Assembly (NCBI GenBank): GCA_022821085.1
Contig: JAJEEG010000006.1
Location: forward strand, 1,819,330 to 1,883,329
Direction of reading: 5' to 3'
From: Candidatus Latescibacterota bacterium
Lineage (GTDB): Bacteria; JAAXHH01
Length of the DNA stretch: 64,000 bases
A model generated the notes under the pieces. The model did not search any database, was not told where the DNA came from, and worked only from the letters and a program-made list of their open reading frames with translations. Shown piece after piece: positions 1 through 64,000 of the stretch. Numbering within the stretch: the first letter of the stretch is position 1; every line of letters begins with the position of its first letter. The translations under genes were made by a program, and so were the position numbers.

Positions 1-1401
1 GGCGCATTCGGCCACGACATCCCCTCCGACATCACGGTTCGCGCGTTCATCAAGCCGGAAGGCCAGCGCCTCAGCATGCTCGTGCGGGTCCCGCTCGAGG
101 CCATGCTCGACGTCACCTTTCCCCTGACCGGCCCGGGCTATCTCGACCTGTCCCGCGCCGACGAATCCCTGAGGGACGCCGCCATGCTGTGGCTCGGACA
201 GGAGGTGTCGATCTATGAAGACGGCACGCGCCTGGCCGTGCCCGAACTGGTGGCCGCCAGGGCCTCCCTGCCTTCCGATCGATCCTTTGGCGCGTACGAT
301 ACCGCGCTGGCTTCCACCCGGGGGCCGCCGCTCCCGGCCAGTACACAGATCTTCTGGCAGCAGGTGATGCTGGACGTGCTGTTCGAGTACCGGATCACCT
401 CGGACCGTTCGGAGTTTGCGATCCTCCCCGGACTCGAAAGGCTGGGAATGCGGGTCTCGACCGTGCTCCGCTTCCTGCCTGCTACGGGGGGCGAACGCCT
501 CTACCAGTATACCGGGAATCCGGGCCGTGTCGTACTCGATCCCCGCTGGCATCAGGCCGCGTATCGTTTCGTGCGGCTCGGTTTCACCCACATCCTCGAC
601 GGCATGGACCATCTCCTGTTCCTGCTGTGCCTCATCATCCCCTTTCAACGCCTGCGCGTGCTCGTGATCCTCGTTACCGCCTTTACCGTCGCGCACTCAG
701 TCACGCTGGTCGCCGCCACCCTGGGTCTGACGCCCACCGCCCTCTGGTTCGTTCCCCTCGTGGAAACGGTGATCGCCGCCTCCATCGTCTATATGGCACT
801 GGAGAACATCGTGTCCCCCGGCCTGCGCCGGCGCTGGATGGCCGTATTCGGGTTCGGACTCGTGCACGGGTTCGGTTTCGCCTACGCACTGCGGGACATG
901 CTGCCTTTCGGAGGAGATCACCTGGTAGTCTCGCTTCTGGCGTTCAACGTGGGGGTCGAGATCGGTCAGTTGCTCGTGGTTCTGGTCTGCGTCCCGGTGC
1001 TTCGAATGCTCTTCAGGTTCATACCGGGTGGGCAGATCGGGAAGACCGGGCGGATCGGGCAGGCCGGGCAGGCCGGACAATCCCGGCGGATCGGTGCGGT
1101 CATCCTCTCGGTCCTTGCGGGTCACACGGCCTGGCACTGGCTGGTGGAACGGGGCGCCGTCCTGTGGGAATTCGACGTGTTGGCCACAACGCCGGACGCC
1201 GCGCTGTACGGGGTGGCGGGACTCCTGGTACTGATGTTGATCATTGCCGCCTTAGCGGGATGGGCGCTTACCCGTCCGGGCCGTCCTGACTGGACGGATG
1301 AAACGGACCGGACGGACCGGACGGACCGGACGGTTCAGGCAGACCAGGCGGCTCGGGCAGACCAGGCGGTTCGGGCAGACGGACCGGACAGACCGGCCTA
1401 G
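1..1401 (+). CDS. HupE/UreJ-family membrane protein, 5' end outside window
   Basis: The frame is open from base 1 with no start, so the N-terminus, probably including a signal peptide, is missing; 466 residues are visible. The first ~190 visible residues look like a soluble extracytoplasmic domain, beginning AFGHDIPSDITV. The rest has about six or seven hydrophobic segments carrying the His/Asp-rich motifs THILDGMDHLLF, TAFTVAHS and LVHGFGFA. These are typical of the HupE/UreJ-like family, whose members are thought to be metal permeases or accessory membrane proteins; the substrate cannot be read from sequence. Two stretches are low-complexity: six 9-bp repeats at 1030-1083 in a loop, and 9-bp plus 18-bp repeats at 1305-1380 forming an Asp/Arg/Gln-rich C-terminal tail. 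The stop overlaps the stop of the convergent gene by 4 bp (ctag). Confidence 0.85.
   Translation, partial: GAFGHDIPSDITVRAFIKPEGQRLSMLVRVPLEAMLDVTFPLTGPGYLDLSRADESLRDAAMLWLGQEVSIYEDGTRLAVPELVAARASLPSDRSFGAYDTALASTRGPPLPASTQIFWQQVMLDVLFEYRITSDRSEFAILPGLERLGMRVSTVLRFLPATGGERLYQYTGNPGRVVLDPRWHQAAYRFVRLGFTHILDGMDHLLFLLCLIIPFQRLRVLVILVTAFTVAHSVTLVAATLGLTPTALWFVPLVETVIAASIVYMALENIVSPGLRRRWMAVFGFGLVHGFGFAYALRDMLPFGGDHLVVSLLAFNVGVEIGQLLVVLVCVPVLRMLFRFIPGGQIGKTGRIGQAGQAGQSRRIGAVILSVLAGHTAWHWLVERGAVLWEFDVLATTPDAALYGVAGLLVLMLIIAALAGWALTRPGRPDWTDETDRTDRTDRTVQADQAARADQAVRADGPDRPA
1030..1083. repeat. 9-bp minisatellite inside the HupE-like gene
   Basis: Six imperfect copies of a 9-bp unit (gggcaggcc and variants) run in frame and encode a Gly-Gln-x type repeat. 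It lies between hydrophobic segments, so it probably extends a loop without breaking the fold. Confidence 0.85.
1305..1380. repeat. 9-bp and 18-bp tandem repeats at the 3' end of the HupE-like gene
   Basis: Three exact 9-bp copies of ggaccggac (1305-1331) are followed by two copies plus a partial copy of an 18-bp unit beginning gcagaccaggcgg (1339-1380). All are in frame and encode a polar RTD/QADQA tail. The 18-bp core resembles the repeat at 7024-7068 in an unrelated gene. Confidence 0.85.
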
Positions 1402-1988
1402 CGGGCCGCTTGAATGAAAGTCTCGGACAGGGCGAACACGCAGGAGCTGCGCTCGCCGCCGAGAGTGGGCTTCCAGATATCGACCGGATAGGGTTCGCCC
1501 GGAATCATGTGACCGTTGAAATTGATCTGTGCGGTCCGGGCAAAGAACAGGCAGGAGAAGACGTCCCATCCTTCCCTGAGTCCCGGGCCGGGCGCTTCGA
1601 GCAGTTCGGGAAGCTGCAAGCCGTCCCAGCGTGCGATGACCAGGTCATCCGCCGTTTCGATCGTCCACGCGGGCGCGTCAAGTACGTTGCCGCTCCGCGT
1701 GAAAACGGCCGGCGTCACCTCCAGTTCCATGTCGTACATGCCGCCCCGGCCGCTCATCCAATGCTGAATGAACACCGCCAGTTCCGGATTGTCGGTGCAG
1801 ATCCTGTGGTACGAGGATCCATGCTCGATCAGGACATAGGCCACGGTCCCTTCGCCGGCCGAACTGTAGTGCGTATGCCAGAGGCTGACCATCGCGCAGT
1901 TCTCCCCGGCATCCGGGGGCCGCAGGTAGTTGATCCAGTGTTGTCCCGTCCAGTACAGCCTGCCCGGGTTGACGATCGGCCTGTCCAT
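1398..1988 (-). CDS. hypothetical protein, 196 aa
   Basis: I do not recognise this family. The start at 1988 (MDRPIVNPG) is chosen because GGAGGG lies about 6 bases upstream; a longer open frame upstream has low-complexity composition and no ribosome site. The protein is rich in Trp and other aromatics, has no signal peptide or membrane segment, and reads as a compact mixed alpha/beta fold, with segments such as LWHTHYSSAGEGTVAYVLIEHGSSYH and FFARTAQINFNGHMIPGEPYP-like text. The His/Tyr/Gly content would suit a small-ligand-binding or cupin-like fold, but that is only a guess. It is convergent with the HupE-like gene and overlaps its stop by 4 bp. Confidence 0.6.
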   Translation of the reverse strand: MDRPIVNPGRLYWTGQHWINYLRPPDAGENCAMVSLWHTHYSSAGEGTVAYVLIEHGSSYHRICTDNPELAVFIQHWMSGRGGMYDMELEVTPAVFTRSGNVLDAPAWTIETADDLVIARWDGLQLPELLEAPGPGLREGWDVFSCLFFARTAQINFNGHMIPGEPYPVDIWKPTLGGERSSCVFALSETFIQAAR

Positions 1989-2289
1989 CCGATCCCTCCG
2001 ATGCGTATGTCCATGGTCCGCGTAACCGGTCCGCGATCCGCGTAGCCGGCCCACGTTCGGAATCCATGTAAACTGATCCGCACGGGACTGGACGTCAAGG
2101 ACCGACTGGGAGACGGCCGGAGAGGCCTTTGCGCGCGACACTTCCTCACGGCCCTTCCTCATAAATCGCTTGCCCGGTTTCGACCCGTCCTGTACATTTT
2201 CCGCATCAGGTCTTTCTATCGGGAAGCCGCGCAACGCGGTCTGACCGGGCAAGCGGGCATTCTTTCTCTCAGTCCCGGAGTTTAGCGGC

Positions 2290-2520
2290 ATGATCGGTGA
2301 TATCGGCATGCAGGAACTGATGGTGATCTTCCTGATCGTCCTGCTCCTGTTCGGTGCGGACCGGATTCCGGCCCTGGCAAGAGGACTGGGCAAGGGCGTG
2401 CGGGAGTTCAAGCGGGTCGTGAACAATGCGAATACGGAAATCCAGCGCGCCATCGACATCGACGAGAAGGAACCACCCCCGCGAAAGCCACCGCCGACAA
2501 AGGAATTGGACCGGTCATAG
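2290..2520 (+). CDS. tatA: Sec-independent protein translocase subunit TatA
   Basis: A 76-residue protein with the TatA/TatB layout: a short N-terminus (MIGDIGMQEL), one transmembrane helix of about 15 residues (MVIFLIVLLLFGADRIP), a hinge with conserved FGA and P residues, an amphipathic helix (LARGLGKGVREFKRVV), and a charged, proline-rich tail. TatA oligomers form the passage for folded proteins with twin-arginine signals. Its length and single amphipathic helix favour TatA over the longer TatB. tatC is not adjacent but lies at 25352-26599. GGAG sits upstream of the ATG at slightly long spacing. Two proteins in the window (53055-54269 and 54307-55521) carry twin-arginine signals and are potential cargo. 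Confidence 0.93.
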   Translation: MIGDIGMQELMVIFLIVLLLFGADRIPALARGLGKGVREFKRVVNNANTEIQRAIDIDEKEPPPRKPPPTKELDRS

Positions 2521-2622
2521 GACAACGGAACAGCAGGCTTGACGAATGGGCGTGCCGGCCGGTGGACGGTGCGCCCGTTTTGCATGATCCGGAGCCCGCA
2601 GCGCATTCCACGACTACAGGAC

Positions 2623-3951
2623 ATGTCCACTGCCGCCCTTCGCAAAGACGCAAGGCGCATATTTGACGCAGCTCTTCAAGCCGTAGATCCAGCGGCGGCT
2701 ATCCGGCGCCATGTCGTACTTGAAGGGAACCTGCTGACTATCGACGGCTGCGGCTACGATCTGGAGCAGTTCGAAAACGTCTACGTCGTTGGTGCCGGCA
2801 AGGCGGGTTCCGTGATGGCCGGCGCCATGGAGTCGATACTCGGCGACCTGCTTACCGGTGGCAGAGTCAACGTGAAGTACGGTCATTCGACGCCGTTGCG
2901 GCGCGTGGAAGTGGTCGAAGCGGGCCATCCCATACCCGACGCGGCGGGTGTGGCCGGAACGGAGAAAATCGTTGAGCTTCTGGCGCCCCTCGGCGAAGGC
3001 GACCTGGTGTTCTGCCTGCTTTCAGGCGGGGGATCCGCGCTCCTGCCGTTACCTGCGGATGGGGTGACGCTACAGGAGAAGCAGGCGGTCACGGAATTAC
3101 TGCTGCAGTGCGGCGCGTCGATCAACGAGACCAACACGGTTCGCAAGCATATCTCGCGGGTGAAGGGTGGACAGTTGGCCAGGCTGGCCTCGCCCGCGCG
3201 GATGGTGAGCCTGGTCCTTTCGGATGTCATCGGGGACCCGCGCGACATCATCGCGTCGGGACCCACGGTGCCGGATGTAAGCACCTTTGCCGATTGCCGG
3301 TCTGTCATTGACAAGTACGATCTGCGCGATAGTCTGCCTGCCGCGGTGATTCGCCACCTGGATGCAGGGTCGAAGGGAACCGTACCCGATACGCCGGGGA
3401 CCGGGGATCCGGTCTTCTGTCGTACGCAGACGGTTATGGTCGCCAACAACCGGCAGGCACTCGATGCCGCCCGGATCGAGGCGAAACAGAGAGGGTACAA
3501 CCCGCTCGTGCTGTCCAGTTCGATCGACGGCGAGACCCGCGAAATCGCCCGTGTCTATGCCGCCATGGCCCGTGAGATCGAAGGGTATGGCGATCCGGTG
3601 CGGCGCCCGGCGTGCGTTATTTCAGGCGGCGAGACCACGGTCACGCTCAAGGGCGGCGGAAAGGGCGGACGGAACCAGGAATTCGTACTGGCCACCGTAT
3701 CGGGCATCGGGGGACTGGAACGGACCGTCGTGTTCAGCGCCGGAACGGACGGGACGGACGGCCCGACCGACGCCGCAGGCGCGGTGGCGGACGGACATAC
3801 GCTTGCCCGGGCCGCCGAAATGGGACTGGACGCCGGCGCCTGCATGGACCGCAGCGACGCCTATCACTTTTTTGAACCGCTGGGCGACCTCGTCGTGACG
3901 GGCCCTACCCATACCAATGTCATGGACCTGCGTCTGTTGCTCGTCGGTTGA
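2623..3951 (+). CDS. glycerate 2-kinase (MOFRL family)
   Basis: Predicted to phosphorylate D-glycerate with ATP to 2-phosphoglycerate in the cytoplasm. The 442-residue protein begins RKDARRIFDAALQAVDP, has the nucleotide-associated VVGAGKAGSVMA segment, the FCLLSGGGSALLPLP loop, VRKHISRVKGGQLA, LVLSDVIGDPRDIIASGPT, and a C-terminal MOFRL domain with CVISGGETTVTLKGGGKGGRNQE and AGTDGTDGPTDAAGA. All are hallmarks of the GckA/TtuD-type kinase, and the length fits. The frame stays open upstream to a TTG at 2539 and an ATG at 2584; I chose 2623 because the protein then begins like its relatives. A PhyH gene follows after 24 bp in the same direction, and a 2-hydroxyacid-type dehydrogenase after that, consistent with hydroxyacid metabolism. 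Confidence 0.93.
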   Translation: MSTAALRKDARRIFDAALQAVDPAAAIRRHVVLEGNLLTIDGCGYDLEQFENVYVVGAGKAGSVMAGAMESILGDLLTGGRVNVKYGHSTPLRRVEVVEAGHPIPDAAGVAGTEKIVELLAPLGEGDLVFCLLSGGGSALLPLPADGVTLQEKQAVTELLLQCGASINETNTVRKHISRVKGGQLARLASPARMVSLVLSDVIGDPRDIIASGPTVPDVSTFADCRSVIDKYDLRDSLPAAVIRHLDAGSKGTVPDTPGTGDPVFCRTQTVMVANNRQALDAARIEAKQRGYNPLVLSSSIDGETREIARVYAAMAREIEGYGDPVRRPACVISGGETTVTLKGGGKGGRNQEFVLATVSGIGGLERTVVFSAGTDGTDGPTDAAGAVADGHTLARAAEMGLDAGACMDRSDAYHFFEPLGDLVVTGPTHTNVMDLRLLLVG

Positions 3952-3975
3952 GGACGATTAAGGCTGGGAACGACC

Positions 3976-4782
3976 ATGATGACCGAAGCGCAGAGGTATT
4001 TGTTCGACCTGACCGGCTTTCTGCACCTGGAAGGCGCCCTCGAAGAAAAGGTGCTCGCCAAGGCGCTTGACGCCGCGGAACGGTATATCGAGACGCCTGC
4101 CGAAGATCTCCCGCCGGACTTCGGAAGCAGGGACGGCCGCATTTACGACAACGGATTCGCCTTCGACAAGTCACTGGAGCGGCTGGTCTTCCAGCCGAGC
4201 TACTGGCCCATCATAAAGGAGCTCACGTCCGGCAAACCCCGTTTCGTCCGGGGATCCATGCTCGTGAACCAGCCCGGCGGAGTCGTCGATGCGGGGTCGC
4301 TCCACTGTGCGCGCGAGGCCTACGGATGGCAGAGCACGCGCTACGAGTGCCGGGACGGCCGTATTTACTGCGATGATTTCGTCGTTTTTACCTATCTCAC
4401 CGACGTGAATCCCGGTGACGGCGGGCTTGTGGTCGTACCCGGGTCCCACAAGTGCAATTTCGACCGCCCCGATTCGGTCTTTGACGGAGGCGACCTGGAA
4501 GACGACGCCCCGCCCGGCACGATAAACGTCACGCCCAGGGCGGGCGACGCGGTGATCATCTCCGAGTTGCTCACGCACGGTACCCTGCGGTGGAAGCCGA
4601 CCGACCGGAAGCGTATCGTGCTCGTGCTGCGGTACGCGCCCCAGTACAGCGGCGGCGGACCGTGGACGACGGATACGCTCAAGGCCAGGCTTTCGCCCGA
4701 GACCAATGAACTGATGGCCCTGGCCTCCTTCACGGAGGTCAAGGACGTCGCCCAGAGGGAAGTGGTCACGTTAACCGTTTGA
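3976..4782 (+). CDS. phytanoyl-CoA dioxygenase (PhyH)-like protein with H-x-A in place of H-x-D
   Basis: A 268-residue member of the Fe(II)/2-oxoglutarate oxygenase fold. Visible family landmarks are LTDVNPGDGGLVVVPGSHK (residues 141-159), the distal ligand His201 in LLTHG, and the 2-oxoglutarate-binding Arg around 211-213. The proximal motif, normally H-x-D, reads His110-Cys-Ala112, so the carboxylate ligand appears absent. The distance from this His to the YLTD strand (about 32 residues) matches the spacing in the canonical paralogue at 43042 (about 29), so the His is probably the true ligand position. It lies between the glycerate kinase and the FAD/Fe-S dehydrogenase, all on the plus strand. 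The substrate is unknown. Confidence 0.85.
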   Translation: MMTEAQRYLFDLTGFLHLEGALEEKVLAKALDAAERYIETPAEDLPPDFGSRDGRIYDNGFAFDKSLERLVFQPSYWPIIKELTSGKPRFVRGSMLVNQPGGVVDAGSLHCAREAYGWQSTRYECRDGRIYCDDFVVFTYLTDVNPGDGGLVVVPGSHKCNFDRPDSVFDGGDLEDDAPPGTINVTPRAGDAVIISELLTHGTLRWKPTDRKRIVLVLRYAPQYSGGGPWTTDTLKARLSPETNELMALASFTEVKDVAQREVVTLTV

Positions 4783-4801
4783 TCCGTTCGGTTCGCCGGC
4801 G

Positions 4802-4852
4802 GCGGGACTGACCCGGCGGCGGGACTGACCCGACAGCGGGACTGACCCGGCA
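4802..4852. repeat. three tandem 17-bp repeats
   Basis: Three near-identical 17-bp units (gcgggactgacccggcg, the second ending aca and the third ending gca) fill the intergenic space before the FAD/Fe-S dehydrogenase. Seventeen is not a multiple of three, which agrees with a non-coding position. Confidence 0.9.
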
Positions 4853-4881
4853 TCGCCCGGACTGGCGCAAAGGCAAGGTAC

Positions 4882-7815
4882 ATGGACACAGCCTGGCAGG
4901 AACAGATCGGGAAAGAGATCGACTGCGCGTTCCGATTCGACGAAACGGCCAGGGTCCTGTACAGTACGGACGCCAGCATCTACGAAATCGAGCCGCTGGG
5001 CGTCGCGTATCCCGCCCACGCGGACCACGTCGCCCGCATCCTCCGTTTCGCCTACGAAAGAGGCATTTCCGTCACGCCCCGCGGCGGAGGAACCAGCCTG
5101 GGCGGCCAGGCGGTAGGCCGCAGCATCCAGGTCGACTTCTCCCGGCACATGAACCGGATCCTAGAGGTCAACGTCGAGGAGCAGTGGGCCAGGATCCAGC
5201 CCGGCGTGGTGCTCGACGAACTCAACGCCCACCTGAAACCGATGGGACTGCTCTTCGCCCCGGACGTTTCCCCGAGCAACCGGGCGAACGTCGGCGGCAT
5301 GATCGGCAACAACTCCTGCGGTTCCCATTCCATCATCTACGGGAAGACGATCGACCACGTGCTGGAACTCGACGTGGTCTTGAGCGACGGCACGCGGACG
5401 GTCTTCAAGCCGGCCGGCGACCGCGAATACGGTGAGAAGGCCGCACTCGGCGGCCTGGAGGGCCGGATCTTTCGCGAAATCCGCCGCATCGCCCACGAGA
5501 ACCGGGACGAGATCGAGGCCAGGTATCCCCGGATCATGCGGCGCGTGGGCGGATACAACCTGGACGAATTCATCGGTGACGGTCCCTTCGATCCCTGCAA
5601 GATGGTCGTCGGGTCCGAGGGCACCCTGGTCGCGGTGACCGAGGCGCGCGTCAACCTGGTGCCGCTGCCTGCTCACAAGGCCCTCGGGATTTGTCATTTC
5701 TCGGACCTGATCGAATCCATGGAAGCGACGGTCGAGGTCCTGAAGACCGATCCCTCCGCCGTGGAACTCACCGACAAGACCATACTGGACCTGGCCAAAG
5801 CCTCTCCCGCGGCCGCCCATCAGCGGGACTTCATCGAAGGCGACCCGGAAGCCATCCTCATGGTCGAGTACTACGGGGAAACGGACGGCGAGGTCACGGA
5901 CCGCCTGGACGCGCTCGAATCCCTGCTCAGGGAGAAGAACCTGGGCTATGCCTGCGTCCGCGCCACATCCCCCGCCGCCCAGTCGAACGCCTGGGCTATC
6001 CGGAAGGCGGGACTCGGGTTGCTCATGGGCATGAAAGGGGATACCAAGCCGGCGACTTTCGTGGAGGACACTGCGGTATCGCCGGAGAAGCTTCCGGACT
6101 ATATCCGCGACTTCCGCGATATCGTCCACAAGCACGGCACGGTGGCGTCCTACTACGCCCACGCCAGTGTGGGGACGATCCACATCCGGCCGCTCATCAA
6201 CCTCAAGGAAGCCGAGGGCATCGCGCGCATGCGGTCCATCGCCGAAGAAATCCGCGACCTGGTCATGGCCTACGGCGGCGCGGTCAGTTCCGAGCACGGC
6301 GACGGGCTCGTGCGGAGCGAGTGGAACGAGAAGGTTTTCGGCCCGCGGTTGTACGAGGCCTTCAAGGCGGTCAAGGCCGTGTTCGACCCGAACGGCATCA
6401 TGAATCCGGGCAAGATCATCGCAAACCAGAAGATGACGGACAACCTGCGGTTCGGTCCGGCATACCAGGCTGAGGAGATCAATACCTACTTCGATTTCTC
6501 GGGCGACGGCGGGTTCTCGCGCTCCATCGAGCTTTGCAACGGGGTCGGCGCCTGCCGCAAGAAGCTGGTGGGGACGATGTGCCCGTCCTATATCGCCACG
6601 CTCGATGAGGAGCACAGCACCCGGGGCCGCGCGAACGTGCTCCGGGCCGCCCTGTCGGGCAAGCTGGACGGCGAGGGGTTCACGAGCCGGCGGGTCTACG
6701 AAGCCCTCGACCTCTGCCTGGAATGCAAGGGCTGCAAGGGCGAGTGCCCCTCCAACGTCGACATGGCCAAAATGAAGTACGAATTCCTCGCCCACTACTA
6801 CGAGAAACACGGGCTGCCCCTGCGCAACCGCCTGTTCGGCCGTATCGAAACGCTCAATCGGCTCGGTTCCGCCTTTGCGCCGCTGAGCAACCGGATCGTG
6901 AACCATCCCTGGCATAAGCGGTTGCTGGAAAGGACGGTCGGCGTGGACAGGCGGCGGTCCCTTCCGGAGTTTGCCGAGGTATCGTTCGAACAGTGGTTCT
7001 ATCAGCGCGGCCCGGTTTCTCCCGGCGGACCAGGCAGAACAGGCGGACCAGGCGGGCCAGGCGGACCAGAGCAACCGACCGTCGTCTTCTTCCCGGACAC
7101 CTTCGTCAACTACAGCGAGCCCCACATCGGCATGGCCGCCGTGGAGGTACTCGAAAGTGCCGGTTACCGCGTGGTGCTGGCCGAACCCCGCGCCTGCTGC
7201 GGCAGGCCGCTGATCTCGAAGGGCATGCTGCGCCAGGCCCGGGCGGCCGCAGAATACAACATCGCCCAGCTTGTCCGGTACGTGGACCGCGGATGGACCA
7301 TCGTGGGCTGTGAACCCAGCTGCGTCATGACGTTTCGGGACGACTACCGCGATCTCGTGGATGACCCGCGGGCCGATCGGCTGGCAGACGGCATGCTCAT
7401 GATCGACGAGTTCCTGGCGAGGGAACACGGGGCCGGCCGCCTTTCGCTGCCGGCCAGGCCCACCGACCGGTCGATCAGTCTGCACGGACACTGTCAGCAG
7501 AAGGCCATCGCCGGCACGGGATCCACGGTGGCCGCCCTGGAACTGGTGCCCGGATACGAGGTTTCGACGTTGAATACCGGATGCTGCGGCATGGCCGGCA
7601 GCTTCGGCTACGAACGGGAGCACTACGACCTGTCCATGAAAATCGGCGAAGACCGGCTATTCCCCGCCATCCGCGCCGCCGATGAGGGGACGGAATTCGC
7701 TGCGACGGGGACCTCCTGCCGGCACCAGATCGCCGACGGCACGGGAAGGGCCGCGCGCCACCCGATCGAACTGATCAGGGAGGCCGTCGGCAACGGACGG
7801 GGTACCGACCGTTGA
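4882..7815 (+). CDS. FAD-linked / 4Fe-4S / CCG-domain D-2-hydroxyacid dehydrogenase-like protein
   Basis: A 977-residue fusion with the order of the GlcD/Dld-plus-GlcF type oxidoreductases. An FAD-binding type 4 domain (about 40-250) has TPRGGGTSLGGQAVG and NNSCGSHSIIYGKT; an FAD-oxidase C-terminal domain extends to about 530 and contains SSEHGDG; two Fe-S clusters lie near 552 (CNGVGACRK...MCPSY) and 612 (CLECKGCKGECPS); two CCG motifs follow (RACCGRPL near 771 and NTGCCGMAGSFGYE near 900). Such enzymes oxidise D-lactate, glycolate or similar 2-hydroxyacids and pass electrons to quinone or another acceptor; the exact substrate is not visible. A Gly/Pro-rich insert at about 712-731 comes from a 9-bp repeat in the linker before the first CCG domain. 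The TGA overlaps the TTG of the next gene. Confidence 0.92.
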   Translation: MDTAWQEQIGKEIDCAFRFDETARVLYSTDASIYEIEPLGVAYPAHADHVARILRFAYERGISVTPRGGGTSLGGQAVGRSIQVDFSRHMNRILEVNVEEQWARIQPGVVLDELNAHLKPMGLLFAPDVSPSNRANVGGMIGNNSCGSHSIIYGKTIDHVLELDVVLSDGTRTVFKPAGDREYGEKAALGGLEGRIFREIRRIAHENRDEIEARYPRIMRRVGGYNLDEFIGDGPFDPCKMVVGSEGTLVAVTEARVNLVPLPAHKALGICHFSDLIESMEATVEVLKTDPSAVELTDKTILDLAKASPAAAHQRDFIEGDPEAILMVEYYGETDGEVTDRLDALESLLREKNLGYACVRATSPAAQSNAWAIRKAGLGLLMGMKGDTKPATFVEDTAVSPEKLPDYIRDFRDIVHKHGTVASYYAHASVGTIHIRPLINLKEAEGIARMRSIAEEIRDLVMAYGGAVSSEHGDGLVRSEWNEKVFGPRLYEAFKAVKAVFDPNGIMNPGKIIANQKMTDNLRFGPAYQAEEINTYFDFSGDGGFSRSIELCNGVGACRKKLVGTMCPSYIATLDEEHSTRGRANVLRAALSGKLDGEGFTSRRVYEALDLCLECKGCKGECPSNVDMAKMKYEFLAHYYEKHGLPLRNRLFGRIETLNRLGSAFAPLSNRIVNHPWHKRLLERTVGVDRRRSLPEFAEVSFEQWFYQRGPVSPGGPGRTGGPGGPGGPEQPTVVFFPDTFVNYSEPHIGMAAVEVLESAGYRVVLAEPRACCGRPLISKGMLRQARAAAEYNIAQLVRYVDRGWTIVGCEPSCVMTFRDDYRDLVDDPRADRLADGMLMIDEFLAREHGAGRLSLPARPTDRSISLHGHCQQKAIAGTGSTVAALELVPGYEVSTLNTGCCGMAGSFGYEREHYDLSMKIGEDRLFPAIRAADEGTEFAATGTSCRHQIADGTGRAARHPIELIREAVGNGRGTDR
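7024..7068. repeat. in-frame 9-bp minisatellite in the FAD/Fe-S dehydrogenase
   Basis: Five copies of a 9-bp unit (ggcggacca, with one ggcagaaca and one ggcgggcca variant) encode a Gly-Gly-Pro-like repeat in the linker between the Fe-S and CCG domains. Confidence 0.9.
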
Positions 7816-8462
7816 ACCGCGCCCCCTGTTTTTCCACCTTTTCCATCGTCGCCCTGGATCCCGATACGGGGGATCTCGGCGTGGCGACCCAGTCGAAGTA
7901 TCTCGCCGTGGGATCCGTGGTTCCCTGGGCGAGATTCAACGCCGGCGCCATCGCCACGCAGGCCTGGGCCAACGCGTCCTTCGGCCCCAGGGGGCTCGAC
8001 CTGCTCGCGCAGGACACCGGCGCCATCGACACACTCGAACGCCTGATCGAATCGGATGCCGGCCGGCAGACCCGCCAGGTCGGCGTGGTGGATCTCGACG
8101 GCACGGCGGCGGCCTTCACGGGTACGGCATGCCAGGAGTGGGCGGGGCACGTGACCGGTCCGGGCTACGTCTGCCTGGGTAACATCCTCGCGGGTGAAGA
8201 GGTGGTCACCGCCATGGCGGAAGCCTTCGAGGCGCCCGGCGAGGAGGTTTTCGAGGCGAAACTGCTCGCCGTGCTCACGGCCGGGCAGGAAGCCGGCGGC
8301 GACCGGCGGGGCATGCAGTCGGCCGCCCTGCTCGTGGCGCGGGAAGGCGGGGGTTGCGGCGGCACCTCCGACTACCTCGTGGACCTTCGGGTCGACGACC
8401 ATGACGATCCCATCGAGGAACTGAAGCGCCTGTACCTGCTCCATGGAAGGCTCAATCCATGA
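7812..8462 (+). CDS. DUF1028 family protein (Ntn-hydrolase-like)
   Basis: 216 residues, recognisable by CFSTFSIVALDPDTGDLGVATQSKYLAVGSVVPWA at the N-terminus, QAWANASFGPRGLDLL, GNILAGEEVVTAMAEAFE and a C-terminal DYLVDLRVDDHDDPIEELKRL. DUF1028 proteins have an Ntn-hydrolase-like fold and sit near amidohydrolase and catabolic genes in many bacteria; their reaction is not settled. The TTG start overlaps the preceding TGA, and the TGA overlaps the ATG of the MFS gene, so all three are probably translationally coupled. A downstream start is possible but would remove the conserved N-terminal strand, whose residue after processing is likely the nucleophile. Confidence 0.85.
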   Translation: MNRAPCFSTFSIVALDPDTGDLGVATQSKYLAVGSVVPWARFNAGAIATQAWANASFGPRGLDLLAQDTGAIDTLERLIESDAGRQTRQVGVVDLDGTAAAFTGTACQEWAGHVTGPGYVCLGNILAGEEVVTAMAEAFEAPGEEVFEAKLLAVLTAGQEAGGDRRGMQSAALLVAREGGGCGGTSDYLVDLRVDDHDDPIEELKRLYLLHGRLNP

Positions 8463-9664
8463 AGTCCGACATGCAGCGCGCCAAGCTCGTGCTGCTGACC
8501 GTGGTTCACTTCCTGGTGGACCTCTTTTCCTCCCTGCTGACGCCGATTCTTCCCGCGCTCGTGTCGCGACTGCAGCTCTCCCTCACGCAAGCCGGCCTGC
8601 TCGCCGGCCTGCCGGCCATGACCTCCTCCCTGGTCCAGCCCCTGATGGGCATCCTGGGGGACCGGATGGAGAAACGCTATTTCATCATCCTCGGTCCGGT
8701 GTTCTGCGCCGTCTTCATGTCCGCTGTGGGCCTGGCGCCCTCCTTTCTCGTGCTGCTGCTGTTCATCATTCTGGGCGGGTTCGGCACCGCCAGCTTCCAC
8801 CCGCAGAGCGTGTCCATGGCCGGCGACGTCAGCGGTTCGAGACGGGGATACGGCGTGTCGCTCTTCATCGTCGGCGGAACCGCCGGGCTGGCGGCAAGTC
8901 CCTTTGTCGTACCCCGCATCGTGGAGCGCTTCGGTCTCGAAAGCCTGGTCTGGCTCGCGGTTCCAACGGTGATCGCCGTACTGGCGATGGCCAGGGTCAT
9001 CCCCATCCGGAACGAGGACCGGCGGGTGACCCGCCTGGCCGATGTGGGCGCTTCATTCCGGCCCAACTTGTGGCCCATGGTCAATCTAACGGTGGTGGGC
9101 ATCATCCGGACCATCTCTGGAGTCGGTTTCGCCACCTTTTTCGTGTTGCTGCTCAAGGACCGGGGCCTTACCCTTCAGCAGGGGGGCGATCTGCTCTTCG
9201 TCTTTCAGGGCGGCGCGGTGATTGGCGGGTTCGTCGGCGGCTGGCTTTCGGACCGGTTGGGACGAGGGCGCGTGATCTGGACGACGATCCTGCTTTCCAC
9301 CCCCTTTCTGCTCGTTTCGCTCTACGACACCGGACCGTTGCTTCCCGCCTGGCTGTTCCTGGCCGGCTTCATGAACATGGCCTCCAATTCCGTTTCCGTG
9401 GCCATGGCCCAGGAACTCGTCCCGGACAGCGCGGGAACGGCCTCCAGTTTTCCCATGGGCTTCAGCTGGGGCGCGGCGGGTGGCGCGCTGATCGTCTTCG
9501 GCGGTATCGCGGACCGCATCGGCGTGGTGGCAACGCTGGAAGTGCTGGCTCTGATCCCGCTCGCCGCCGTGGCGCTGGCCCTGATGCTGCCTCGGGACCG
9601 TGAATTCCGAAGGGCCGCTACCCGCGCGCGCAAGGCGGCCGCGGCCGTAGGAGAAGTGACCTGA
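8459..9664 (+). CDS. MFS transporter, fosmidomycin-resistance (Fsr)-like
   Basis: A 401-residue inner-membrane protein with about 12 hydrophobic helices. The N-terminus (HFLVDLFSSLLTPILPALVSRLQLS), the MFS loop motif GILGDRMEKR after helix 2, and a second loop GGWLSDRLGRGRVI after helix 8 mark a major-facilitator proton antiporter of the Fsr/DHA type. Close relatives export drugs or small metabolites; the cargo here is unknown. Its ATG overlaps the TGA of the DUF1028 gene (ATGA), so it probably belongs to the same operon as the hydroxyacid dehydrogenase. Confidence 0.88.
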   Translation: MKSDMQRAKLVLLTVVHFLVDLFSSLLTPILPALVSRLQLSLTQAGLLAGLPAMTSSLVQPLMGILGDRMEKRYFIILGPVFCAVFMSAVGLAPSFLVLLLFIILGGFGTASFHPQSVSMAGDVSGSRRGYGVSLFIVGGTAGLAASPFVVPRIVERFGLESLVWLAVPTVIAVLAMARVIPIRNEDRRVTRLADVGASFRPNLWPMVNLTVVGIIRTISGVGFATFFVLLLKDRGLTLQQGGDLLFVFQGGAVIGGFVGGWLSDRLGRGRVIWTTILLSTPFLLVSLYDTGPLLPAWLFLAGFMNMASNSVSVAMAQELVPDSAGTASSFPMGFSWGAAGGALIVFGGIADRIGVVATLEVLALIPLAAVALALMLPRDREFRRAATRARKAAAAVGEVT

Positions 9665-9766
9665 TCCCTGGAAGTTGCGGAAGCCGGGATCGTTGTGGAG
9701 CAGAGGTTGCATCGAAATCGAATCCGGGGATGAAAGGTTGTACCCCATGGTTTCAAGGAGGCTTTA

Positions 9767-10159
9767 ATGTCTGACCGAGTCGTGCGCCTGACCGATCTTG
9801 CAGCGCTGGACGAGGCCATCGCCTCGTCGGCCGAACGTCCCGTTTTCGTCTACAAGCACAGTACGGTATGCCCGGTGAGCGCCCGGGCCGCCGATCATTA
9901 CCACGATTTCGCGGACGGGGAAGGGGACGCGGACGGGAACAGCGGCGGGAACTCGGACGAGGACGCGTCCACGCTAACGCCGCTATTCACCCAGGTCATG
10001 GTCATCGAGAACCGGGATCTCTCCAACGAGATCGAATCCCGCCTGGGTATCAGGCACGAGTCTCCGCAGTTGCTGCTGCTCCGGGACGGGAAGGTGGCCT
10101 GGCACGCTTCCCATTTTTCCATATCCGGGAAGAGCATGAAATCGGCGCTGGAGGCCTGA
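9767..10159 (+). CDS. ytxJ: monothiol bacilliredoxin, YtxJ-like
   Basis: A 130-residue thioredoxin-fold protein with a single active-site Cys in FVYKHSTVCPVSARA (near residue 33), then VIENRDLSNEIESRLGIRHESPQLLLLRDGKVAWHASHFSI, which matches the bacillithiol-linked YtxJ/BrxC-like monothiol redoxins closely. They remove bacillithiol from S-bacillithiolated proteins, so the host may use bacillithiol. An acidic Gly/Asp/Ser insert (about residues 49-65) lengthens it relative to the family. The ribosome site AAGGAGG is very strong, about 5 bases before the ATG. The next gene starts 3 bp after the stop. Confidence 0.85.
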   Translation: MSDRVVRLTDLAALDEAIASSAERPVFVYKHSTVCPVSARAADHYHDFADGEGDADGNSGGNSDEDASTLTPLFTQVMVIENRDLSNEIESRLGIRHESPQLLLLRDGKVAWHASHFSISGKSMKSALEA

Positions 10160-10162
10160 GCC

Positions 10163-11395
10163 ATGTCGAGACGTGCCGTCATCGTTGGGGCGGGGGTGAC
10201 CGGCCTCAGCACGGCCTATCATCTGGCCCGCAAGTCGTACGGTAGCATCACGGTCGTCGAGAAGGGACGCGTGGGAGACGGCGCCAGCAGCCGGGCCGCC
10301 GGGATCATTACCGGGCTGCTGTGGTCGGAGACCGGCGTCCTGGCCCGCAAGATCAGCCTGAGTCGGTTCAGGGAACTGTCCGAAGAACTGGACGGCTACC
10401 GGTATCGGGACGTGGGTTGCCTGAACCTGTTCGATGCGGCGAGCTGGCCGGAACGGGAACGGCTGTTGCCCCTGTACGACCGCCTGGGCGTGGAATATAC
10501 CGTCTTGGACCGGGCCGAGATGGCCGCGGCCTGGCCGGACCTGGCGCTGACCGGTGAGCCGGTCGGGCTCTTCGATCCCCTGGGCGGCTACAGCGAACCG
10601 GATCACTACCTACCGGCACTGGCGGACGGTTGCCGCGCCCTGGGCGTGGAGATCAGGGAAGGCTGCATGGTCTCCGACTTCATCGTGGACGGGGGACGCA
10701 TGGCGGGCGTCGTCGCCGATGGAAGGCGCATCGAAGCAGATGCCGTGGTGAGTACCGTTCACGTATGGACCCTGAAGGTACTGGAGACCATCGGACTGCA
10801 GCTGCCCCTGAAGTCCTTCGTGCACCAGCGTTACGTCACGGCGCCGCTGCCCGCCCCGGTCCGGATCCCCGCGGTCAACGCCAATCCCTACGGGGGATAT
10901 CTCCGGCCGCATTACGGACAGCGCGTGCTGGCGGGCATCGAGAATCCCGAGGCGCCGGAGTTTCGCGTACCCGGCCGCGATTTCCTGATGTCGACGATCA
11001 CCCCGCCGCCCGGACTCGGCGAGGCCGCCCGGAAAAACCTGCTCCCGCTCGTTCCCACCGCCGGGCGGGCCGACCGGGCGGGACGGGACGGCGATACCGG
11101 CTGGGAAATCGAGAAGGCGGGCCTGTTGTCCTTTTCCGCGGACGGCGAACCGGTGCTCGGTCCCGTCGAACGCTTTCCTGGGCTGTATGTGGGCGTCGCC
11201 TTTCATTCCGGTGGCTTCGCCTACAATCCGGCGTCCGGCGTATTGCTGGCGGGATGCGTCGCAGACGGGCGGCCCGAAATGGATATCGGGGATTTCTCGC
11301 CGAACCGGTTCGATCCCCAGGAAACGGAGGCCTACAACCGGACCCGGATCACCCACAGTGAATACAGCCTGCCCGGCCAATCCCGCCGGCACTGA
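10163..11395 (+). CDS. FAD-dependent oxidoreductase (DAO family)
   Basis: 410 residues beginning with the FAD dinucleotide fold VIVGAGVTGLSTAYHLARK (GxGxxG), then GDGASSRAAGIITGLLWSE. A central substrate domain and a C-terminal FAD closure (GVAFHSGGFAYNPASGVLLAG) identify the D-amino-acid-oxidase / sarcosine-oxidase / glycine-oxidase superfamily. It probably oxidises a secondary amine or D-amino acid, with O2 or an electron carrier as acceptor. The gene follows the bacilliredoxin by 3 bp and precedes mutY by 22 bp. The exact substrate is unresolved. Confidence 0.85.
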   Translation: MSRRAVIVGAGVTGLSTAYHLARKSYGSITVVEKGRVGDGASSRAAGIITGLLWSETGVLARKISLSRFRELSEELDGYRYRDVGCLNLFDAASWPERERLLPLYDRLGVEYTVLDRAEMAAAWPDLALTGEPVGLFDPLGGYSEPDHYLPALADGCRALGVEIREGCMVSDFIVDGGRMAGVVADGRRIEADAVVSTVHVWTLKVLETIGLQLPLKSFVHQRYVTAPLPAPVRIPAVNANPYGGYLRPHYGQRVLAGIENPEAPEFRVPGRDFLMSTITPPPGLGEAARKNLLPLVPTAGRADRAGRDGDTGWEIEKAGLLSFSADGEPVLGPVERFPGLYVGVAFHSGGFAYNPASGVLLAGCVADGRPEMDIGDFSPNRFDPQETEAYNRTRITHSEYSLPGQSRRH

Positions 11396-11417
11396 AAGTA
11401 AAGGAAGCCGCCTGACC

Positions 11418-12548
11418 ATGGACGCGAACGCGGTAAACCGCCTGGACGCTCATCAGACCAACGCGTTCCGCCGCGCCCTGCTCGACTGGTACGGCGAGAA
11501 CCGGCGGGATTTGCCGTGGCGGAGGGCTCGTGACCCCTACGCGGTCTGGATATCGGAAATCATGCTCCAGCAGACGCGGGTAGACCAGGTACGGCCCTAC
11601 TACGACCGGTTCATGGTACGTTTCCCCACGGCAGAGCACCTCGGCAAGGCCCCGCTCGAGGACGTCCTGAAGGCATGGGAAGGCATGGGGTACTACGCCC
11701 GGGCGAGGAACCTGCATCGCGCCGCCCAACGGGTCGTCGGCGAACACGGCGGGCAGATACCCGATGATGCCGCGCGGATCTCGGACCTGCCGGGGATCGG
11801 ACCCTACACGGCGGCCGCCATATTGAGCATTGCCTTCGGGAGGGATTGTCCGGTCGTCGACGGCAATGTCGTTCGCGTGTTGAGCCGCCTGTTCCACCTG
11901 ACCGACAACCCGGCTTCCTCAGCGGCCAGAAAGAGAATCGATGGCCTCGCCGGGCGACTCCTCGCCCGGGGCCGGGCAGGCGACTTCAACCAGGCCATGA
12001 TGGAACTGGGGGCCACGGTTTGCACGCCACGCCAGCCCCGCTGCGGTGATTGTCCCGTGAGCCCGTATTGCGAAGCCCGCAAAATGCTGCCGGACCCTTC
12101 AGTGCTGCCGCGTAAACGGCCGCGCAAGCAACGGCCTCATCATCATGTTGCCGCCGGCATCATTCGCCGGAAGGAGGAGGTGCTGATCGTCCGTCGGCCG
12201 ACGGACGGACTGCTGGGTGGATTGTGGGAGTTCCCGGGAGGGGTTGTCAGTAAAGGGGTCGAAGAGGAAACGTTTCTGGCAGAGGAAATGAAAAACTCGC
12301 TGGGTATCGACGTCCGCGTCGACCACGCCGTTGCCACCCTGAGACATGCCTTTACCCATTTCGAGATGACGTTGCAGGGCTATAGCTGTTCATACCTTGA
12401 AGGGGTAGCCCTCCATCGCGACGGAAACGAATGCCGATGGGTTCGATTCGAAGATCTCGGCCGTTTCGCTTTCCCCAGGGCCTATCAGCGCCTGATCGAA
12501 GCCGCGGCAGAACGAAATGAAGGCCCGCGGCCCGCCGGTTTCGCATAG
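11418..12548 (+). CDS. mutY: adenine DNA glycosylase MutY
   Basis: 376 residues. Removes adenine mispaired with 8-oxoguanine. The start at 11418 has AAGGAAG upstream and gives the usual N-terminus (FRRALLDWYGENRRDLPWRR); an open frame further upstream lies inside the previous gene. Visible are EIMLQQTRVDQV with the catalytic Glu, the helix-hairpin-helix LPGIGPYTAAAIL followed by VVDGNVVRV, and the four Fe-S cysteines with Cx6Cx2Cx5C spacing (CTPRQPRCGDCPVSPYC). A C-terminal NUDIX-like domain recognises 8-oxoG (GLLGGLWEFPGG). It is convergent with recA, with a likely shared terminator between. Confidence 0.96.
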   Translation: MDANAVNRLDAHQTNAFRRALLDWYGENRRDLPWRRARDPYAVWISEIMLQQTRVDQVRPYYDRFMVRFPTAEHLGKAPLEDVLKAWEGMGYYARARNLHRAAQRVVGEHGGQIPDDAARISDLPGIGPYTAAAILSIAFGRDCPVVDGNVVRVLSRLFHLTDNPASSAARKRIDGLAGRLLARGRAGDFNQAMMELGATVCTPRQPRCGDCPVSPYCEARKMLPDPSVLPRKRPRKQRPHHHVAAGIIRRKEEVLIVRRPTDGLLGGLWEFPGGVVSKGVEEETFLAEEMKNSLGIDVRVDHAVATLRHAFTHFEMTLQGYSCSYLEGVALHRDGNECRWVRFEDLGRFAFPRAYQRLIEAAAERNEGPRPAGFA

Positions 12549-12550
12549 CG

Positions 12551-12582
12551 CGCGCCGGACGGGCGCAACCCCATCCGGCGCG
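12551..12582. terminator. bidirectional terminator-like hairpin between mutY and recA
   Basis: A perfect 9-bp G+C stem (cgcgccgga / tccggcgcg) with a 14-base loop sits 2 bp after the mutY stop and 15 bp after the recA stop. There is no clear U-run, so termination efficiency is uncertain. Confidence 0.55.
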
Positions 12583-12597
12583 GCCATTGGCCGGGTG

Positions 12598-13677
12598 TCA
12601 GCGCCGCTTCCCCGACGGCTCGGGACGGGCGGCCGGTTTCCCCGCGACGCCGTTGTTCTCGACGGATTCGTCCTGGCCCGGAGGCGCGAATATCGCACGG
12701 ACCTTCTCTTCGATCTCCCCGGCGAGATCCTGCTGTTCCCTGAGCAACTGCCGCACGTTCTCGCGGCCCTGCCCCAGCCTTTCGTCATTGTAGGAAAACC
12801 AGGTCCCGCTCTTTTCTATGATGCCGTTATTGACCCCGAGTTCGATCAGATCGCTCTCTTTTGAGATCCCTTCCCCGTAGATGATATCGAACTGCGCCTC
12901 GCGAAAGGGCGCCGCCAGCTTGTTCTTCTTAACGGTACCCCGTACCTGGATGCCCGCCGAGGCGTCGTCCCCCTTGATGTTCCCGATCCTGCGCACCTCG
13001 ATCCGAACCGAGGAGTAGAACTTCAGGGCAAGTCCTCCGGTCGTCGTTTCCGGATTGCCGTACATTACCCCGATTTTCTGACGGATCTGGTTGATGAAGA
13101 TCAGGCAGGTCCTGGACCGGTTGATCACCGAGGTCAGCTTACGCAGCGCCTGCGACATCAGTCGGGCCTGCAGGCCGACATGGGAATCACCCATTTCCCC
13201 TTCTATTTCGGCCCTCGGGACAAGCGCGGCGACCGAGTCGATGACGATCACGTCCACACCACCGCTGCGGACCAGGATCTCGGCCACGTCGAGGGCCTGC
13301 TCGCCCGTGTCCGGCTGATGGATGAGCAGTTTGTCCATGTCCACGCCGAGGGCCCGCGCGTAGCGGATGTCCAGCGCATGTTCCGCATCGATGAAGGCGG
13401 CCATCCCGCCCAGTTTCTGCGCCTCGGCCACGATATGCTTGGCCAGCGTGGTCTTGCCGGAGGACTCGTTGCCGTATATCTCTACCACGCGCCCACGCGG
13501 CACGCCGCCGATGCCCAACGCCAGATCGAGGGTCAGGGATCCCGTTGGTATGGACTCGACGGACAGTTGGGGGTTCTCGTCTCCCATCCTGATGATGGAA
13601 CCCTTGCCGAACTGCCGCTCTATCTGCGATATGGCGCCGCTCAGCGCCTTCTCCCTTCCCGGATCGTTATCATTCAT
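12598..13677 (-). CDS. recA: recombinase RecA
   Basis: 359 residues. Catalyses homologous strand exchange and activates SOS repressor cleavage. It contains the Walker A motif GNESSGKTT (residues 69-77), Walker B-type [19 protein letters not shown], and [22 protein letters not shown] of loop L2. Start at 13677 ([12 protein letters not shown]) is chosen because GGGGAG lies about 9 bases upstream; the frame runs further upstream with an atypical sequence. The C-terminus is Asp/Glu-rich and then Pro/Arg-rich. It is monocistronic, convergent with mutY, and preceded by a promoter and palindrome described separately. Confidence 0.98.
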
Positions 13678-13719
13678 GTCCGCGATCTCCCCTTCGTTGA
13701 TGCATGTGAACGTCTTTTT

Positions 13720-13777
13720 GGCATACCCTGTCCAATATGCCAAACATTTGTGTAGTGTCAAGCGAATTTCGTTTGAC
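13720..13777 (-). promoter_or_regulatory. recA promoter with two palindromes (candidate SOS operator)
   Basis: On the minus strand a perfect -35 TTGACA (13761-13756) lies 16 bp from a -10-like CATATT (13739-13734). The -35 overlaps a 21-bp near-perfect palindrome at 13757-13777 (GTCAA-x-CGAA / TTCG-x-TTGAC). A second palindrome, ggcata-N10-tatgcc, lies at 13720-13741 over the -10 and likely start site. Either could be a LexA-type operator; neither matches the Gram-positive (GAAC-N4-GTTC) or E. coli (CTGT-N8-ACAG) consensus. Confidence 0.6.
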
Positions 13778-13980
13778 TAAATGAAATGGTCGTAAACCGG
13801 GCGAGGAAACTTGAAAAAAAGTATTCCCGAATAACCTGAAAGTAAAGTAATTTCGCGCCGATCCGGCCTGTTGCCGCGCGCATGGAAAAAAACGGAAGAG
13901 AATGGGCTTCGAAAGCCGTATATTGTGACTATATACCCCTGTCGCCGCCGCTGGACCAGTCGACTGGAGCGGAGCGTGAA

Positions 13981-16224
13981 ATGAGTGCCTTCAGGAAGAT
14001 CATCTGCCTAGGAGCGGTCGCCGTCTGTCTCCATTGGGCCTCATCGGGCTGTGGGGGATCGGGTGCGCCGAGGACCATTTCCGACGACGCCGACAGCGCG
14101 ACCGTGAAAGCATCCGGTCTCGCTTTGATGAACGAAGGCGACTACGAAGGCGCCATCGCCTACTACCGCCGGGCGCTGGCCCTGGACCTGACGGATTCCG
14201 AGGCCTTCGGAAACCTGAGCGTGGCGTACTACTACCTGGGCAGATACGACGAGGCGTTGCGGGAAGCGCTGCAGGCCGTCGTTCTTTCGCCCGACGAGAT
14301 CAACTGGCGGCTCAACCTGGGTGCGATTTATACCCGCAAGGGGAACCACGAAGGAGCGGCGAGAGCTTATGGCGCGGCCGTCGATATCGCCCGTGGCCTG
14401 CCGGAGCAGAACCGCTATCAACTCCGGAACGCCCTGATGGGCCTGGGCCGGTCCAGCGAACTGTCCGGTTCGTACGACCAGGCGCTGGACGCTTACGAGG
14501 AAGCGCTGGTCTTCGCACCCGATGACGTGGCTATGCTGACCGGAGTCGGCAACATATACTTCCGACAGGGACGGCTGGACGAGGCCGAGGCGTCGTATCA
14601 CCGGACTCTGGCACAGGATTCCACGCACGCCGTGGCCAGGTACAATATGGCGCTGGTCTACTCCAGGACCGGGAGACACGACGAGGCGTTCAGGCTGCTG
14701 GCGGACAACCCCGTGTTGGACAGGCGGCTCGAGAGCGCATTGGAAGGCAGTACCGTAAGCGCCGTGGACCGGTCGAAGACCCAGAGCATCGCGGCCTACC
14801 GCGCCAGGTTCGGGAGGATGGGCGGTCCCCCGTCTCCCGGCAGCCGGCAGGGACGCCGGCCGCCGCCCTATGTCCATGTGAGGGGGTTGACCTATTACGA
14901 ACAAGGCGCATACGCGGAGGCGAAGCAGGCCTTCGAGCAGGCCCTGGCCGAGGACCCCGGGCTTGCGGAGGCGCATCTGTATATCGGAAACATCTTTGCA
15001 CTTCAGGACCGCCACGCGGAGGCGGTCGAATCCTATGAAACGGCGATCGCCGTCGACGGGCAGTTCTTCGAAGCCTACAATAACCTGGGCACCATGTATG
15101 CCAACATGGACCGGACCGAAGACGCCATGGACGCCTACGGGAAGGCGCTCGCGTTGAACGACCGTTTCTACGACGCCCGCACCAACCTCGGACTGCTGTA
15201 CGCGGAGGCGGGCAGACTGGACGAAGCGGTCGAGGAATTCAAGAAGGTCATCCGCGCCGAAGTAGGCATTGCCGAGGTCCACAACAACCTCGGCATCGTT
15301 TATCTCAGACAGGGGAAGGATGAAGAGGCCAGCGAACAGTTCAACAGGGCTATCGCGCTTCGCGAGGATTTCCCGGAAGCCTACAACAACCTCGCACTCT
15401 CCTACAGCCGGGACGCCGCCGTGGACGACGTGATCGAAACCTGGCGCGGACTCGCGGCCCGATGGGCGGGCCATGATTCCACGGACCGCGTGGCCTTCGA
15501 CTGGATGCCGCTCCGGCGGGTGGCCGCCCGTTCCTCCGCCGTGGGCGGTGAAGCGCGGTCGGCTTACCGGGACGGGGTCGAAGCCGCCTACGGGTACGAT
15601 CTTGACGCCGCGCTCGCACACTTCCGGGCATCCCTTGCGGCGCGGCCGGACTGGAACGCCGCGCGGCTGGCCGTGGCCGCCGTGTTGCTGGCCCAGGGGA
15701 AGTGGGAGGAGGCGGCGACAGCGGTCGAGCAAGCGATTGACCCGGAAACCGCGGACCCGCTGCCCAACGCCGTCCTGGCCATCGCGAGGGTATCCGGCGG
15801 CGACTACGAGTCGGCGCTCGAAGCATGGGAGGGTGCGGTCAGCCTGGTACGCCTGACCGGCGAACCTGACGGTACGGCTTCATTGGAGGCACTGACGGCG
15901 ATGCGTACGAAGACCGAAGCCGCGGGACGGGTGTTGCGCGCCCTGGACAAGGCGGTGGCACTGCGACCGCGGTTTACGACCGCGCATTTCAATATTGGCC
16001 TTGTAAACGATATGCTACGTCGATACCATCAGGCCATACGGAGCTACCGGGAAGTCGTCCGCCTCGCACCGGAACTCGGCGCCGGGCATTTCCGCCTGGG
16101 GATCGCTTACTTCCGGATCGGCGATTTCGAGCAGGCCCGGGATTCGCTGCGCGAGTATATACGTCTCTCCGCGGACCCCATGCTGCTCCCCCAGGTGGAG
16201 ACTTTTCTGAACAGATCGGGATAG
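13981..16224 (+). CDS. TPR-repeat lipoprotein
   Basis: 747 residues. The start at 13981 (MSAFRKIICLGAVAVCLHWASSGC) has a GGAG upstream and yields a lipoprotein signal ending in a lipobox-like ASSGC, so the mature protein should be lipid-anchored at its N-terminal Cys. The rest is mostly TPR helix pairs, seen as repeated G-x2-Y-x4-A-x3-Y-x2-A-L patterns (EGDYEGAIAYYRRALALD, LGRYDEALREALQAV, QGRLDEAEASYHRTL, AGRLDEAVEEFKKVI and others), at least 12 copies, with a less regular stretch around residues 270-300. TPR lipoproteins serve as scaffolds for envelope complexes; the partner is unknown. It is divergent from recA. Confidence 0.85.
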   Translation: MSAFRKIICLGAVAVCLHWASSGCGGSGAPRTISDDADSATVKASGLALMNEGDYEGAIAYYRRALALDLTDSEAFGNLSVAYYYLGRYDEALREALQAVVLSPDEINWRLNLGAIYTRKGNHEGAARAYGAAVDIARGLPEQNRYQLRNALMGLGRSSELSGSYDQALDAYEEALVFAPDDVAMLTGVGNIYFRQGRLDEAEASYHRTLAQDSTHAVARYNMALVYSRTGRHDEAFRLLADNPVLDRRLESALEGSTVSAVDRSKTQSIAAYRARFGRMGGPPSPGSRQGRRPPPYVHVRGLTYYEQGAYAEAKQAFEQALAEDPGLAEAHLYIGNIFALQDRHAEAVESYETAIAVDGQFFEAYNNLGTMYANMDRTEDAMDAYGKALALNDRFYDARTNLGLLYAEAGRLDEAVEEFKKVIRAEVGIAEVHNNLGIVYLRQGKDEEASEQFNRAIALREDFPEAYNNLALSYSRDAAVDDVIETWRGLAARWAGHDSTDRVAFDWMPLRRVAARSSAVGGEARSAYRDGVEAAYGYDLDAALAHFRASLAARPDWNAARLAVAAVLLAQGKWEEAATAVEQAIDPETADPLPNAVLAIARVSGGDYESALEAWEGAVSLVRLTGEPDGTASLEALTAMRTKTEAAGRVLRALDKAVALRPRFTTAHFNIGLVNDMLRRYHQAIRSYREVVRLAPELGAGHFRLGIAYFRIGDFEQARDSLREYIRLSADPMLLPQVETFLNRSG

Positions 16225-16258
16225 CCGGCGCCGCGGCCTCCCAGGAAGAGCATACCGC

Positions 16259-17125
16259 ATGCAATCAACGGAAAAAACGCTCGAACAGGTCGTCGGGGAA
16301 AGACCGTTTCCCGAATATGCCGCATGGTGGCCGGTAGGCGGCGCGTTCTCCGCGTTCATGTCCGATGCCATCGTCGGCGAATGGAGGGCGCTGGTCCCAG
16401 GCAGCGGCGCGCTGGACCCCGACGGCGATGCGCTGAACGAGGTCCGGGTAGACGCCGAGAGGTACATCCGGACGGTCTACGACAGGCCGGCCAGGCGTGG
16501 GTTGCTGGAAGCCTTCATTCACCCGGACGGTGAAACGACGCTGCAGTCGGGTGAATTCGACGCCCTTTCCTATGCGTTCTACAGGTCGGCCTTCCGGCAC
16601 ATCGAAAGGCATCCGGATCGCTTCGATGAGGGACTGGAACGGGAACGCCGGCTGTTTACCATCCGGGTGGGCAAGTTGTTCTTCGACCGCCTGAATCGTC
16701 ACCTCGCGCTGGACCTGCCCGACGGCCTGAACACGCCGGACCGGCTCGAAGAATTGTCCGCCGCCATCGATCGCGTGGGCCGTTTTCTGCACGACCAGGG
16801 ATATCTCCGCAGTCATTTCGCCTTCAGATTCGACGTGGACATCGATCAGGGAGCATCTCGAATTACGCAGCATGTCGATGATGTCGTCTCCCGTCTTGGG
16901 AAAGGCGAGCTGGCCTACGCGCTGTACGAGATGGGCTATCCCGTCATACTCCCCTCCGCGGTCTACCTCTACCACACGATCGGAGAAGCGCAGCATCATT
17001 CTTCCCGAACCATCGAGAACCTGTTCGGCGAAGTGGGATACGACGCGCGGGAGACGGACGACTTCGATCCCATCGGATATCCATCGGAAATGGTGGTGGA
17101 ACTCTGGGAGATCCGCAGCCTGTGA
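16259..17125 (+). CDS. protein of unknown function, coupled to a BesD-like Fe/2OG enzyme
   Basis: 288 residues, no signal peptide or membrane segment, with acidic and aromatic helical composition. I do not recognise the family. The C-terminal third has clustered His and acidic residues (TQHVDDVV, YHTIGEAQHHSSRTIENLFGE, ETDDFDPIGYPSEMVVELWE) that could bind metal. GGAAGAG precedes the ATG. Its TGA overlaps the GTG of the next gene (GTGA), so the two are almost certainly co-translated, and a Na+/amino-acid symporter follows. In known BesD pathways a non-haem di-iron protein of the haem-oxygenase-like fold acts next to the Fe/2OG enzyme, but I see no clear signature of that fold here. Confidence 0.7.
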   Translation: MQSTEKTLEQVVGERPFPEYAAWWPVGGAFSAFMSDAIVGEWRALVPGSGALDPDGDALNEVRVDAERYIRTVYDRPARRGLLEAFIHPDGETTLQSGEFDALSYAFYRSAFRHIERHPDRFDEGLERERRLFTIRVGKLFFDRLNRHLALDLPDGLNTPDRLEELSAAIDRVGRFLHDQGYLRSHFAFRFDVDIDQGASRITQHVDDVVSRLGKGELAYALYEMGYPVILPSAVYLYHTIGEAQHHSSRTIENLFGEVGYDARETDDFDPIGYPSEMVVELWEIRSL

Positions 17126-17949
17126 AACCCGCAAGTCCCGCCACCCTGGTGGATGTCGACCGGTATCCGCTCGAGAACCTCGACAGCCGCGACGGCCAGG
17201 CATTCCTCTCATCCTGCCGATCCGAGCTCGAGGAGCAGTCCATCTGCGTACTCGAAGGATTTGTGCATCCCCGGGCGCTGGCCGGCATGGTGCGGGAAAC
17301 CAGCGCTTTAATCCCGCTCGGCTACTACTACGACCGGCCGCGCACCAGCTACGAGGGAAACGACTACGTCGACCGGAACTGGCCCGCCGGCCATCCCCGA
17401 ACCATCGAGCACGTCAATCGCTACCGGCAGGTCCTCAACTACCAGATCCCCAACGACAGCCTCGTGCGCAGTGTATTCCACTGGCCGGCCCTGACCGAAT
17501 TCGTGCGAAGCATGCTTGGGTTCGACACCCTGTACACGAGCGCCTGCCCCCATCTCGCCCTGACCCTGCAGATCGGTCACGAGGGCGACAGCAACGGATG
17601 GCACTTCGATTCGAATAACGGCAATATCACGCTGTTGATCCAGGCACCCGATTCCGGAGGGGTATTCGAATACGTGCCGGACCTCAGAGCGGACCACGAC
17701 GAGCATTACGACGACGTGCGCGCCGTCTTCGAAACGCCTGGAAAACGCGTTCGCCGCACGGACATCCGGCCGGGAACGCTGGTGCTGTTCAACGGCAAGT
17801 ACGCCCTGCACCGGGTGTCTCCGGTCGGCCCGACGAAACGGCCACGGATCATCGCGATCTTCAGCTACGACAAACGTCCGGACCAGTTATTCTCCCGCGA
17901 CTATATCGAGATGGTACGCAGCTTCAGGCAGGACGCGCCCACGGGTTGA
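17122..17949 (+). CDS. Fe(II)/2-oxoglutarate oxygenase, BesD/HalD-like, with H-x-D
   Basis: 275 residues. The segment GWHFDSNNGNITLLIQAPDSGGVFEYVPDLR is characteristic, in my recollection, of the family that includes the free-amino-acid halogenases BesD and HalB. Here the iron motif is His161-Phe-Asp163, with the distal His near 230 (KYALHRVS) and the 2OG-binding Arg near 240-242. Because Asp is present, hydroxylation is more likely than halogenation. The GTG start overlaps the TGA of the unknown upstream gene, and the Na+/alanine-type symporter starts 57 bp after the stop. The substrate may be a free amino acid brought in by that symporter; this is inferred from context. Confidence 0.75.
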   Translation: MKPASPATLVDVDRYPLENLDSRDGQAFLSSCRSELEEQSICVLEGFVHPRALAGMVRETSALIPLGYYYDRPRTSYEGNDYVDRNWPAGHPRTIEHVNRYRQVLNYQIPNDSLVRSVFHWPALTEFVRSMLGFDTLYTSACPHLALTLQIGHEGDSNGWHFDSNNGNITLLIQAPDSGGVFEYVPDLRADHDEHYDDVRAVFETPGKRVRRTDIRPGTLVLFNGKYALHRVSPVGPTKRPRIIAIFSYDKRPDQLFSRDYIEMVRSFRQDAPTG

Positions 17950-18006
17950 GCCAGCGTCCAGCAAGCGTAACCCCCACATGGTCGCGCAAGCCCGGAGTGC
18001 CAGGCC

Positions 18007-19422
18007 GTGGACTTCATAGAACCCTACGTAGTCGCCTTTTCCGACCTGGCCTGGTCCTACGTATTCTACCTGGTCATCGGCGGTGGAGCCCTCCTGCTGC
18101 TCTATAGCCGCTTCACGCCGTTCCGGTACGTGAAGCACGCCATCGACCTGGTACGCGGCAGATACGACGATCCCGACGATCCCGGCGACGTCTCCCATTT
18201 CAAGGCACTGGTCAGCGCCCTCTCCGCCACGATCGGCATGGGGAACATATCCGGCGTGGCCATCGCCATCACCACGGGCGGCCCCGGGGCGATCTTCTGG
18301 ATGTGGGTCAGCGCGTTCGTCGGCATGGCGACCAAGTTCTTCACCTGCTCGCTGGCCGTCATGTTCCGTGGTCGCGATACCGCGGGTCGCATCCAGGGCG
18401 GGCCGATGTACGTGATTTCCGAAGGGCTGGGGGGCCTTTGGAAACCGCTGGCCGTCCTCTTCGCCATCGCCGGCGTCATCGGCTGCCTGCCGCTCTTGCA
18501 GCCCAACCAGTTGATCCAGATCGTCCGGGACGTCGTGTTCGCGCCGTACCTGTCCTTCGAAAACGGCCATTTCCGGTTCGATCTCGTCGCCGGGCTGATC
18601 CTGTCCGGTCTCGTGGCCACCGTAATTTTCGGCGGGATCACCCGTATCGCCGAAGTGGCTTCCCGGGCCGTTCCGGCCATGGTGGTGCTGTACATGGTCG
18701 CGACGCTCTGGATCATCCTGTACAACGTGGCGGAGGTACCCGGATACCTCGCACTGATCGTCACGGACGCCTTCAACGGGGCCGCGGTGGCGGGAGGCGT
18801 GGTCGGCACGACGATCGTCACCGGGGTCCGGCGCGCGGCCTTTTCCAATGAAGCCGGTATCGGTACGGAAGCACTGGCCCACGGCGCCGCGAAGACCGGC
18901 GAGCCGGTTCGGGAAGGCCTGGTCGCCATGATGGGCCCCGTCATCGATACGATGATCGTCTGTACCTGCACGGCGCTCGTGATCCTCATGACCGGAGTCT
19001 GGCAGACAACGTCGGACAACGGGGTGACGCTGACCGCGAGCGCGTTCGAAGCGGCCATGCCCGGATACGGCGCGTACATCCTTGCGGTGTGCGTGTTTTT
19101 CTTCGCCGTGACCACGCTGTTGACCTACTCCTACTACGGCGCCAAGTGCCTGGGGTTTCTGATCGGCGCAAGGTATGCGGCCTATTACAACGCGGCCTAC
19201 GTGGTTTTCGTCGTGGTGGCGTCCGTTGCCTCGATCGACGCGGTGATCAGTTTCGCCGATGGCCTGTTTGCCCTCATGGCGATTCCGACCATGACTTCCG
19301 CCCTGCGACTCGCGCCCCGGGTCATGGTTTCCTTTCGGAGGTACAGCGCGTCTTTTGAACCCCGAAACTACGATGCTTCCGTACTGCAACGGGAACGCAC
19401 CCGAGATTCCCGCAGTGCATGA
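18007..19422 (+). CDS. sodium:alanine/glycine symporter (AGCS family)
   Basis: 471 residues with about 11 hydrophobic helices and the AGCS signatures HFKALVSALSATIGMGNISGVAIAITTGGPGAIFWMW near the N-terminus and RRAAFSNEAGIGTEALAHGAAKT midway. The C-terminal part has TTLLTYSYYGAKCLGFL. These inner-membrane carriers import alanine, glycine or related small amino acids with Na+. The GTG start was chosen because no ATG is in frame nearby. It follows the BesD-like oxygenase on the same strand and is probably in its operon. Confidence 0.94.
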   Translation: MDFIEPYVVAFSDLAWSYVFYLVIGGGALLLLYSRFTPFRYVKHAIDLVRGRYDDPDDPGDVSHFKALVSALSATIGMGNISGVAIAITTGGPGAIFWMWVSAFVGMATKFFTCSLAVMFRGRDTAGRIQGGPMYVISEGLGGLWKPLAVLFAIAGVIGCLPLLQPNQLIQIVRDVVFAPYLSFENGHFRFDLVAGLILSGLVATVIFGGITRIAEVASRAVPAMVVLYMVATLWIILYNVAEVPGYLALIVTDAFNGAAVAGGVVGTTIVTGVRRAAFSNEAGIGTEALAHGAAKTGEPVREGLVAMMGPVIDTMIVCTCTALVILMTGVWQTTSDNGVTLTASAFEAAMPGYGAYILAVCVFFFAVTTLLTYSYYGAKCLGFLIGARYAAYYNAAYVVFVVVASVASIDAVISFADGLFALMAIPTMTSALRLAPRVMVSFRRYSASFEPRNYDASVLQRERTRDSRSA

Positions 19423-19478
19423 CGTTGCTAGTCAGGGGGTCATTCGACGGAGATCGACTTCTTTCTCAACAATTTGTG

Positions 19479-19507
19479 TTTACAGACGACATTGTACGAC
19501 TTATTGT
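19479..19507 (+). promoter_or_regulatory. probable sigma-70 promoter for the TonB-receptor pair
   Basis: TTTACA (19479-19484) and TATTGT (19502-19507) are separated by exactly 17 bp, in an A+T-rich 198-bp gap unlike its surroundings, 114 bp before the receptor start. A strong ribosome site (GGAGGA at about 6 bases) precedes the ATG. Confidence 0.5.
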
Positions 19508-19620
19508 AATCACTGAACAATTCACCACACTGAAGGTCCACATTGCATGTACAAACACCCGCAAACAAGGGAGGGAGCTTTCTATAAGATTACCTCATTA
19601 ACTGTTATGGAGGATATTTT

Positions 19621-22419
19621 ATGAGACCTGCCGGATTAATCCCCTTTCTTGCGATATTCGCCTTCGTCGCAGTCGACGCCTTCGCCCAGCAGGACCAGGA
19701 ATTGGAAGGCGTCGATTTCGTCGCTGAAGAGGTGACCGTGACCGGGTCCCGGATCAGGGGCGAGGCGGCCGAATCCACCGCCCCCGTCATCATCCTCGCC
19801 AAAACCCAGATCCAGGAGAAGGGGCTAGCGTCCATCGGCGACGTGCTCCAGACCCTGACCGTCCAATCGAACGCCATCAATACCCAGGCCAACAACGGCG
19901 GTGACGGATCCACCCGGATCAGCCTTCGCGGACTGGGTTCAGGCCGTACGCTCGTACTGGTCAACGGCCGCCGTTTCGTACCGGGTGGCACCGGGGCGAA
20001 CTCGTCCGTCGACCTGAACTCCATACCAGCTTCCGTCATCGAGCGGGTCGAGGTGCTCAAGGACGGCGCTTCGGCCGTGTACGGTTCCGATGCCGTCGGA
20101 GGCGTCGTGAACGTCATCACAAGGTCGGACCTGGAAGGCGTGGAGTTCGAGTACTACCAGGGTGTTGCGGGCGCGGGCGACGGTGACGTGATCGACGCCA
20201 GCATAACCACCGGACTGCGAAGCGGCAGGGGCAGTATCCTGTTCTCCGCTGGTTACCACAACCGCAAGCCGGTCTGGACCGGAGACCGAAGTTTCAGCGA
20301 GGCGGACAAGAACTACGACTGGGGGACGAACGACGGCACCTTCACCACGGGCGGCAGTCCGGCGACGCCCGAAGGAACCATCGTCGACCGGCTCGAGACG
20401 GAAGGCAACACGGCCTGGCAAGCTATCGTTGAAAGAGCCGGGGAAGAAGCCGGAGCCTATTTTAACGATCCATCTGTTGGCTGGCGTCCTTTCAATTCCG
20501 CCGGTAACACCCTGGATGGCACCGGCGACCTGTACAATTACCAGCCGGAGAATTACCTGTACACGCCGCAGACCAGGTACTCCGCTTTCCTTAGCGGCAA
20601 CTACCTGTTCAGCGATAACCTGAGCGGGTTCTTCGAGGTATCGTATACCAACCGGCAGTCGGACCAGAAACTGGCGCCTACCCCACTGTTTATCTACTAT
20701 GAAGATGATCTCGTGCTATCAGACGAAAACCGATACAACGAATATGGCCGTGATTTCCTCGATGTCCAACGCCGCATCGTCGAAGCGAGTAACAGGAACT
20801 TCCTGCAGGACCTCGACACCTACCGGATCGTCCTGGGGATGGAGCACGAGTACATGGGCTTCGCCGGGGACCTGGCCTTTTCGTACGGTCGGACCAGCGG
20901 TACCAACATCAACGAGGGCCGGTTCATCCTGAGCAATGTGAGGAAGGCGCTGGGACCCGATTCGGAGTGTGTGGCGCCCTGCGTTCCCCTGGACCTCCTT
21001 CACGGTGCCGGTACCATCACGGACGACATGCTGAATTACATCCAGTACACCGGTATCGCCAGGGGCTATACGAGCCAGAAGATACTGCAGTACAACCTGA
21101 CCGGCGACCTGGCCGAACTGCCGGCAGGCAACCTCGCCGTCGCCGTGGGTGCGTCGTCCAGGTGGGAAGCGGGCGGCGCCATCCCCGATCCCATTACCGC
21201 CACGGGCAATACCACGGGCAACAAGGAGGAAGCGACCGAGGGCGACTACTCCGTCCACGCGGTGTACGCCGAGACCAGTATTCCAGTCTTCCAGGGTAAA
21301 CAGAGCGGCCTGGATATAACGGCCGCCGGCCGGCTCTTCAGCTACGACACCTTCGGAACGGATTTCACATACGAAGCCGGCGCCCGGCTCGAGTTGCCGC
21401 GGGGTCTCGCCTTCCGTACGACCTACTCGAAGGCCTTTCGGGCCCCAAGCATTGCCGAGATGTTCCTCGGCCAGAGCGACAGCTTCCCGCTGGTCAGCGA
21501 TCCCTGCAGCGTCGTGGACGAAGCCGGCAACCCCCGCCAGCTGACCTCGCAGCAGATGCGCAACTGTGCTTCCGGGGGCGTGCCGTCCGGTTTCGAGGAT
21601 ACCCGCGCACAGATACGGACCAGGGTAGGTGGATCCACCGAGCTCGATCCGGAGCGGGCAAACACGGTGACGGCCGGCATGGTGTACCAGCCCGAATTCC
21701 TGCCGGACCTCGATATCGCGGTCACCTATTACGCCACCAGGATCGAGGATGAAATCGGGGCCCTCGGCGCGGGGCTCATCCTGAGCAACTGCTACTCTCA
21801 GGACAACCCGACGCATTGCGATCTGATAGATCGGGACCGGTTCGGTCTGATAAAGAACATCTTCTCGACCGCCACGAACATCGGCGAGACGGAAACCAAC
21901 GGGCTCGACGTCGAACTGAACTACATCAACGACACGCCCCTCGGCCTGCTCTCGGCGCGGCTCGAATCCAACCTGCTCTTCGCCTACGACACGTACCTGC
22001 CCATACCCGGCGGTTTTGAACAGATCCAGGGCAAGGGGTACTACGACCTGGGCGTGTTTCCCGACTGGCGGCACAATGCCAGCGTCGGATTGAAGTGGGG
22101 GCGGGCATCGGCAGGCGTGAACTGGCAGTATATCGGCGGCTTCCAGGAGTGCGAGGACGACGACTGCAAAGGCCTGTACCGGGACGATATCGAAGGGACC
22201 CCGGCGGTCCGGGACGTGGATGCGAACCACCTCTTCGGCATCCAGGGATCCTACCGGCTGTTTTCCGGGGCTGGCAGTTCCGTGATCTCTGTGGGCATCA
22301 ACAACGTCTTCGACCAGGCCCCCGCGGTGATCTTCAATGGGTTCCTGGGGACGTCGGACGCATCGACGTACGACTACCTGGGCAGGTACTTGTACATCAG
22401 GCTGTCCCACTACCTATAG
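19621..22419 (+). CDS. TonB-dependent outer-membrane receptor
   Basis: 932 residues. A signal peptide (MRPAGLIPFLAIFAFVAVDAFA, then QQDQE) precedes the plug: a TonB-box-like VTGSRIRGEAAESTAPVI, LASIGDVLQTLTVQSNA, RISLRGLGSGRTLVLVNGRRFVPGG, VEVLKDGASAVYGSDAVGGVVNVIT. A long beta-barrel follows and ends in an aromatic-terminated strand, YLYIRLSHYL. Such receptors import substrates across the outer membrane by proton-motive force delivered via TonB-ExbBD, which are not in this window. Two Cys pairs lie in barrel loops (DSECVAPCVP and the GFQECEDDDC region). It is the first of two tandem paralogues. Confidence 0.93.
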   Translation: MRPAGLIPFLAIFAFVAVDAFAQQDQELEGVDFVAEEVTVTGSRIRGEAAESTAPVIILAKTQIQEKGLASIGDVLQTLTVQSNAINTQANNGGDGSTRISLRGLGSGRTLVLVNGRRFVPGGTGANSSVDLNSIPASVIERVEVLKDGASAVYGSDAVGGVVNVITRSDLEGVEFEYYQGVAGAGDGDVIDASITTGLRSGRGSILFSAGYHNRKPVWTGDRSFSEADKNYDWGTNDGTFTTGGSPATPEGTIVDRLETEGNTAWQAIVERAGEEAGAYFNDPSVGWRPFNSAGNTLDGTGDLYNYQPENYLYTPQTRYSAFLSGNYLFSDNLSGFFEVSYTNRQSDQKLAPTPLFIYYEDDLVLSDENRYNEYGRDFLDVQRRIVEASNRNFLQDLDTYRIVLGMEHEYMGFAGDLAFSYGRTSGTNINEGRFILSNVRKALGPDSECVAPCVPLDLLHGAGTITDDMLNYIQYTGIARGYTSQKILQYNLTGDLAELPAGNLAVAVGASSRWEAGGAIPDPITATGNTTGNKEEATEGDYSVHAVYAETSIPVFQGKQSGLDITAAGRLFSYDTFGTDFTYEAGARLELPRGLAFRTTYSKAFRAPSIAEMFLGQSDSFPLVSDPCSVVDEAGNPRQLTSQQMRNCASGGVPSGFEDTRAQIRTRVGGSTELDPERANTVTAGMVYQPEFLPDLDIAVTYYATRIEDEIGALGAGLILSNCYSQDNPTHCDLIDRDRFGLIKNIFSTATNIGETETNGLDVELNYINDTPLGLLSARLESNLLFAYDTYLPIPGGFEQIQGKGYYDLGVFPDWRHNASVGLKWGRASAGVNWQYIGGFQECEDDDCKGLYRDDIEGTPAVRDVDANHLFGIQGSYRLFSGAGSSVISVGINNVFDQAPAVIFNGFLGTSDASTYDYLGRYLYIRLSHYL

Positions 22420-22422
22420 GCG

Positions 22423-22482
22423 GAACGTACCAGGCTGAACCTACGGTAAGCTGAACGTACCAGGCTGAACCTACGGTAAGCT
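22423..22482. repeat. exact 30-bp tandem duplication between the two receptors
   Basis: Two identical 30-bp copies (starting gaacgtaccaggctgaac) lie head to tail in the 76-bp gap between the receptors. No promoter is evident in the gap, so the second gene is probably co-transcribed with the first. Confidence 0.95.
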
Positions 22483-22495
22483 GACGGGTCCTGCA

Positions 22496-25306
22496 TTGAT
22501 CGATGGACGAACATGGCTGTTGGCGGCGTGTTTATTCGCAGCGCCAACCAGTACCGGGACCTACGCCCAGAACGCTGAGTTCCCGGACTCCGTCAAGATC
22601 GACTACGTCTTCGACGAATTGACGGTGACCGGGTCCCGGATCCGGGGCGAGGCGGAAGGCTCGACGGCCCCGGTGGTCATCCTGGCCCGCGAGGAGATCC
22701 GGGCCAGGGGGCTCGCTTCCGTGGGGGACGTCCTCCAGTCGCTCACGGTACAGTCCAACGCCACCAATACCCAGGCGAATTACAGCGGCGACGGGGCCAC
22801 CCGCATCAGCCTGCGCGGGCTGGGCGCCCAACGCACCCTGGTCCTGGTCAACGGCCGCAGGTTCGTGCCCGGCGGCCTCGGCGCCGACGCCGCGGTCGAT
22901 CTGAATTCCCTCCCATCCACCATTATTGAACGGATTGAAGTGCTCAAGGACGGCGCCTCCGCGGTCTACGGTTCCGACGCCGTGGGCGGCGTTGTTAACG
23001 TCATCACGCGGTCGGACCTCGACGGCGTGGAGTTCGAGGCCTACCAGGGCATATCGGGCGCCGGAGACGGCGCGGCCATAGACCTGGCCTTTTCCGCGGG
23101 CCTCGTAAGAGACCGGGGCAATATCCTGTTCTCCGCCGGATACCACGACCAGCGGCCGGTCTGGACCTACGAGCGCGGTTTCAGCGAATCCGACAAAAGC
23201 TACAACTGGGCGAGGAACGACGGATCCTTTACGACGAGCGGCAGCTCGGCGACGCCGGAGGGCCATATCGTCGACCGATCGGGGGCGGCGGGGAACGACG
23301 CCTGGCAGGCGGTCAACGCGGCGGCGGGCGACGAAGCCGGCGACTACAATCTGGACCCGTCCATGGGCTGGCGGCCCTTCGATTACGCGGGGAACTCGCT
23401 GGACGGCACCGGCGACCTCTACAACTACCAGCCCAAAAACTACATCTTCACGCCACAGAAGCGGTATACCACGTTCCTCGGCGGCACGCACCGGTTGAGC
23501 GACCGGCTGCGTCCCTTCTTCGAGGTCGTGTACACTAACCGGCAGTCCGAGCAGAAACTCGCGCCGACCCCGCTCTTCACCATCGAAGAAGGCACCCCGG
23601 TCACGGCGGACAACCGGCACAACCCGTTCGGGCGCGACTTCGTGGATGTGCGGCGCCGCTTCGTGGAAGCCGGCAACCGGATCTTCAACCAGGATCTCAG
23701 CACCTTCCGTATCGTGCTGGGTCTCAAGAGCCGCCTCGCAGACTTCGATTCGGACGTCTTCTATGCTTTCGGACGGACATCCGGAACCACGGTCAACCGG
23801 GGCCGGTTCATCCGGAGCAACCTCGCCAGCGCGCTGGGTCCGGACGATGAATGCACGGGGAGCTGCGTCCCCCTCGATATCCTGCACGGCGCCGGGACCA
23901 TCACGCCCGAGATGCTGGCCTACATCCAGTACACCGGCGTTGCCCGGGGCTACACGCAGCAGAAGATCCTGCAGTGGAACCTGACGGGCGATTTGGCGGA
24001 TCTTTCGCACGGACCGCTATCCGTGGCCGCGGGCGTGTCCTCGCGCTGGGAGTCCGGCGCCTATACGCCCGACCCCATTACGGCTTCGGGCAACACGACG
24101 GGGTTTCGAACCGAAGCGACCGTGGGAGGCTTTTCGGTCCGCGCTCTGTACGGCGAGACCCGGCTGCCGGTTTACCACGGGAACGGCGTCGGGTTCCACC
24201 TGACCGCGGCGGGAAGGGCGTTTCACTACGACACCTTCGGTGCCGGGCTGACCTACGAGACCGGGGCCGGGGTGGAACTGCCCCGGGGCCTGACGCTGCG
24301 GGCCACCTACTCCAACGCCTTCCGTGCCCCCGGCATCGCCGAGATGTTCCTCGGTGCGAACGACGTGTTTCCCCTGGTGAGCGATCCCTGCAGCACGGTG
24401 GACGAAGCGGGCAACCCGCGGGAACTCACCGCGCAGCAGCGGCGGAACTGCGCCGCAGCGGGCATCCCGTCCGGGTTCAGGGACACCCGCGCCCAGTTGC
24501 GGGCACGGGAGGGCGGGTCGACCGGCCTCGAGCCGGAGCGCGCGGGGATGATCACGGCAGGCATGCGCTACCGACCCGGTTTCGCAACGAACCTTCAGCT
24601 CGACCTGAACTACTACCGGAACCGTATCGAGGACGAGATCGGATCACTCCCCGCGGGCGTCATCCTGAGCAATTGCTACTCGCAGGACAACCCCACCAGT
24701 TGCGGCCAGATCGTCCGGGACGCCGATACGAAGCTGATCTCCCATATCGTGCAGACCAATACCAACGTCGGCGAGACCGAGACCGCCGGGTTGGACCTGG
24801 AGGCCGCATACAACGGCAACACCCCCTGGGGCATCCTTTCGGCGCGGCTGGAGGCCAACCTGCTGTTCCGGTACGACCAGTTTATTCCCGCGGCCGGCGG
24901 CACGGAAGTGATCAAGGCCATGGGATACTACGACGTGGGCGTGTTCCCCCGGTGGCGCCACAGCGCCGCGCTGGACCTCAAGTGGCGGCGCGCCTCGGCG
25001 GGACTCACGTGGGAATACATCGGTGGTTTCGTGGAATGCGAGGACAACGACTGCAAGGGCCTGTACCGGTCCGACGTCGTCGGGACGCCGGCCTACAGGG
25101 ACGTGGCGTCCAACAGCGTGCTCGGCCTTCGAGGTACGTACCGGCTATTTTCCGGGGCGGGCGGTACCGTGCTGACCCTGGGGATGAACAACGTGTTCAA
25201 CCAGCCGCCCGCGGTGATCTTCAACGGGCTGCTGGGAACCTCGGATTTCTCAACCTACGACTACATGGGCCGATACTTGTACCTGCGGGTGTCGCACTTT
25301 CTGTGA
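22496..25306 (+). CDS. TonB-dependent outer-membrane receptor, tandem paralogue
   Basis: 936 residues, similar along its length to the preceding receptor. The plug has LTVTGSRIRGEAEGSTAPVV and LGAQRTLVLVNGRRFVPGG, and loops share EIGSLPAGVILSNCYSQDNPTSC and VECEDNDCKGLYRSDVVGTPAYRD. The barrel ends YLYLRVSHFL. The start is a TTG (MIDGRTWLLAACLFAAP, then a likely cleavage near TYAQ); an ATG start giving a signal peptide is not available in frame. Tandem receptors differing in loops often differ in substrate. It is convergent with tatC, 45 bp apart. Confidence 0.92.
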   Translation: MIDGRTWLLAACLFAAPTSTGTYAQNAEFPDSVKIDYVFDELTVTGSRIRGEAEGSTAPVVILAREEIRARGLASVGDVLQSLTVQSNATNTQANYSGDGATRISLRGLGAQRTLVLVNGRRFVPGGLGADAAVDLNSLPSTIIERIEVLKDGASAVYGSDAVGGVVNVITRSDLDGVEFEAYQGISGAGDGAAIDLAFSAGLVRDRGNILFSAGYHDQRPVWTYERGFSESDKSYNWARNDGSFTTSGSSATPEGHIVDRSGAAGNDAWQAVNAAAGDEAGDYNLDPSMGWRPFDYAGNSLDGTGDLYNYQPKNYIFTPQKRYTTFLGGTHRLSDRLRPFFEVVYTNRQSEQKLAPTPLFTIEEGTPVTADNRHNPFGRDFVDVRRRFVEAGNRIFNQDLSTFRIVLGLKSRLADFDSDVFYAFGRTSGTTVNRGRFIRSNLASALGPDDECTGSCVPLDILHGAGTITPEMLAYIQYTGVARGYTQQKILQWNLTGDLADLSHGPLSVAAGVSSRWESGAYTPDPITASGNTTGFRTEATVGGFSVRALYGETRLPVYHGNGVGFHLTAAGRAFHYDTFGAGLTYETGAGVELPRGLTLRATYSNAFRAPGIAEMFLGANDVFPLVSDPCSTVDEAGNPRELTAQQRRNCAAAGIPSGFRDTRAQLRAREGGSTGLEPERAGMITAGMRYRPGFATNLQLDLNYYRNRIEDEIGSLPAGVILSNCYSQDNPTSCGQIVRDADTKLISHIVQTNTNVGETETAGLDLEAAYNGNTPWGILSARLEANLLFRYDQFIPAAGGTEVIKAMGYYDVGVFPRWRHSAALDLKWRRASAGLTWEYIGGFVECEDNDCKGLYRSDVVGTPAYRDVASNSVLGLRGTYRLFSGAGGTVLTLGMNNVFNQPPAVIFNGLLGTSDFSTYDYMGRYLYLRVSHFL

Positions 25307-25351
25307 GCAGCGGGCGTGCCGACCGGGTTCAGCGCACGGCCTTTCTGATGC

Positions 25352-26599
25352 CTAGGGCTTCGGATCTTTCTTGTCATCATTTGCATCGTCTGAATCCGAA
25401 GCATCCTGCTGACCTTCTTTGCCGGCGTTATCGGACCCGTCCTCTCCGCTGGCCTCCTCTCCGCCGGACCCGTCCGATCCGCTGGAGTCCTCCCCGCCGG
25501 CCTCGTCCATTTCGCCTGCCTCGTCCGATTCCGCCTTATCCTGATCTCCCGCGTCACTATCCGCAGGATCACCATCGCCTTTACGGTCGTCCGTGTCCGG
25601 CCTGTCGGCTTTATCCTTCGGTTCTTCCGAGTACTCCATCTCCGCCTCGTAGTCGTAGATGAACTCGTCGTCATCGGGCCAGAAGTCTCGGCCGGTGCGC
25701 TGCTCGCCGGCCGGGGTCGACGAATCCCGGGGAAGGGTCGGGGTATCGGGTTCGCCGGTGGTCAGTGCCGGCTGTTCCCCGTCGCCTTCATCACCGCCGC
25801 CCTCTCCACCACCGTCATCGCCGTCATCATCATCTTCTTCTTCGGCCTCTTCGGCTTTCCTCCGGCTCCGGCCGATCAGCGCGGCGATCCCCATGCTGAT
25901 GAAATACAGCACCACCAGCGGAATCGCCACGAGGGTCTGCGTGTAGGGATCGCCCGTGGGCGTAATGACGGCGGCGGCGATGAATATGACGACCAGGGCG
26001 ATGCGCCACACCCGTTTGAGCACGCCGGCGTTCAGGATGCGAAGCCAGGTCAGAAAGGCCACCACGGCCGGCATCTGGAACACGACGCCCATGATGAGTA
26101 CCATCTTGTTCACGAGTCCGATATAGAACCCGATGTCCCACTGGGGCTTGATGTCCGGTACATGGAGCTGCACGAAAAACCTGACCATGACCGGGATCAG
26201 GACGTAGAACGCAAAGGCCGCGCCGACGAGGAACAGCACGCAGCAGAAGAAGATGACGAGGGGAACGTACTTCTTCTCCTTGTCGAGCAGGCCGGGGGAT
26301 ATGAATGTCCAGAGCTGGTAGAGGACGTAGGGCAGCACGAGGGCGAATCCCAGCAGCAGCGAGATATTCACCCTGGCCGTGAACATGCCGGCCGGCCGGA
26401 TGGCCTGGATCTCGATCTCGGTCTTGAGGTTTTCCTGGAAGGTCGGCGAGAGCAGGAAATTGATGATGTAGTCGGCGAAGGTAAAGCAGAGGACCATGCC
26501 GACCAGGATGGCGAGGACGGATTTCAGTATGGCCCTGCGAAGCTCTTCGAGATGTTCCAGAAAGGACATCTCTCCGCTGCGGATTTTCGCTGGGGACAT
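25352..26599 (-). CDS. tatC: Sec-independent protein translocase subunit TatC with long acidic tail
   Basis: 415 residues. The core (about 1-247) has the six membrane helices and signature residues of TatC: FLEHLEELRRAILKS at the N-terminus, the SPGLLDKEKKYV loop with a conserved Glu near 108, and TPTGDPYTQTLVAIPL before the last helix. TatC recognises twin-arginine signals. Start at 26599 has AGAGGA upstream; the frame runs further upstream in less plausible sequence. From about residue 248 a C-terminal extension of ~168 residues is overwhelmingly Asp, Glu, Gly and Ser, probably disordered and on the cytoplasmic side. Typical TatC is near 250 residues. tatA is at 2290-2520. Confidence 0.94.
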   Translation of the reverse strand: MSPAKIRSGEMSFLEHLEELRRAILKSVLAILVGMVLCFTFADYIINFLLSPTFQENLKTEIEIQAIRPAGMFTARVNISLLLGFALVLPYVLYQLWTFISPGLLDKEKKYVPLVIFFCCVLFLVGAAFAFYVLIPVMVRFFVQLHVPDIKPQWDIGFYIGLVNKMVLIMGVVFQMPAVVAFLTWLRILNAGVLKRVWRIALVVIFIAAAVITPTGDPYTQTLVAIPLVVLYFISMGIAALIGRSRRKAEEAEEEDDDDGDDGGGEGGGDEGDGEQPALTTGEPDTPTLPRDSSTPAGEQRTGRDFWPDDDEFIYDYEAEMEYSEEPKDKADRPDTDDRKGDGDPADSDAGDQDKAESDEAGEMDEAGGEDSSGSDGSGGEEASGEDGSDNAGKEGQQDASDSDDANDDKKDPKP

Positions 26600-26840
26600 G
26601 GCTGATCCTCTCGCCGGCAAGTACGTGCGATAACGCGCGGTAAGTAAGCCCGGACCGTGGTTCATGTCAAGCAAATCCCCCGTATCCTCCGCCTCCAATG
26701 GCCTTGACGCAGGACGGTTCCGAACTTAGTTTAATCGAGTCGTTTCAGTGGATTCCGAAAGGGTTGCAGCGTGTTGCGGCCCCGTGTTGCGGAGCATGGA
26801 TTCCGTCAGGTCACTACCTGCCGCCGGGAGCCGCCTGGGC

Positions 26841-27869
26841 ATGGACGACAAAGGATTGGTTAGAGGCGTCATTCTGACCGAGGTTCGCGACGTGGCCGAG
26901 CCGGCCGTATGGGATGGCTGTCCGGATCTGCTCCTTCCCCTGGCCAACAAGCCGCTTGTCGAACGGATACTGTCGGAATACGCACGGGCCGGGGTTCGGG
27001 AAACGCTGATCTCGGCCGGGCGGGACACCAGGGAGATCGCATCGCTGTGCGGGAACGGCGCGCGGTGGGACATGATCCTCACCTACGGGGACGCACGGGA
27101 CGCACCGAACGCACCGGACGCACCCGTTGGACAGCACCTGCATGAACGGGTCAGGGAGTTGGCGGCGTTTGCGAAAGATGCGCCGTTCCTGGTTACCCCC
27201 GGCCCCCTGCTGCTGGAATCCGAGGTTTACGCGCGCCTGGTCCAGTCGTCCAGGGAGCACCGTCCTTGCGGGATCCGTGCGGGGCGAAATGCTCGATCCA
27301 CCTCCTGCACATCCGGTGATGCCGCAGTGGACTCCAGTGTCTACTTGATAACGCACCGGTCCTGCGATGCCCTGGAAAAAACAAGCACCCATGGTCATAC
27401 GCTAAATGGCCTGCTCGACGCGGTGCTGGATGATCTCTCCGGCCGCGGCGAAACCGTGCTGAACCTGGACCTGGAGCCCGGCCATCCGCCTTTCGACGTG
27501 CGTTCGCCCGAGGCGTACCTGGCATCGAACGAACGGCTGCTTGCATCAGGATCGGCAAGCGCGGAGACGGAATTTCCGGCTATCATGGACGACAACTTCT
27601 CGTCTCCGAATCTCGTGATGCGCGCGCCGGTGGTCGTCGATGACACGGCCGAACTCGAACGGTGCCGTATCGGACCGGGTGTCTGCATCGGACCCGGTGT
27701 ACGCATCGGACACGGCGCGGCCATCGAACACAGCGTGATCATGTCGGGCGCCGATATCGGCGACGGCGCATCGATCTCCTATGCGGTCGTCGGCAAAAAC
27801 GCCGGCATCGAAAACCGGTCCATCCTGCATGGAAGGGCGGACCACGTGATCGTCGTCCAGTCCGCGTGA
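26841..27869 (+). CDS. NDP-sugar pyrophosphorylase-like nucleotidyltransferase with hexapeptide repeats
   Basis: 342 residues. An N-terminal domain has LPLANKPLVERILSEYARAGV, the acceptor motif of nucleotidyltransferases; the loop normally rich in GxG and RKxR is replaced by RGVILTEVRDVAEPAVWDGCPD, so catalytic activity is uncertain. The C-terminal third has hexapeptide repeats (CRIGPGVCIGPGVRIGHGAAIEHSVI), expected to form a left-handed beta-helix. Start at 26841 chosen: GGGAG lies about 11 bases upstream, and an open frame continues upstream without a better start. A 9-bp repeat inside (27089-27124) encodes Asp-Ala-Pro repeats. Its stop sits in a 20-bp tandem array. selB follows. Confidence 0.7.
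   Translation: MDDKGLVRGVILTEVRDVAEPAVWDGCPDLLLPLANKPLVERILSEYARAGVRETLISAGRDTREIASLCGNGARWDMILTYGDARDAPNAPDAPVGQHLHERVRELAAFAKDAPFLVTPGPLLLESEVYARLVQSSREHRPCGIRAGRNARSTSCTSGDAAVDSSVYLITHRSCDALEKTSTHGHTLNGLLDAVLDDLSGRGETVLNLDLEPGHPPFDVRSPEAYLASNERLLASGSASAETEFPAIMDDNFSSPNLVMRAPVVVDDTAELERCRIGPGVCIGPGVRIGHGAAIEHSVIMSGADIGDGASISYAVVGKNAGIENRSILHGRADHVIVVQSA
27089..27124. repeat. in-frame 9-bp minisatellite in the nucleotidyltransferase gene
   Basis: Four copies of a 9-bp unit (ggacgcacc and variants) encode a DA-x/DAP-type repeat in a loop of the N-terminal domain. Confidence 0.85.
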
Positions 27870-27919
27870 TCGTTGTCCAGTCCGCGTGATCGTTATCCAG
27901 TCCGCGTGATCGTCGTCCG
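27846..27919. repeat. 20-bp tandem array spanning the nucleotidyltransferase stop codon
   Basis: Three full 20-bp units (gtgatcgtcgtccagtccgc with one or two changes) and a 14-bp partial unit. The first unit encodes the last residues of the nucleotidyltransferase, whose TGA lies in the second copy. The period is not a multiple of 3, so any change in copy number would be mostly non-coding. Confidence 0.92.
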
Positions 27920-28020
27920 GACCGATTAAATCGAATCCGCCCGTTCCGTGCCCGCGCAATGTGCCGGCGCTCGTCGAACGCGCATTCACCTGCTCGCACA
28001 ACCGCGATCCCCTTTCGACC

Positions 28021-29976
28021 ATGTCCCATCTGACCATAGGCACGGCAGGCCACGTCGACCACGGCAAGAGCGCCCTGGTGGAAGCGCTGACCGGCGTTCA
28101 TCCCGATCGCCTCAAGGAGGAACGGGACCGGGGCATGACGATCGACCTCGGTTTCGCGTTCATGTCCCTGGGCGACGGCCGGGAAGTCCCCATCGTCGAC
28201 GTCCCGGGCCACGAACGGTTTCTCAAGACCATGGTCGCGGGGGTGAGCGGCATACACCTCGTCCTCTTCGTCGTGGCCGCCGACGAGGGCGTCATGCCCC
28301 AGACCGTCGAACACCTGGGCACGGTGAGATACATGGGGGTCGACGCGGGCATCGTCGTCCTCACGAAATGCGACCTGGTCGACGAAGAGTGGCTGATGCT
28401 CGTGGAGGACGACGTGAAATCGCTCGTGACCGGCTCGTTCCTGGAGAACGCGCCGGCCGTCCGGGTTTCGTCGACAACAGGCCAGGGGATCGGCCGGCTG
28501 AAGGAGACCATCGAAGACCGGCTGGCCGGGCTGTCGGTCGAAGAGGACGCCGGATACTTCCGCATGCCCGTGGACCGGGTGTTCAGCATGAAGGGCTTCG
28601 GCACGGTCATTGCCGGTACCGTCCTTTCAGGAAGCCTGACGCGGGATTCGAACGCGGAACTGCTTCCGGCCGGGACGCCGCTCCGGATCAGGGGCATGCA
28701 GACCCACAACGACACCGTCGACCGTGCCGTCAAAGGACAGCGGGTCGCGCTGAACGTCTCGAATATCAAGACGGCCGAAATCCAGCGGGGCGATGAGCTG
28801 AGCGCGCCGGGTTACCTGCTCCCGACGTCGATGACCGATGCCACGCTGCAGTGCCTGGAGTCGCTGGAAGAGCCATTGAAGAACCGGCAGCGCGTTCGCC
28901 TGCACAAGGGAACCAGCGAGACCATCGGCCGGCTGATCCTGCTCGACCGGGACGAACTCGCACCGGGCGAGACGGGTTACGTGCAGCTTCGCCTGGAGAA
29001 ACCCATCGTGGCCGAACGAAACGAGCGCTTCATCATCCGGGGGTTTTCATCCATGCGGCTGCTCGGCGGCGGCCGGTTCGTGGAGGTCTATCCTCAGAAG
29101 AACCGCCGGTTCCGCCAGCCCGTGCTGGACTACCTGGAAGCGGTGACCGGCGCAGCGCCGGATGTACTGGTCGAACGGGTCATGCGACACGCGCACGGCG
29201 CACAGCGGCTCAAGTCCATGCAGGACCTCGTTCGATCCACGAACCTGAATGCCGAAGTGCTGGAACAGAGCGTGACAGGGCTGGTGGAAAAGGGTAAACT
29301 CGTCCCTTTCCCGGACCACAGGTACCTGCACAGGGAAGGTTACGCGGGCCTGAAGGACGAACTGGTCAAACTGCTCGAAAAGATGCACCGCACCCAGCGC
29401 CTGAAGGATTCGCTGCCCAAGGACGCCCCGAGGCTGCAGCTGTCCTGGGATCCTCCCGACACCGTCTATGACGCGCTGTTGAACGAACTCGACGCGGAGG
29501 GCCGGATCGTGCGGTCCGGCCGGTCGGTCCGGCTGGCCACCCACACGGTCAAGCTGAACGCCCGGGAAAAACGCATGCTCGAGGCGTTCGAGGAACTCGG
29601 CGACGCCGAACCTCCGGCCGTATTCAACATGAACGATCTGTCGCAAGTCATGGAGGATCGGTCGATGATCTCGAAGGAATTACAGGTTGATCTGAAAGCG
29701 GACGCGGATATGATTAGGAGCATGGCCGGGTATGCCATGGACCGGGAACTCTTCGTCGAATTCGCGGACCGGCAGATCATGCATCACCGGGCGCTCGAGT
29801 CGGTCAGGCAGCGGCTGGTGGCCTACCTGGAATCCCACGGCACCGTGCGCGCGTCCGAGTTCCGCGACCACCTGGGCATTTCCCGGGCGCACGCCACCGC
29901 GTTGCTGGACTACTTCTGCGACCTGGGCGTCACCAACCGGGAGTCCGGCACGCACAGGCTGGCTGAAGCGGACTGA
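28021..29976 (+). CDS. selB: selenocysteine-specific elongation factor SelB
   Basis: 651 residues. SelB binds selenocysteyl-tRNA-Sec and a SECIS element to decode UGA. GTPase motifs are clear: G1 GHVDHGKS (residues 10-17), the switch RGMTIDLGFAF, G3 DVPGHE (60-65) and TKCDL near 113-117. Domains 2-3 include GFGTVIAGTVLSG and MQTHND; the C-terminal ~250 residues form winged helices for SECIS binding and end with GISRAHATALLDYFCDLGVTNR. The start at 28021 matches the family; the frame extends upstream without support. tRNA-Sec lies 25 bp after the stop on the same strand, and selA is at 47273-48541. Confidence 0.96.
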   Translation: MSHLTIGTAGHVDHGKSALVEALTGVHPDRLKEERDRGMTIDLGFAFMSLGDGREVPIVDVPGHERFLKTMVAGVSGIHLVLFVVAADEGVMPQTVEHLGTVRYMGVDAGIVVLTKCDLVDEEWLMLVEDDVKSLVTGSFLENAPAVRVSSTTGQGIGRLKETIEDRLAGLSVEEDAGYFRMPVDRVFSMKGFGTVIAGTVLSGSLTRDSNAELLPAGTPLRIRGMQTHNDTVDRAVKGQRVALNVSNIKTAEIQRGDELSAPGYLLPTSMTDATLQCLESLEEPLKNRQRVRLHKGTSETIGRLILLDRDELAPGETGYVQLRLEKPIVAERNERFIIRGFSSMRLLGGGRFVEVYPQKNRRFRQPVLDYLEAVTGAAPDVLVERVMRHAHGAQRLKSMQDLVRSTNLNAEVLEQSVTGLVEKGKLVPFPDHRYLHREGYAGLKDELVKLLEKMHRTQRLKDSLPKDAPRLQLSWDPPDTVYDALLNELDAEGRIVRSGRSVRLATHTVKLNAREKRMLEAFEELGDAEPPAVFNMNDLSQVMEDRSMISKELQVDLKADADMIRSMAGYAMDRELFVEFADRQIMHHRALESVRQRLVAYLESHGTVRASEFRDHLGISRAHATALLDYFCDLGVTNRESGTHRLAEAD

Positions 29977-30001
29977 AAAAGACAGCGGAAACAGCATACA
30001 G

Positions 30002-30096
30002 GGGAGTGTATGGGTTGCTGGTGCGCCTCACGGACTTCAAATCCGATGGCGGGCCCTAAACAGGTCCGTGGTGGGTTCGATTCCCACACGCTCCCC
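30002..30096 (+). tRNA. selC: tRNA-Sec (anticodon TCA)
   Basis: About 95 nt, far longer than a normal tRNA. An 8-bp acceptor stem GGGAGTGT / ACGCTCCC pairs with one G-U. The anticodon loop CTTCAAA contains TCA at 30037-30039. The variable arm is long (stem CGGGCC / GGTCCG, one G-U). The T arm GTGGG-TTCGATT-CCCAC is perfect, and a genomic CCA follows at 30097-30099. The stem closing the anticodon loop has only four clean pairs (CGGA/TCCG), then an A-A mismatch. It is 25 bp downstream of selB and probably co-transcribed. Confidence 0.97.
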
Positions 30097-30099
30097 CCA

Positions 30100-30564
30100 G
30101 CATCCTTCTCACGAATGACGGTCGAATACCGAACCTCCGCCGCGCCTGCAGGAAAGCGACCACGACACCCCGAACAATGTATTTAGCCATCCGGATAACG
30201 CTTGCGTATCCTGCAAGCTGGAAACCGGCCGCTCCCGCCTTCCGCTCCACCCTCTCTTTGCTCGCCGCCAACGTCTCGTCCCCCACAGGTATCCGTCGCA
30301 AACCGGAACGCTCGTCTCAACGGCCTTTCCTGTGCTATTTCCGGTGTTGTTGTAATGGTGACAACAAGCGGGTAATGGAAAGATTGTGAATATAACGTAA
30401 AGGTTTGTGAATTTAATATGATGATCTATTCATATCGTGTAAATTCAATGTGATCATCTATCCGATAAGGGACAGGATGGTCGTATTCGGCGGGCCGCGC
30501 GCGATGCCGGTTCAGCCGGTCGGGAGTGCGTCTTCGAAGATCGTGCATACAGAGGAGCAGATCG
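30100..30564. other. 465-bp gap before the kinase gene; A+T-rich 3' half with direct repeat
   Basis: No gene is convincing here. A short minus-strand open frame (30056-30301) overlaps the tRNA-Sec. The 3' half (about 30340-30470) is clearly A+T-richer than its surroundings and holds an imperfect direct repeat at 30407-30431 and 30437-30463, about 18 of 22 aligned bases identical after a gapped start, with unit starts 30 bp apart; each copy contains an ATGAT(G/C)ATCTAT-like core. I could not define a reliable -35/-10 pair. Confidence 0.55.
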
Positions 30565-32931
30565 ATGCCGGACGCTGACAGGTTAGAGGAAGCAAACCAG
30601 AAGTTGCATGAGCAGCTCACAAAACTGAGCGAGGCCAGCCTGCGTATCAGCGAAAGCCTTGACGTCAACACGGTCCTGCAGGAGGTCGTAGCGGGAGCCT
30701 GCGCGCTGACCGGTGCAAGGATAGGCGGAATCACCATGGTTGACGAATCGGGACAGTTACTGGACTTCGTCGCCCACGGCCTGACTGATCGCGAGCGTCG
30801 GGAGCTCCTGGATCTGCCGCGTGGGTCTGAAATCTGGGGTTATTTAAAAGGAATCACGCAGCCGCTTCGGTTAAAGAACATGTCGGCTCACTTCAAGGCG
30901 CTCGATCTTGCCCTTCATCCGGTGATGGACCATGGCCTTCTGGGCGTGCCGATTCGCCACCAGGGTACCCAGGTAGGGTTTTTCTACCTGCTCGACAAGG
31001 AAACAGGACAGCTGTTCACCGAGGAAGACGAGCGGATCATTTCAATGTTCATTTCCCAGGCCGGCGCGGCGATAGCCAACGCCAAGAAGCACCGTAACGA
31101 ACAACAGGCCCGGGCAGACCTGGAGGCGCTGATCGACACATCACCCGTCGGCGTCGCCGTGTTCGACGCGCGGACCGGGAAGGCCGTGTCGTTCAACCAG
31201 GAGTCGCGCCGGATCGTGGGCGATCTGCAGAAACCGGGAACTTCGATTGTGGACCTGCTCGACGTGATCAACATCAAGCGCGCGGATGGGCGTGAAATCG
31301 AACTGGAGGAATACACGCTGGTACGGCTGCTGCGCGAGGCTACTCCGGTGCGCGCCGAGGAAATCGTGCTTGAGGTGCCCGATGGCAGAAAAGTCACGAC
31401 GCTGATCAACGCCACGCCCATCGTATCGGAGCAGGGCGAGGTACAGTCGGTCGTCGTCACCATGCAGGATATGACGCCGCTGGAAGATCTGGAACGTCAA
31501 AGGGCCGAGTTCCTGAGCACGGTGAGCCACGAAATGAGGGCCCCGCTTGCCTCCATCAAGGGATGCGCGGCCACGGCCCTCGGAAACGCCTCCGTACTGC
31601 AGCCTGCCGTATCTCAACAGTTCTTCCGAATCATCGACGCGCAGGTCGACAATCTGAGCGAGTTGATCGGCAATCTGATGGATGCGGCGCAGATCGAGAC
31701 GGGTTCGCTCTCCGTATCACCTGAACCGACGAATCTGGCCGTGATCGTGGACCAGGCCCGAAGCGCGTTCCTCAGCGGCGAGCATCGGCAGACCGTCCAG
31801 ATTGACCTGCCGCCGGATCTGCCGAGAGTGCGGGCGGACCAGCAGCGGGTTGTACAGGTGCTGTGCAATCTCCTGTCCAACGCTGCGCGTCACTCGCCCG
31901 ATTCGTCCACCATCATGATACAGGCCGAGTTGAAGGACTACCACGTGGAGGTGTCGGTTGTGGACGAAGGCAGGGGCATCCCTGCGGATCGGCTGCCCCA
32001 CCTTTTCAGGAAGTATGCCCGGACCGGCCGTGACGAAGCGGGCCTGGGGTCGGGCCTGGGCCTGTCCATCTGCAAGGGCCTGGTGGAAGCCCATGGCGGG
32101 CGCATCTGGGCCGAAAGCGAGGGTATAGAGCTCGGTACGCGGTTTGTTTTTACGATACCGGTGGCCGAGGAGATCCCGGCGAGTGCCGCGGCCGCGCCCG
32201 ACAGCAGGCTTGCCGGCTCCTCGCCCTCCGGTGATCAACCACCGCGGATACTCGTCGTGGATGACGACCCACAGGCATTGGGGTACATCAGGGGTATTCT
32301 GGTGAACGCGGGTTACAGTCCGATTCTGACCGGAGAACCCGAACAGGTCGAGAACCTGGTCGACGACCGACAGCCGGACCTTGTCCTGCTCGATCTGCTG
32401 TTGCCCGGTACTGACGGCATCGAACTGATGCAGAACGTGACGGCGCTTTCGGAACGTCCGGTGATTTTCCTGTCGGCGTACGGCAGGGACGAGACGATCG
32501 CCAAGGCACTGGAGATCGGCGCGGCGGATTACGTGGTAAAACCGTTCTCGCCGACGGAACTGATCGCGAGGATCCAGGCCGCGCTGCGCAAAAACGCCGG
32601 ACCGCCCGCACCGTTCCAGGTGGACGATCTGGTCATCGATTACGATGAACGAAGGGTGGTCCTGGAGGGCAGGCCGTTGATCCTGACGGCTACCGAGTAC
32701 GATCTGCTCCGGGTGCTTTCGAACCATGCAGGCAAAGTGGTCAGCTACGACCAACTCCTGAGGAACGTCTGGCAGTCGCGGAATTCAGGAGACCTGAGGG
32801 TTGTGCGATCCATCGTCAAGAATCTCAGGCGCAAACTGGGCGACGAAGCAGGTAACCCCCGGTACATCTTCACGGAATCCCGCGTCGGTTACCGTATGGC
32901 CAAACCAGCACAAGCACAAAACAAGGAGTAA
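30565..32931 (+). CDS. fused histidine kinase / response regulator with OmpR-type DNA-binding domain
   Basis: 788 residues. The start at 30565 has GAGGAG about 8 bases upstream. Order: short coiled N-terminus, GAF domain (about 27-170), PAS-like domain (about 185-305), HisKA with His322 (STVSHEMRAPLAS), HATPase with N-box VLCNLLSNAARHS, G1 DEGRGIP, F-box and G2 GLGSGLGLSICKGLVEAHGGRI (to about 550), receiver (about 568-685; VVDDDPQA, phosphoacceptor Asp in LVLLDLLLPGTDG, Lys in VVKPFSP), and an OmpR/PhoB winged helix (about 690-785; LTATEYDLLRVL ... VRSIVKNLRRKLG ... VGYRMAK). No membrane segment, so it is a cytoplasmic sensor. The COX3-like gene starts 4 bp after its stop. Confidence 0.95.
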   Translation: MPDADRLEEANQKLHEQLTKLSEASLRISESLDVNTVLQEVVAGACALTGARIGGITMVDESGQLLDFVAHGLTDRERRELLDLPRGSEIWGYLKGITQPLRLKNMSAHFKALDLALHPVMDHGLLGVPIRHQGTQVGFFYLLDKETGQLFTEEDERIISMFISQAGAAIANAKKHRNEQQARADLEALIDTSPVGVAVFDARTGKAVSFNQESRRIVGDLQKPGTSIVDLLDVINIKRADGREIELEEYTLVRLLREATPVRAEEIVLEVPDGRKVTTLINATPIVSEQGEVQSVVVTMQDMTPLEDLERQRAEFLSTVSHEMRAPLASIKGCAATALGNASVLQPAVSQQFFRIIDAQVDNLSELIGNLMDAAQIETGSLSVSPEPTNLAVIVDQARSAFLSGEHRQTVQIDLPPDLPRVRADQQRVVQVLCNLLSNAARHSPDSSTIMIQAELKDYHVEVSVVDEGRGIPADRLPHLFRKYARTGRDEAGLGSGLGLSICKGLVEAHGGRIWAESEGIELGTRFVFTIPVAEEIPASAAAAPDSRLAGSSPSGDQPPRILVVDDDPQALGYIRGILVNAGYSPILTGEPEQVENLVDDRQPDLVLLDLLLPGTDGIELMQNVTALSERPVIFLSAYGRDETIAKALEIGAADYVVKPFSPTELIARIQAALRKNAGPPAPFQVDDLVIDYDERRVVLEGRPLILTATEYDLLRVLSNHAGKVVSYDQLLRNVWQSRNSGDLRVVRSIVKNLRRKLGDEAGNPRYIFTESRVGYRMAKPAQAQNKE

Positions 32932-32934
32932 CCC

Positions 32935-33543
32935 TTGACCCAGCAGCACGGTCAACCGCCGGCCCGATCAGCCGGACCGGAAACGCAGCCGGGCATGCCC
33001 ATGGAAATCCTGGGCATGTACCTCTTCATCGCCAGCGAACTGATCATTTTCATCACGCTGCTTTTCATCCTGTTCTGGCTGCGGTCCGGTCTCGTGGCGG
33101 ACTGGCCCCCGCCAGACCAGCCTCGCCTGCCCATCGGGATCACGGGCATAAACACCGTGTTTCTGCTGGTGAGCGGCTACACCATGCACCGGGCGTACCG
33201 GGCCGTGAAACAGAATGTATCCCGCCTGCTGACGCGTTGGCTGATGATCACGTGCGTGCTGGGCGTCGTCTTCCTCACGGTGCAGGGGTTCGAATGGATC
33301 CGGCTGATCCGCTTCGGGTTGAGTATGACCTCGAGCCTGTACGGCGCCATGTTCTATACAATCATCGGGCTCCATGCCGTCCACGTGTTCGTAACCGTCC
33401 TTGCACTGCTCTACCTCTGGGTCCGGTCCTCCGCCGGCGTATATACCGCCGAAAAGCACACCGGCGTGGTGCTGGGCTACATGTTCTGGCTCTTCGTCGT
33501 CCTCATCTGGCCCATCCTCTACGTACTGGTCTACCTGGTTTGA
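32935..33543 (+). CDS. cytochrome c oxidase subunit III-like membrane protein
   Basis: 202 residues, TTG start with AAGGAG about 6 bases before it; the site lies across the end of the kinase gene. Five hydrophobic helices, the N-terminal MEILGMYLFIASELIIFITLLF, and IGLHAVHVFVTVLALLYLW place it in the haem-copper oxidase subunit III family. Conserved Glu in IASELIIF and His in GLHAVHV are visible. There are no subunit I or II genes here, so it may join an oxidase encoded elsewhere or act as an orphan sensor partner. It is co-transcribed with the kinase, which suggests respiratory or redox sensing, but this is inferred. Confidence 0.85.
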   Translation: MTQQHGQPPARSAGPETQPGMPMEILGMYLFIASELIIFITLLFILFWLRSGLVADWPPPDQPRLPIGITGINTVFLLVSGYTMHRAYRAVKQNVSRLLTRWLMITCVLGVVFLTVQGFEWIRLIRFGLSMTSSLYGAMFYTIIGLHAVHVFVTVLALLYLWVRSSAGVYTAEKHTGVVLGYMFWLFVVLIWPILYVLVYLV

Positions 33544-33650
33544 AGCTCGATAACTGAACGGGGTCTGGACGGATCGACACCGAGCGTGCCGCTAACGGCC
33601 CAGGGTCGTCAAAATCCCTTCGACGTTTCCAAGACGACCATTCATGTTCA

Positions 33651-34478
33651 TCAGAAGTCGGCTATGGAAGTCAGGTAGTCGTAGCTCTGGCGGGCGGCGT
33701 CTTCGGGCTCCATGAGCTCGGCAAAGGCCTGGTGCACGGTGACGTAGCCTTCGTATCCGATCTCTTCGAGCGTCCGCATGATGATGGGAAAGTCGATCCC
33801 GCCCGTTTCCTGAAGGGGCACCGGGTCGTGGGGCGCGGGTCCCCGAACCCAGGTGTTCAGGGTCATGGATCCTTCGGGGTTCAACCGGTGATTCTGCAGA
33901 TAGACGTTGAAGAGCCAGGGCTCGAACCGCTTGATCGTTTCCGGCCCGTAGTCCTGGCCGCACAGGTCGAGATTGGCCGGTTCATAAATAATGCCGAAGT
34001 TCTCGCGCCCCACTTGCTTCAGCACGGAGACGGACTCCTCCACGGTTTCGAACAGGCTGCGGGTGTGGGACTGGTGGGCCAGCCGGATGTCCCGTTCTTC
34101 CGCCTCGTCCGAGGCCCACCGCGCCCAGGCGATATCTTCCTCCGTCTTCATGCCGATCCGGATCAGGTCGGCGTCCAGCAGTTCGGCCAGGTCCAGGTAG
34201 GGCGTGATATTCCGCAGGGCGTCCGGGGCGTGTTCGTCGTTCGCGGGGATGGGGATGTCTCCCGTGATCATGGAAACGGGCAGACCCCGGTCGTCGAGTA
34301 CCTTCCGTACCGCGGTGATCTGTTCCAGCGGAGACTTTATGCCCGCCTGGGACGCCCTCATGCACATGGCGGAAAAACCGATCTCCCGCGCCAGGTCGGC
34401 CAGGTGTTCCATGGATCGGTTGGCTTCTTCCTTGTTCAAAACGGACTCGGCGACCCGTACGGACAACGAGAGTTCCAT
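33651..34478 (-). CDS. sugar phosphate isomerase/epimerase-like TIM barrel
   Basis: 275 residues of the AP-endonuclease-2 / xylose-isomerase-like TIM-barrel superfamily. Start at 34478 (MELSLSVRVAES) has AGAGG 9 bases upstream; a further ATG at 34496 has no site. Metal-ligand-like positions are seen in DIRLAHQSHTRSLFETVEES, NFGIIYEPANLDLCGQDYG, FNVYLQNHRL and GYEGYVTVHQAF. The substrate is unknown; relatives act on inosose, hydroxypyruvate or keto-sugars. It is convergent with the COX3-like gene. Confidence 0.8.
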   Translation of the reverse strand: MELSLSVRVAESVLNKEEANRSMEHLADLAREIGFSAMCMRASQAGIKSPLEQITAVRKVLDDRGLPVSMITGDIPIPANDEHAPDALRNITPYLDLAELLDADLIRIGMKTEEDIAWARWASDEAEERDIRLAHQSHTRSLFETVEESVSVLKQVGRENFGIIYEPANLDLCGQDYGPETIKRFEPWLFNVYLQNHRLNPEGSMTLNTWVRGPAPHDPVPLQETGGIDFPIIMRTLEEIGYEGYVTVHQAFAELMEPEDAARQSYDYLTSIADF

Positions 34479-34526
34479 AGTCGTGAACCTCTGCATGTTG
34501 AAGGGTGACGTGGCGACCCTTGTGGT

Positions 34527-35132
34527 CTAACGCAACTGTACTTCGGATCCGCCCGGCAACTCGTGGCCGGCACAGGCCAGCACCTGGGCGGTAAAACGAT
34601 ACGTGAGGCCCCACAGCACGGGGCCTTCGCCATTGAGGAGATCGATGGCGCTTACCTCCCTTTCTCCCCATTCGCCCGCGACCGTGGCCGTGACGTACCG
34701 GGTTTCATCCAATAGATCAGCGAGCGGGAACCAGAATACCTTACTGATCTCGTGGTTGAGGGTCATATCGAACCCGTTCGCCAGGTAGAACACGAAGCCG
34801 GCGACGTGCACCTTGCTGAGATGGGTAGCCTGGTCGTCGAGGCGGCAGAGGTAATCCGCATGCCTGAGATCGATGGCCGTTTCTTCCCGCGTTTCCCGGA
34901 TGGCCGTATGGCGCGGGTTTTCATCGGACGCATCGATCTTCCCGCCGGGAAAGCCGATATGGCCGGACCAGGGGTCGCCCTCGCGTCGCGCACGCTGGAG
35001 GAAGAGCAATTCCGTTCCCCCAACCGCGCCGCGGAGAAGGACCGCAACGGCCGCCGTAAGCGCGCCCGCTTCGGGATCGAGCAGCCTGGTCCGCCGGTTT
35101 CGCAGCTTTTCCACCAGGTTATCTGACTGCAT
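34527..35132 (-). CDS. NUDIX hydrolase, CoA pyrophosphatase-like
   Basis: 201 residues. FLQRARREGDPWSGHIGFPGGKIDAS followed by the NUDIX catalytic core TAIRETREETAID places it with the NudL-type CoA diphosphohydrolases, whose GG-x2-(E/D)-x2-D spacing it shares; the reaction would cleave CoA or acyl-CoA to 3',5'-ADP and phosphopantetheine. The ATG overlaps the TGA of the upstream PhyH gene (TGATG), so its translation is probably coupled to that gene. No signal peptide. An open frame extends upstream of the ATG within the PhyH gene. Confidence 0.85.
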   Translation of the reverse strand: MQSDNLVEKLRNRRTRLLDPEAGALTAAVAVLLRGAVGGTELLFLQRARREGDPWSGHIGFPGGKIDASDENPRHTAIRETREETAIDLRHADYLCRLDDQATHLSKVHVAGFVFYLANGFDMTLNHEISKVFWFPLADLLDETRYVTATVAGEWGEREVSAIDLLNGEGPVLWGLTYRFTAQVLACAGHELPGGSEVQLR

Positions 35133-35983
35133 CAACGCACCGCCCAGGACCGGGAGAACACGACCTGGTTGCGCGGATGGTCGGCCCGCTGGCCGGGACG
35201 CCGGTTTCCAAGGTTCGCATCGATGACGGGCCGGTTCTCCGCGCTGCACGCGGAATCGTCGATGACGATACCGTCCGCGTAAAACGTGATACCCAGCGCT
35301 TCACGGACACGGCCCGACGTGTTGGCCCGCGCACCATGAACCACCCAGTGGCTGTGCAGGGTCGCGTCTCCGGCGGGAATCTCCTCTTCCACGACCGGAA
35401 CCCGGTTCGCGCGGATGTAGTCCTTGAAATACGTTTCCGATTCGCGGTGTATCCCCCTGGGGCCCAAGACTCTTTCGCTGTGGGTACCGCTCGCGAAACG
35501 AGGCGGCCCCATGTCGATGGTGGCGTCCACGAGAGGGATCCACATGGTAAGGACGTGGTCCGAGCACAACGGCCAGTGCGGACCGTCCTGGTGCCAGGGC
35601 GTGATCCAGCTTTCGGGTTCCTTGAACATGGCCTTGTCATAGTAGATGCGGACCGCGTCCACGCCCATGAGGTCGGCGGCTATCTGGCCGAATCGGGGTG
35701 ACTGGATGAACCGGGCCGCGCGCTCGTCCGCCTCCCTCAGGTTGAACGTCTGCATGAATACGCGGGAGAAGTCGTCCTCCGGGCGATCGCTCATTCTGCT
35801 CGTTCCCGCGAACCGTTCGGCCGTGACCGACTTCAACACCCCGCGGTACTCGGCGACCTCTTCCCTGGAACAGACGCCCCGAAGATGCACGTGGCCGTTT
35901 TCCCGGTACTGCCGCACGTGTTCCTCGGACAGAGGGTAGGGTGACGCAAGTCCACCAACCTCGGTGCGATTACCCGCTGTCAT
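35132..35983 (-). CDS. phytanoyl-CoA dioxygenase (PhyH)-like protein
   Basis: 283 residues of the Fe(II)/2OG oxygenase fold. Start at 35983 (MTAGNRTEVGG) has AAGGA about 9 bases upstream. The iron motif is intact: His131-Gln-Asp133 in TPWHQDGPHWPL, distal His216 in HWVVHG, and the 2OG Arg near 225-227. Family segments YYDKAMFKEP and TMWIPLVDATIDMGPPRFASGTH are present. It overlaps the NUDIX gene by 1 bp. The substrate is unknown, but a CoA-pyrophosphatase partner would suit a CoA-linked or small-acid substrate. Confidence 0.9.
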   Translation of the reverse strand: MTAGNRTEVGGLASPYPLSEEHVRQYRENGHVHLRGVCSREEVAEYRGVLKSVTAERFAGTSRMSDRPEDDFSRVFMQTFNLREADERAARFIQSPRFGQIAADLMGVDAVRIYYDKAMFKEPESWITPWHQDGPHWPLCSDHVLTMWIPLVDATIDMGPPRFASGTHSERVLGPRGIHRESETYFKDYIRANRVPVVEEEIPAGDATLHSHWVVHGARANTSGRVREALGITFYADGIVIDDSACSAENRPVIDANLGNRRPGQRADHPRNQVVFSRSWAVR

Positions 35984-36120
35984 GGCAGTAGATCCTTTCG
36001 CGCGGAATGATACGCCGGCCGGGACGTTTCCAGCGGTACGTTCCAACCCGGTCCGGGCACCGGTCAACTAACAGACACCAACCTGGATGTCAAGGGGTTT
36101 GGCCCGTCAGCGCCCCGCCC

Positions 36121-36149
36121 TTGACAGTCCGTACCGGTTGATCTTTATT
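36121..36149 (+). promoter_or_regulatory. probable sigma-70 promoter for accA
   Basis: TTGACA (36121-36126), 17-bp spacer, TTTATT (36144-36149), 87 bp before the accA ATG. It lies in the 253-bp intergenic region between divergently transcribed genes. Confidence 0.6.
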
Positions 36150-36236
36150 TGAAAGAACGCGGCGGGACCACTCGATCGTTATGATTCCGCCGCGATTGCG
36201 GTTTGATTGGCCGGAATGCAACGCACGGAGCATGCC

Positions 36237-37238
36237 ATGGAAGAGAACGGCCCGATCCTCGAATTTGAAAAACCGATCTACGAACTCGAGAAGCGCATAG
36301 AGGAAATGAGGAACTATGCGGTGACCGAGAACCTCGACGCCCTGGCCGACGAGATCCAGCGCCTGGAAGAGGAAGTGGCGCGCCAGCGTCGGAAGACCTA
36401 TTCCAACCTGACCCGGTGGCAGCGCGTGCTCATCGCCCGCCATCCCAACCGCCCCCACACGCTCGACTACATCAACGGGATGATGGAGGATTTCGTCGAG
36501 TTGCACGGGGACCGGTCCTTCGGGGATGACAAGGCCATGGTCTCAGGGCTGGCGAAGTTGGACGGCCGGCCGATCGCCGTGGTGGGACACCAGAAGGGGA
36601 AGAACACGAAGGAGAACGTGATGCGCAACTTCGGCATGGCGGGTCCCGAGGGATACCGCAAGGCCCTGCGCATCATGAAGCTGGCCGAGAAGTTCGACAT
36701 GCCGGTCCTGTCCCTGGTCGATACGCCCGGCGCCTATCCCGGCGCGGGCGCCGAGGAGCGTGGCCAGGCAGAAGCCATCGCCAGGAATATCTACGAGATG
36801 GGACGCCTGCGCGTGCCGATCATCGTCATGGTGATCGGCGAAGGCGCCAGCGGAGGCGCCCTGGGCATCGGTGTGGGCGACCGCGTCATCATGATGGAAA
36901 ACGCCTGGTACTCGGTCATCAGCCCCGAACCCTGTTCCACCATCCTGTGGAAGGACCAGGAGAAGGCGGCCGCCCGCAAGGCCGACTGCGCGGAGGCCCT
37001 GCGCCTTTCCGCCACCGACCTGCTCCAGTTCGGCGTCATCGACGAAATCGTGCCTGAACCCTTCGGGGGCGCGCACCGCGACCACGAAACGGCCATCGCG
37101 AACGTCAGGAAATCCATCCTCAAGGCGCTGCACGAGGCGGGTGCGCAGTCCGTCGAGGAACGCCTGGAAGCCCGGCTGGAGAAGTACAGCAGCATGGGCG
37201 CATTCGATGTAGTACCTGCCGCGGACGACCCGTCGTAA
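36237..37238 (+). CDS. accA: acetyl-CoA carboxylase carboxyltransferase subunit alpha
   Basis: 333 residues. Together with AccD it transfers CO2 from carboxybiotin to acetyl-CoA, the committed step of fatty-acid synthesis. Diagnostic segments are [63 protein letters not shown] and [30 protein letters not shown]. Start at 36237 has GGAG 6 bases upstream. accD is not in the window. The amidohydrolase gene begins 24 bp after the stop. Confidence 0.97.
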
Positions 37239-37261
37239 GCCGGAACCCGGGAGCGGGATTC

Positions 37262-38449
37262 TTGCTAAAGGCCATCACAGGCGGCTCGATCATCAACGGG
37301 AAGGGCGAGGCGCCGATTCCCGAAGGACTGATTCTGGTGGACGGCCACCGGATCCAGGCCGTCGGTTCCCGCGAGCACCTTTCCATTCCCGGTGACGCGG
37401 AGGTCGTCGACCTGGGTACGGCCACGCTGCTCCCCGGCCTCATCGACACCCACGTACATCTCGTCATGAACGCGCGGGAGGACTGCGTCACGTCCCTGGC
37501 GGGCAAGAGCGCCGTCGAGTCCGTCGTCGAGGCCGCCGGGAACGCCCGACGCGCCTTGCGGGGCGGGGTGACGACCGTTCGGGACTGCGCCGACGTGTTC
37601 GGCGTGACCCTGACGCTGAAGCGGGCCATCGACGGGGGCCACCTGGACGGGCCGCGCATACTTGCCTGCGGCCTGCCCATCACCACGACGGCGGGGCACC
37701 TCCACTACATGGGGATCAGCGCGGACAGCACGGAGGAGGTGCTGAAGGCCGTGCGCACGGTGGTCACGATGGGTGTGGACTGGGTCAAGGTCTGCGCGAC
37801 CGGCGGCGGACTGACCCCGGACAGCAACGTGCGGCGCGCCCAGTATTCGGCCGAGACGCTGACGGCCCTCGTCCGGGACGCCCACCGCCTGGGCAGAAGG
37901 GTCGCCGCCCACGCCCACGGGACCGAGGGCATTATGAACTGCGCCATCGCCGGCACGGACAGCATCGAGCACTGTTCGTGGATGGAGGAGGAAGAAGGCC
38001 ACCGCTACGACGAGGATGCCGTCGATCTGATCCGGAAGAAAGGGCTGTACGTCAGCCACACGATCACGGGGCTGCGGACGGGTTCACCGGAAGAACTTGA
38101 AGAACTGCGCGAGAGCGAGTATGGCGAGCGGTTCGCCCTGCTGCGCCGCACGATGGAGGAAGGTGTCCGCATGGTCATATCCAGCGACGCGGGCGTCCCG
38201 GACACGCGCTTCGAGGATTTCGGCGGAAGCCTGGTAATCGCCGTCAAGTGCTGCGGCTTCTCCCCCATGGGCGCCATCATCGCTTCCACGAGCCGGGCCG
38301 CCGAGATGCTGGGGATGGCGGACCGGGTCGGAACCCTGGAACCCGGAAAACTCGCGGATATCCTTGCCGTCGATGGAGATCCGTTGCAGGACATCAGTGC
38401 CATCCGCCGTATCGTCGGCGTGTTCAAGGACGGCCGCCGGTTCGTGTGA
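37262..38449 (+). CDS. metal-dependent amidohydrolase, imidazolonepropionase/prolidase-like
   Basis: 395 residues, TTG start with GGGAG upstream. The amidohydrolase barrel starts after PGLIDTHVHL (His64-x-His66) and continues with carboxylated-Lys-type and metal motifs VGTAHAHGTEG-like AAHAHGTEGIMNCAIAG, DSIEHCSWMEEEEG, SSDAGVPDT, and the C-terminal GTLEPGKLADILAVDGDPLQDI. Members hydrolyse cyclic amides or prolyl dipeptides; the substrate is not resolved. It ends 10 bp from the convergent sarcosine-oxidase-like gene. Confidence 0.88.
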   Translation: MLKAITGGSIINGKGEAPIPEGLILVDGHRIQAVGSREHLSIPGDAEVVDLGTATLLPGLIDTHVHLVMNAREDCVTSLAGKSAVESVVEAAGNARRALRGGVTTVRDCADVFGVTLTLKRAIDGGHLDGPRILACGLPITTTAGHLHYMGISADSTEEVLKAVRTVVTMGVDWVKVCATGGGLTPDSNVRRAQYSAETLTALVRDAHRLGRRVAAHAHGTEGIMNCAIAGTDSIEHCSWMEEEEGHRYDEDAVDLIRKKGLYVSHTITGLRTGSPEELEELRESEYGERFALLRRTMEEGVRMVISSDAGVPDTRFEDFGGSLVIAVKCCGFSPMGAIIASTSRAAEMLGMADRVGTLEPGKLADILAVDGDPLQDISAIRRIVGVFKDGRRFV

Positions 38450-38459
38450 TTCGCTGGTT

Positions 38460-39647
38460 CTACGCGAGCGTCCGGGGTTTCAACGCGCCCGGCCGGTTGA
38501 ATCGCTCGAGGCCGAACAGGCTCGTGTCGAACGGCGGCGTTTCGTCGAACAGCCGGGCGGCCAGGATCTCGCCCAGCACCGGGCCGAACTTGAACCCGTG
38601 GCCGGAAAAACCCGCCGCCAGGACCACGTTGTCATGTTCCGGATGGCGGTCCAGGATGAAATGGTAGTCTGCCGAATTCGTGTACAGGCAGTGCTTCACG
38701 GCGACGGGATCCCTCGACAGGTGGGGACATCTCCGGCCGATGAATTCCTGTACAGCGACGAGATTCGCGCGGTCCACTTCTTCGGGATCGTCGGCTTCAA
38801 CGATCCGGCCGGTTCGGTGACAACCGGCTTTCACGCCAGGCACCCTTACCTGGGGTACGCAATAGAAAGGATCAGGCGTGTGGTAATCGATCACGTTAGG
38901 CATGGCGCCCGCCTCGTGGGGAACCGGCCCCGCCTGCGGAAAATAGGCCAGCAACTCGCGAGTGACCACCAGCGAAGCGTCGAGCCCCAGCGCATCGAGC
39001 CCCAGTGCGTCGAGCCACCGGCCCGTCCAGCCGCCTGTCGCCAGCACGAGACGGGTACCTGACCAGGACTGTCCGTCCGAAGCCTTGACCTCCACGTTAT
39101 CGGCACCCGGGACAATCGAGACGACTTCCGTTTCCGTCCGCGCGTCCACGCCGTCTTCCCGGGCACAATCCCACAGGCTCCGGACTACCTCGTCCGCGAA
39201 AAGCACCGCGCTGTCGGGCTGGTAAATGGCTTCGCTCGTGCTCGCCAGGCTTAGCTGGGGGAAACGTTGTGCGAAGGTATGACCGGCCAGCCGCTCGAAG
39301 GGGAGTTCGCAGTCGCGCAACCGGGTTTCCAGCGTCTCAAGCACCTCCGCGCCGGCAGGCGCCAGGTTGCAGATGCCGGAACGCCTGAACACCGGCCTGC
39401 CCAGTCGTTTCGCGAGATCTTCCCAGGCCCGGAAAGCGCGCGCTGCCATTTCGACGTACACGGCGTCTTCATAGTCGAAACGGATCATCCGGCTGTCGCC
39501 GTGGGAACTGCCGTGCTCGTGGGCGGGTGTGTACCGCTCGAGCAGGAGGACGCGCAGTCCGCGCCCGGCGAGCACGCAGGCTGTAGAAACGCCGACGATC
39601 CCGCCGCCGACAATGATCGCGTCGTAATGGGTTGCCTGCGGACTCAA
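38460..39647 (-). CDS. sarcosine oxidase / N-methyltryptophan oxidase-like FAD enzyme
   Basis: 395 residues. The FAD fold AIIVGGGIVGVSTACVLAGRG, then HEHGSSHGDSRMIRFDYED, matches MSOX/SolA enzymes; the C-terminus has KHCLYTNSADYHF, where the Cys corresponds to the covalent 8-alpha-FAD site, and FSGHGFKFGPVLGEILAA. It would oxidise an N-methyl or other secondary amine, with release of formaldehyde and hydrogen peroxide. The TTG start overlaps the TGA of the Gfo/Idh gene (TTGA), so the two are coupled. A 15-bp repeat (38977-39015) gives LDALGLDALGLDA in the middle of the protein. Confidence 0.9.
   Translation of the reverse strand: MSPQATHYDAIIVGGGIVGVSTACVLAGRGLRVLLLERYTPAHEHGSSHGDSRMIRFDYEDAVYVEMAARAFRAWEDLAKRLGRPVFRRSGICNLAPAGAEVLETLETRLRDCELPFERLAGHTFAQRFPQLSLASTSEAIYQPDSAVLFADEVVRSLWDCAREDGVDARTETEVVSIVPGADNVEVKASDGQSWSGTRLVLATGGWTGRWLDALGLDALGLDASLVVTRELLAYFPQAGPVPHEAGAMPNVIDYHTPDPFYCVPQVRVPGVKAGCHRTGRIVEADDPEEVDRANLVAVQEFIGRRCPHLSRDPVAVKHCLYTNSADYHFILDRHPEHDNVVLAAGFSGHGFKFGPVLGEILAARLFDETPPFDTSLFGLERFNRPGALKPRTLA
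38977..39015. repeat. 15-bp repeat inside the sarcosine-oxidase-like gene
   Basis: Two full 15-bp units (gcgtcgagccccagc and gcatcgagccccagt) plus 9 bp of a third; in frame, it encodes a five-residue GLDAL repeat on the minus strand. Confidence 0.85.
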
Positions 39648-40639
39648 GACAGGCCCCGTGTCGCGCGGAGAAGCGTTTCCTGTACGAGCAGTTCGTGAGT
39701 CAGGGGACGGTCCGGTGGTTGTTCACCGGAAATCGTCTTCAGGAACGATTTCAGTTCGAGGTCATACAGGGCCTGGCGGCTGCGGCCCGCCACGGGGACC
39801 CGGGATTCACCGGCGGGATATCCGTCCCGGGCTTCGGCCAGGACCAGCCGGATCTCCGTGCCCGGTTCGAAGGGTTCCAGGAGGATGGCGCTGCCCTCTG
39901 TCCCGTACACCTCGAAGCGCCGGGCGGGCGGAGACGGTTCCATGGCGGCGATATCGACCGTGGCCATGGCGCGCTCGTATTCGAATACGCCCAGTCCGTT
40001 GTCCGTGAACGAGGGGACCTCCCCGGTTTCGTTGCGGAGGAAGGCGGTCACCCTGGACGGACGGCCGAGGATCCAGACCACCTGGTCGAGCATGTGGCCG
40101 GCCAGGTCGTAGAATATGCCTCCCCGGTGGCCGCTGATCACTTCGCGGGACGAAACGGGGACGTTGGTCGACATGTGTGCCCGAATCGAAAACACGCTGC
40201 CCAGCATGCCGGACCGGGCCCATTCGGCGATCTTGCAGAACCCGTCGTGATAGCGGAACATGTATCCCATCTGTACTTGCAGGTTCGCCTGATCGGCCAG
40301 GCCGGCCACCCGCTGCCAGGCCGGCCAGTCGTCGCCGGCGGGCTTGTCGTACCACGCATGCTTGCCGGCGCGGACAATCTCTTCGGTCTGGGCCAGGCTT
40401 TCGTCGTTGCGGCCTTCCGAAGCCACGGCAACGACGGCCGGATCGCCCAGCATGTCCTCCACACGGTCGAACCATCGAATGCCCGCATACGGCCGGTCGG
40501 CGTGCTCCAAGGCGGACCTTCGCGCCGAATCCGGCTCATAGACCCCGACGCACTGGACATCGGGATGGGTCAACATGGATTGAAGCTTGCCGGCGGCATG
40601 CCCGTGACCGGTGCCGTACTGCGCCATGCGAATCGCCAT
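39644..40639 (-). CDS. Gfo/Idh/MocA-family oxidoreductase
   Basis: 331 residues. N-terminal NAD(P)-binding Rossmann fold (MAQYGTGHGHAAGKL), and the family motif KHAWYDKPAGDDW around residues 97-110 with the catalytic Lys of the EKP-like position replaced by DKP. The C-terminal domain has the usual barrel-like sheet with DLAGHMLDQVVWILGRPSRVTAF. It oxidises or reduces a sugar, inositol or related polyol. Start at 40639 has AGAGGAA about 7 bases upstream. It is transcribed ahead of the sarcosine-oxidase-like gene and divergently from the PhyH operon. Confidence 0.9.
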   Translation of the reverse strand: MAIRMAQYGTGHGHAAGKLQSMLTHPDVQCVGVYEPDSARRSALEHADRPYAGIRWFDRVEDMLGDPAVVAVASEGRNDESLAQTEEIVRAGKHAWYDKPAGDDWPAWQRVAGLADQANLQVQMGYMFRYHDGFCKIAEWARSGMLGSVFSIRAHMSTNVPVSSREVISGHRGGIFYDLAGHMLDQVVWILGRPSRVTAFLRNETGEVPSFTDNGLGVFEYERAMATVDIAAMEPSPPARRFEVYGTEGSAILLEPFEPGTEIRLVLAEARDGYPAGESRVPVAGRSRQALYDLELKSFLKTISGEQPPDRPLTHELLVQETLLRATRGLS

Positions 40640-40740
40640 TTTTGGATTCCTCTGATCATATGAAAACGTATGGTGCCGGTGTTTCCGGGAAGTAAACAAC
40701 GGTCGTGGCATCGTCAAGCGAATTCGGGTGGACATCAGGC

Positions 40741-40769
40741 TTGACATCAGACGCGGTTACCGCTACGTT
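40741..40769 (+). promoter_or_regulatory. possible promoter of the PhyH operon
   Basis: A perfect TTGACA (40741-40746), 17-bp spacer, then TACGTT (40764-40769), a weak -10. It stands 61 bp before the PhyH ATG in the 191-bp divergent region. Confidence 0.4.
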
Positions 40770-40830
40770 CGCTCCAATCTTACAACGTACCGGCCGACCG
40801 GCAATGATCGCTATAACCAGGAGCCGCAGG

Positions 40831-41706
40831 ATGACCCTGACCCAGGCGCAGATCGACACATTCAGGGAGGTTGGTTTCCTCAACGTGGGCCGTGTATACA
40901 GCGATGATGAGGCCGACGCGTTGAGGGATCGCCTGATGACGGTTATCGCGGGCACATCGCGGGGAAAGGCCGAGGCGGTTCGGAACATAGCCGGCGAGGA
41001 ACTGGAAGCGGATCGGGACGTCGTGATCCAGGTCGTAAACACCTGGCAGGCCGATGACGGATTCCGCGCTCACCTGTACCAGCCGGAGATCTGCCGCATG
41101 GCCTGCGAACTGATCGGCACCGACGTGCTGCGGGTGTGGCACGACCAGATCCAGTACAAGCCGCCCCGCCGCGGCGGGGCGACGGACTGGCACCAGGACC
41201 ATCCCTACTGGCCGATCATCCAGCCGGCCGACCTGGTGAGCGCCTGGGTGGCCCTGGACGACGCCACCATCGAGAACGGCTGCATGCGCATGGTGCCGCG
41301 CAGCCACCACTGGGGACCCCACAAGGGCGGGACGATCGGGACGAATGAAGACGGTTTCACGCCGGATCCCGATCTTTCCCTCATCCCGGATGACGAAGAG
41401 GTGGAAATTGTCCCCTGCGAGGTCAAGAAAGGCGAATGCATGTTCCACCACTGCCTGACCTGGCACGGCAGTCCGCCCAATCCGTCCGACAACGGCCGCC
41501 CGGCGATCGCGGTGCATTACATGCCGGGGTGGACGAGGTACGAACCTTCCAGGTCCCACATCATGGAGCGCCGGGTAGATGTCGAACCCGGAGAACTCCT
41601 GACCGGCCATTACTTCCCTACCGTTTGGGACCACGGTCCTGTCGAACCGCCGGAGCACTGGTCCGCGCGGGCACCGACGGACGGTCGGAATCCAGCAACA
41701 GGTTGA
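40831..41706 (+). CDS. phytanoyl-CoA dioxygenase (PhyH)-like protein, first gene of operon
   Basis: 291 residues of the Fe(II)/2OG oxygenase fold. Start at 40831 has CAGGAG about 7 bases upstream. The iron site is intact: His121-Gln-Asp123 (DWHQDHPYWPII), distal His212 (CLTWHGSP), and Arg223 as the 2OG partner. The segment AWVALDDATIENGCMRMVPRSHHWGPH is typical of PhyH. The next gene starts 4 bp after the stop, so it leads a six-gene operon. The substrate is unknown. Confidence 0.92.
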   Translation: MTLTQAQIDTFREVGFLNVGRVYSDDEADALRDRLMTVIAGTSRGKAEAVRNIAGEELEADRDVVIQVVNTWQADDGFRAHLYQPEICRMACELIGTDVLRVWHDQIQYKPPRRGGATDWHQDHPYWPIIQPADLVSAWVALDDATIENGCMRMVPRSHHWGPHKGGTIGTNEDGFTPDPDLSLIPDDEEVEIVPCEVKKGECMFHHCLTWHGSPPNPSDNGRPAIAVHYMPGWTRYEPSRSHIMERRVDVEPGELLTGHYFPTVWDHGPVEPPEHWSARAPTDGRNPATG

Positions 41707-41710
41707 ATCC

Positions 41711-42970
41711 GTGCCAGCAACTACAGAAATCACCGGCCACGTCAATACCGCTTCCCGCCCCGGCGATCTGCGCATCACCGACATGCGCACGGTGACGATC
41801 GGTGCGTCGACGATCATCCGGCTCGATACCAACCAGGATATCCACGGCCTGGGAGAAGTGCGGGACGGCGCCAGCAAGACCTATGCGCTCGCACTCAAGT
41901 CGCGCATCCTGGGCGAGAACCCCTGCGACGTCGACCGGATCTTCCGGAAGATCCGCCAGTTCGGCCATCACGCCCGGCAGGCCGGCGGCGTCTGCGCCAT
42001 CGAGATGGCTCTGATGGATCTCGCGGGCAAGGCCTACGGCGTGCCCGCCTATCAGTTGGCGGGCGGGAAGTTCAGGGACTCGGTGCGCATTTACTGCGAC
42101 ACCACCACGTCCCCGGACCCCGGCGAGATGGGCCGGCGCCTGAAGGAACGCATGGACCGGGGATTCACCTTTCTGAAGATGGACGTGGGCATCGGCCTGT
42201 TGAAGGATATACCCGGTACCCTCTCCGCCCCTTCCGGGATGCTGGATACCCTGCACATCATGCATCCGTTCACGGGCATCAGGTTGACGGACAAGGGCAT
42301 CGGCCTGCTGTCGGACTACGTGGCGGGCGTTCGCGACATCGTCGGTTACGAGATTCCGCTGGCCGTCGACCACTTCGGCCACATCGGCGTGGAGGACTGC
42401 ATCCGTCTGGGAAAGGCGCTGGACCGGTACAACCTGGCCTGGTACGAGGACATGGTGCCCTGGCAGTTCACCGAGCAGTACGTCCGGCTGCGCGACGCCT
42501 GCGACACGCCGATCTGCACGGGGGAGGACATCTATCTCAGGGAAGGGTTCATGGAGCTCTTCGAAAACCGGGCCATATCCGTGTGCCATCCCGACCTGGC
42601 CACGTCGGGCGGCATCCTGGAAACCAAGAAGATCGGCGATACGGCCCAGGAATACGGCATATCCATGGCGCTGCACATGTCCGCCATGCCGGTCGCCCAG
42701 ATGGCCAGCGTGCACTGCGCCGCGGCCACGGAGAACTTCATCGCCCTCGAGCACCATCACGTGGACGTGCCCTGGTGGGGTGACCTGGTCACCGGCCTGC
42801 CGGATCCGGTGATCCAGGACGGGTTCATGACCGTGCCCGATGCGCCCGGACTGGGCATCGAACTGAACGAAGAGGCCATACGGGAGCACATCAGCAGTAA
42901 GGACCCCGGATTCTTCGAACCCACCGATGCGTGGAACGACTTGCGATCCCACGACCGCCTGTGGAGCTGA
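41711..42970 (+). CDS. mandelate racemase / muconate lactonizing enzyme-family dehydratase or racemase
   Basis: 419 residues, GTG start. An N-terminal capping domain precedes the barrel with MR-like positions: KMDVG on strand 2, LAVDHF then WYEDM as metal ligands (Asp, Glu), TGEDIYLREGF as third Glu, CHPDLATSGGI, and ALHMS with the His acid/base. Enolase-superfamily members with this ligand pattern dehydrate sugar acids such as gluconate, mannonate or galactarate, or racemise alpha-hydroxyacids; the exact reaction is undetermined. It is the second gene of the PhyH operon. Confidence 0.88.
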   Translation: MPATTEITGHVNTASRPGDLRITDMRTVTIGASTIIRLDTNQDIHGLGEVRDGASKTYALALKSRILGENPCDVDRIFRKIRQFGHHARQAGGVCAIEMALMDLAGKAYGVPAYQLAGGKFRDSVRIYCDTTTSPDPGEMGRRLKERMDRGFTFLKMDVGIGLLKDIPGTLSAPSGMLDTLHIMHPFTGIRLTDKGIGLLSDYVAGVRDIVGYEIPLAVDHFGHIGVEDCIRLGKALDRYNLAWYEDMVPWQFTEQYVRLRDACDTPICTGEDIYLREGFMELFENRAISVCHPDLATSGGILETKKIGDTAQEYGISMALHMSAMPVAQMASVHCAAATENFIALEHHHVDVPWWGDLVTGLPDPVIQDGFMTVPDAPGLGIELNEEAIREHISSKDPGFFEPTDAWNDLRSHDRLWS

Positions 42971-43041
42971 CCTGTCTGCCCATGGAATGAGATCCGCGCC
43001 CATGACCGCCCGCGGAATTGATCTGCTGAAGGAGTGATACC

Positions 43042-44052
43042 ATGTCTATATCCGCTGCCCAGGCTCAGCCGGAACCGTTCGAACCGGACTCTCACCTGGC
43101 CATTACCGAAGCGCAAAGGCGACAATTCGACGAAGACGGGTTCTTTCTGATAGAAAACGCCCTCAAGCCGAAGCGCGTCGAGCGGCTGCTCGAAGTCGTC
43201 GACAAGCTCAGCGACAGATTCCGCAAGGCCCATGGCACGCCTGCCGACGCACCATACCAGATTCGCAACGCCCTGGCGCACCACAAAGAGCTTTTCAGAT
43301 TGATCGATTACCGGAAGATCCTCCGGCTGGTCGTGGACGTCATGGGGGTAAACATCCAGATCCGCACTTCCCACGTGGACGTACGGCCGCCCATGAAAGA
43401 TCACGCGGTAGGAGAACTTGGAGCCAGCGGCAGCTTCTTCCCCTGGCACTCAGACGCACCTAATTACGGTTACCCCATCACCAACGGCGCCATCCCCTTC
43501 TTGGAGGTGAAGGTCGGGTACTACCTGACCGACCTCACCGAGCTCAACAGCGGGGCCATCTGCGTGGTGCGCGGCAGTCATCGGCTTTCGCCCGAACTGA
43601 TCCACGATCCGGACTACCGAATCGAACCGGAGGATATCGTGGAGGTAAACGTAAAGCCCGGAACCGCCATGGTCTGGCGGACGGCCCTGTGGCACTGCCT
43701 GACGCCCAACCTGTCCGACCGCACGCGCAAGTGTCTTTACTACGGGTACAACTACCGGTGGGCGCGCCCGGGGGACTACGACCGCCAGGACGCCAGACTG
43801 CTGGCGCGATGCACGCTCGTACAGCGCCAGTTGCTGGGCTCCAACACGACTGAGGACGGCGTAGTCTACCAGGACGGCGACCCGGCCCATCCGGCTTCCA
43901 GGTTCTGGCGCCCTGAACCCGGGGACGTGCCCCTTGAAGCGTGGGCCGAGAAGCAGCGACATAAGAGGATGCAGAAGGAATGGAGGCGATGGAAAAAAAC
44001 AAATACCCTGCCTCCATACGCCGTGGGCGCACCGGCGGAGCCGACACCATGA
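43042..44052 (+). CDS. phytanoyl-CoA dioxygenase (PhyH)-like protein with canonical iron site
   Basis: 336 residues; AAGGAG lies about 7 bases before the ATG. Iron site His136-Ser-Asp138 (FPWHSDAPNYG), distal His218 (ALWHCLTP), Arg227/229. The middle segment YYLTDLTELNSGAICVVRGSH marks the PhyH fold. A Lys/Arg-rich C-terminal extension (QRHKRMQKEWRRWKKTN) is unusual for the family. Its TGA overlaps the ATG of the next PhyH gene (ATGA). Confidence 0.92.
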   Translation: MSISAAQAQPEPFEPDSHLAITEAQRRQFDEDGFFLIENALKPKRVERLLEVVDKLSDRFRKAHGTPADAPYQIRNALAHHKELFRLIDYRKILRLVVDVMGVNIQIRTSHVDVRPPMKDHAVGELGASGSFFPWHSDAPNYGYPITNGAIPFLEVKVGYYLTDLTELNSGAICVVRGSHRLSPELIHDPDYRIEPEDIVEVNVKPGTAMVWRTALWHCLTPNLSDRTRKCLYYGYNYRWARPGDYDRQDARLLARCTLVQRQLLGSNTTEDGVVYQDGDPAHPASRFWRPEPGDVPLEAWAEKQRHKRMQKEWRRWKKTNTLPPYAVGAPAEPTP

Positions 44053-44780
44053 CCGAAGCGGAAATCTTCGAATTCGACCTGAATGGCGTCATTATCTACC
44101 GGAACATGCTGACCCGGGACCAGGTCGATTACATGAACGGGGTGCTCGACGAACACCTCACGGATGAATCCTACAATTTCCCCTTCCTGGACCTGGACCC
44201 TGTGTTCATGGAAGTCATGGCCCTGCCCCGGACACTGAATGTCCTGAAGACGATGATCGGGGACTGGATGCGCCTGGACCATGCCTACGGGCTCCAGATG
44301 GACACACACACGGTGGAGCGGGGCGATATCCGGCCCAACCTCCACGGCGGACCGCTGGAAGACAACGGCGAGCACCATTACCAGTGGTTCAACGGAAAGA
44401 TGTACAACGGCCTGACGGTGGTCATGTACGCGCTCACGGATGTCAACCCCGGCAACGGCGGATTCATCTGCGTCCCGGGTAGCCACAAGACCAACGTGGA
44501 CTTCAAGCCGCCGCCGGATTCCCACCTCGTGGTGAATCCATCCTTAAAGGCCGGCGACATGCTCATCTTCACCGAGGCGCTTGTACACGGTTCGGACACC
44601 TGGTCCTCGCCGAACAAGCGGCGCTCCCTGCTCTACAAGTATTCGCCCGGTCATTCCACGTGGGCAATACCGGAGAACTGGGAAAAACTTAAGGCTCTCG
44701 CCGCCAACGACCTTCAGCGCGACCTGCTCAGGGCGCCCAGCATCGAAGGCCGGACGCCGGTGGACATACCTGAAGCGTGA
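44049..44780 (+). CDS. PhyH-like protein with H-x-G in place of H-x-D (paralogue 1)
   Basis: 243 residues. Start at 44049 (MTEAEIFEFDLNG) overlaps the previous TGA; an in-frame ATG at 43980 lies inside the previous gene and is less likely. The iron motif region reads NLHGG, with His99 and Gly101 where Asp is expected; the distal His180 (ALVHGS) and 2OG-binding Arg191/192 are intact. YALTDVNPGNGGFICVPGSHKTN is the family core, and the distance from His99 to it matches that of the canonical paralogue, so this is not a misplaced motif. It is 75% or so similar by eye to the next gene and about the same length. Confidence 0.9.
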   Translation: MTEAEIFEFDLNGVIIYRNMLTRDQVDYMNGVLDEHLTDESYNFPFLDLDPVFMEVMALPRTLNVLKTMIGDWMRLDHAYGLQMDTHTVERGDIRPNLHGGPLEDNGEHHYQWFNGKMYNGLTVVMYALTDVNPGNGGFICVPGSHKTNVDFKPPPDSHLVVNPSLKAGDMLIFTEALVHGSDTWSSPNKRRSLLYKYSPGHSTWAIPENWEKLKALAANDLQRDLLRAPSIEGRTPVDIPEA

Positions 44781-44854
44781 GACCGGCGACAGGGCCACAA
44801 GTCCACCGACGGCCGCACAGCTGAAGAAGCCGAACGGACATCCCGGAGGCAACC

Positions 44855-45586
44855 ATGACCGAAGCCGAAATCTTCGAATTCGACCTCAACGGTTACATTG
44901 TTTATAAGGACATGCTGACCCGGGAACAGGTCGATCGCATGAACGGGATCCTGGACGAACATCTCGCCGACGATGCCCACGGTTTCCAGTTCCTCACGCT
45001 CGATCCGGTGTTCATGGAACTCATGGCCCATCCCCGTACGCTTCGGATCATCCGAACGATGATCGGGGAATGGCTGCGGCTGGACCACGCCTACGGGCTG
45101 CAGATGGACCGGCATACCGTGGAGCGGGGCCATGTGAAGCCGAACCTGCATGGCGGCCTGCGGCACGACCACGGCGAACATCAGTACGAGTGGTTCGACG
45201 GGAACATGTACAACGGACTGATCGTGGTCATGTACGCTCTCAAGGACATCAACCCCGGCGACGGCGGGCTCATCTGCGTTCCCGGAAGCCACAAGTCGAA
45301 CTTCCGTTTCCGTCCGCCCGTGGATTCCCACCTGGTCGCGAACCCGTCGTTCATGGCCGGAGATATGCTCATCTTCACGGAAGCGCTGGTCCACGGCACC
45401 ACCACGTGGACGTCCGATCAGCAGCGGCGCGCCTTGCTGTACAAGTATTCGCCCGGTTATTCCGCCTGGGCCTCCGCCGACAATCTGGACGACGCCCGGG
45501 CCCTGGCCTCCAATGACCTGCAGCGCGACTTGCTCCGTCCACCAAGCGTGGGCAGGCGGACGCCTTTGGAAATCCCCGATGGGTGA
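44855..45586 (+). CDS. PhyH-like protein with H-x-G in place of H-x-D (paralogue 2)
   Basis: 243 residues and the same length as the preceding paralogue, with identical numbering at the key positions: His99-Gly-Gly101 (NLHGG), distal His180 (ALVHGT), Arg191/192. The core reads YALKDINPGDGGLICVPGSHKSN. CGGAGG precedes the ATG about 6 bases upstream. It is a recent-looking tandem duplicate that has diverged in the substrate loops (HDHGEHQYEWFDGNMYNG versus EDNGEHHYQWFNGKMYNG). Confidence 0.9.
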   Translation: MTEAEIFEFDLNGYIVYKDMLTREQVDRMNGILDEHLADDAHGFQFLTLDPVFMELMAHPRTLRIIRTMIGEWLRLDHAYGLQMDRHTVERGHVKPNLHGGLRHDHGEHQYEWFDGNMYNGLIVVMYALKDINPGDGGLICVPGSHKSNFRFRPPVDSHLVANPSFMAGDMLIFTEALVHGTTTWTSDQQRRALLYKYSPGYSAWASADNLDDARALASNDLQRDLLRPPSVGRRTPLEIPDG

Positions 45587-45663
45587 AAGTAGACCCGCAA
45601 CAGCATGAGCGCGGGCCGTAAGGTTGTGAAGTGGCCCGGTGATGCTGGAGAGGAGACCTGGAA

Positions 45664-46479
45664 ATGAACGTGCGGGATGAATACCGCTACAACCGGTTGA
45701 CCTGGGAGGATATGAACGAGGCTATCGCCATGCAGAAGGTGGTGGTCCTGCCCACGGGTTCCACCGAGCAGCACGGCAAACACCTGCCCCTCGACACGGA
45801 CGCTTTTCTCGTCGAATCCGTCTGCCACGAACTGGGGCGCCGCATCCCAGACCGCGTCCTCGTCCTTCCCACGGTCAGCTACGGCCTGAACCTGCACCAC
45901 ATCGACTTTCCGGGCACGATCCACATCGAGCCCGAGGTATTCATCGCATTCTGCCTGAACATTACCAAAAGCGTGGCCTACCACGGCTTTGAAAAGATCC
46001 TGATTGTAAACGGCCATGGTTCCAACGCACCGATGATCGATCTGATCGCCCGGAAGACCGTGCTTTCTACGGAGTCGCTCTGTTTCGCCGCCAACTACTT
46101 CACCTTCCTGATTGACGCCTTCAACGAAGTTAGGGAATCGGAGGTGTTGGCCCACGCCGACGAACTGGAAACGTCCCTCTACCTCCATCTTGCCGGCGAA
46201 CGCGTAAAGATGGACAAGGCCGCGCCGGACATGGACCGGGTGGGGAAGTACTGCTCGTCGGACAGCACGGGTACCGTGCGCTTTAACGATTTCTGGGGCC
46301 GGTGGACGGGCCTGGGGGTCCACGGAGACCCGACGCCGGCCACGGCCGGGAAGGGCGAAATCATCTTCAACGCGTCCGTGGACGGCCTGGTCGAACTGAT
46401 CGACGATATCCGGGATTGGCCGATCGAGGAGCGAAGCGATCAGCACACGGGGCCGGTGCAGAAGGGGATCAGGTGGTGA
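45664..46479 (+). CDS. creatininase-family amidohydrolase
   Basis: 271 residues. Metal ligands are visible in GSTEQHGKHLPLDTDAF (Glu35, His37, Asp44), LNLHHIDFPGTIHIEP, NGHGSNAP and HADELETSLYLH. The family hydrolyses cyclic amides (creatinine) or the formamide of FAPy-type compounds (MftE/ArfB-like). The substrate here is unknown. It is the last gene of the PhyH operon, 77 bp after the previous gene; GGAGAG lies upstream of the ATG. The next gene is convergent. Confidence 0.92.
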   Translation: MNVRDEYRYNRLTWEDMNEAIAMQKVVVLPTGSTEQHGKHLPLDTDAFLVESVCHELGRRIPDRVLVLPTVSYGLNLHHIDFPGTIHIEPEVFIAFCLNITKSVAYHGFEKILIVNGHGSNAPMIDLIARKTVLSTESLCFAANYFTFLIDAFNEVRESEVLAHADELETSLYLHLAGERVKMDKAAPDMDRVGKYCSSDSTGTVRFNDFWGRWTGLGVHGDPTPATAGKGEIIFNASVDGLVELIDDIRDWPIEERSDQHTGPVQKGIRW

Positions 46480-46485
46480 AACTCA

Positions 46486-47265
46486 CTAGTAGCTCAGGAA
46501 TCCCCCGTCCACCAGCCACGTAGCCCCGGTAACGAAACTCGCCTCGTCGCTGGCCAGGAACACGGCCACCCGGCCGATTTCCTCCGGTGTTCCACGGCGA
46601 TTGAGCGGCGTGTCCCTGAAGAACTTTCCCGTAGCGCCCCGCTCTACCGCGTCCTCCCTTGGCTGGTCGCTCTGCTCCGTGTGAATATCGCCCGGCGCGA
46701 TGCTGTTCACCCGGATGCCGTGCGCCGACAGTTCGATGGCCGCGGACTTGGTGAGGCCGTCCAGGCCCGCCTTGCCGGCACAGTAGGCGGATGCGCCTTC
46801 CTGCGCGGCGAACTGGGCGACCGACGAGATGTTGATGATGGAGCCGCCCGCTCCGCTGTCGATCATGCGGCGGGCCGCTTCCTGCGTCGCGATAAACGCG
46901 CCGGTCAGATTGATGTCGAGGACGTTGCGCCAGTGCTCGTCCGTCTCTTCCATGAAGGGCCGAAGCTCCAGGGACTTCCCCGTCAACGCGGCGTTGTTGA
47001 TCATCACGTCCACGGGGCCGAGTAGGGACTCCGCCCGGTCCAGCAGGGCCGCGACATCCTCCCGTCGGCGCACGTCGCATCGTTGCGCCTGGGCGGCGTA
47101 ACCCTGCTTCCGGAACCGTGCGGCCTCGCGTTCGGCGATCTCGATCCGGCGCTGGGCGATCATTACGGCAGCTCCTGCATCAAGACAGCATCTGGTGATG
47201 CCGAGGCCGATACCGGTGCCGCCGCCGGTGACGACTACGACTTTGCCTTTCAACCGCTCGCTCAT
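46486..47265 (-). CDS. short-chain dehydrogenase/reductase
   Basis: 259 residues. Cofactor motif TGGGTGIG (residues 13-20), NNAA-type NAAL near 91, catalytic Ser147/148 (NISS), Tyr161 and Lys165 (YCAGK), and GxxVNSIAPG after it. An NAD(P)-dependent alcohol/ketone oxidoreductase of the classical SDR type. Starts 7 bp after the selA stop and shares its operon. The stop is 6 bp from the convergent creatininase stop. Confidence 0.93.
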   Translation of the reverse strand: MSERLKGKVVVVTGGGTGIGLGITRCCLDAGAAVMIAQRRIEIAEREAARFRKQGYAAQAQRCDVRRREDVAALLDRAESLLGPVDVMINNAALTGKSLELRPFMEETDEHWRNVLDINLTGAFIATQEAARRMIDSGAGGSIINISSVAQFAAQEGASAYCAGKAGLDGLTKSAAIELSAHGIRVNSIAPGDIHTEQSDQPREDAVERGATGKFFRDTPLNRRGTPEEIGRVAVFLASDEASFVTGATWLVDGGFLSY

Positions 47266-47272
47266 ACGCGCT

Positions 47273-48541
47273 TCAATCCTCTTTCCGTGACGCGTCCTTG
47301 CTCCGTGACGCGTCTTCGTCCATCAAACGCACGATTTCTCCGGCCGCGGCTTCGACCACCGGGAACGCCCGTTCCTCCAGCGTACGCAGGTCGAGCAGAA
47401 AACGGTCTCCCGACAGCCGGCCGAATACGGGGGGCGACTGCCGCCTGAACGCGGCGGCGAATTGCCTGTTCGTCCATCCCTCGGGCCGAAGCGCCACGAC
47501 GCGGGAGGGGAGTTGCTGGACCGGCAAGGCGCCGCCTCCGATTTCAGCGTAAGATTCCTCCACGGTCACATCGACGCGGTGCGCGAAACGGCCCGCGAGA
47601 CCTTCCGCGAGTCGATGCGCCCTGGATTCGAGCTCCCCGGCCGATGCGGCGATCATACCCGTAACCGCGTGACAATCGGCGAGCCTGTCCGGATCGGAAA
47701 ACAGCTCCAGGGTGGCCTGCAGGGCGGCATAGACCATCTTGTCCGCGCGAAATGCCCGCATCAGCGGATCCTGTTTCATTTTACCGAGTAGATCCCTCCG
47801 GCCCGCGATGATCCCGGCCTGCGGCCCGCCCAGCAGCTTGTCGCCGCTGAAGCAGACCACGTCGACGCCCCGGTCGAGCGCTTCCCGCACCGTGTATCCG
47901 CTGTCCAGACCGTGCTGCGCGTACGCTTCCAGGTCGACCAGGGCGCCGCTTCCCTGGTCGTACACGACGGGAATTCCGCTTTCGCGTCCGAGTGCCGCCA
48001 GTTCATCAAGGGGCACGGAAACGTCCATGCCGGCGAGGTCGAAATTACTCCGGTGGACGGCCATGATGAGGGCCGTCCGGTCCGTGATGGCCGCGCGGTA
48101 GTCTTCCAGTTCGGTATGGTTGGTTGCCCCCACGCCAACGAGCCGGGCCCCTCCCGCGGCCATGACGTCCGGCATGCGAAAGGACCCGCCGATTTCCACC
48201 AGTTGTCCCCGGGAGACAATGACTTCGCGGTCCTGCGCCAGGGCGTGCAGGATCAGCATGACCGCGGCGGCGTTGTTGTTCGCCACGATGGCCGATTCCG
48301 CTCCGGTCAAGGCGCACAGCAGCCCGGAAACCAGGTCGTGGCGCGAACCTCGCTTGCCCGTCCCGGCATCGATCTCCAACGTGCAGTATCCCTCGACCGC
48401 GTCGGCCAAGGCCCGCTGCGCCACCTCGGACAGCACGGCCCGCCCCAGCCCGGTATGGAGAATCACGCCCGTTCCGTTCACGGCGGGTGTCAACGCGCCG
48501 GCCGGAGGTCGTGCTGATGATGAATTAAGCTGGTCTGGCAT
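47273..48541 (-). CDS. selA: L-seryl-tRNA(Sec) selenium transferase, N-terminally short
   Basis: 422 residues. The PLP domain is strongly conserved: NGTGVILHTGLGRAVLSE, NNNAAAVMLILHALA, VSRGQLVEIGGSFRMPDV, NHTELEDY, VVYDQGSGALVDLE and the PLP Lys235 in FSGDKLLGGPQAG. The active-site Lys lies 60 residues earlier than in E. coli SelA (Lys295): the N-terminal domain of about 60 residues, which binds tRNA-Sec, is missing. Upstream of the ATG the frame has no usable start and reaches a TGA within 20 codons, so a longer form is unlikely. No ribosome site is seen. It follows the amidase by 25 bp. Confidence 0.92.
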   Translation of the reverse strand: MPDQLNSSSARPPAGALTPAVNGTGVILHTGLGRAVLSEVAQRALADAVEGYCTLEIDAGTGKRGSRHDLVSGLLCALTGAESAIVANNNAAAVMLILHALAQDREVIVSRGQLVEIGGSFRMPDVMAAGGARLVGVGATNHTELEDYRAAITDRTALIMAVHRSNFDLAGMDVSVPLDELAALGRESGIPVVYDQGSGALVDLEAYAQHGLDSGYTVREALDRGVDVVCFSGDKLLGGPQAGIIAGRRDLLGKMKQDPLMRAFRADKMVYAALQATLELFSDPDRLADCHAVTGMIAASAGELESRAHRLAEGLAGRFAHRVDVTVEESYAEIGGGALPVQQLPSRVVALRPEGWTNRQFAAAFRRQSPPVFGRLSGDRFLLDLRTLEERAFPVVEAAAGEIVRLMDEDASRSKDASRKED

Positions 48542-48566
48542 AGGATATCGTGGTAGGCATTCGTGG

Positions 48567-49160
48567 TTACCACCGGCCCGCGATCACTTCGGTCATCCGC
48601 GCCTTGAATCCCTCCCAGGGGAACGCGGGTCCGGGGTCGATCTTGCGATCGGGTGCGATGTCGCTGTGGCGCACGATGTTGTCCAGGGGGATCCGGTAGC
48701 GCTCGACGAGCAGCCCGGACAGCACTTCGACCTGTTCGATCTGTCCGGACGGATACGGCGCCCACCAGTCTCCCCCGGCCGGGACGGGCGAGGGTCCGCA
48801 GTATGGCGTCCCGTAGTCCTCCGGCCAGCAGTAGAAACTTCCGCTTTTTTTCTTCAGTCGCCCCCAGTTCACGATCTCGATGCCCAGCGACCACCGATTG
48901 CAGCCTTCCCGCCCCCGCCACGCGCTGGTCCCGCAGTGCCAGGCGCAGTCTTCATCGCGGACCATCTGCAGCACGGCGCCGTCGAGCCCCACGATGTAGT
49001 GGCAGCTTACGCGCCGTTCCGGGTCCTGGAAGATCGCGACGCATTCTTCCAGCGAAGGGCCGTCCGTATAGTGAAGCACCAGCATATCGATCGGCGCGTC
49101 TTCGCGACTCGACGCATACAGGGCCGGGATATATGGTATCTCGGCAGGAGCATCTGACAT
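48567..49160 (-). CDS. N-acetylmuramoyl-L-alanine amidase, AmpD-like
   Basis: 197 residues with no signal peptide, so a cytoplasmic or periplasm-free AmpD-type Zn amidase that trims anhydromuropeptides. Zinc ligands fit His30 (MLVLHYTDG), His and Asp in NIVRHSDIAPDRKIDPGPAFPW, and a Glu in SLGIEIVNWG. GAGG lies 5-6 bases before the ATG. It heads the amidase-selA-SDR group; there is no obvious link between cell-wall recycling and selenium metabolism. Confidence 0.85.
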   Translation of the reverse strand: MSDAPAEIPYIPALYASSREDAPIDMLVLHYTDGPSLEECVAIFQDPERRVSCHYIVGLDGAVLQMVRDEDCAWHCGTSAWRGREGCNRWSLGIEIVNWGRLKKKSGSFYCWPEDYGTPYCGPSPVPAGGDWWAPYPSGQIEQVEVLSGLLVERYRIPLDNIVRHSDIAPDRKIDPGPAFPWEGFKARMTEVIAGRW

Positions 49161-49284
49161 GTCAGCCTCATGTCTTTCCGGGGTGCTTTTCGTTCCTGGA
49201 TCGCTCCTTGAAACTTACAGGAAGGCCCGCTGCAAGGCAATCCGTTTCACCGTCTTCCACGGGCGCGGCAGGAGCCCGCGTCGG

Positions 49285-49313
49285 TTGACACGATACACCC
49301 CACCGAGTATACT
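49285..49313 (+). promoter_or_regulatory. near-consensus sigma-70 promoter for the 2-oxoacid ferredoxin oxidoreductase
   Basis: TTGACA (49285-49290), exactly 17 bp, TATACT (49308-49313). Only one base of the -10 departs from consensus. The predicted transcript starts near 49320, giving a very short leader. Confidence 0.8.
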
Positions 49314-49330
49314 GATGCCATGATCCGGAA

Positions 49331-52300
49331 GTGCAATACACCTGTATTCAGATGCCTCGCGACCAGGCAGGTCCGGCCTTGACCACCGACTCCATAACAG
49401 CGCCTTCGCTGCAGGACCGATACCTCAAATCCCACGGACCGGTCTTTCTCACCGGCATACATGCCATCGTCCGCTTCCTGCTGGACAAGCAACGGCGCGA
49501 CGCCCTTTCCGGCGGCACGATAAGGCGCAGTTTCATAGCCGGTTACGAAGGTTCGCCCCTCGGCGGCCTCGACCTCGAACTCCGGCAACAGGCAGCCCTG
49601 CTCAACGAAGCGGCGCCTTTCGTGCACCAGGCGGCAGTCAACGAGAAGACGGCGGCGGCGGCGGTGCACGGCAGCCAGTACGAAGGCAACGTGGACGGGT
49701 TCTGGTACGGCAAGGCCCACGGCGTGAAGTGGGCCCTGGACGAATTCAGCCTGGCCAACATCGCGGGGACGGGAAAGGACAGCGGCGTCGTCCTGTTCTG
49801 CGGGGACGACCACATGGCGAAGAGTTCCGGATATCCCGCCAGCAGCGAACAGGCCCTGCGCGACGCGCGCATTCCCGTCTTCTACCCTTCGTCGGTCTCT
49901 GAGGTCATCACCTACGGCCACCATGCGCTGGCGCTCAGCAGGTACGCCGGGGTTCTCTGCGGTCTGAAACTCGTCACACCCATCTGCGACGGCGCCGAAA
50001 CGGTGGACGTAAACCCCGATCTTCCCGGCGTGGTACTGCCGCCCCGCGCGTCCGAGGGCCAGCCCGGACCGTCTGGACAGCCCTACGAAAAACGCTTCCA
50101 CCAGGTGGTCATTTCCACCCAGTCCATCCCCTTCGAAGAAGAACTTGCGACGGTGCGCCTTGGAATCGCCGTCGAGTACGCCCGGGCGAACGGAATCGAC
50201 ACGGCACGCAACCCGGACTCGGATTGTCCCCTCGGCATCGTCGCGACGGGCAAGAGCTATGCCGACATCGTCCAGGCGCTTCGGCTGCTGAACCTGGAGG
50301 ACCAGGTACCGGTCCTGAAGCTGGGAGTGATCTATCCGGTAAATCCGCGGACGATCCGGGAGTTCGCAGGGCGCCTTAAGACCGTGGTGGTCGTCGAGGA
50401 GAAAGGTCCCTTCGTGGAAGAAGCGGTGGCCCATGCGCTCCTGGGCACCGGCGTAGACCACGTCTACGGAAAGCGGGGTCCGGATGACCGCCCGCTCATT
50501 CCCGCTTTCGGAGAGTTGAACCCCGACCTGCTCACCCTGTGTCTCGGGCCGATGCTGCAGGAGATCTATCCGTCGGCTCCTATTTACGATCGCATGGAGG
50601 AATTGAACGCCATCGCGGAGAGAGACCCGGGTTCCTTCGCCCGTCGCACCGCCCACTATTGTCCCGGATGTCCCCACAGCGTATCGGCCCGCGCGCCGGA
50701 AGGGGAAGTCGCCGGCGGCGAAATCGGATGCTCTTCACTGGACGCATATATCGAGGCGGACGGCCGGGGCGTGCGGTGGATACCCACCATGGGCCTGGGC
50801 GGCGCCATCTACAACGGCATGTTTCCGTTCAACGGGAACCGCCACCTGTTCCAGAACATCGGCGACGGCACGGTGCTCCACAGCGGCCTGATCACCATCT
50901 TCAGCTCCATTTCCCATGGCGCCAATATCACCTATAAAGTCCTGTGGAACCACGTGGTGGCCATGACCGGCGGGCAGGACATTACCGGGCAGCCCACGCT
51001 GGACGACTTCGCGCTGATCCTGCTGGGCATGGGCGTGCAGGATGTAACGGTCGTCAGCAAGTTTCCTCAGCAGGTATCGCTCAAACGCGCCCGGGCGGCG
51101 GTGAAACCGGGCCAGCACCTGCTGCTCGAACCGCGGGACCGGCTCGAATCCGCCCAGGAGAGCCTGTCGCGAAAGCCCGGTGTCAAGGTGCTGATCTACG
51201 ACCAGGAGTGCGCCACGGAACACCGGCGGCGCCGCAAGCGCCAGCATCTCGCACCCGACCGTTACGTCTTCATTCACGAACGGGTGTGCGAAGGGTGCGG
51301 AGACTGCGGGCAGCAGTCCATGTGCCTCGCGCTCGAACCAAGGGAAACGGAATTCGGACCCAAGACCGCCATACTCCAGTCGGCCTGTAACCAGGACCTG
51401 TCCTGCCTGAAGGGGGATTGCCCTTCCTTCATCTCCGTCGAACCGGTCGGGGACAGCAGGCCTTTACAACCGGAATGCCCGTTACTGGGCGAATCGGATT
51501 TGGAAGAACCGACAGCCAGGGCAACGATTGATGGAGAATACGCGATTCACCTCATCGGGATCGGCGGCACGGGCGTCGTGACCGTGGCCCACCTGCTGGC
51601 CGTCGCGGCGCTTTTCGACGGGAAGCAGGTGAGCGAGATGAACCGCACGGGACTGGCGCAGAAGGGCGGTCCCGTGGAATCGCCCATCGTCCTGGGAGAT
51701 GGCGAGGTCCCTCCTTCCAGCTCTATTCCCGCCGGACGGTGCGATCTCTACCTGTCGGCGGATATCGCCGGTGCGGTGAACCCCCTCAACCTTCAGGCCG
51801 CCGCCGCCCACCGGACCGTGGCCGTGGTGAGCCGGTCCGGCGTCCCGACGGCGCAGATGGTGTACGACCCCCAGGTGCCCGGCGCCGACGTCCCGGCCAT
51901 GGAAGCGCAGATCGAGGCACACACCCGGTCGGAGGACAATGTCTTCATCGACGCACAGGACTACGCGATGAAGCTCTTCGGGAATCACATCGTGGCCAAC
52001 GTGTTTCTCCTGGGCGTCGCCTACCAGGCCGGTTATGTACCGCTGCGGTCTGAGAGTATCGAACGCGCCATCCGGTTGAACGGACAGGCCGTTGATGCCA
52101 ACATCCAGGCCTTCCGATGGGGACGCATGGCCGTGCGCGACCGAGCCCGGCTGGACGGGGTCCTGGAGGAACCCGAACCCGATTCGGATGAGTTGGTCCG
52201 CCGCTATGCGCGGTTACTCGGCCGAAAGCGGGCGCAAGCCTTCAAGACGCTGATTGGGAGGATCCCTGTCCGCCAGGAATCGTTCCGAAGGAGCTGGGTC

Positions 52301-52933
52301 ATCCGCGTAGGCGAACTGATCGCCTTCCAGGACGCAAAGCTCGCCGAGCGATTCGTCGACCGGATCGCGCGGGTTTACGATGGGGATGAGCGGACCGGCG
52401 GACCGGACCGCGGATACCTGCTGACCACGCACGCGGCATTCATGCTGCACAAGCTCATGGCCTACAAGGACGAGTACGAAGTGGCCCGGCTGCTGACCGA
52501 CCCGGCCGAACCTGGCGTCGCGGAACGGTTCGACGGACCGGTCCGGGTATCCTACCATCTGCATCCGCCGCTGCTGCGGGCGTGGGGACTCGATCGCAAG
52601 CTGCGGCTGGGGCCCTGGTTCAGGCCGGTCTTAAGGATCATGGCCCGATGCCGGTTCCTTCGCGGAACCCCCTTCGACCCCTTCGGATACACCGCGGCCC
52701 GGCGGGAGGAACGTGAACTTGTAACCTGGTACGAATCGCTGCTGGAACAGGCTCTCGCCGTACTCACCCCGGAAAACTACCCCGAAATATCGGAATTGCT
52801 GCGGCTTCCCGACGAGATCCGCGGGTACGAGCAGGTCAAGCACCGCTCGGTGCTCAGGGTGAAGAAGAGGGCCGCCGAAATGCTCGAAACCCTCCTTCAA
52901 GACGCGGCCACGCGCCCCATCCGGACCCGTTAA
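49331..52933 (+). CDS. fused indolepyruvate/2-oxoacid:ferredoxin oxidoreductase with C-terminal DUF6537-like region
   Basis: 1200 residues, or 1193 if the ATG at 49352 is used; the GTG at 49331 is kept because the predicted transcript begins near 49320. Domain order: pyrimidine-binding/oxidoreductase domains (GYEGSPLGGLDLELRQQAAL, TPP-binding YCPGCPHSV and GEIGCSSLDAY), an embedded iron-sulfur region near 651 (CEGCGDCGQQSMC plus CNQDLSCLKGDCP), a gamma domain from about 737 (IGGTGVVTVAHLLAVAALF and EMNRTGLAQKGGPVESP), and a C-terminal alpha-helical region from about 950. It oxidises aryl- or branched-chain 2-oxoacids to acyl-CoA, reducing ferredoxin. Confidence 0.92.
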   Translation: MQYTCIQMPRDQAGPALTTDSITAPSLQDRYLKSHGPVFLTGIHAIVRFLLDKQRRDALSGGTIRRSFIAGYEGSPLGGLDLELRQQAALLNEAAPFVHQAAVNEKTAAAAVHGSQYEGNVDGFWYGKAHGVKWALDEFSLANIAGTGKDSGVVLFCGDDHMAKSSGYPASSEQALRDARIPVFYPSSVSEVITYGHHALALSRYAGVLCGLKLVTPICDGAETVDVNPDLPGVVLPPRASEGQPGPSGQPYEKRFHQVVISTQSIPFEEELATVRLGIAVEYARANGIDTARNPDSDCPLGIVATGKSYADIVQALRLLNLEDQVPVLKLGVIYPVNPRTIREFAGRLKTVVVVEEKGPFVEEAVAHALLGTGVDHVYGKRGPDDRPLIPAFGELNPDLLTLCLGPMLQEIYPSAPIYDRMEELNAIAERDPGSFARRTAHYCPGCPHSVSARAPEGEVAGGEIGCSSLDAYIEADGRGVRWIPTMGLGGAIYNGMFPFNGNRHLFQNIGDGTVLHSGLITIFSSISHGANITYKVLWNHVVAMTGGQDITGQPTLDDFALILLGMGVQDVTVVSKFPQQVSLKRARAAVKPGQHLLLEPRDRLESAQESLSRKPGVKVLIYDQECATEHRRRRKRQHLAPDRYVFIHERVCEGCGDCGQQSMCLALEPRETEFGPKTAILQSACNQDLSCLKGDCPSFISVEPVGDSRPLQPECPLLGESDLEEPTARATIDGEYAIHLIGIGGTGVVTVAHLLAVAALFDGKQVSEMNRTGLAQKGGPVESPIVLGDGEVPPSSSIPAGRCDLYLSADIAGAVNPLNLQAAAAHRTVAVVSRSGVPTAQMVYDPQVPGADVPAMEAQIEAHTRSEDNVFIDAQDYAMKLFGNHIVANVFLLGVAYQAGYVPLRSESIERAIRLNGQAVDANIQAFRWGRMAVRDRARLDGVLEEPEPDSDELVRRYARLLGRKRAQAFKTLIGRIPVRQESFRRSWVIRVGELIAFQDAKLAERFVDRIARVYDGDERTGGPDRGYLLTTHAAFMLHKLMAYKDEYEVARLLTDPAEPGVAERFDGPVRVSYHLHPPLLRAWGLDRKLRLGPWFRPVLRIMARCRFLRGTPFDPFGYTAARREERELVTWYESLLEQALAVLTPENYPEISELLRLPDEIRGYEQVKHRSVLRVKKRAAEMLETLLQDAATRPIRTR

Positions 52934-52950
52934 GGCGGGATAAGCGGCTC

Positions 52951-52984
52951 CCGAACCGGGCCCGATGTTCTCGCCCGGTCTCGG
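52951..52984. terminator. hairpin between the oxidoreductase and the aminotransferase pair
   Basis: A 10-bp stem with one bulge (ccga-a-ccgggc / gcccgg-t-c-tcgg) and an 11-base loop sits 18 bp after the oxidoreductase stop; the convergent aminotransferase ends 70 bp away. No U-run follows, so it is a terminator only by position. Confidence 0.45.
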
Positions 52985-53008
52985 AAACCGTCACTTCATG
53001 GGTAGGAC

Positions 53009-53044
53009 ATAGTGCGGAGATCGAGGATATAGTGCGGAGATCGA
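53009..53044. repeat. 16-bp direct repeat (two copies, 20-bp spacing)
   Basis: atagtgcggagatcga occurs exactly at 53009-53024 and 53029-53044, next to the aminotransferase stop. Confidence 0.9.
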
Positions 53045-53054
53045 TCCGGCGCCG

Positions 53055-54269
53055 TCAACTGCTGACGAGGACCTTCTTCAACGCGGCGATGAAGGCTTCG
53101 TTCTCTTCCTGCAGGCCGGTGGTGACGCGCAGCCAGTTGTTCATCCGCCAGCGGCGCTTCCCGTTGCCCACGAGCACATTGTACTCTTCGAACAGCTTAC
53201 GGGTGACCTCGTCCGCGTCCGTGCGCACGTTCACCAGCATGAAGCTGGACTGGCTGGGCACGTATTCGAGTCCCATTTCCTCGAACTGGCCGGTGAGATA
53301 GTCATGCCCGGCCCAGGCCGCCTCTCTCGCCCGGTCCTGGTAGTCGTCGTCCTCTATGCAGGCCTCCGCGGCGACCACGGAGAGCGAACTGACCCGCCCG
53401 CCCTTGTTGTCTTCGAGCTTCTCGATGACATGAGGTCGGGCCAGCCCATAGCCGATACGCAAGCCGGCCATGCCCATGATCTTCGAGAAGGTGCGCGTCA
53501 CGATGACGTTCTCGTGGTCCAGGATCAGCGGAGCGGCTCCGATGCGATCCGCCGGATTCCTCGCGAACTCGATATAGGCCTCGTCGACGAAGACCATGAC
53601 GTCGGAGGGTATGTCGCTGACAAACTTCTTGAGGTCGTCGAAGGGCGCGATGATGCCCGTCGGATTACCCGGGGAAGTGATGACGACGACGCGCGTGTCC
53701 TCGGTGATGGCCGCCTTCATGGCATCGAGGTCCTGGTGGAAATCCGGGGTCGTGCGGACCAGGCGCGCCCGGGCGCCGTAACTCCGGGCCGTGCGGACCA
53801 CGCCGCCGTATCCGGGTGCCGCCTCGATCATCTGGCCGCCGTCGCGCAGGTAAGCCGAGGCGATGGCGAAGAGTACTTCCGATGAACCGCACCCCAGGGT
53901 CACCCAGGGCTCGGCCCGGTCCTCGTTATTGTTCGAGGGTATGACGACCGGCAGCCCGTGGCGTTCCGCGATCTGGCCGTAGAGCCCGCGGCCACGATAG
54001 TACCGGTTAAACTTGTAGACATACTGCATGATCGCCTCGACGGCGCGGGGCGACGGACCGATGGGATTCTCGTTGCTGCTCAGGCGGATAAGTCCCTCGG
54101 GTACGCCCCAGCCCCGCACGGGCCGGACGCGGGGTCCCGCCACCAACTGCGCCGCGGCTTCGTAGCTGCCCAGGGAAGCCACCCCGGCGCCAACTGCGAG
54201 ACCCTTGAGGAACTTGCGCCTTGTGAACCCGGGCGCCGCCAGGTTCATCGCCTTTAACATGTTCGACAT
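53055..54269 (-). CDS. Tat-exported HisC-like aminotransferase (paralogue A)
   Basis: 404 residues. Start at 54269 has AAAGGA 7 bases upstream. The N-terminus carries a twin-arginine signal, FTRRKFLKGLAVGAGVASLG with Arg17-Arg18, followed by an AAAQ cleavage-like site near 40, so the enzyme should be exported folded. The rest is a class I/II PLP aminotransferase of the histidinol-phosphate type: SSNENPIGPSPRAVEA, GCGSSEVL, SPGNPTG, VDEAYIEF and the PLP Lys263 in TFSKIMGMAGLRIGYG. Exported PLP enzymes of this class are unusual. The amino acceptor/donor pair is not evident. Confidence 0.92.
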   Translation of the reverse strand: MSNMLKAMNLAAPGFTRRKFLKGLAVGAGVASLGSYEAAAQLVAGPRVRPVRGWGVPEGLIRLSSNENPIGPSPRAVEAIMQYVYKFNRYYRGRGLYGQIAERHGLPVVIPSNNNEDRAEPWVTLGCGSSEVLFAIASAYLRDGGQMIEAAPGYGGVVRTARSYGARARLVRTTPDFHQDLDAMKAAITEDTRVVVITSPGNPTGIIAPFDDLKKFVSDIPSDVMVFVDEAYIEFARNPADRIGAAPLILDHENVIVTRTFSKIMGMAGLRIGYGLARPHVIEKLEDNKGGRVSSLSVVAAEACIEDDDYQDRAREAAWAGHDYLTGQFEEMGLEYVPSQSSFMLVNVRTDADEVTRKLFEEYNVLVGNGKRRWRMNNWLRVTTGLQEENEAFIAALKKVLVSS

Positions 54270-54306
54270 ATCACCGTCCTTTTGAACGATCGGTTCAGCC
54301 AACTGG

Positions 54307-55521
54307 TCAGCTGCTTACCAGCACTTTCCTGAGTGCGGCCATGAAGGCCTCATTCTCTTCCTGCAGCCCCGAGGTGACACGCAGCCATGTATCCATCTCC
54401 CAGCGGCGCTTCCCGTTGCCGACCATCACGTTGTATTCTTCCCTCAACTTGCGGACGACCTCATCGGCGTCTTTTTTCACGTTGATCAGCATGAAACTGG
54501 ACTGGCTGGGCACGTACTCGATGCCCATCTCGTCGAAATTGCTGGCGAAGAACTCCTGTCCGTCCCATGTCACCTTGCGCGCACGGTCCTGGTAGTCATG
54601 GTCATCGATCCCGGCCACCGCGGCGTTGGTGGAAAGCATGCTCGGCCTGCCGCCCTTGTTCTGGTTCAGCTTCTCGATAACCTCCGGCCGGGCCAGACCG
54701 TAGCCGACGCCGAGTCCCGCCATGCCCATGATCTTGGAGAACGTGCGGGCCACGATCACGTTCGGGTGGTCCAGGATCAGCGGCGCGGCACCGATCCGGT
54801 CATCCGGGTTCTTCGAAAACTCGATGTAGGCCTCGTCCACGAAGACGATCACGTCGGACGGGACCTCCTGGACGAACTTCTTCAGGGCATCCGGCGGGAC
54901 GAGCACGCCCGTCGGGTTGCCCGGATTGGTCACGACCACCACGCGGGTATTCTCGCTTATGGCCGCCTTCATGGCGTCCAGGTCCTGCTGAAAGCCGCTG
55001 GTCAGGGGGACCCACTTCGCCGTAGCGCCGTATGCTTCGGCCGTGCGGAAAACGCCGGCGTAACCGGGCGACGCCTCGACCACTTCGGCCCCGTCTCTGA
55101 GATAGGCGGACGCCACGGCGAACAGCACCTCCGACGAACCGCAGCCCAGGGTGACCCAGGCGTCCGGAGGCGAGAAGGTATTGGGGGGCCACTCCACCAC
55201 GGGCAACCCGTGCCGCTCCGCGATACTGGTATAGATGTCCCTGTTCCGGTTGTACCGGTTGAAGGAATACACGTTCTCCAGGACCGCTTCAACCGCCCGT
55301 GGCGACGGACCGATCGGCATTTCGTTGCCGCTCAGACGCACGAGTCCTTCGGGCACGCCCCACCCGCGAACGGGTCTCGCGTTGGGTCCGGAGATCATCT
55401 GCGCCACGGCCTCGTAACTGCCCAGCGACAATGCACCTGCGCCGACCATCATGCCTCTTAGAAAGCCTCGCCTCGAAAAACCGGAAGGAGCTTCCTGTAT
55501 CCTTTCCGCCCTGTCTACCAT
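54307..55521 (-). CDS. Tat-exported HisC-like aminotransferase (paralogue B)
   Basis: 404 residues, the same length as the neighbouring paralogue and aligned residue for residue: Arg17-Arg18 in FSRRGFLRGMMVGAGALSLG, cleavage near VAQ, SGNEMPIGPSPRAVEAV, GCGSSEVL, NPGNPTG, VDEAYIEF, Lys263 in TFSKIMGMAGLGVGYG. Strong ribosome site AAGGAG 6 bases before the ATG. A promoter lies in the 299-bp region upstream. The two genes are separated by 37 bp and are probably co-transcribed (B first, then A). Confidence 0.92.
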   Translation of the reverse strand: MVDRAERIQEAPSGFSRRGFLRGMMVGAGALSLGSYEAVAQMISGPNARPVRGWGVPEGLVRLSGNEMPIGPSPRAVEAVLENVYSFNRYNRNRDIYTSIAERHGLPVVEWPPNTFSPPDAWVTLGCGSSEVLFAVASAYLRDGAEVVEASPGYAGVFRTAEAYGATAKWVPLTSGFQQDLDAMKAAISENTRVVVVTNPGNPTGVLVPPDALKKFVQEVPSDVIVFVDEAYIEFSKNPDDRIGAAPLILDHPNVIVARTFSKIMGMAGLGVGYGLARPEVIEKLNQNKGGRPSMLSTNAAVAGIDDHDYQDRARKVTWDGQEFFASNFDEMGIEYVPSQSSFMLINVKKDADEVVRKLREEYNVMVGNGKRRWEMDTWLRVTSGLQEENEAFMAALRKVLVSS

Positions 55522-55647
55522 GATGCACTCCTTGAAGGATTGTGGTGCAGGCCCTTGGGATCTGCCCTATAGAATGCGTGCGTGACGCCACGTGAAGGCG
55601 CGGCCGCATCAGTTTCGATTCCTGAAATATGAATCCGCTGATCGGTC

Positions 55648-55676
55648 AATGTAATACGTAACGTATGGAATGACAA
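55648..55676 (-). promoter_or_regulatory. probable promoter of the aminotransferase pair, with internal palindrome
   Basis: Minus-strand TTGTCA (55676-55671), 17-bp spacer, TACATT (55653-55648). The spacer contains a 13-bp palindrome ATACGT-A-ACGTAT (55654-55666), a good operator candidate. The rest of the 299-bp gap 55522-55820 shows nothing else I can support. Confidence 0.5.
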
Positions 55677-55820
55677 AGGTATTGTGAAAGTTATACAACT
55701 TCGGGGCCATCGGTATTCAGAATCGTGTCGTTCGCCTGGTTCAGTCATCCCGCGTGGTTCTCCGGGCCAGTCCGGGCCTGACCAGACCAGACCGGTAATT
55801 TCCGCCCACCCGGTCCGCTT

Positions 55821-56843
55821 TCACGCCGCGCACAGGTAGTCTTCCACCTCAGTAAGGCCTGTGTCCGTGAGTGCCTGCCGGATCAACTTTCGTGCGCCCC
55901 GCGAGGACACGGCGACGATGAGCACCGGTTGGCGGTAGCGGTTCCAGATCGAGGTCAGTTCATTGGGAGCGACGATAGGCGCGTCGCGCATACGGCCGCC
56001 GATCTTCCGGGGAGAAATGTCCACGAAGGCATCCACCGGACGGCCCATGCGGACGAGGTGCTTTGACAACCTGCGGCCGGTCTGCCCCGCGCCCCAGACG
56101 ATCAGCCCGTCCCTATCCTGCAACGGGCCGTCGACGAGGAAATGGGCCTTGACGCGGAGGAAGTTCTCCACCGAGTACCGGGAGTCCGTTCGCGTAAGCC
56201 GTTCCGCGTGCTCCCGCCAGTACAGCAGGACTTCAGGCACCTTGGCGAACCGCCGTCCTGCGGCGTGATAGCGGAGCCACAGGTCGTAATCTTCCGGCCA
56301 TCCGGCATCCCGGTATCCGCCGAGTTCCAGGAGTTCGTCCCGGCGCACCATCGCCGACGGATGGGCGATCGGACTCTCGATGTAAATCTCCCGGGCGATG
56401 TCCCCGGGCTCGACGAGGCTGTTGAGCCAGGCTTCGTAAACCTTCATGCCCTCGCCCACCGCGCCTTCGGCGAAGATTTCCACGAGCGACCCGGCTACGC
56501 TGATATCCGGCCGGGCGTCCAGCAGTGCCGCCTGCAGGGCGAGACGGTCCGGGCGCATCCGGTCGTCGGCGTCCATGCGGGCGACCCACGCGCCCCGGCA
56601 CCGCGACAGTCCGAGATTCAGCGCCTCCACCAGGCCGACGCGGCCGGCCCGGACCGGCTGGATTCTCCGGTCCCCGCGAGCCCAGGCCTCCAGGATCTTC
56701 CCGCTGTCGTCGTCCGACCCGTCATCGACGGCAATGACTTCAAAGTCGCCCAGCGTCTGTCCGGCGATGCTCTGCAGGGATTCGGGGAGCGTGCCGGCGG
56801 CGTTGTAGACCGGCATCAGGACGGATATGCGCGGCGTGGACAT
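55821..56843 (-). CDS. glycosyltransferase family 2 with C-terminal Rossmann-like domain
   Basis: 340 residues. GT2 core: ISVLMPVYNAAGTLPESLQSIAGQ, IAVDDGSDDDSGKILEAWA, VARMDADDRMRPDRLALQ with the DxD-type DAD, and GWPEDYDLWLR as the acceptor-side motif. The C-terminal 110 residues have LIVWGAGQTGRRLSKHLVR, a nucleotide-binding-like segment of the PglD-N type. It would transfer a sugar from an activated donor; acceptor unknown. Start at 56843 chosen because the frame upstream belongs to leuS. It begins 14 bp after the leuS stop. Confidence 0.88.
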   Translation of the reverse strand: MSTPRISVLMPVYNAAGTLPESLQSIAGQTLGDFEVIAVDDGSDDDSGKILEAWARGDRRIQPVRAGRVGLVEALNLGLSRCRGAWVARMDADDRMRPDRLALQAALLDARPDISVAGSLVEIFAEGAVGEGMKVYEAWLNSLVEPGDIAREIYIESPIAHPSAMVRRDELLELGGYRDAGWPEDYDLWLRYHAAGRRFAKVPEVLLYWREHAERLTRTDSRYSVENFLRVKAHFLVDGPLQDRDGLIVWGAGQTGRRLSKHLVRMGRPVDAFVDISPRKIGGRMRDAPIVAPNELTSIWNRYRQPVLIVAVSSRGARKLIRQALTDTGLTEVEDYLCAA

Positions 56844-56856
56844 GGGCGAAGCAGCC

Positions 56857-59304
56857 CTACCCCTTGACCACGATATTGAGCAGCTTGTCCGGCACGAAGA
56901 TGTTGCGGACCGATTCCTTGCCGTCGGTCCACTGGCGCACGCGTTCGCTGGCGAAGGCGGCCTGCTCGATTTCTTCACGGGGCGTACCGGGCGGCCGTTC
57001 GAGCCGGTCGCGTACCCGGCCGTTGATCTGGATGACGTACTCGATCGTGGCGGAAACGATCAGCGAAGGGTCGTATTCCGGCCAGGGCGTGTCGCAGACC
57101 ATGCCCTCGCGGCCCAGGCGGGTCCACAGTTCCTGGGAGATGAAAGGCGCGAAAGGCGCGGCCAGTTGCAGCAGCCTGCAGATGGCGTCAAGATGATGCG
57201 ATGACGCGTTCTGCAGGCCGTTGAGCAGTTCCATAAGGCGCGCGATGGCCGTGTTGTACTGGAACGACGCCATGTCCCCGGTGACGTCCCGGGTCCTGCC
57301 GTGCAGCAGGGCGAGCAATTCGGGGTCGTCGACCGGCGTTTCACTGAAATCGGTCCCGGTGGCGTAGCGCCAGAGCCGGTCGTAGAACCGCCGCACACCG
57401 TTGATGCCCGCGTCCTGGAAATCACCGCCCACCTGGTAAGGGCCCAGGAACATGAGATAGGTGCGGAAGGCGTCCGCGCCGAAACGGTCCAGGTAATCGT
57501 CGGGATTGACCACGTTCCCCCTGGACTTGCTCATCTTCGCGCCGGAACGGATGATGGTGCCGTGAGCCCGGAACTTCTTAAACGGTTCGGAGAAGGAGAC
57601 CAGGCCGATGTCGTGCATCGCCATTGTAATGAAGCGGGTATACATGAGGTGCAGCACCGCGTGCTCGTTGCCTCCCACGTACATGTCCACGGGAAGCCAC
57701 CGCTCCGTCATTTCCGGGTCGAAGACCACGTCCGCGCGTTCCGAGCTGGGGTACCGGAAGAAGTACCACGCCGAATCGAGGAAGTTGTCGTTGACGTCGG
57801 TCTCCCGGGTGGCGGGACCGCCGCAGGCGGGGCATGTGGTGTTCAGGAAGGACGGGTCGCGCGCCAGCGGGCTTCGTCCGGTGCCGTCCGGCCTGAAGTC
57901 CTCCACGTGGGGCAGGATCACGGGCAACTGGTCCTCGGGAACGGGCACCACGCCGCATTCACCGCAGTGGATCATGGGAATGGGAGGCCCCCAGTACCGC
58001 TGGCGGCTGATGCACCAGTCCCTCAGCCGGTAGTTGACCTGCCGTTTCCCGACACCGCGTTCTTCCAGCCAGTCCGTGACCGCGCCCACGCCGGCGGTGC
58101 TGTGGGTCCCGTCGAAGGGTCCGCTGTTGATCATGGTCCCCTCGCCGGTATAGGCTTCCTCGAGGACGGAGGCGGACGCCTCGTCGTAACCGTTCGTCGT
58201 GTCTTCCGATCCGCTGATCACCTGCACGATGGGCAGATCGAAGGCCCGGGCAAACTCGAAGTCCCGCTGATCATGAGCCGGCACCGCCATGATGGCCCCC
58301 GTGCCGTAGGTCATCAGCACGTAATCGGATATCCAGATCGGAATCCGGGTGTCGTTGACGGGATTGACGGCGTAACCGCCCGTGAACACCCCGGTCTTCT
58401 CGCGAGTAACGTCCTCGCGCTCGATGGCCGTCTTCCGGCCGCTTTCCTTCACGTATTCACGGACGGCCGCGCGCTGTGTTTCCGTGGTCACGACGTCGAC
58501 AAAGGGGTGTTCCGGCGCCAGGACCATGTAGGTGGCGCCCCAGAGCGTATCCGGCCGCGTGGTGAACACGCTGAGCTTCTCTTCGTGATCCGCCAGCGGG
58601 AAGTCCACTTCGGCCCCTTCGCTTCGGCCGATCCACCTGCGCTGCGCGGTCTTGGTCGTCTCGGACCAGTCGATGGTCTCCAGGTTCTCCAGCAACTGCC
58701 TGGCATAGGCCGTGATCCGGAAAAACCACTGGCGCATGTTCCGCTGCTCCACCTGCGCGTCGCATCGCTCGCACACCCCGCCCTCGGCCTGTTCCGCCGC
58801 CAGGACCGTGTTGCAGGACGGACACCAGGTGACCGGCGCTTCCTTCTGATAGGCCAGCCCGGCCTTGAAGAGCTGGATGAAAATCCACTGCGTCCACCGG
58901 TAGTAATCCGGATCGGTGGACTGTACCTCGTGACGCCAGTCGAACATGGCGCCCAGGCGCTTGAACTGACGGGTGAAGTTGGCGATGTTCTCCGGGATCA
59001 ACCGGCCTGGATGGGTGTTGATCTTGAGAGCGAAATTCTCGGAATGGATCCCGAAGGCGTCGAAGCCCATGGGCTCGAACACGTCGTATCCCTTTGCGCG
59101 CATGTACCTTCCGTGGATATCCGCGCCCGTGTAGGCGAACACGTTGCCCACGTGCATACCCTCGGCGGAGGGATAGGGGAACATCATGAGGTTGTAGTAG
59201 GGGTTTCGTGCCGCCTCCAGGTCGACCTCGTAGGTCCCTTCCGCTTCCCAGCGCTCGATCCACCGTGCCTCGACCGCCCCGTGATCGTATTTGTCGCCGT
59301 TCAT
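56857..59304 (-). CDS. leuS: leucyl-tRNA synthetase
   Basis: 815 residues. The class I HIGH-like motif is YPSAEGMHVGN, the KMSKS is GAKMSKSRGNVVNPDDYL. The CP1 editing domain has VFTTRPDTLWGATYMVLAPEHP and MAVPAHDQRDFEFA; zinc-binding CPSCNTVLAAEQAEGGVCERC is seen. Start at 59304 (MNGDKYDHGAVEARW) has a GGGGA ahead at short spacing; 59322 is an alternative. Divergent from the PhyH-HEAT gene; co-directional with the glycosyltransferase. Confidence 0.97.
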   Translation of the reverse strand: MNGDKYDHGAVEARWIERWEAEGTYEVDLEAARNPYYNLMMFPYPSAEGMHVGNVFAYTGADIHGRYMRAKGYDVFEPMGFDAFGIHSENFALKINTHPGRLIPENIANFTRQFKRLGAMFDWRHEVQSTDPDYYRWTQWIFIQLFKAGLAYQKEAPVTWCPSCNTVLAAEQAEGGVCERCDAQVEQRNMRQWFFRITAYARQLLENLETIDWSETTKTAQRRWIGRSEGAEVDFPLADHEEKLSVFTTRPDTLWGATYMVLAPEHPFVDVVTTETQRAAVREYVKESGRKTAIEREDVTREKTGVFTGGYAVNPVNDTRIPIWISDYVLMTYGTGAIMAVPAHDQRDFEFARAFDLPIVQVISGSEDTTNGYDEASASVLEEAYTGEGTMINSGPFDGTHSTAGVGAVTDWLEERGVGKRQVNYRLRDWCISRQRYWGPPIPMIHCGECGVVPVPEDQLPVILPHVEDFRPDGTGRSPLARDPSFLNTTCPACGGPATRETDVNDNFLDSAWYFFRYPSSERADVVFDPEMTERWLPVDMYVGGNEHAVLHLMYTRFITMAMHDIGLVSFSEPFKKFRAHGTIIRSGAKMSKSRGNVVNPDDYLDRFGADAFRTYLMFLGPYQVGGDFQDAGINGVRRFYDRLWRYATGTDFSETPVDDPELLALLHGRTRDVTGDMASFQYNTAIARLMELLNGLQNASSHHLDAICRLLQLAAPFAPFISQELWTRLGREGMVCDTPWPEYDPSLIVSATIEYVIQINGRVRDRLERPPGTPREEIEQAAFASERVRQWTDGKESVRNIFVPDKLLNIVVKG

Positions 59305-59410
59305 TTCTTCCCCGGGTTTCATTTCCGAACTTTGTCCCCGGATCCCCTGCGGTCCGGAGGTTACCGGTTTCCTGGCCTTCGTGTTTCGCCCCGTAATTTA
59401 CCTATCTTGA

Positions 59411-59439
59411 TTGTAGAAATCAAGTTACGACTTTATATT
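59411..59439 (+). promoter_or_regulatory. weak promoter and hairpin upstream of the PhyH-HEAT gene
   Basis: TATATT (59434-59439) with TTGTAG 17 bp upstream is a poor -35. A perfect 7-bp inverted repeat (cttgatt / aatcaag, 59406-59424) overlaps it and may be an operator. The A+T-rich stretch differs from its surroundings. Confidence 0.4.
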
Positions 59440-59506
59440 GTAAGGCGGCCTGTCTTCAGGGTCTGCTGAAACGAATATCATCCTAAAACTATCTGAGAGG
59501 CCCGTC

Positions 59507-60955
59507 ATGACTGAACGTAATTCCTATCTCCTTCGGGACGACCACATCCGCCGGTTCATCACGGACGGGTACGTGCAGGTCAACGCCGGGCTACCCGCGG
59601 AGTTTCACCGGGACCTGTACGGCAAGATCGAGACCGTGCTCGAGGAGGAAGGCAATCCCGGCAACAACATCCTGCCCAGGATTCCCGAGATCCGGCGGGT
59701 CTTCGACCAACCCGCCGTGCGGGGAGCGCTGACGAGCCTGCTCGGACCCGGTTACCTCATGCATCCCCACCGCTACTGCCACCTGAACAAGCCGGGCAGC
59801 TCCGGCCAGCAGTGGCACAAGGACGATTACGTCTTCGACCACAACGTGCGGCATGCGCGCTGCCGATGGGTGATGGCCTTCTACTATCCCCAGGACGTGA
59901 GCGCGGACATGGGGCCCACGGGCATCCTTCCCGGCACGCAGCACCACAACACGGTCACCGATTGTGACGCGGCCAAAACCACGGAGTCCGCATTGGGGCT
60001 GTGCGGCCCCGCCGGGACGGTTTCCATCGTCAACTTCGACTCCTGGCACCGGGCCACGCCGAACGTCAGCGAAAAGAACCGGTACATGCTGAAGTTCCAG
60101 TTCACCCGTACGCGCGAACCGGCCGGACCCACATGGGAAAGCGGGAACGGCGGCTGGAAGCCTCAGCCGGGCGACAGGCTTCCTGCTGTTTCCGAGGCGG
60201 TATGGAACTGGTTTGCGGGGGGAGCGTGCGGCGAGGCGAACGCAAAGGGGGTATCCATCGATCGAAGCCTGTCCGCCCTGGACGATGGGGACGAGCGGGT
60301 ACGGCTGCAGGCGGCATACACGTTTGGAAGGAAGGGTGAAGAAGCGGTGGAGCCGTTGGTGGAACGATTGTGCGCGACCGGTGAAGAGGAAGCCCTGGCA
60401 AGCGTGCCCAGGAACCCGGCGAATCCCGCGGGCGGCAATCCGTCGGAACTGCCCGCCGCCTATGCGCTGTCGGCCGTGGGACGTCCAGCGGTCAAGCGCC
60501 TGGAAGCACTGCTCGAGGACGATGCCTGGTGGGTGCGGGCCGCCGCCGCGGATGTTCTGGGCGATATCGGCCTGCCGGCGTCATCGGCCCGTCCGGCGCT
60601 GTTGCGTGCATTAGGCGACGAAGAAGCGTGGGTACGGAGGAACGCCTCCGAAGCCATGGCGGTCCAGGGCGGTTTCAGTGACGGAGACGCTCCTGCGCTT
60701 CGGGGCGCGCTCGGGGATGAAGACGAACGGGTGCGGCGCAACACTGCCTTCGCCCTGGCCAGACACCCGATACGGGACGCGGAACTGGTCGATGACCTGG
60801 TCGCGCGCTCGGTGGAAGACGAAGGACGCTACGTCCGCTACTACGCCCTGGAGGCCGCGGCTCGCATGACCGCCGGCTCGGACCGGGACGGTTTCATGGA
60901 TGCCATGCTCGCCGCTCGCTGGTGCCCGCTGACGACCCGGAAAAGCGCTTATTGA
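59507..60955 (+). CDS. PhyH-like dioxygenase fused to HEAT-type repeats
   Basis: 482 residues; GAGAGG is 6 bases before the ATG. The N-terminal ~230 residues are a PhyH domain with iron site His104-Lys-Asp106 (QQWHKDDYVF), distal His181 (DSWHRATP), Arg192, and an unusual core FYYPQDVSADMGPTGILPGTQHH. From about residue 250 the protein becomes helical with HEAT-like units (DGDERVRLQAAYTFGRKGEEAVEPLVERL, ALSAVGRPAVKRLEALLEDDAWWVRAAAADVLGDIG, DEEAWVRRNASEAMAVQG, DEDERVRRNTAFALARH, DEGRYVRYYALEAAARM). Such repeats bind proteins or act as phycobilin-lyase-like scaffolds. Confidence 0.9.
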   Translation: MTERNSYLLRDDHIRRFITDGYVQVNAGLPAEFHRDLYGKIETVLEEEGNPGNNILPRIPEIRRVFDQPAVRGALTSLLGPGYLMHPHRYCHLNKPGSSGQQWHKDDYVFDHNVRHARCRWVMAFYYPQDVSADMGPTGILPGTQHHNTVTDCDAAKTTESALGLCGPAGTVSIVNFDSWHRATPNVSEKNRYMLKFQFTRTREPAGPTWESGNGGWKPQPGDRLPAVSEAVWNWFAGGACGEANAKGVSIDRSLSALDDGDERVRLQAAYTFGRKGEEAVEPLVERLCATGEEEALASVPRNPANPAGGNPSELPAAYALSAVGRPAVKRLEALLEDDAWWVRAAAADVLGDIGLPASSARPALLRALGDEEAWVRRNASEAMAVQGGFSDGDAPALRGALGDEDERVRRNTAFALARHPIRDAELVDDLVARSVEDEGRYVRYYALEAAARMTAGSDRDGFMDAMLAARWCPLTTRKSAY

Positions 60956-60963
60956 GAAAACTC

Positions 60964-60996
60964 TTGAAAATTGAACACTTGTCGTTTAATTTTCAA
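60964..60996. promoter_or_regulatory. 33-bp inverted repeat immediately before the ATPase start
   Basis: 13-base arms with one mismatch (ttgaaaattgaac / gtttaattttcaa) flank a 7-base loop, ending 2 bp before the ATG. It is A+T-rich and could be an operator or a leader hairpin that occludes the start. Confidence 0.7.
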
Positions 60997-60998
60997 AA

Positions 60999-62177
60999 AT
61001 GATGATTTACCGTCAGGAAACTCAGCCCATCGAATCGGCATTGGACCGGTTCCCTGCAGTGGGCCTTATCGGCAGCCGCCAATGCGGTAAGACCACGCTG
61101 GCCAAGGATGTCGCGAGCCGGCGTAACGAGGGCGCCGTCTATCTGGATCTGGAACTTCCCTCGGACCAGGCCGCGCTGACCGAACCGGAACTGTACCTGG
61201 ATCGGCACGTCGACAGGCTGGTCGTACTCGATGAGATTCAAAGGCATCCTGAGTTGTTTCCCACACTAAGGGGACTGATAGACCGGGACCGCCGACCGGG
61301 TCGCTTCCTGGTACTCGGCTCCGCCTCTCCGCACATGCTCCGGCAAAGCTCCGAGAGTCTGGCGGGACGTATTTCGTTTGTGGAATTGACACCGTTTCTT
61401 CTTTCCGAGGTGATGCGGTCGGACGATGACACGCGCGAAACGACACGCAGGCTCTGGTTTCGAGGCGGCTATCCGGAAAGCTATCTGTCCAGTGACGACG
61501 CCGGGAGCATGACCTGGCGTCACGCATTCATTACGACCCTGCTCGAGCGGGACATGCCACAGTGGGGAATCCGGGTTTCGTCTGTACACATTCGACGATT
61601 CTGGGAGATGCTGGCCCACGTACATGGTCAAGTGTGGAACGCGAGTCGATTCGCCAACAGCCTCGACACCTCCGCCCCTACGGTCCGACGCCACCTGGAC
61701 CTGCTTACCGACCTGCTGCTCGTACGCCAGTTGCAGCCTTTGCACGCCAATTTAAAAAAACGCCTGGTGAAATCTCCCAAAGTGTATCTCCGCGACTCCG
61801 GACTTCTGCACGCCCTACTGCGCCTGACCGACCTGGAATCCATCTACGGCCATCCTTGCCTTGGTGCGTCGTTCGAGGGATTCGCCATCGAGAACATCAT
61901 CAACTTATTACCACCGTTTGCCGACGTGACGTTTTACCGTTCTCATACGGGCGATGAGATCGATCTGGTCGTATCGCTGCCTGGCGGCCGTCGTATTGCG
62001 GTGGATGTCAAATACACGACATCGCCCCGCGTCAGCAAAGCATTCAGAACCGCCATGGCCGATCTTGGGATTTCACGGGGATACATCGTGACTGCGGGAG
62101 AAGCCTCATTTCCGCTCGACGGAAGCATTGAGGCGGTTCCCCTGCATCTCATCGCGGATCATATTGGATCGTGGTGA
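60999..62177 (+). CDS. AAA-type ATPase with C-terminal DUF4143
   Basis: 392 residues. Walker A GLIGSRQCGKTTLAKDV, Walker B VVLDEIQRHPELF, sensor-like FLVLGSAS, then the arginine-finger region and FVELTPFLLSEVM. The C-terminus has FWEMLAHVHGQVWNASRFANSLDTSAPTVRRHLDLLTDLLLVRQL, a winged-helix-like DUF4143, and a nuclease-like GDEIDLVVSLPGGRRIAVDVKY with Asp and Lys spaced as in restriction-endonuclease folds. These proteins are patchily distributed, often mobile; function is unknown, but a DNA-related role is suggested. It is flanked by genes with no link to it. Confidence 0.88.
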   Translation: MMIYRQETQPIESALDRFPAVGLIGSRQCGKTTLAKDVASRRNEGAVYLDLELPSDQAALTEPELYLDRHVDRLVVLDEIQRHPELFPTLRGLIDRDRRPGRFLVLGSASPHMLRQSSESLAGRISFVELTPFLLSEVMRSDDDTRETTRRLWFRGGYPESYLSSDDAGSMTWRHAFITTLLERDMPQWGIRVSSVHIRRFWEMLAHVHGQVWNASRFANSLDTSAPTVRRHLDLLTDLLLVRQLQPLHANLKKRLVKSPKVYLRDSGLLHALLRLTDLESIYGHPCLGASFEGFAIENIINLLPPFADVTFYRSHTGDEIDLVVSLPGGRRIAVDVKYTTSPRVSKAFRTAMADLGISRGYIVTAGEASFPLDGSIEAVPLHLIADHIGSW

Positions 62178-62340
62178 ACAAACCGGACGACCAACTCGGT
62201 TTTCGTCTCTTCACCAAGCGCCAGCACGAACATGCCCGCCGCGGGAAGACGCGGAAGGCATGGAAGGAACCATATGAAACAAGAGATTACCTTCTGAACG
62301 TTTGCTCGTCAACGCAATGGCGTTTATATTGTCCGCGCAA

Positions 62341-63507
62341 ATGGACATGTCACTCAAATACGGAATCAATCCCCATCAACATCCCGCCAGGGTGACCCTG
62401 CCGCCCGAATCGCCGCTGCGCGTCCTGAACGGAACACCGGGCTACGTCAATATCATCGACGCCATGGGCGCATGGCAGTTGGCACGGGAATTGAAACAGG
62501 CTACCGGGGCAGCCGGAGCGGCGTCCTTCAAGCACGCCAGTCCGGCCGGAGCGGCGATCGCCGCCGACCTCGGTGAAACATACCTGGCCTCGCAGTTCCT
62601 GGCCGCGAAGTCGTACTCACCCGGCGCTGCCGCCTACATTCGTGCCCGCGGTGGCGACCGCATGTGCTCCTTCGGGGACGCGGCGGCCGTGAGCGAGGTG
62701 GTGGACCGGTCCCTGGCCAACGTGCTCAGGCGGGAAGTGTCGGACCTGATCATCGCGCCGGGTTACGAACCTGACGCGCTGGATATCCTCAAAGCGAAGA
62801 AGGGCGGCGGGTACCTCGTCCTGGAGATCGATCCGGACTTCGAACCGCCCGAGGTCGAGCAGAGAACAATGTTCGGCCTTCAGCTGGAACAACCCCGCAA
62901 CGACGCTGCCATCACGCGGCAGACCTTTTCCAACATCGTCACGGACAAACGGGACGTACCGGATTCCGCGCTCGACACCCTCGTCGTGGCGACGATCGCC
63001 CTCAAGTACACCCAGTCCAATTCCGTCTGCGTGGCTTTTGACGGCCAGGTGATCGGCATGGGCGCCGGCCAGCAGTCCCGCATCCACTGCACCCGGCTGG
63101 CCTGCGACAAGGCCGACAAGTGGTTGCTGCAACAGCATCCCCGGACGCTCGACCTCCCGTTCCGCGAAGGGCTCAAGCGCACCGAGAAGACCAACATCGT
63201 CGACCAGTACTTCCTGTGGGATCAGCTCTCCAACACGGAAGAGGCCCGCATGCTGGGCGACCTCGAAGGACGCCCCGCATCGATCTCGCCGGAAGAACGG
63301 CGGGATTATATCGCCCGATTCGACGGGATCTGCCTTACTTCGGACGCCTACATCCCCTTCCGCGACAATATCGACCGGGCCGCCCGAAGCAACGTACGGT
63401 ACCTGGCACAGACGGGCGGGTCAACGGCGGACAAAGGCGTAACGGAAGCGGCCGACGAATACGGCATGGTCATGGCCCATACCGGCATTCGGTTGTTTCT
63501 ACACTAG
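62341..63507 (+). CDS. stand-alone AICAR-transformylase-type protein (PurH C-terminal domain family)
   Basis: 388 residues from the ATG at 62341 (MDMSLKYGINPHQHPA); no ribosome site is seen and 62347 or an upstream ATG at 62317 are possible. The N-terminal KYGINPHQ and the catalytic Lys-His in AASFKHASPAGAA identify the AICAR formyltransferase fold, with SNSVCVAFDGQVIGMGAGQQSRIHCTRLACDKA. The IMP cyclohydrolase (MGS) domain of PurH is absent, so this would perform only formyl transfer from 10-formyl-THF to AICAR; a separate cyclohydrolase would be needed. The region 62178-62340 before it has no convincing gene. Confidence 0.85.
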   Translation: MDMSLKYGINPHQHPARVTLPPESPLRVLNGTPGYVNIIDAMGAWQLARELKQATGAAGAASFKHASPAGAAIAADLGETYLASQFLAAKSYSPGAAAYIRARGGDRMCSFGDAAAVSEVVDRSLANVLRREVSDLIIAPGYEPDALDILKAKKGGGYLVLEIDPDFEPPEVEQRTMFGLQLEQPRNDAAITRQTFSNIVTDKRDVPDSALDTLVVATIALKYTQSNSVCVAFDGQVIGMGAGQQSRIHCTRLACDKADKWLLQQHPRTLDLPFREGLKRTEKTNIVDQYFLWDQLSNTEEARMLGDLEGRPASISPEERRDYIARFDGICLTSDAYIPFRDNIDRAARSNVRYLAQTGGSTADKGVTEAADEYGMVMAHTGIRLFLH

Positions 63508-63528
63508 CATGGTCGCCGATCGTTCCCG

Positions 63529-64000
63529 CTACACGGTTTCCGCGATTATCGCTTTCATCCGTTCCGGGTAGTTTGTCAGGATTCCGTCCACGCCCATCCC
63601 GATGTATGTCCGCATGTCTTCGGGAGTATCCGCGTAGAATACATGAACACCCAGTCCGGATCCGTGCGCCAGCTGAACAAAATCCGGCGTGGTCATGTCC
63701 CGTCCGGGCTGCGTCGTCCGAAGCCCCAATTCCTCTGATGACCGAATGTAATCCTCGGGGGAGCGGTTGTTCGGAAAGATCCGGCAAGCTATTCCAGGGT
63801 CGATCTCGGCGAATATCCCCACGCTGTCATCGTTGCAGGCCAGAATGGAATCGTCGATCATGCGGAACGCGCGCAGCGCTTTCACCACCTTGCGTTCATA
63901 TTCGCCATCGGGGTTTCCACCCTCTTTGAGGTGTACATTGAGCCTCACTTTACCCCGAACGAGATCCAGCGCTTCCTCCCAGGTCGGCACGCGTTCACCC
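63529..64000 (-). CDS. glycerophosphodiester phosphodiesterase family protein, 5' end outside window
   Basis: About 156 residues of the C-terminal part, running off the right edge (the frame stays open to base 64000). Features of GDPD TIM barrels: GERVPTWEEALDLVRGKVRLNVHLKEGG with the Asn-x-His replacing the usual Glu-x-Lys, an internal ILACNDDSVGIFAEIDPGI, and the C-terminal GLGVHVFYADTPEDMRTYIGMGVDGILTNYPERM, where the last part (GVDGILTNYP) is diagnostic. It hydrolyses glycerophosphodiesters or a related phosphodiester. It is convergent with the AICAR-transformylase gene. The catalytic His pair would lie upstream. Confidence 0.85.
   Translation of the reverse strand, partial: GERVPTWEEALDLVRGKVRLNVHLKEGGNPDGEYERKVVKALRAFRMIDDSILACNDDSVGIFAEIDPGIACRIFPNNRSPEDYIRSSEELGLRTTQPGRDMTTPDFVQLAHGSGLGVHVFYADTPEDMRTYIGMGVDGILTNYPERMKAIIAETV

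Follow-up and report, generated by a model that had tools for sequence, protein, structure and literature searches.

What does a PhyH enzyme do with its iron once the aspartate of the H-x-D motif is gone? In the window, by which we mean the whole 64,000-nucleotide stretch analysed here, two tandem genes encode PhyH-family proteins of 243 aa each with H-G-G at the proximal iron site (copy 1, 44049..44780, + strand; copy 2, 44855..45586, + strand). H-x-G/A is currently accepted and used as a marker of Fe/2OG halogenases, including in annotation (PMC12871659, PMC11186838), and the initial annotation of this locus had offered halogenases as one reading and enzymes using another carboxylate as a second.

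Both copies match PF05721 (PhyH) with 50.5 and 51.6 bits (gathering cut-off 22; E 4e-13 and 2e-13), are 70% identical to each other, and carry R75, D77, H78, H99, G100, G101, E108, H109, Y111, E176, H180, R191 and R192 at the same positions. The proximal His and the Gly that replaces the Asp of H-x-D lie in H99-G100-G101 (44343..44351 in copy 1 and 45149..45157 in copy 2), followed by a loop with E108-H109 (44370..44375 and 45176..45181), by E176-A-L-V-H180, in which an acid stands four residues before the distal His (H-4; 44574..44588 and 45380..45394), and by R191, the presumed 2-oxoglutarate Arg (44619..44621 and 45425..45427), all on the + strand. The sequences bear out the earlier description of an H-x-G site in both copies with the distal H180 and the Arg (R191) kept. 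The spacing given with that description was right for these proteins, where the core Leu comes 30 residues after the proximal His, but not for the H-x-D protein at 43042, where the count is 26 and not 29.

The two genes stand in a run on the + strand that opens with an H-x-D PhyH (WHQD; 40705..41706, +, true start probably near 40831) and continues with an enolase-superfamily (MR_MLE) protein resembling sugar-acid dehydratases (41711..42970, +) and a second H-x-D PhyH (WHSD; 43042..44052, +). The ATG of copy 1 (44049) overlaps the TGA of this last gene, so that translational coupling of both genes is probable, and the next same-strand gene after copy 2 encodes a creatininase-family amidohydrolase (45664..46479, +). 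Most loci in the window's order keep this arrangement of H-x-D PhyH, LHGG gene(s) and creatininase. The LHGG tandem pair is found across the window's genus, family- and order-level relatives have one close copy, and LHGG tandem pairs or triples are recurrent in Poribacteria. Creatininase was also considered as a partner family-wide and rejected, as a strict recount confined it to the window's order, a wider count having been due to shadow ORFs. With low confidence, the gene content would suit a pathway that metabolises a sugar acid or a compound like it; that the two LHGG proteins take such a compound of the operon as their substrate is a guess.

To describe the family, one genome per species was searched and the best 80 of 249 relatives were kept; among these 80 the assemblies are labelled Latescibacterota, Poribacteria, Gemmatimonadetes, Planctomycetota, Cyanobacteria and Gammaproteobacteria. 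The best named relatives come from Candidatus Latescibacterota metagenome assemblies at 98% identity, and no viral relatives were found. H99 is invariant in 109 of 109 clade members, position 100 holds Gly in 106 and Ala in 3, position 101 holds Gly throughout, and R75, D77, H78, E176, H180, R191, R192, P200 and W205 are invariant as well. This family-wide alignment confirms the suspicion, voiced in the initial annotation, that the substitution is common to a whole PhyH subfamily. Judged from these sequences, loss of the Asp at H+2 is not chance or error, being shared by all relatives, with a tandem pair that recurs in the genus.

The same clade holds further departures from the usual site. 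A PhyH at window positions 3952-4779 (+) has an H-C-A proximal site (SLHCAREAYGW) and a Glu at distal H-4, with HCA-motif relatives in several genomes (L239, L343, L347, L348 and L353), while the protein at L234:263-1216 (+) has lost the proximal His, keeps the distal H-4 Glu (FTESLIHAAN) and is a possible pseudo-enzyme. PhyH (PF05721) matches number 110 in the window's own 3.75 Mb genome (G000) and 109 in the Poribacterial genome G054; PhyH abundance in Poribacteria has already been published (PMC3909097).

Among solved proteins in the PDB, HygX matched most strongly by sequence (E 5e-16 for A1 and 1.5e-28 for A2, the two copies). An AlphaFold2 model built from 80 sequences (mean pLDDT 92.3, pTM 0.90), which replaces a 13-sequence model (pLDDT 66), was compared with all PDB chains, and HygX chains took the first 16 places (E 1e-16 to 2e-14), with AndA, TlxIJ, SptF and DhiD next. 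HygX has PDB entries 4XC9, 4XCA, 4XCB and 4ZPI, of which 4ZPI contains Fe and 4XCA and 4XCB contain Ni and 2OG. It resembles the window proteins in its PhyH fold, its proximal LHGG, a Glu at H-4 of the distal site (NEALMHG; Glu202 in the numbering of the sequence alignment), the distal His and the Arg. When the folds are aligned it is about 24% identical to them; it is without D77-H78 and E108-H109, and its gene belongs to a Streptomyces antibiotic cluster, whereas the window's genes lie in a chromosomal run that also encodes a dehydratase and a creatininase-family protein. On a tree of 152 PhyHs HygX fell in a 24-row clade (SH-aLRT 100), and a second tree, the 70-row one described below, recovered a 65-row HygX clade (98/93) which one stray long H-x-D row joins, HygX being a long branch on the PhyH trees. 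By sequence, predicted fold, tree position and the combination of LHGG with an H-4 Glu, both window proteins belong to this HygX-type PhyH clade. McCulloch et al. (2015), in the abstract of their paper on the structure of HygX, reportedly mention variation in the metal coordination of the enzyme. HygX acts on hygromycin B and orthoester formation has been discussed for it in a review (PMC8234114); its activity is itself assigned from structure and gene cluster in the literature consulted, which counts against the explanation that we favour below.

The H-x-D PhyH hydroxylases (PHYH, EctD, PHYHD1 and the window's own 40816 and 43042) have the PF05721 domain, the distal His and the Arg in common with the two copies, and differ from them in having Asp at H+2 and, as a rule, a non-acidic residue at distal H-4. 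We looked at how these two positions vary together in the window's genome, where 110 PF05721 matches were found and 111 PhyH ORFs were fetched and aligned. All 13 PhyHs that retain the proximal His and are without D/E at H+2 (proximal motifs HGG, HGS, HGN, HGY, HNG, HSG and HCA) have an acid at distal H-4 (12 Glu, 1 Asp), versus only 3 of the 96 H-x-D/E PhyHs, all with Asp and none with Glu (Fisher 2.4e-14 for the association of H-4 acid with a missing H+2 acid). When the clade was enlarged with members from Latescibacterota and Poribacteria genomes, the clade and its outgroup together gave an H-4 acid in 108 of 118 H-x-(not D/E) proteins (E in 107, D in 1, P in the other 10) and in 0 of 50 H-x-D proteins. 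Each of the ten exceptions without either acid (LELHGGHKGW, LPNTRHAG) is encoded beside an H-x-D paralogue, and these pairs look as if one partner had turned non-catalytic.

Nested in the HygX clade is a lineage that has H-R-D or H-K-D together with Thr/Ser/Pro instead of the H-4 acid. In a tree of 70 non-redundant rows from which the motif columns had been removed, this lineage was supported at 100/98 and its sister, which has neither acid, at 100/99. From these counts and trees the acid and the Asp appear to be mutually replacing, with at least one event in each direction. The coupled swap amounts to two or three independent events, so that the count is strong but independent replicates are few, too few for a sign test of the coupled change to reach significance. 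Two H-x-D proteins of a single Poribacterial family have Glu at H-4 as well, which means that the swap rule is not absolute and the acid not exclusive, and Asp occurs at this position in a few H-x-D proteins. The second suggestion of the initial annotation, that another carboxylate is in use, was right in kind; the residue it named, E108, was the wrong one, as it is E176 that tracks the loss of the Asp.

Taken with the fold and family comparisons, this makes it probable that both copies are HygX-type Fe(II)/2OG oxygenases and not halogenases. H99 and H180 would ligate the iron and R191 would bind 2OG, while the vacant aspartate site would be occupied by a water held by E176, in the way that Asp721 holds one in human AspH; a ferryl formed at such a site may then carry out hydroxylation, demethylation or ring closure as opposed to halide transfer. 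Human AspH has an HXG...H site with two His ligands and a water, W1, at the carboxylate site, held by D721 exactly four residues before the distal H725, and its activity is much reduced by D721A (PMC13168262). A pseudohalide binds the iron of AspH elsewhere, and no halogenation was seen (PMC13168262, PMC6817910). The simplest reading is that E176 in the HygX clade would play the role of D721, as H-x-G, the acid at H-4 and a presumed two-His iron site are common to both. AspH is nevertheless of a different family, Pfam finding PhyH alone in the window proteins, and its substrates are proteins. Among enzymes in which the Asp was replaced by mutation, FIH D201G kept its activity (PMC6817910), P4H D414G and D414A lost theirs and gained no halogenase activity (PMC2767507), and human PHYH D177G was inactive (PMC12816917). 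For the inactive P4H D414G and PHYH D177G no compensating change is reported (PMC2767507, PMC12816917), and this counts in favour of the water-holding role for E176.

One alternative keeps the same residue and has E176 ligate the iron directly, giving a re-wired 2-His-1-carboxylate triad (H99, E176 and H180) in which the carboxylate was relocated and the change later undone in one lineage. The AlphaFold2 model has strand 171-175 stopping right before E176 and H180 opening the next strand. A direct E176-iron bond is possible, but we consider it rather unlikely when set beside the water-holding arrangement seen in AspH. If it were true, genome mining could use the H-4 acid to tell H-x-G oxygenases apart from true halogenases. 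E176 could alternatively be a lineage-specific substrate or structural residue.

That E108 supplies the third ligand, for an ordinary 2-His-1-carboxylate centre with longer spacing, is improbable. This is the loop acid (HDHGEH in one copy, EDNGEHH in the other) to which the initial annotation had pointed, and a [DE]-H-x-[YF] motif is indeed kept in 105 of the 109 LHGG proteins. Profile-profile alignment to H-x-D PhyHs by hhalign laid the canonical Asp on E108; the same alignment put the canonical His on the non-conserved position 106 and is ambiguous in the loop. The acid is confined to the LHGG clade, however, with E108 and H109 missing in the cyanobacterial members, in L099, in most other H-x-G paralogues and in HygX, and within its core the AlphaFold2 model is least certain in loop 101-110; H99 closes a short strand (97-99) of that model. 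We take H99 as the proximal ligand because it is invariant across the wider clade, HygX included, and because the predicted strand ends there.

It is likewise improbable that one or both copies act as non-catalytic partner subunits of the upstream H-x-D PhyH at 43042. The overlapping start codon and an adjacency conserved in the order would suit such a role, an H-x-D protein is repeatedly paired with a copy without both acids in the same clade, and two enzymes of this sort, TlxI and TlxJ, have been solved as a heterodimer (PDB 7vbq). All core residues of the window copies are nonetheless invariant, R191 and E176 included, many relatives are without a neighbour of the 43042 type, and the H-4 acid, which the window copies kept, is gone from those paired copies that appear non-catalytic. 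Tandem arrangements of an H-x-D PhyH (HRDTSGF) with an acid-less copy (LELHGGHKGW, LPNTRHAG) occur in Poribacteria at L304-L309, L313, L317, L320 and L322, and may be pairs of a catalytic and a non-catalytic subunit.

The halogenase reading, in which chloride or bromide would take the place of the lost Asp and be transferred to the substrate, has the accepted marker on its side and SyrB2 and CytC3 distantly in the same fold and family, but is very improbable, as copy 1 scores 21 bits and copy 2 has no match on TIGR01762, the chlorinating-enzyme model, whose cut-off is 226.3 (40816, an ordinary H-x-D neighbour, reaches 48.1 bits, more than copy 1), the nearest solved protein, HygX, is not a halogenase, an acid occupies H-4 where SyrB2 and CytC3 carry Ser, the acid at this position in the HXG...H hydroxylase AspH holds W1, which halide does not displace, and the annotated neighbours include no carrier protein or other natural-product assembly gene. 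With HygX closest and the replacement acid family-wide, oxygenases are more likely than halogenases.

SyrB2 and CytC3 (TIGR01762) share with the window proteins the superfamily and the absence of an Asp at H+2, their proximal site being HQA, and differ in the Ser at distal H-4, where both window proteins have Glu; we note Ser at this position as a halogenase feature from these two enzymes, as read from the PDB alignment of the protein L364 described below. No chlorinating enzyme scored above the TIGR01762 cut-off in 384 genomes to serve as a control.

These distinctions bear on annotation: applied alone, the H-x-G/A rule would flag as halogenases, and so probably mislabel, an LHGG family found in Latescibacterota, Poribacteria and other bacteria. 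The coupled loss of the Asp and gain of the H-4 acid, with one lineage reversed, offers a simple sequence rule with a structural precedent in AspH, and makes the choice between hydroxylation and halogenation, once the Asp ligand is gone, a testable matter. A natural test case is L364:1195-2331 (+), a SyrB2-like protein with 174 bits on TIGR01762 (below 226.3) and H-Q-A at the proximal site but a Glu at distal H-4 (FTERCIHGSG). By the H-4 acid rule this protein should not be a halogenase, and meanwhile it counts against the explanation that we favour.

Two further observations concern gene neighbours. In Poribacteria, tandem LHGG genes are followed by genes for an ankyrin-repeat protein and an AAC(3)-family (Antibiotic_NAT) acetyltransferase at L069, L070, L074, L076, L080, L090, L092, L104, L108 and L109; the acetyltransferases deserve mention since HygX acts on an aminoglycoside, and their scores are far below resistance-gene cut-offs. 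In the window itself, positions 47273-48541 (-) encode the L-seryl-tRNA(Sec) selenium transferase SelA (TIGR00474, 485.8 bits, cut-off 267.9), which suggests selenocysteine use in the window's lineage.
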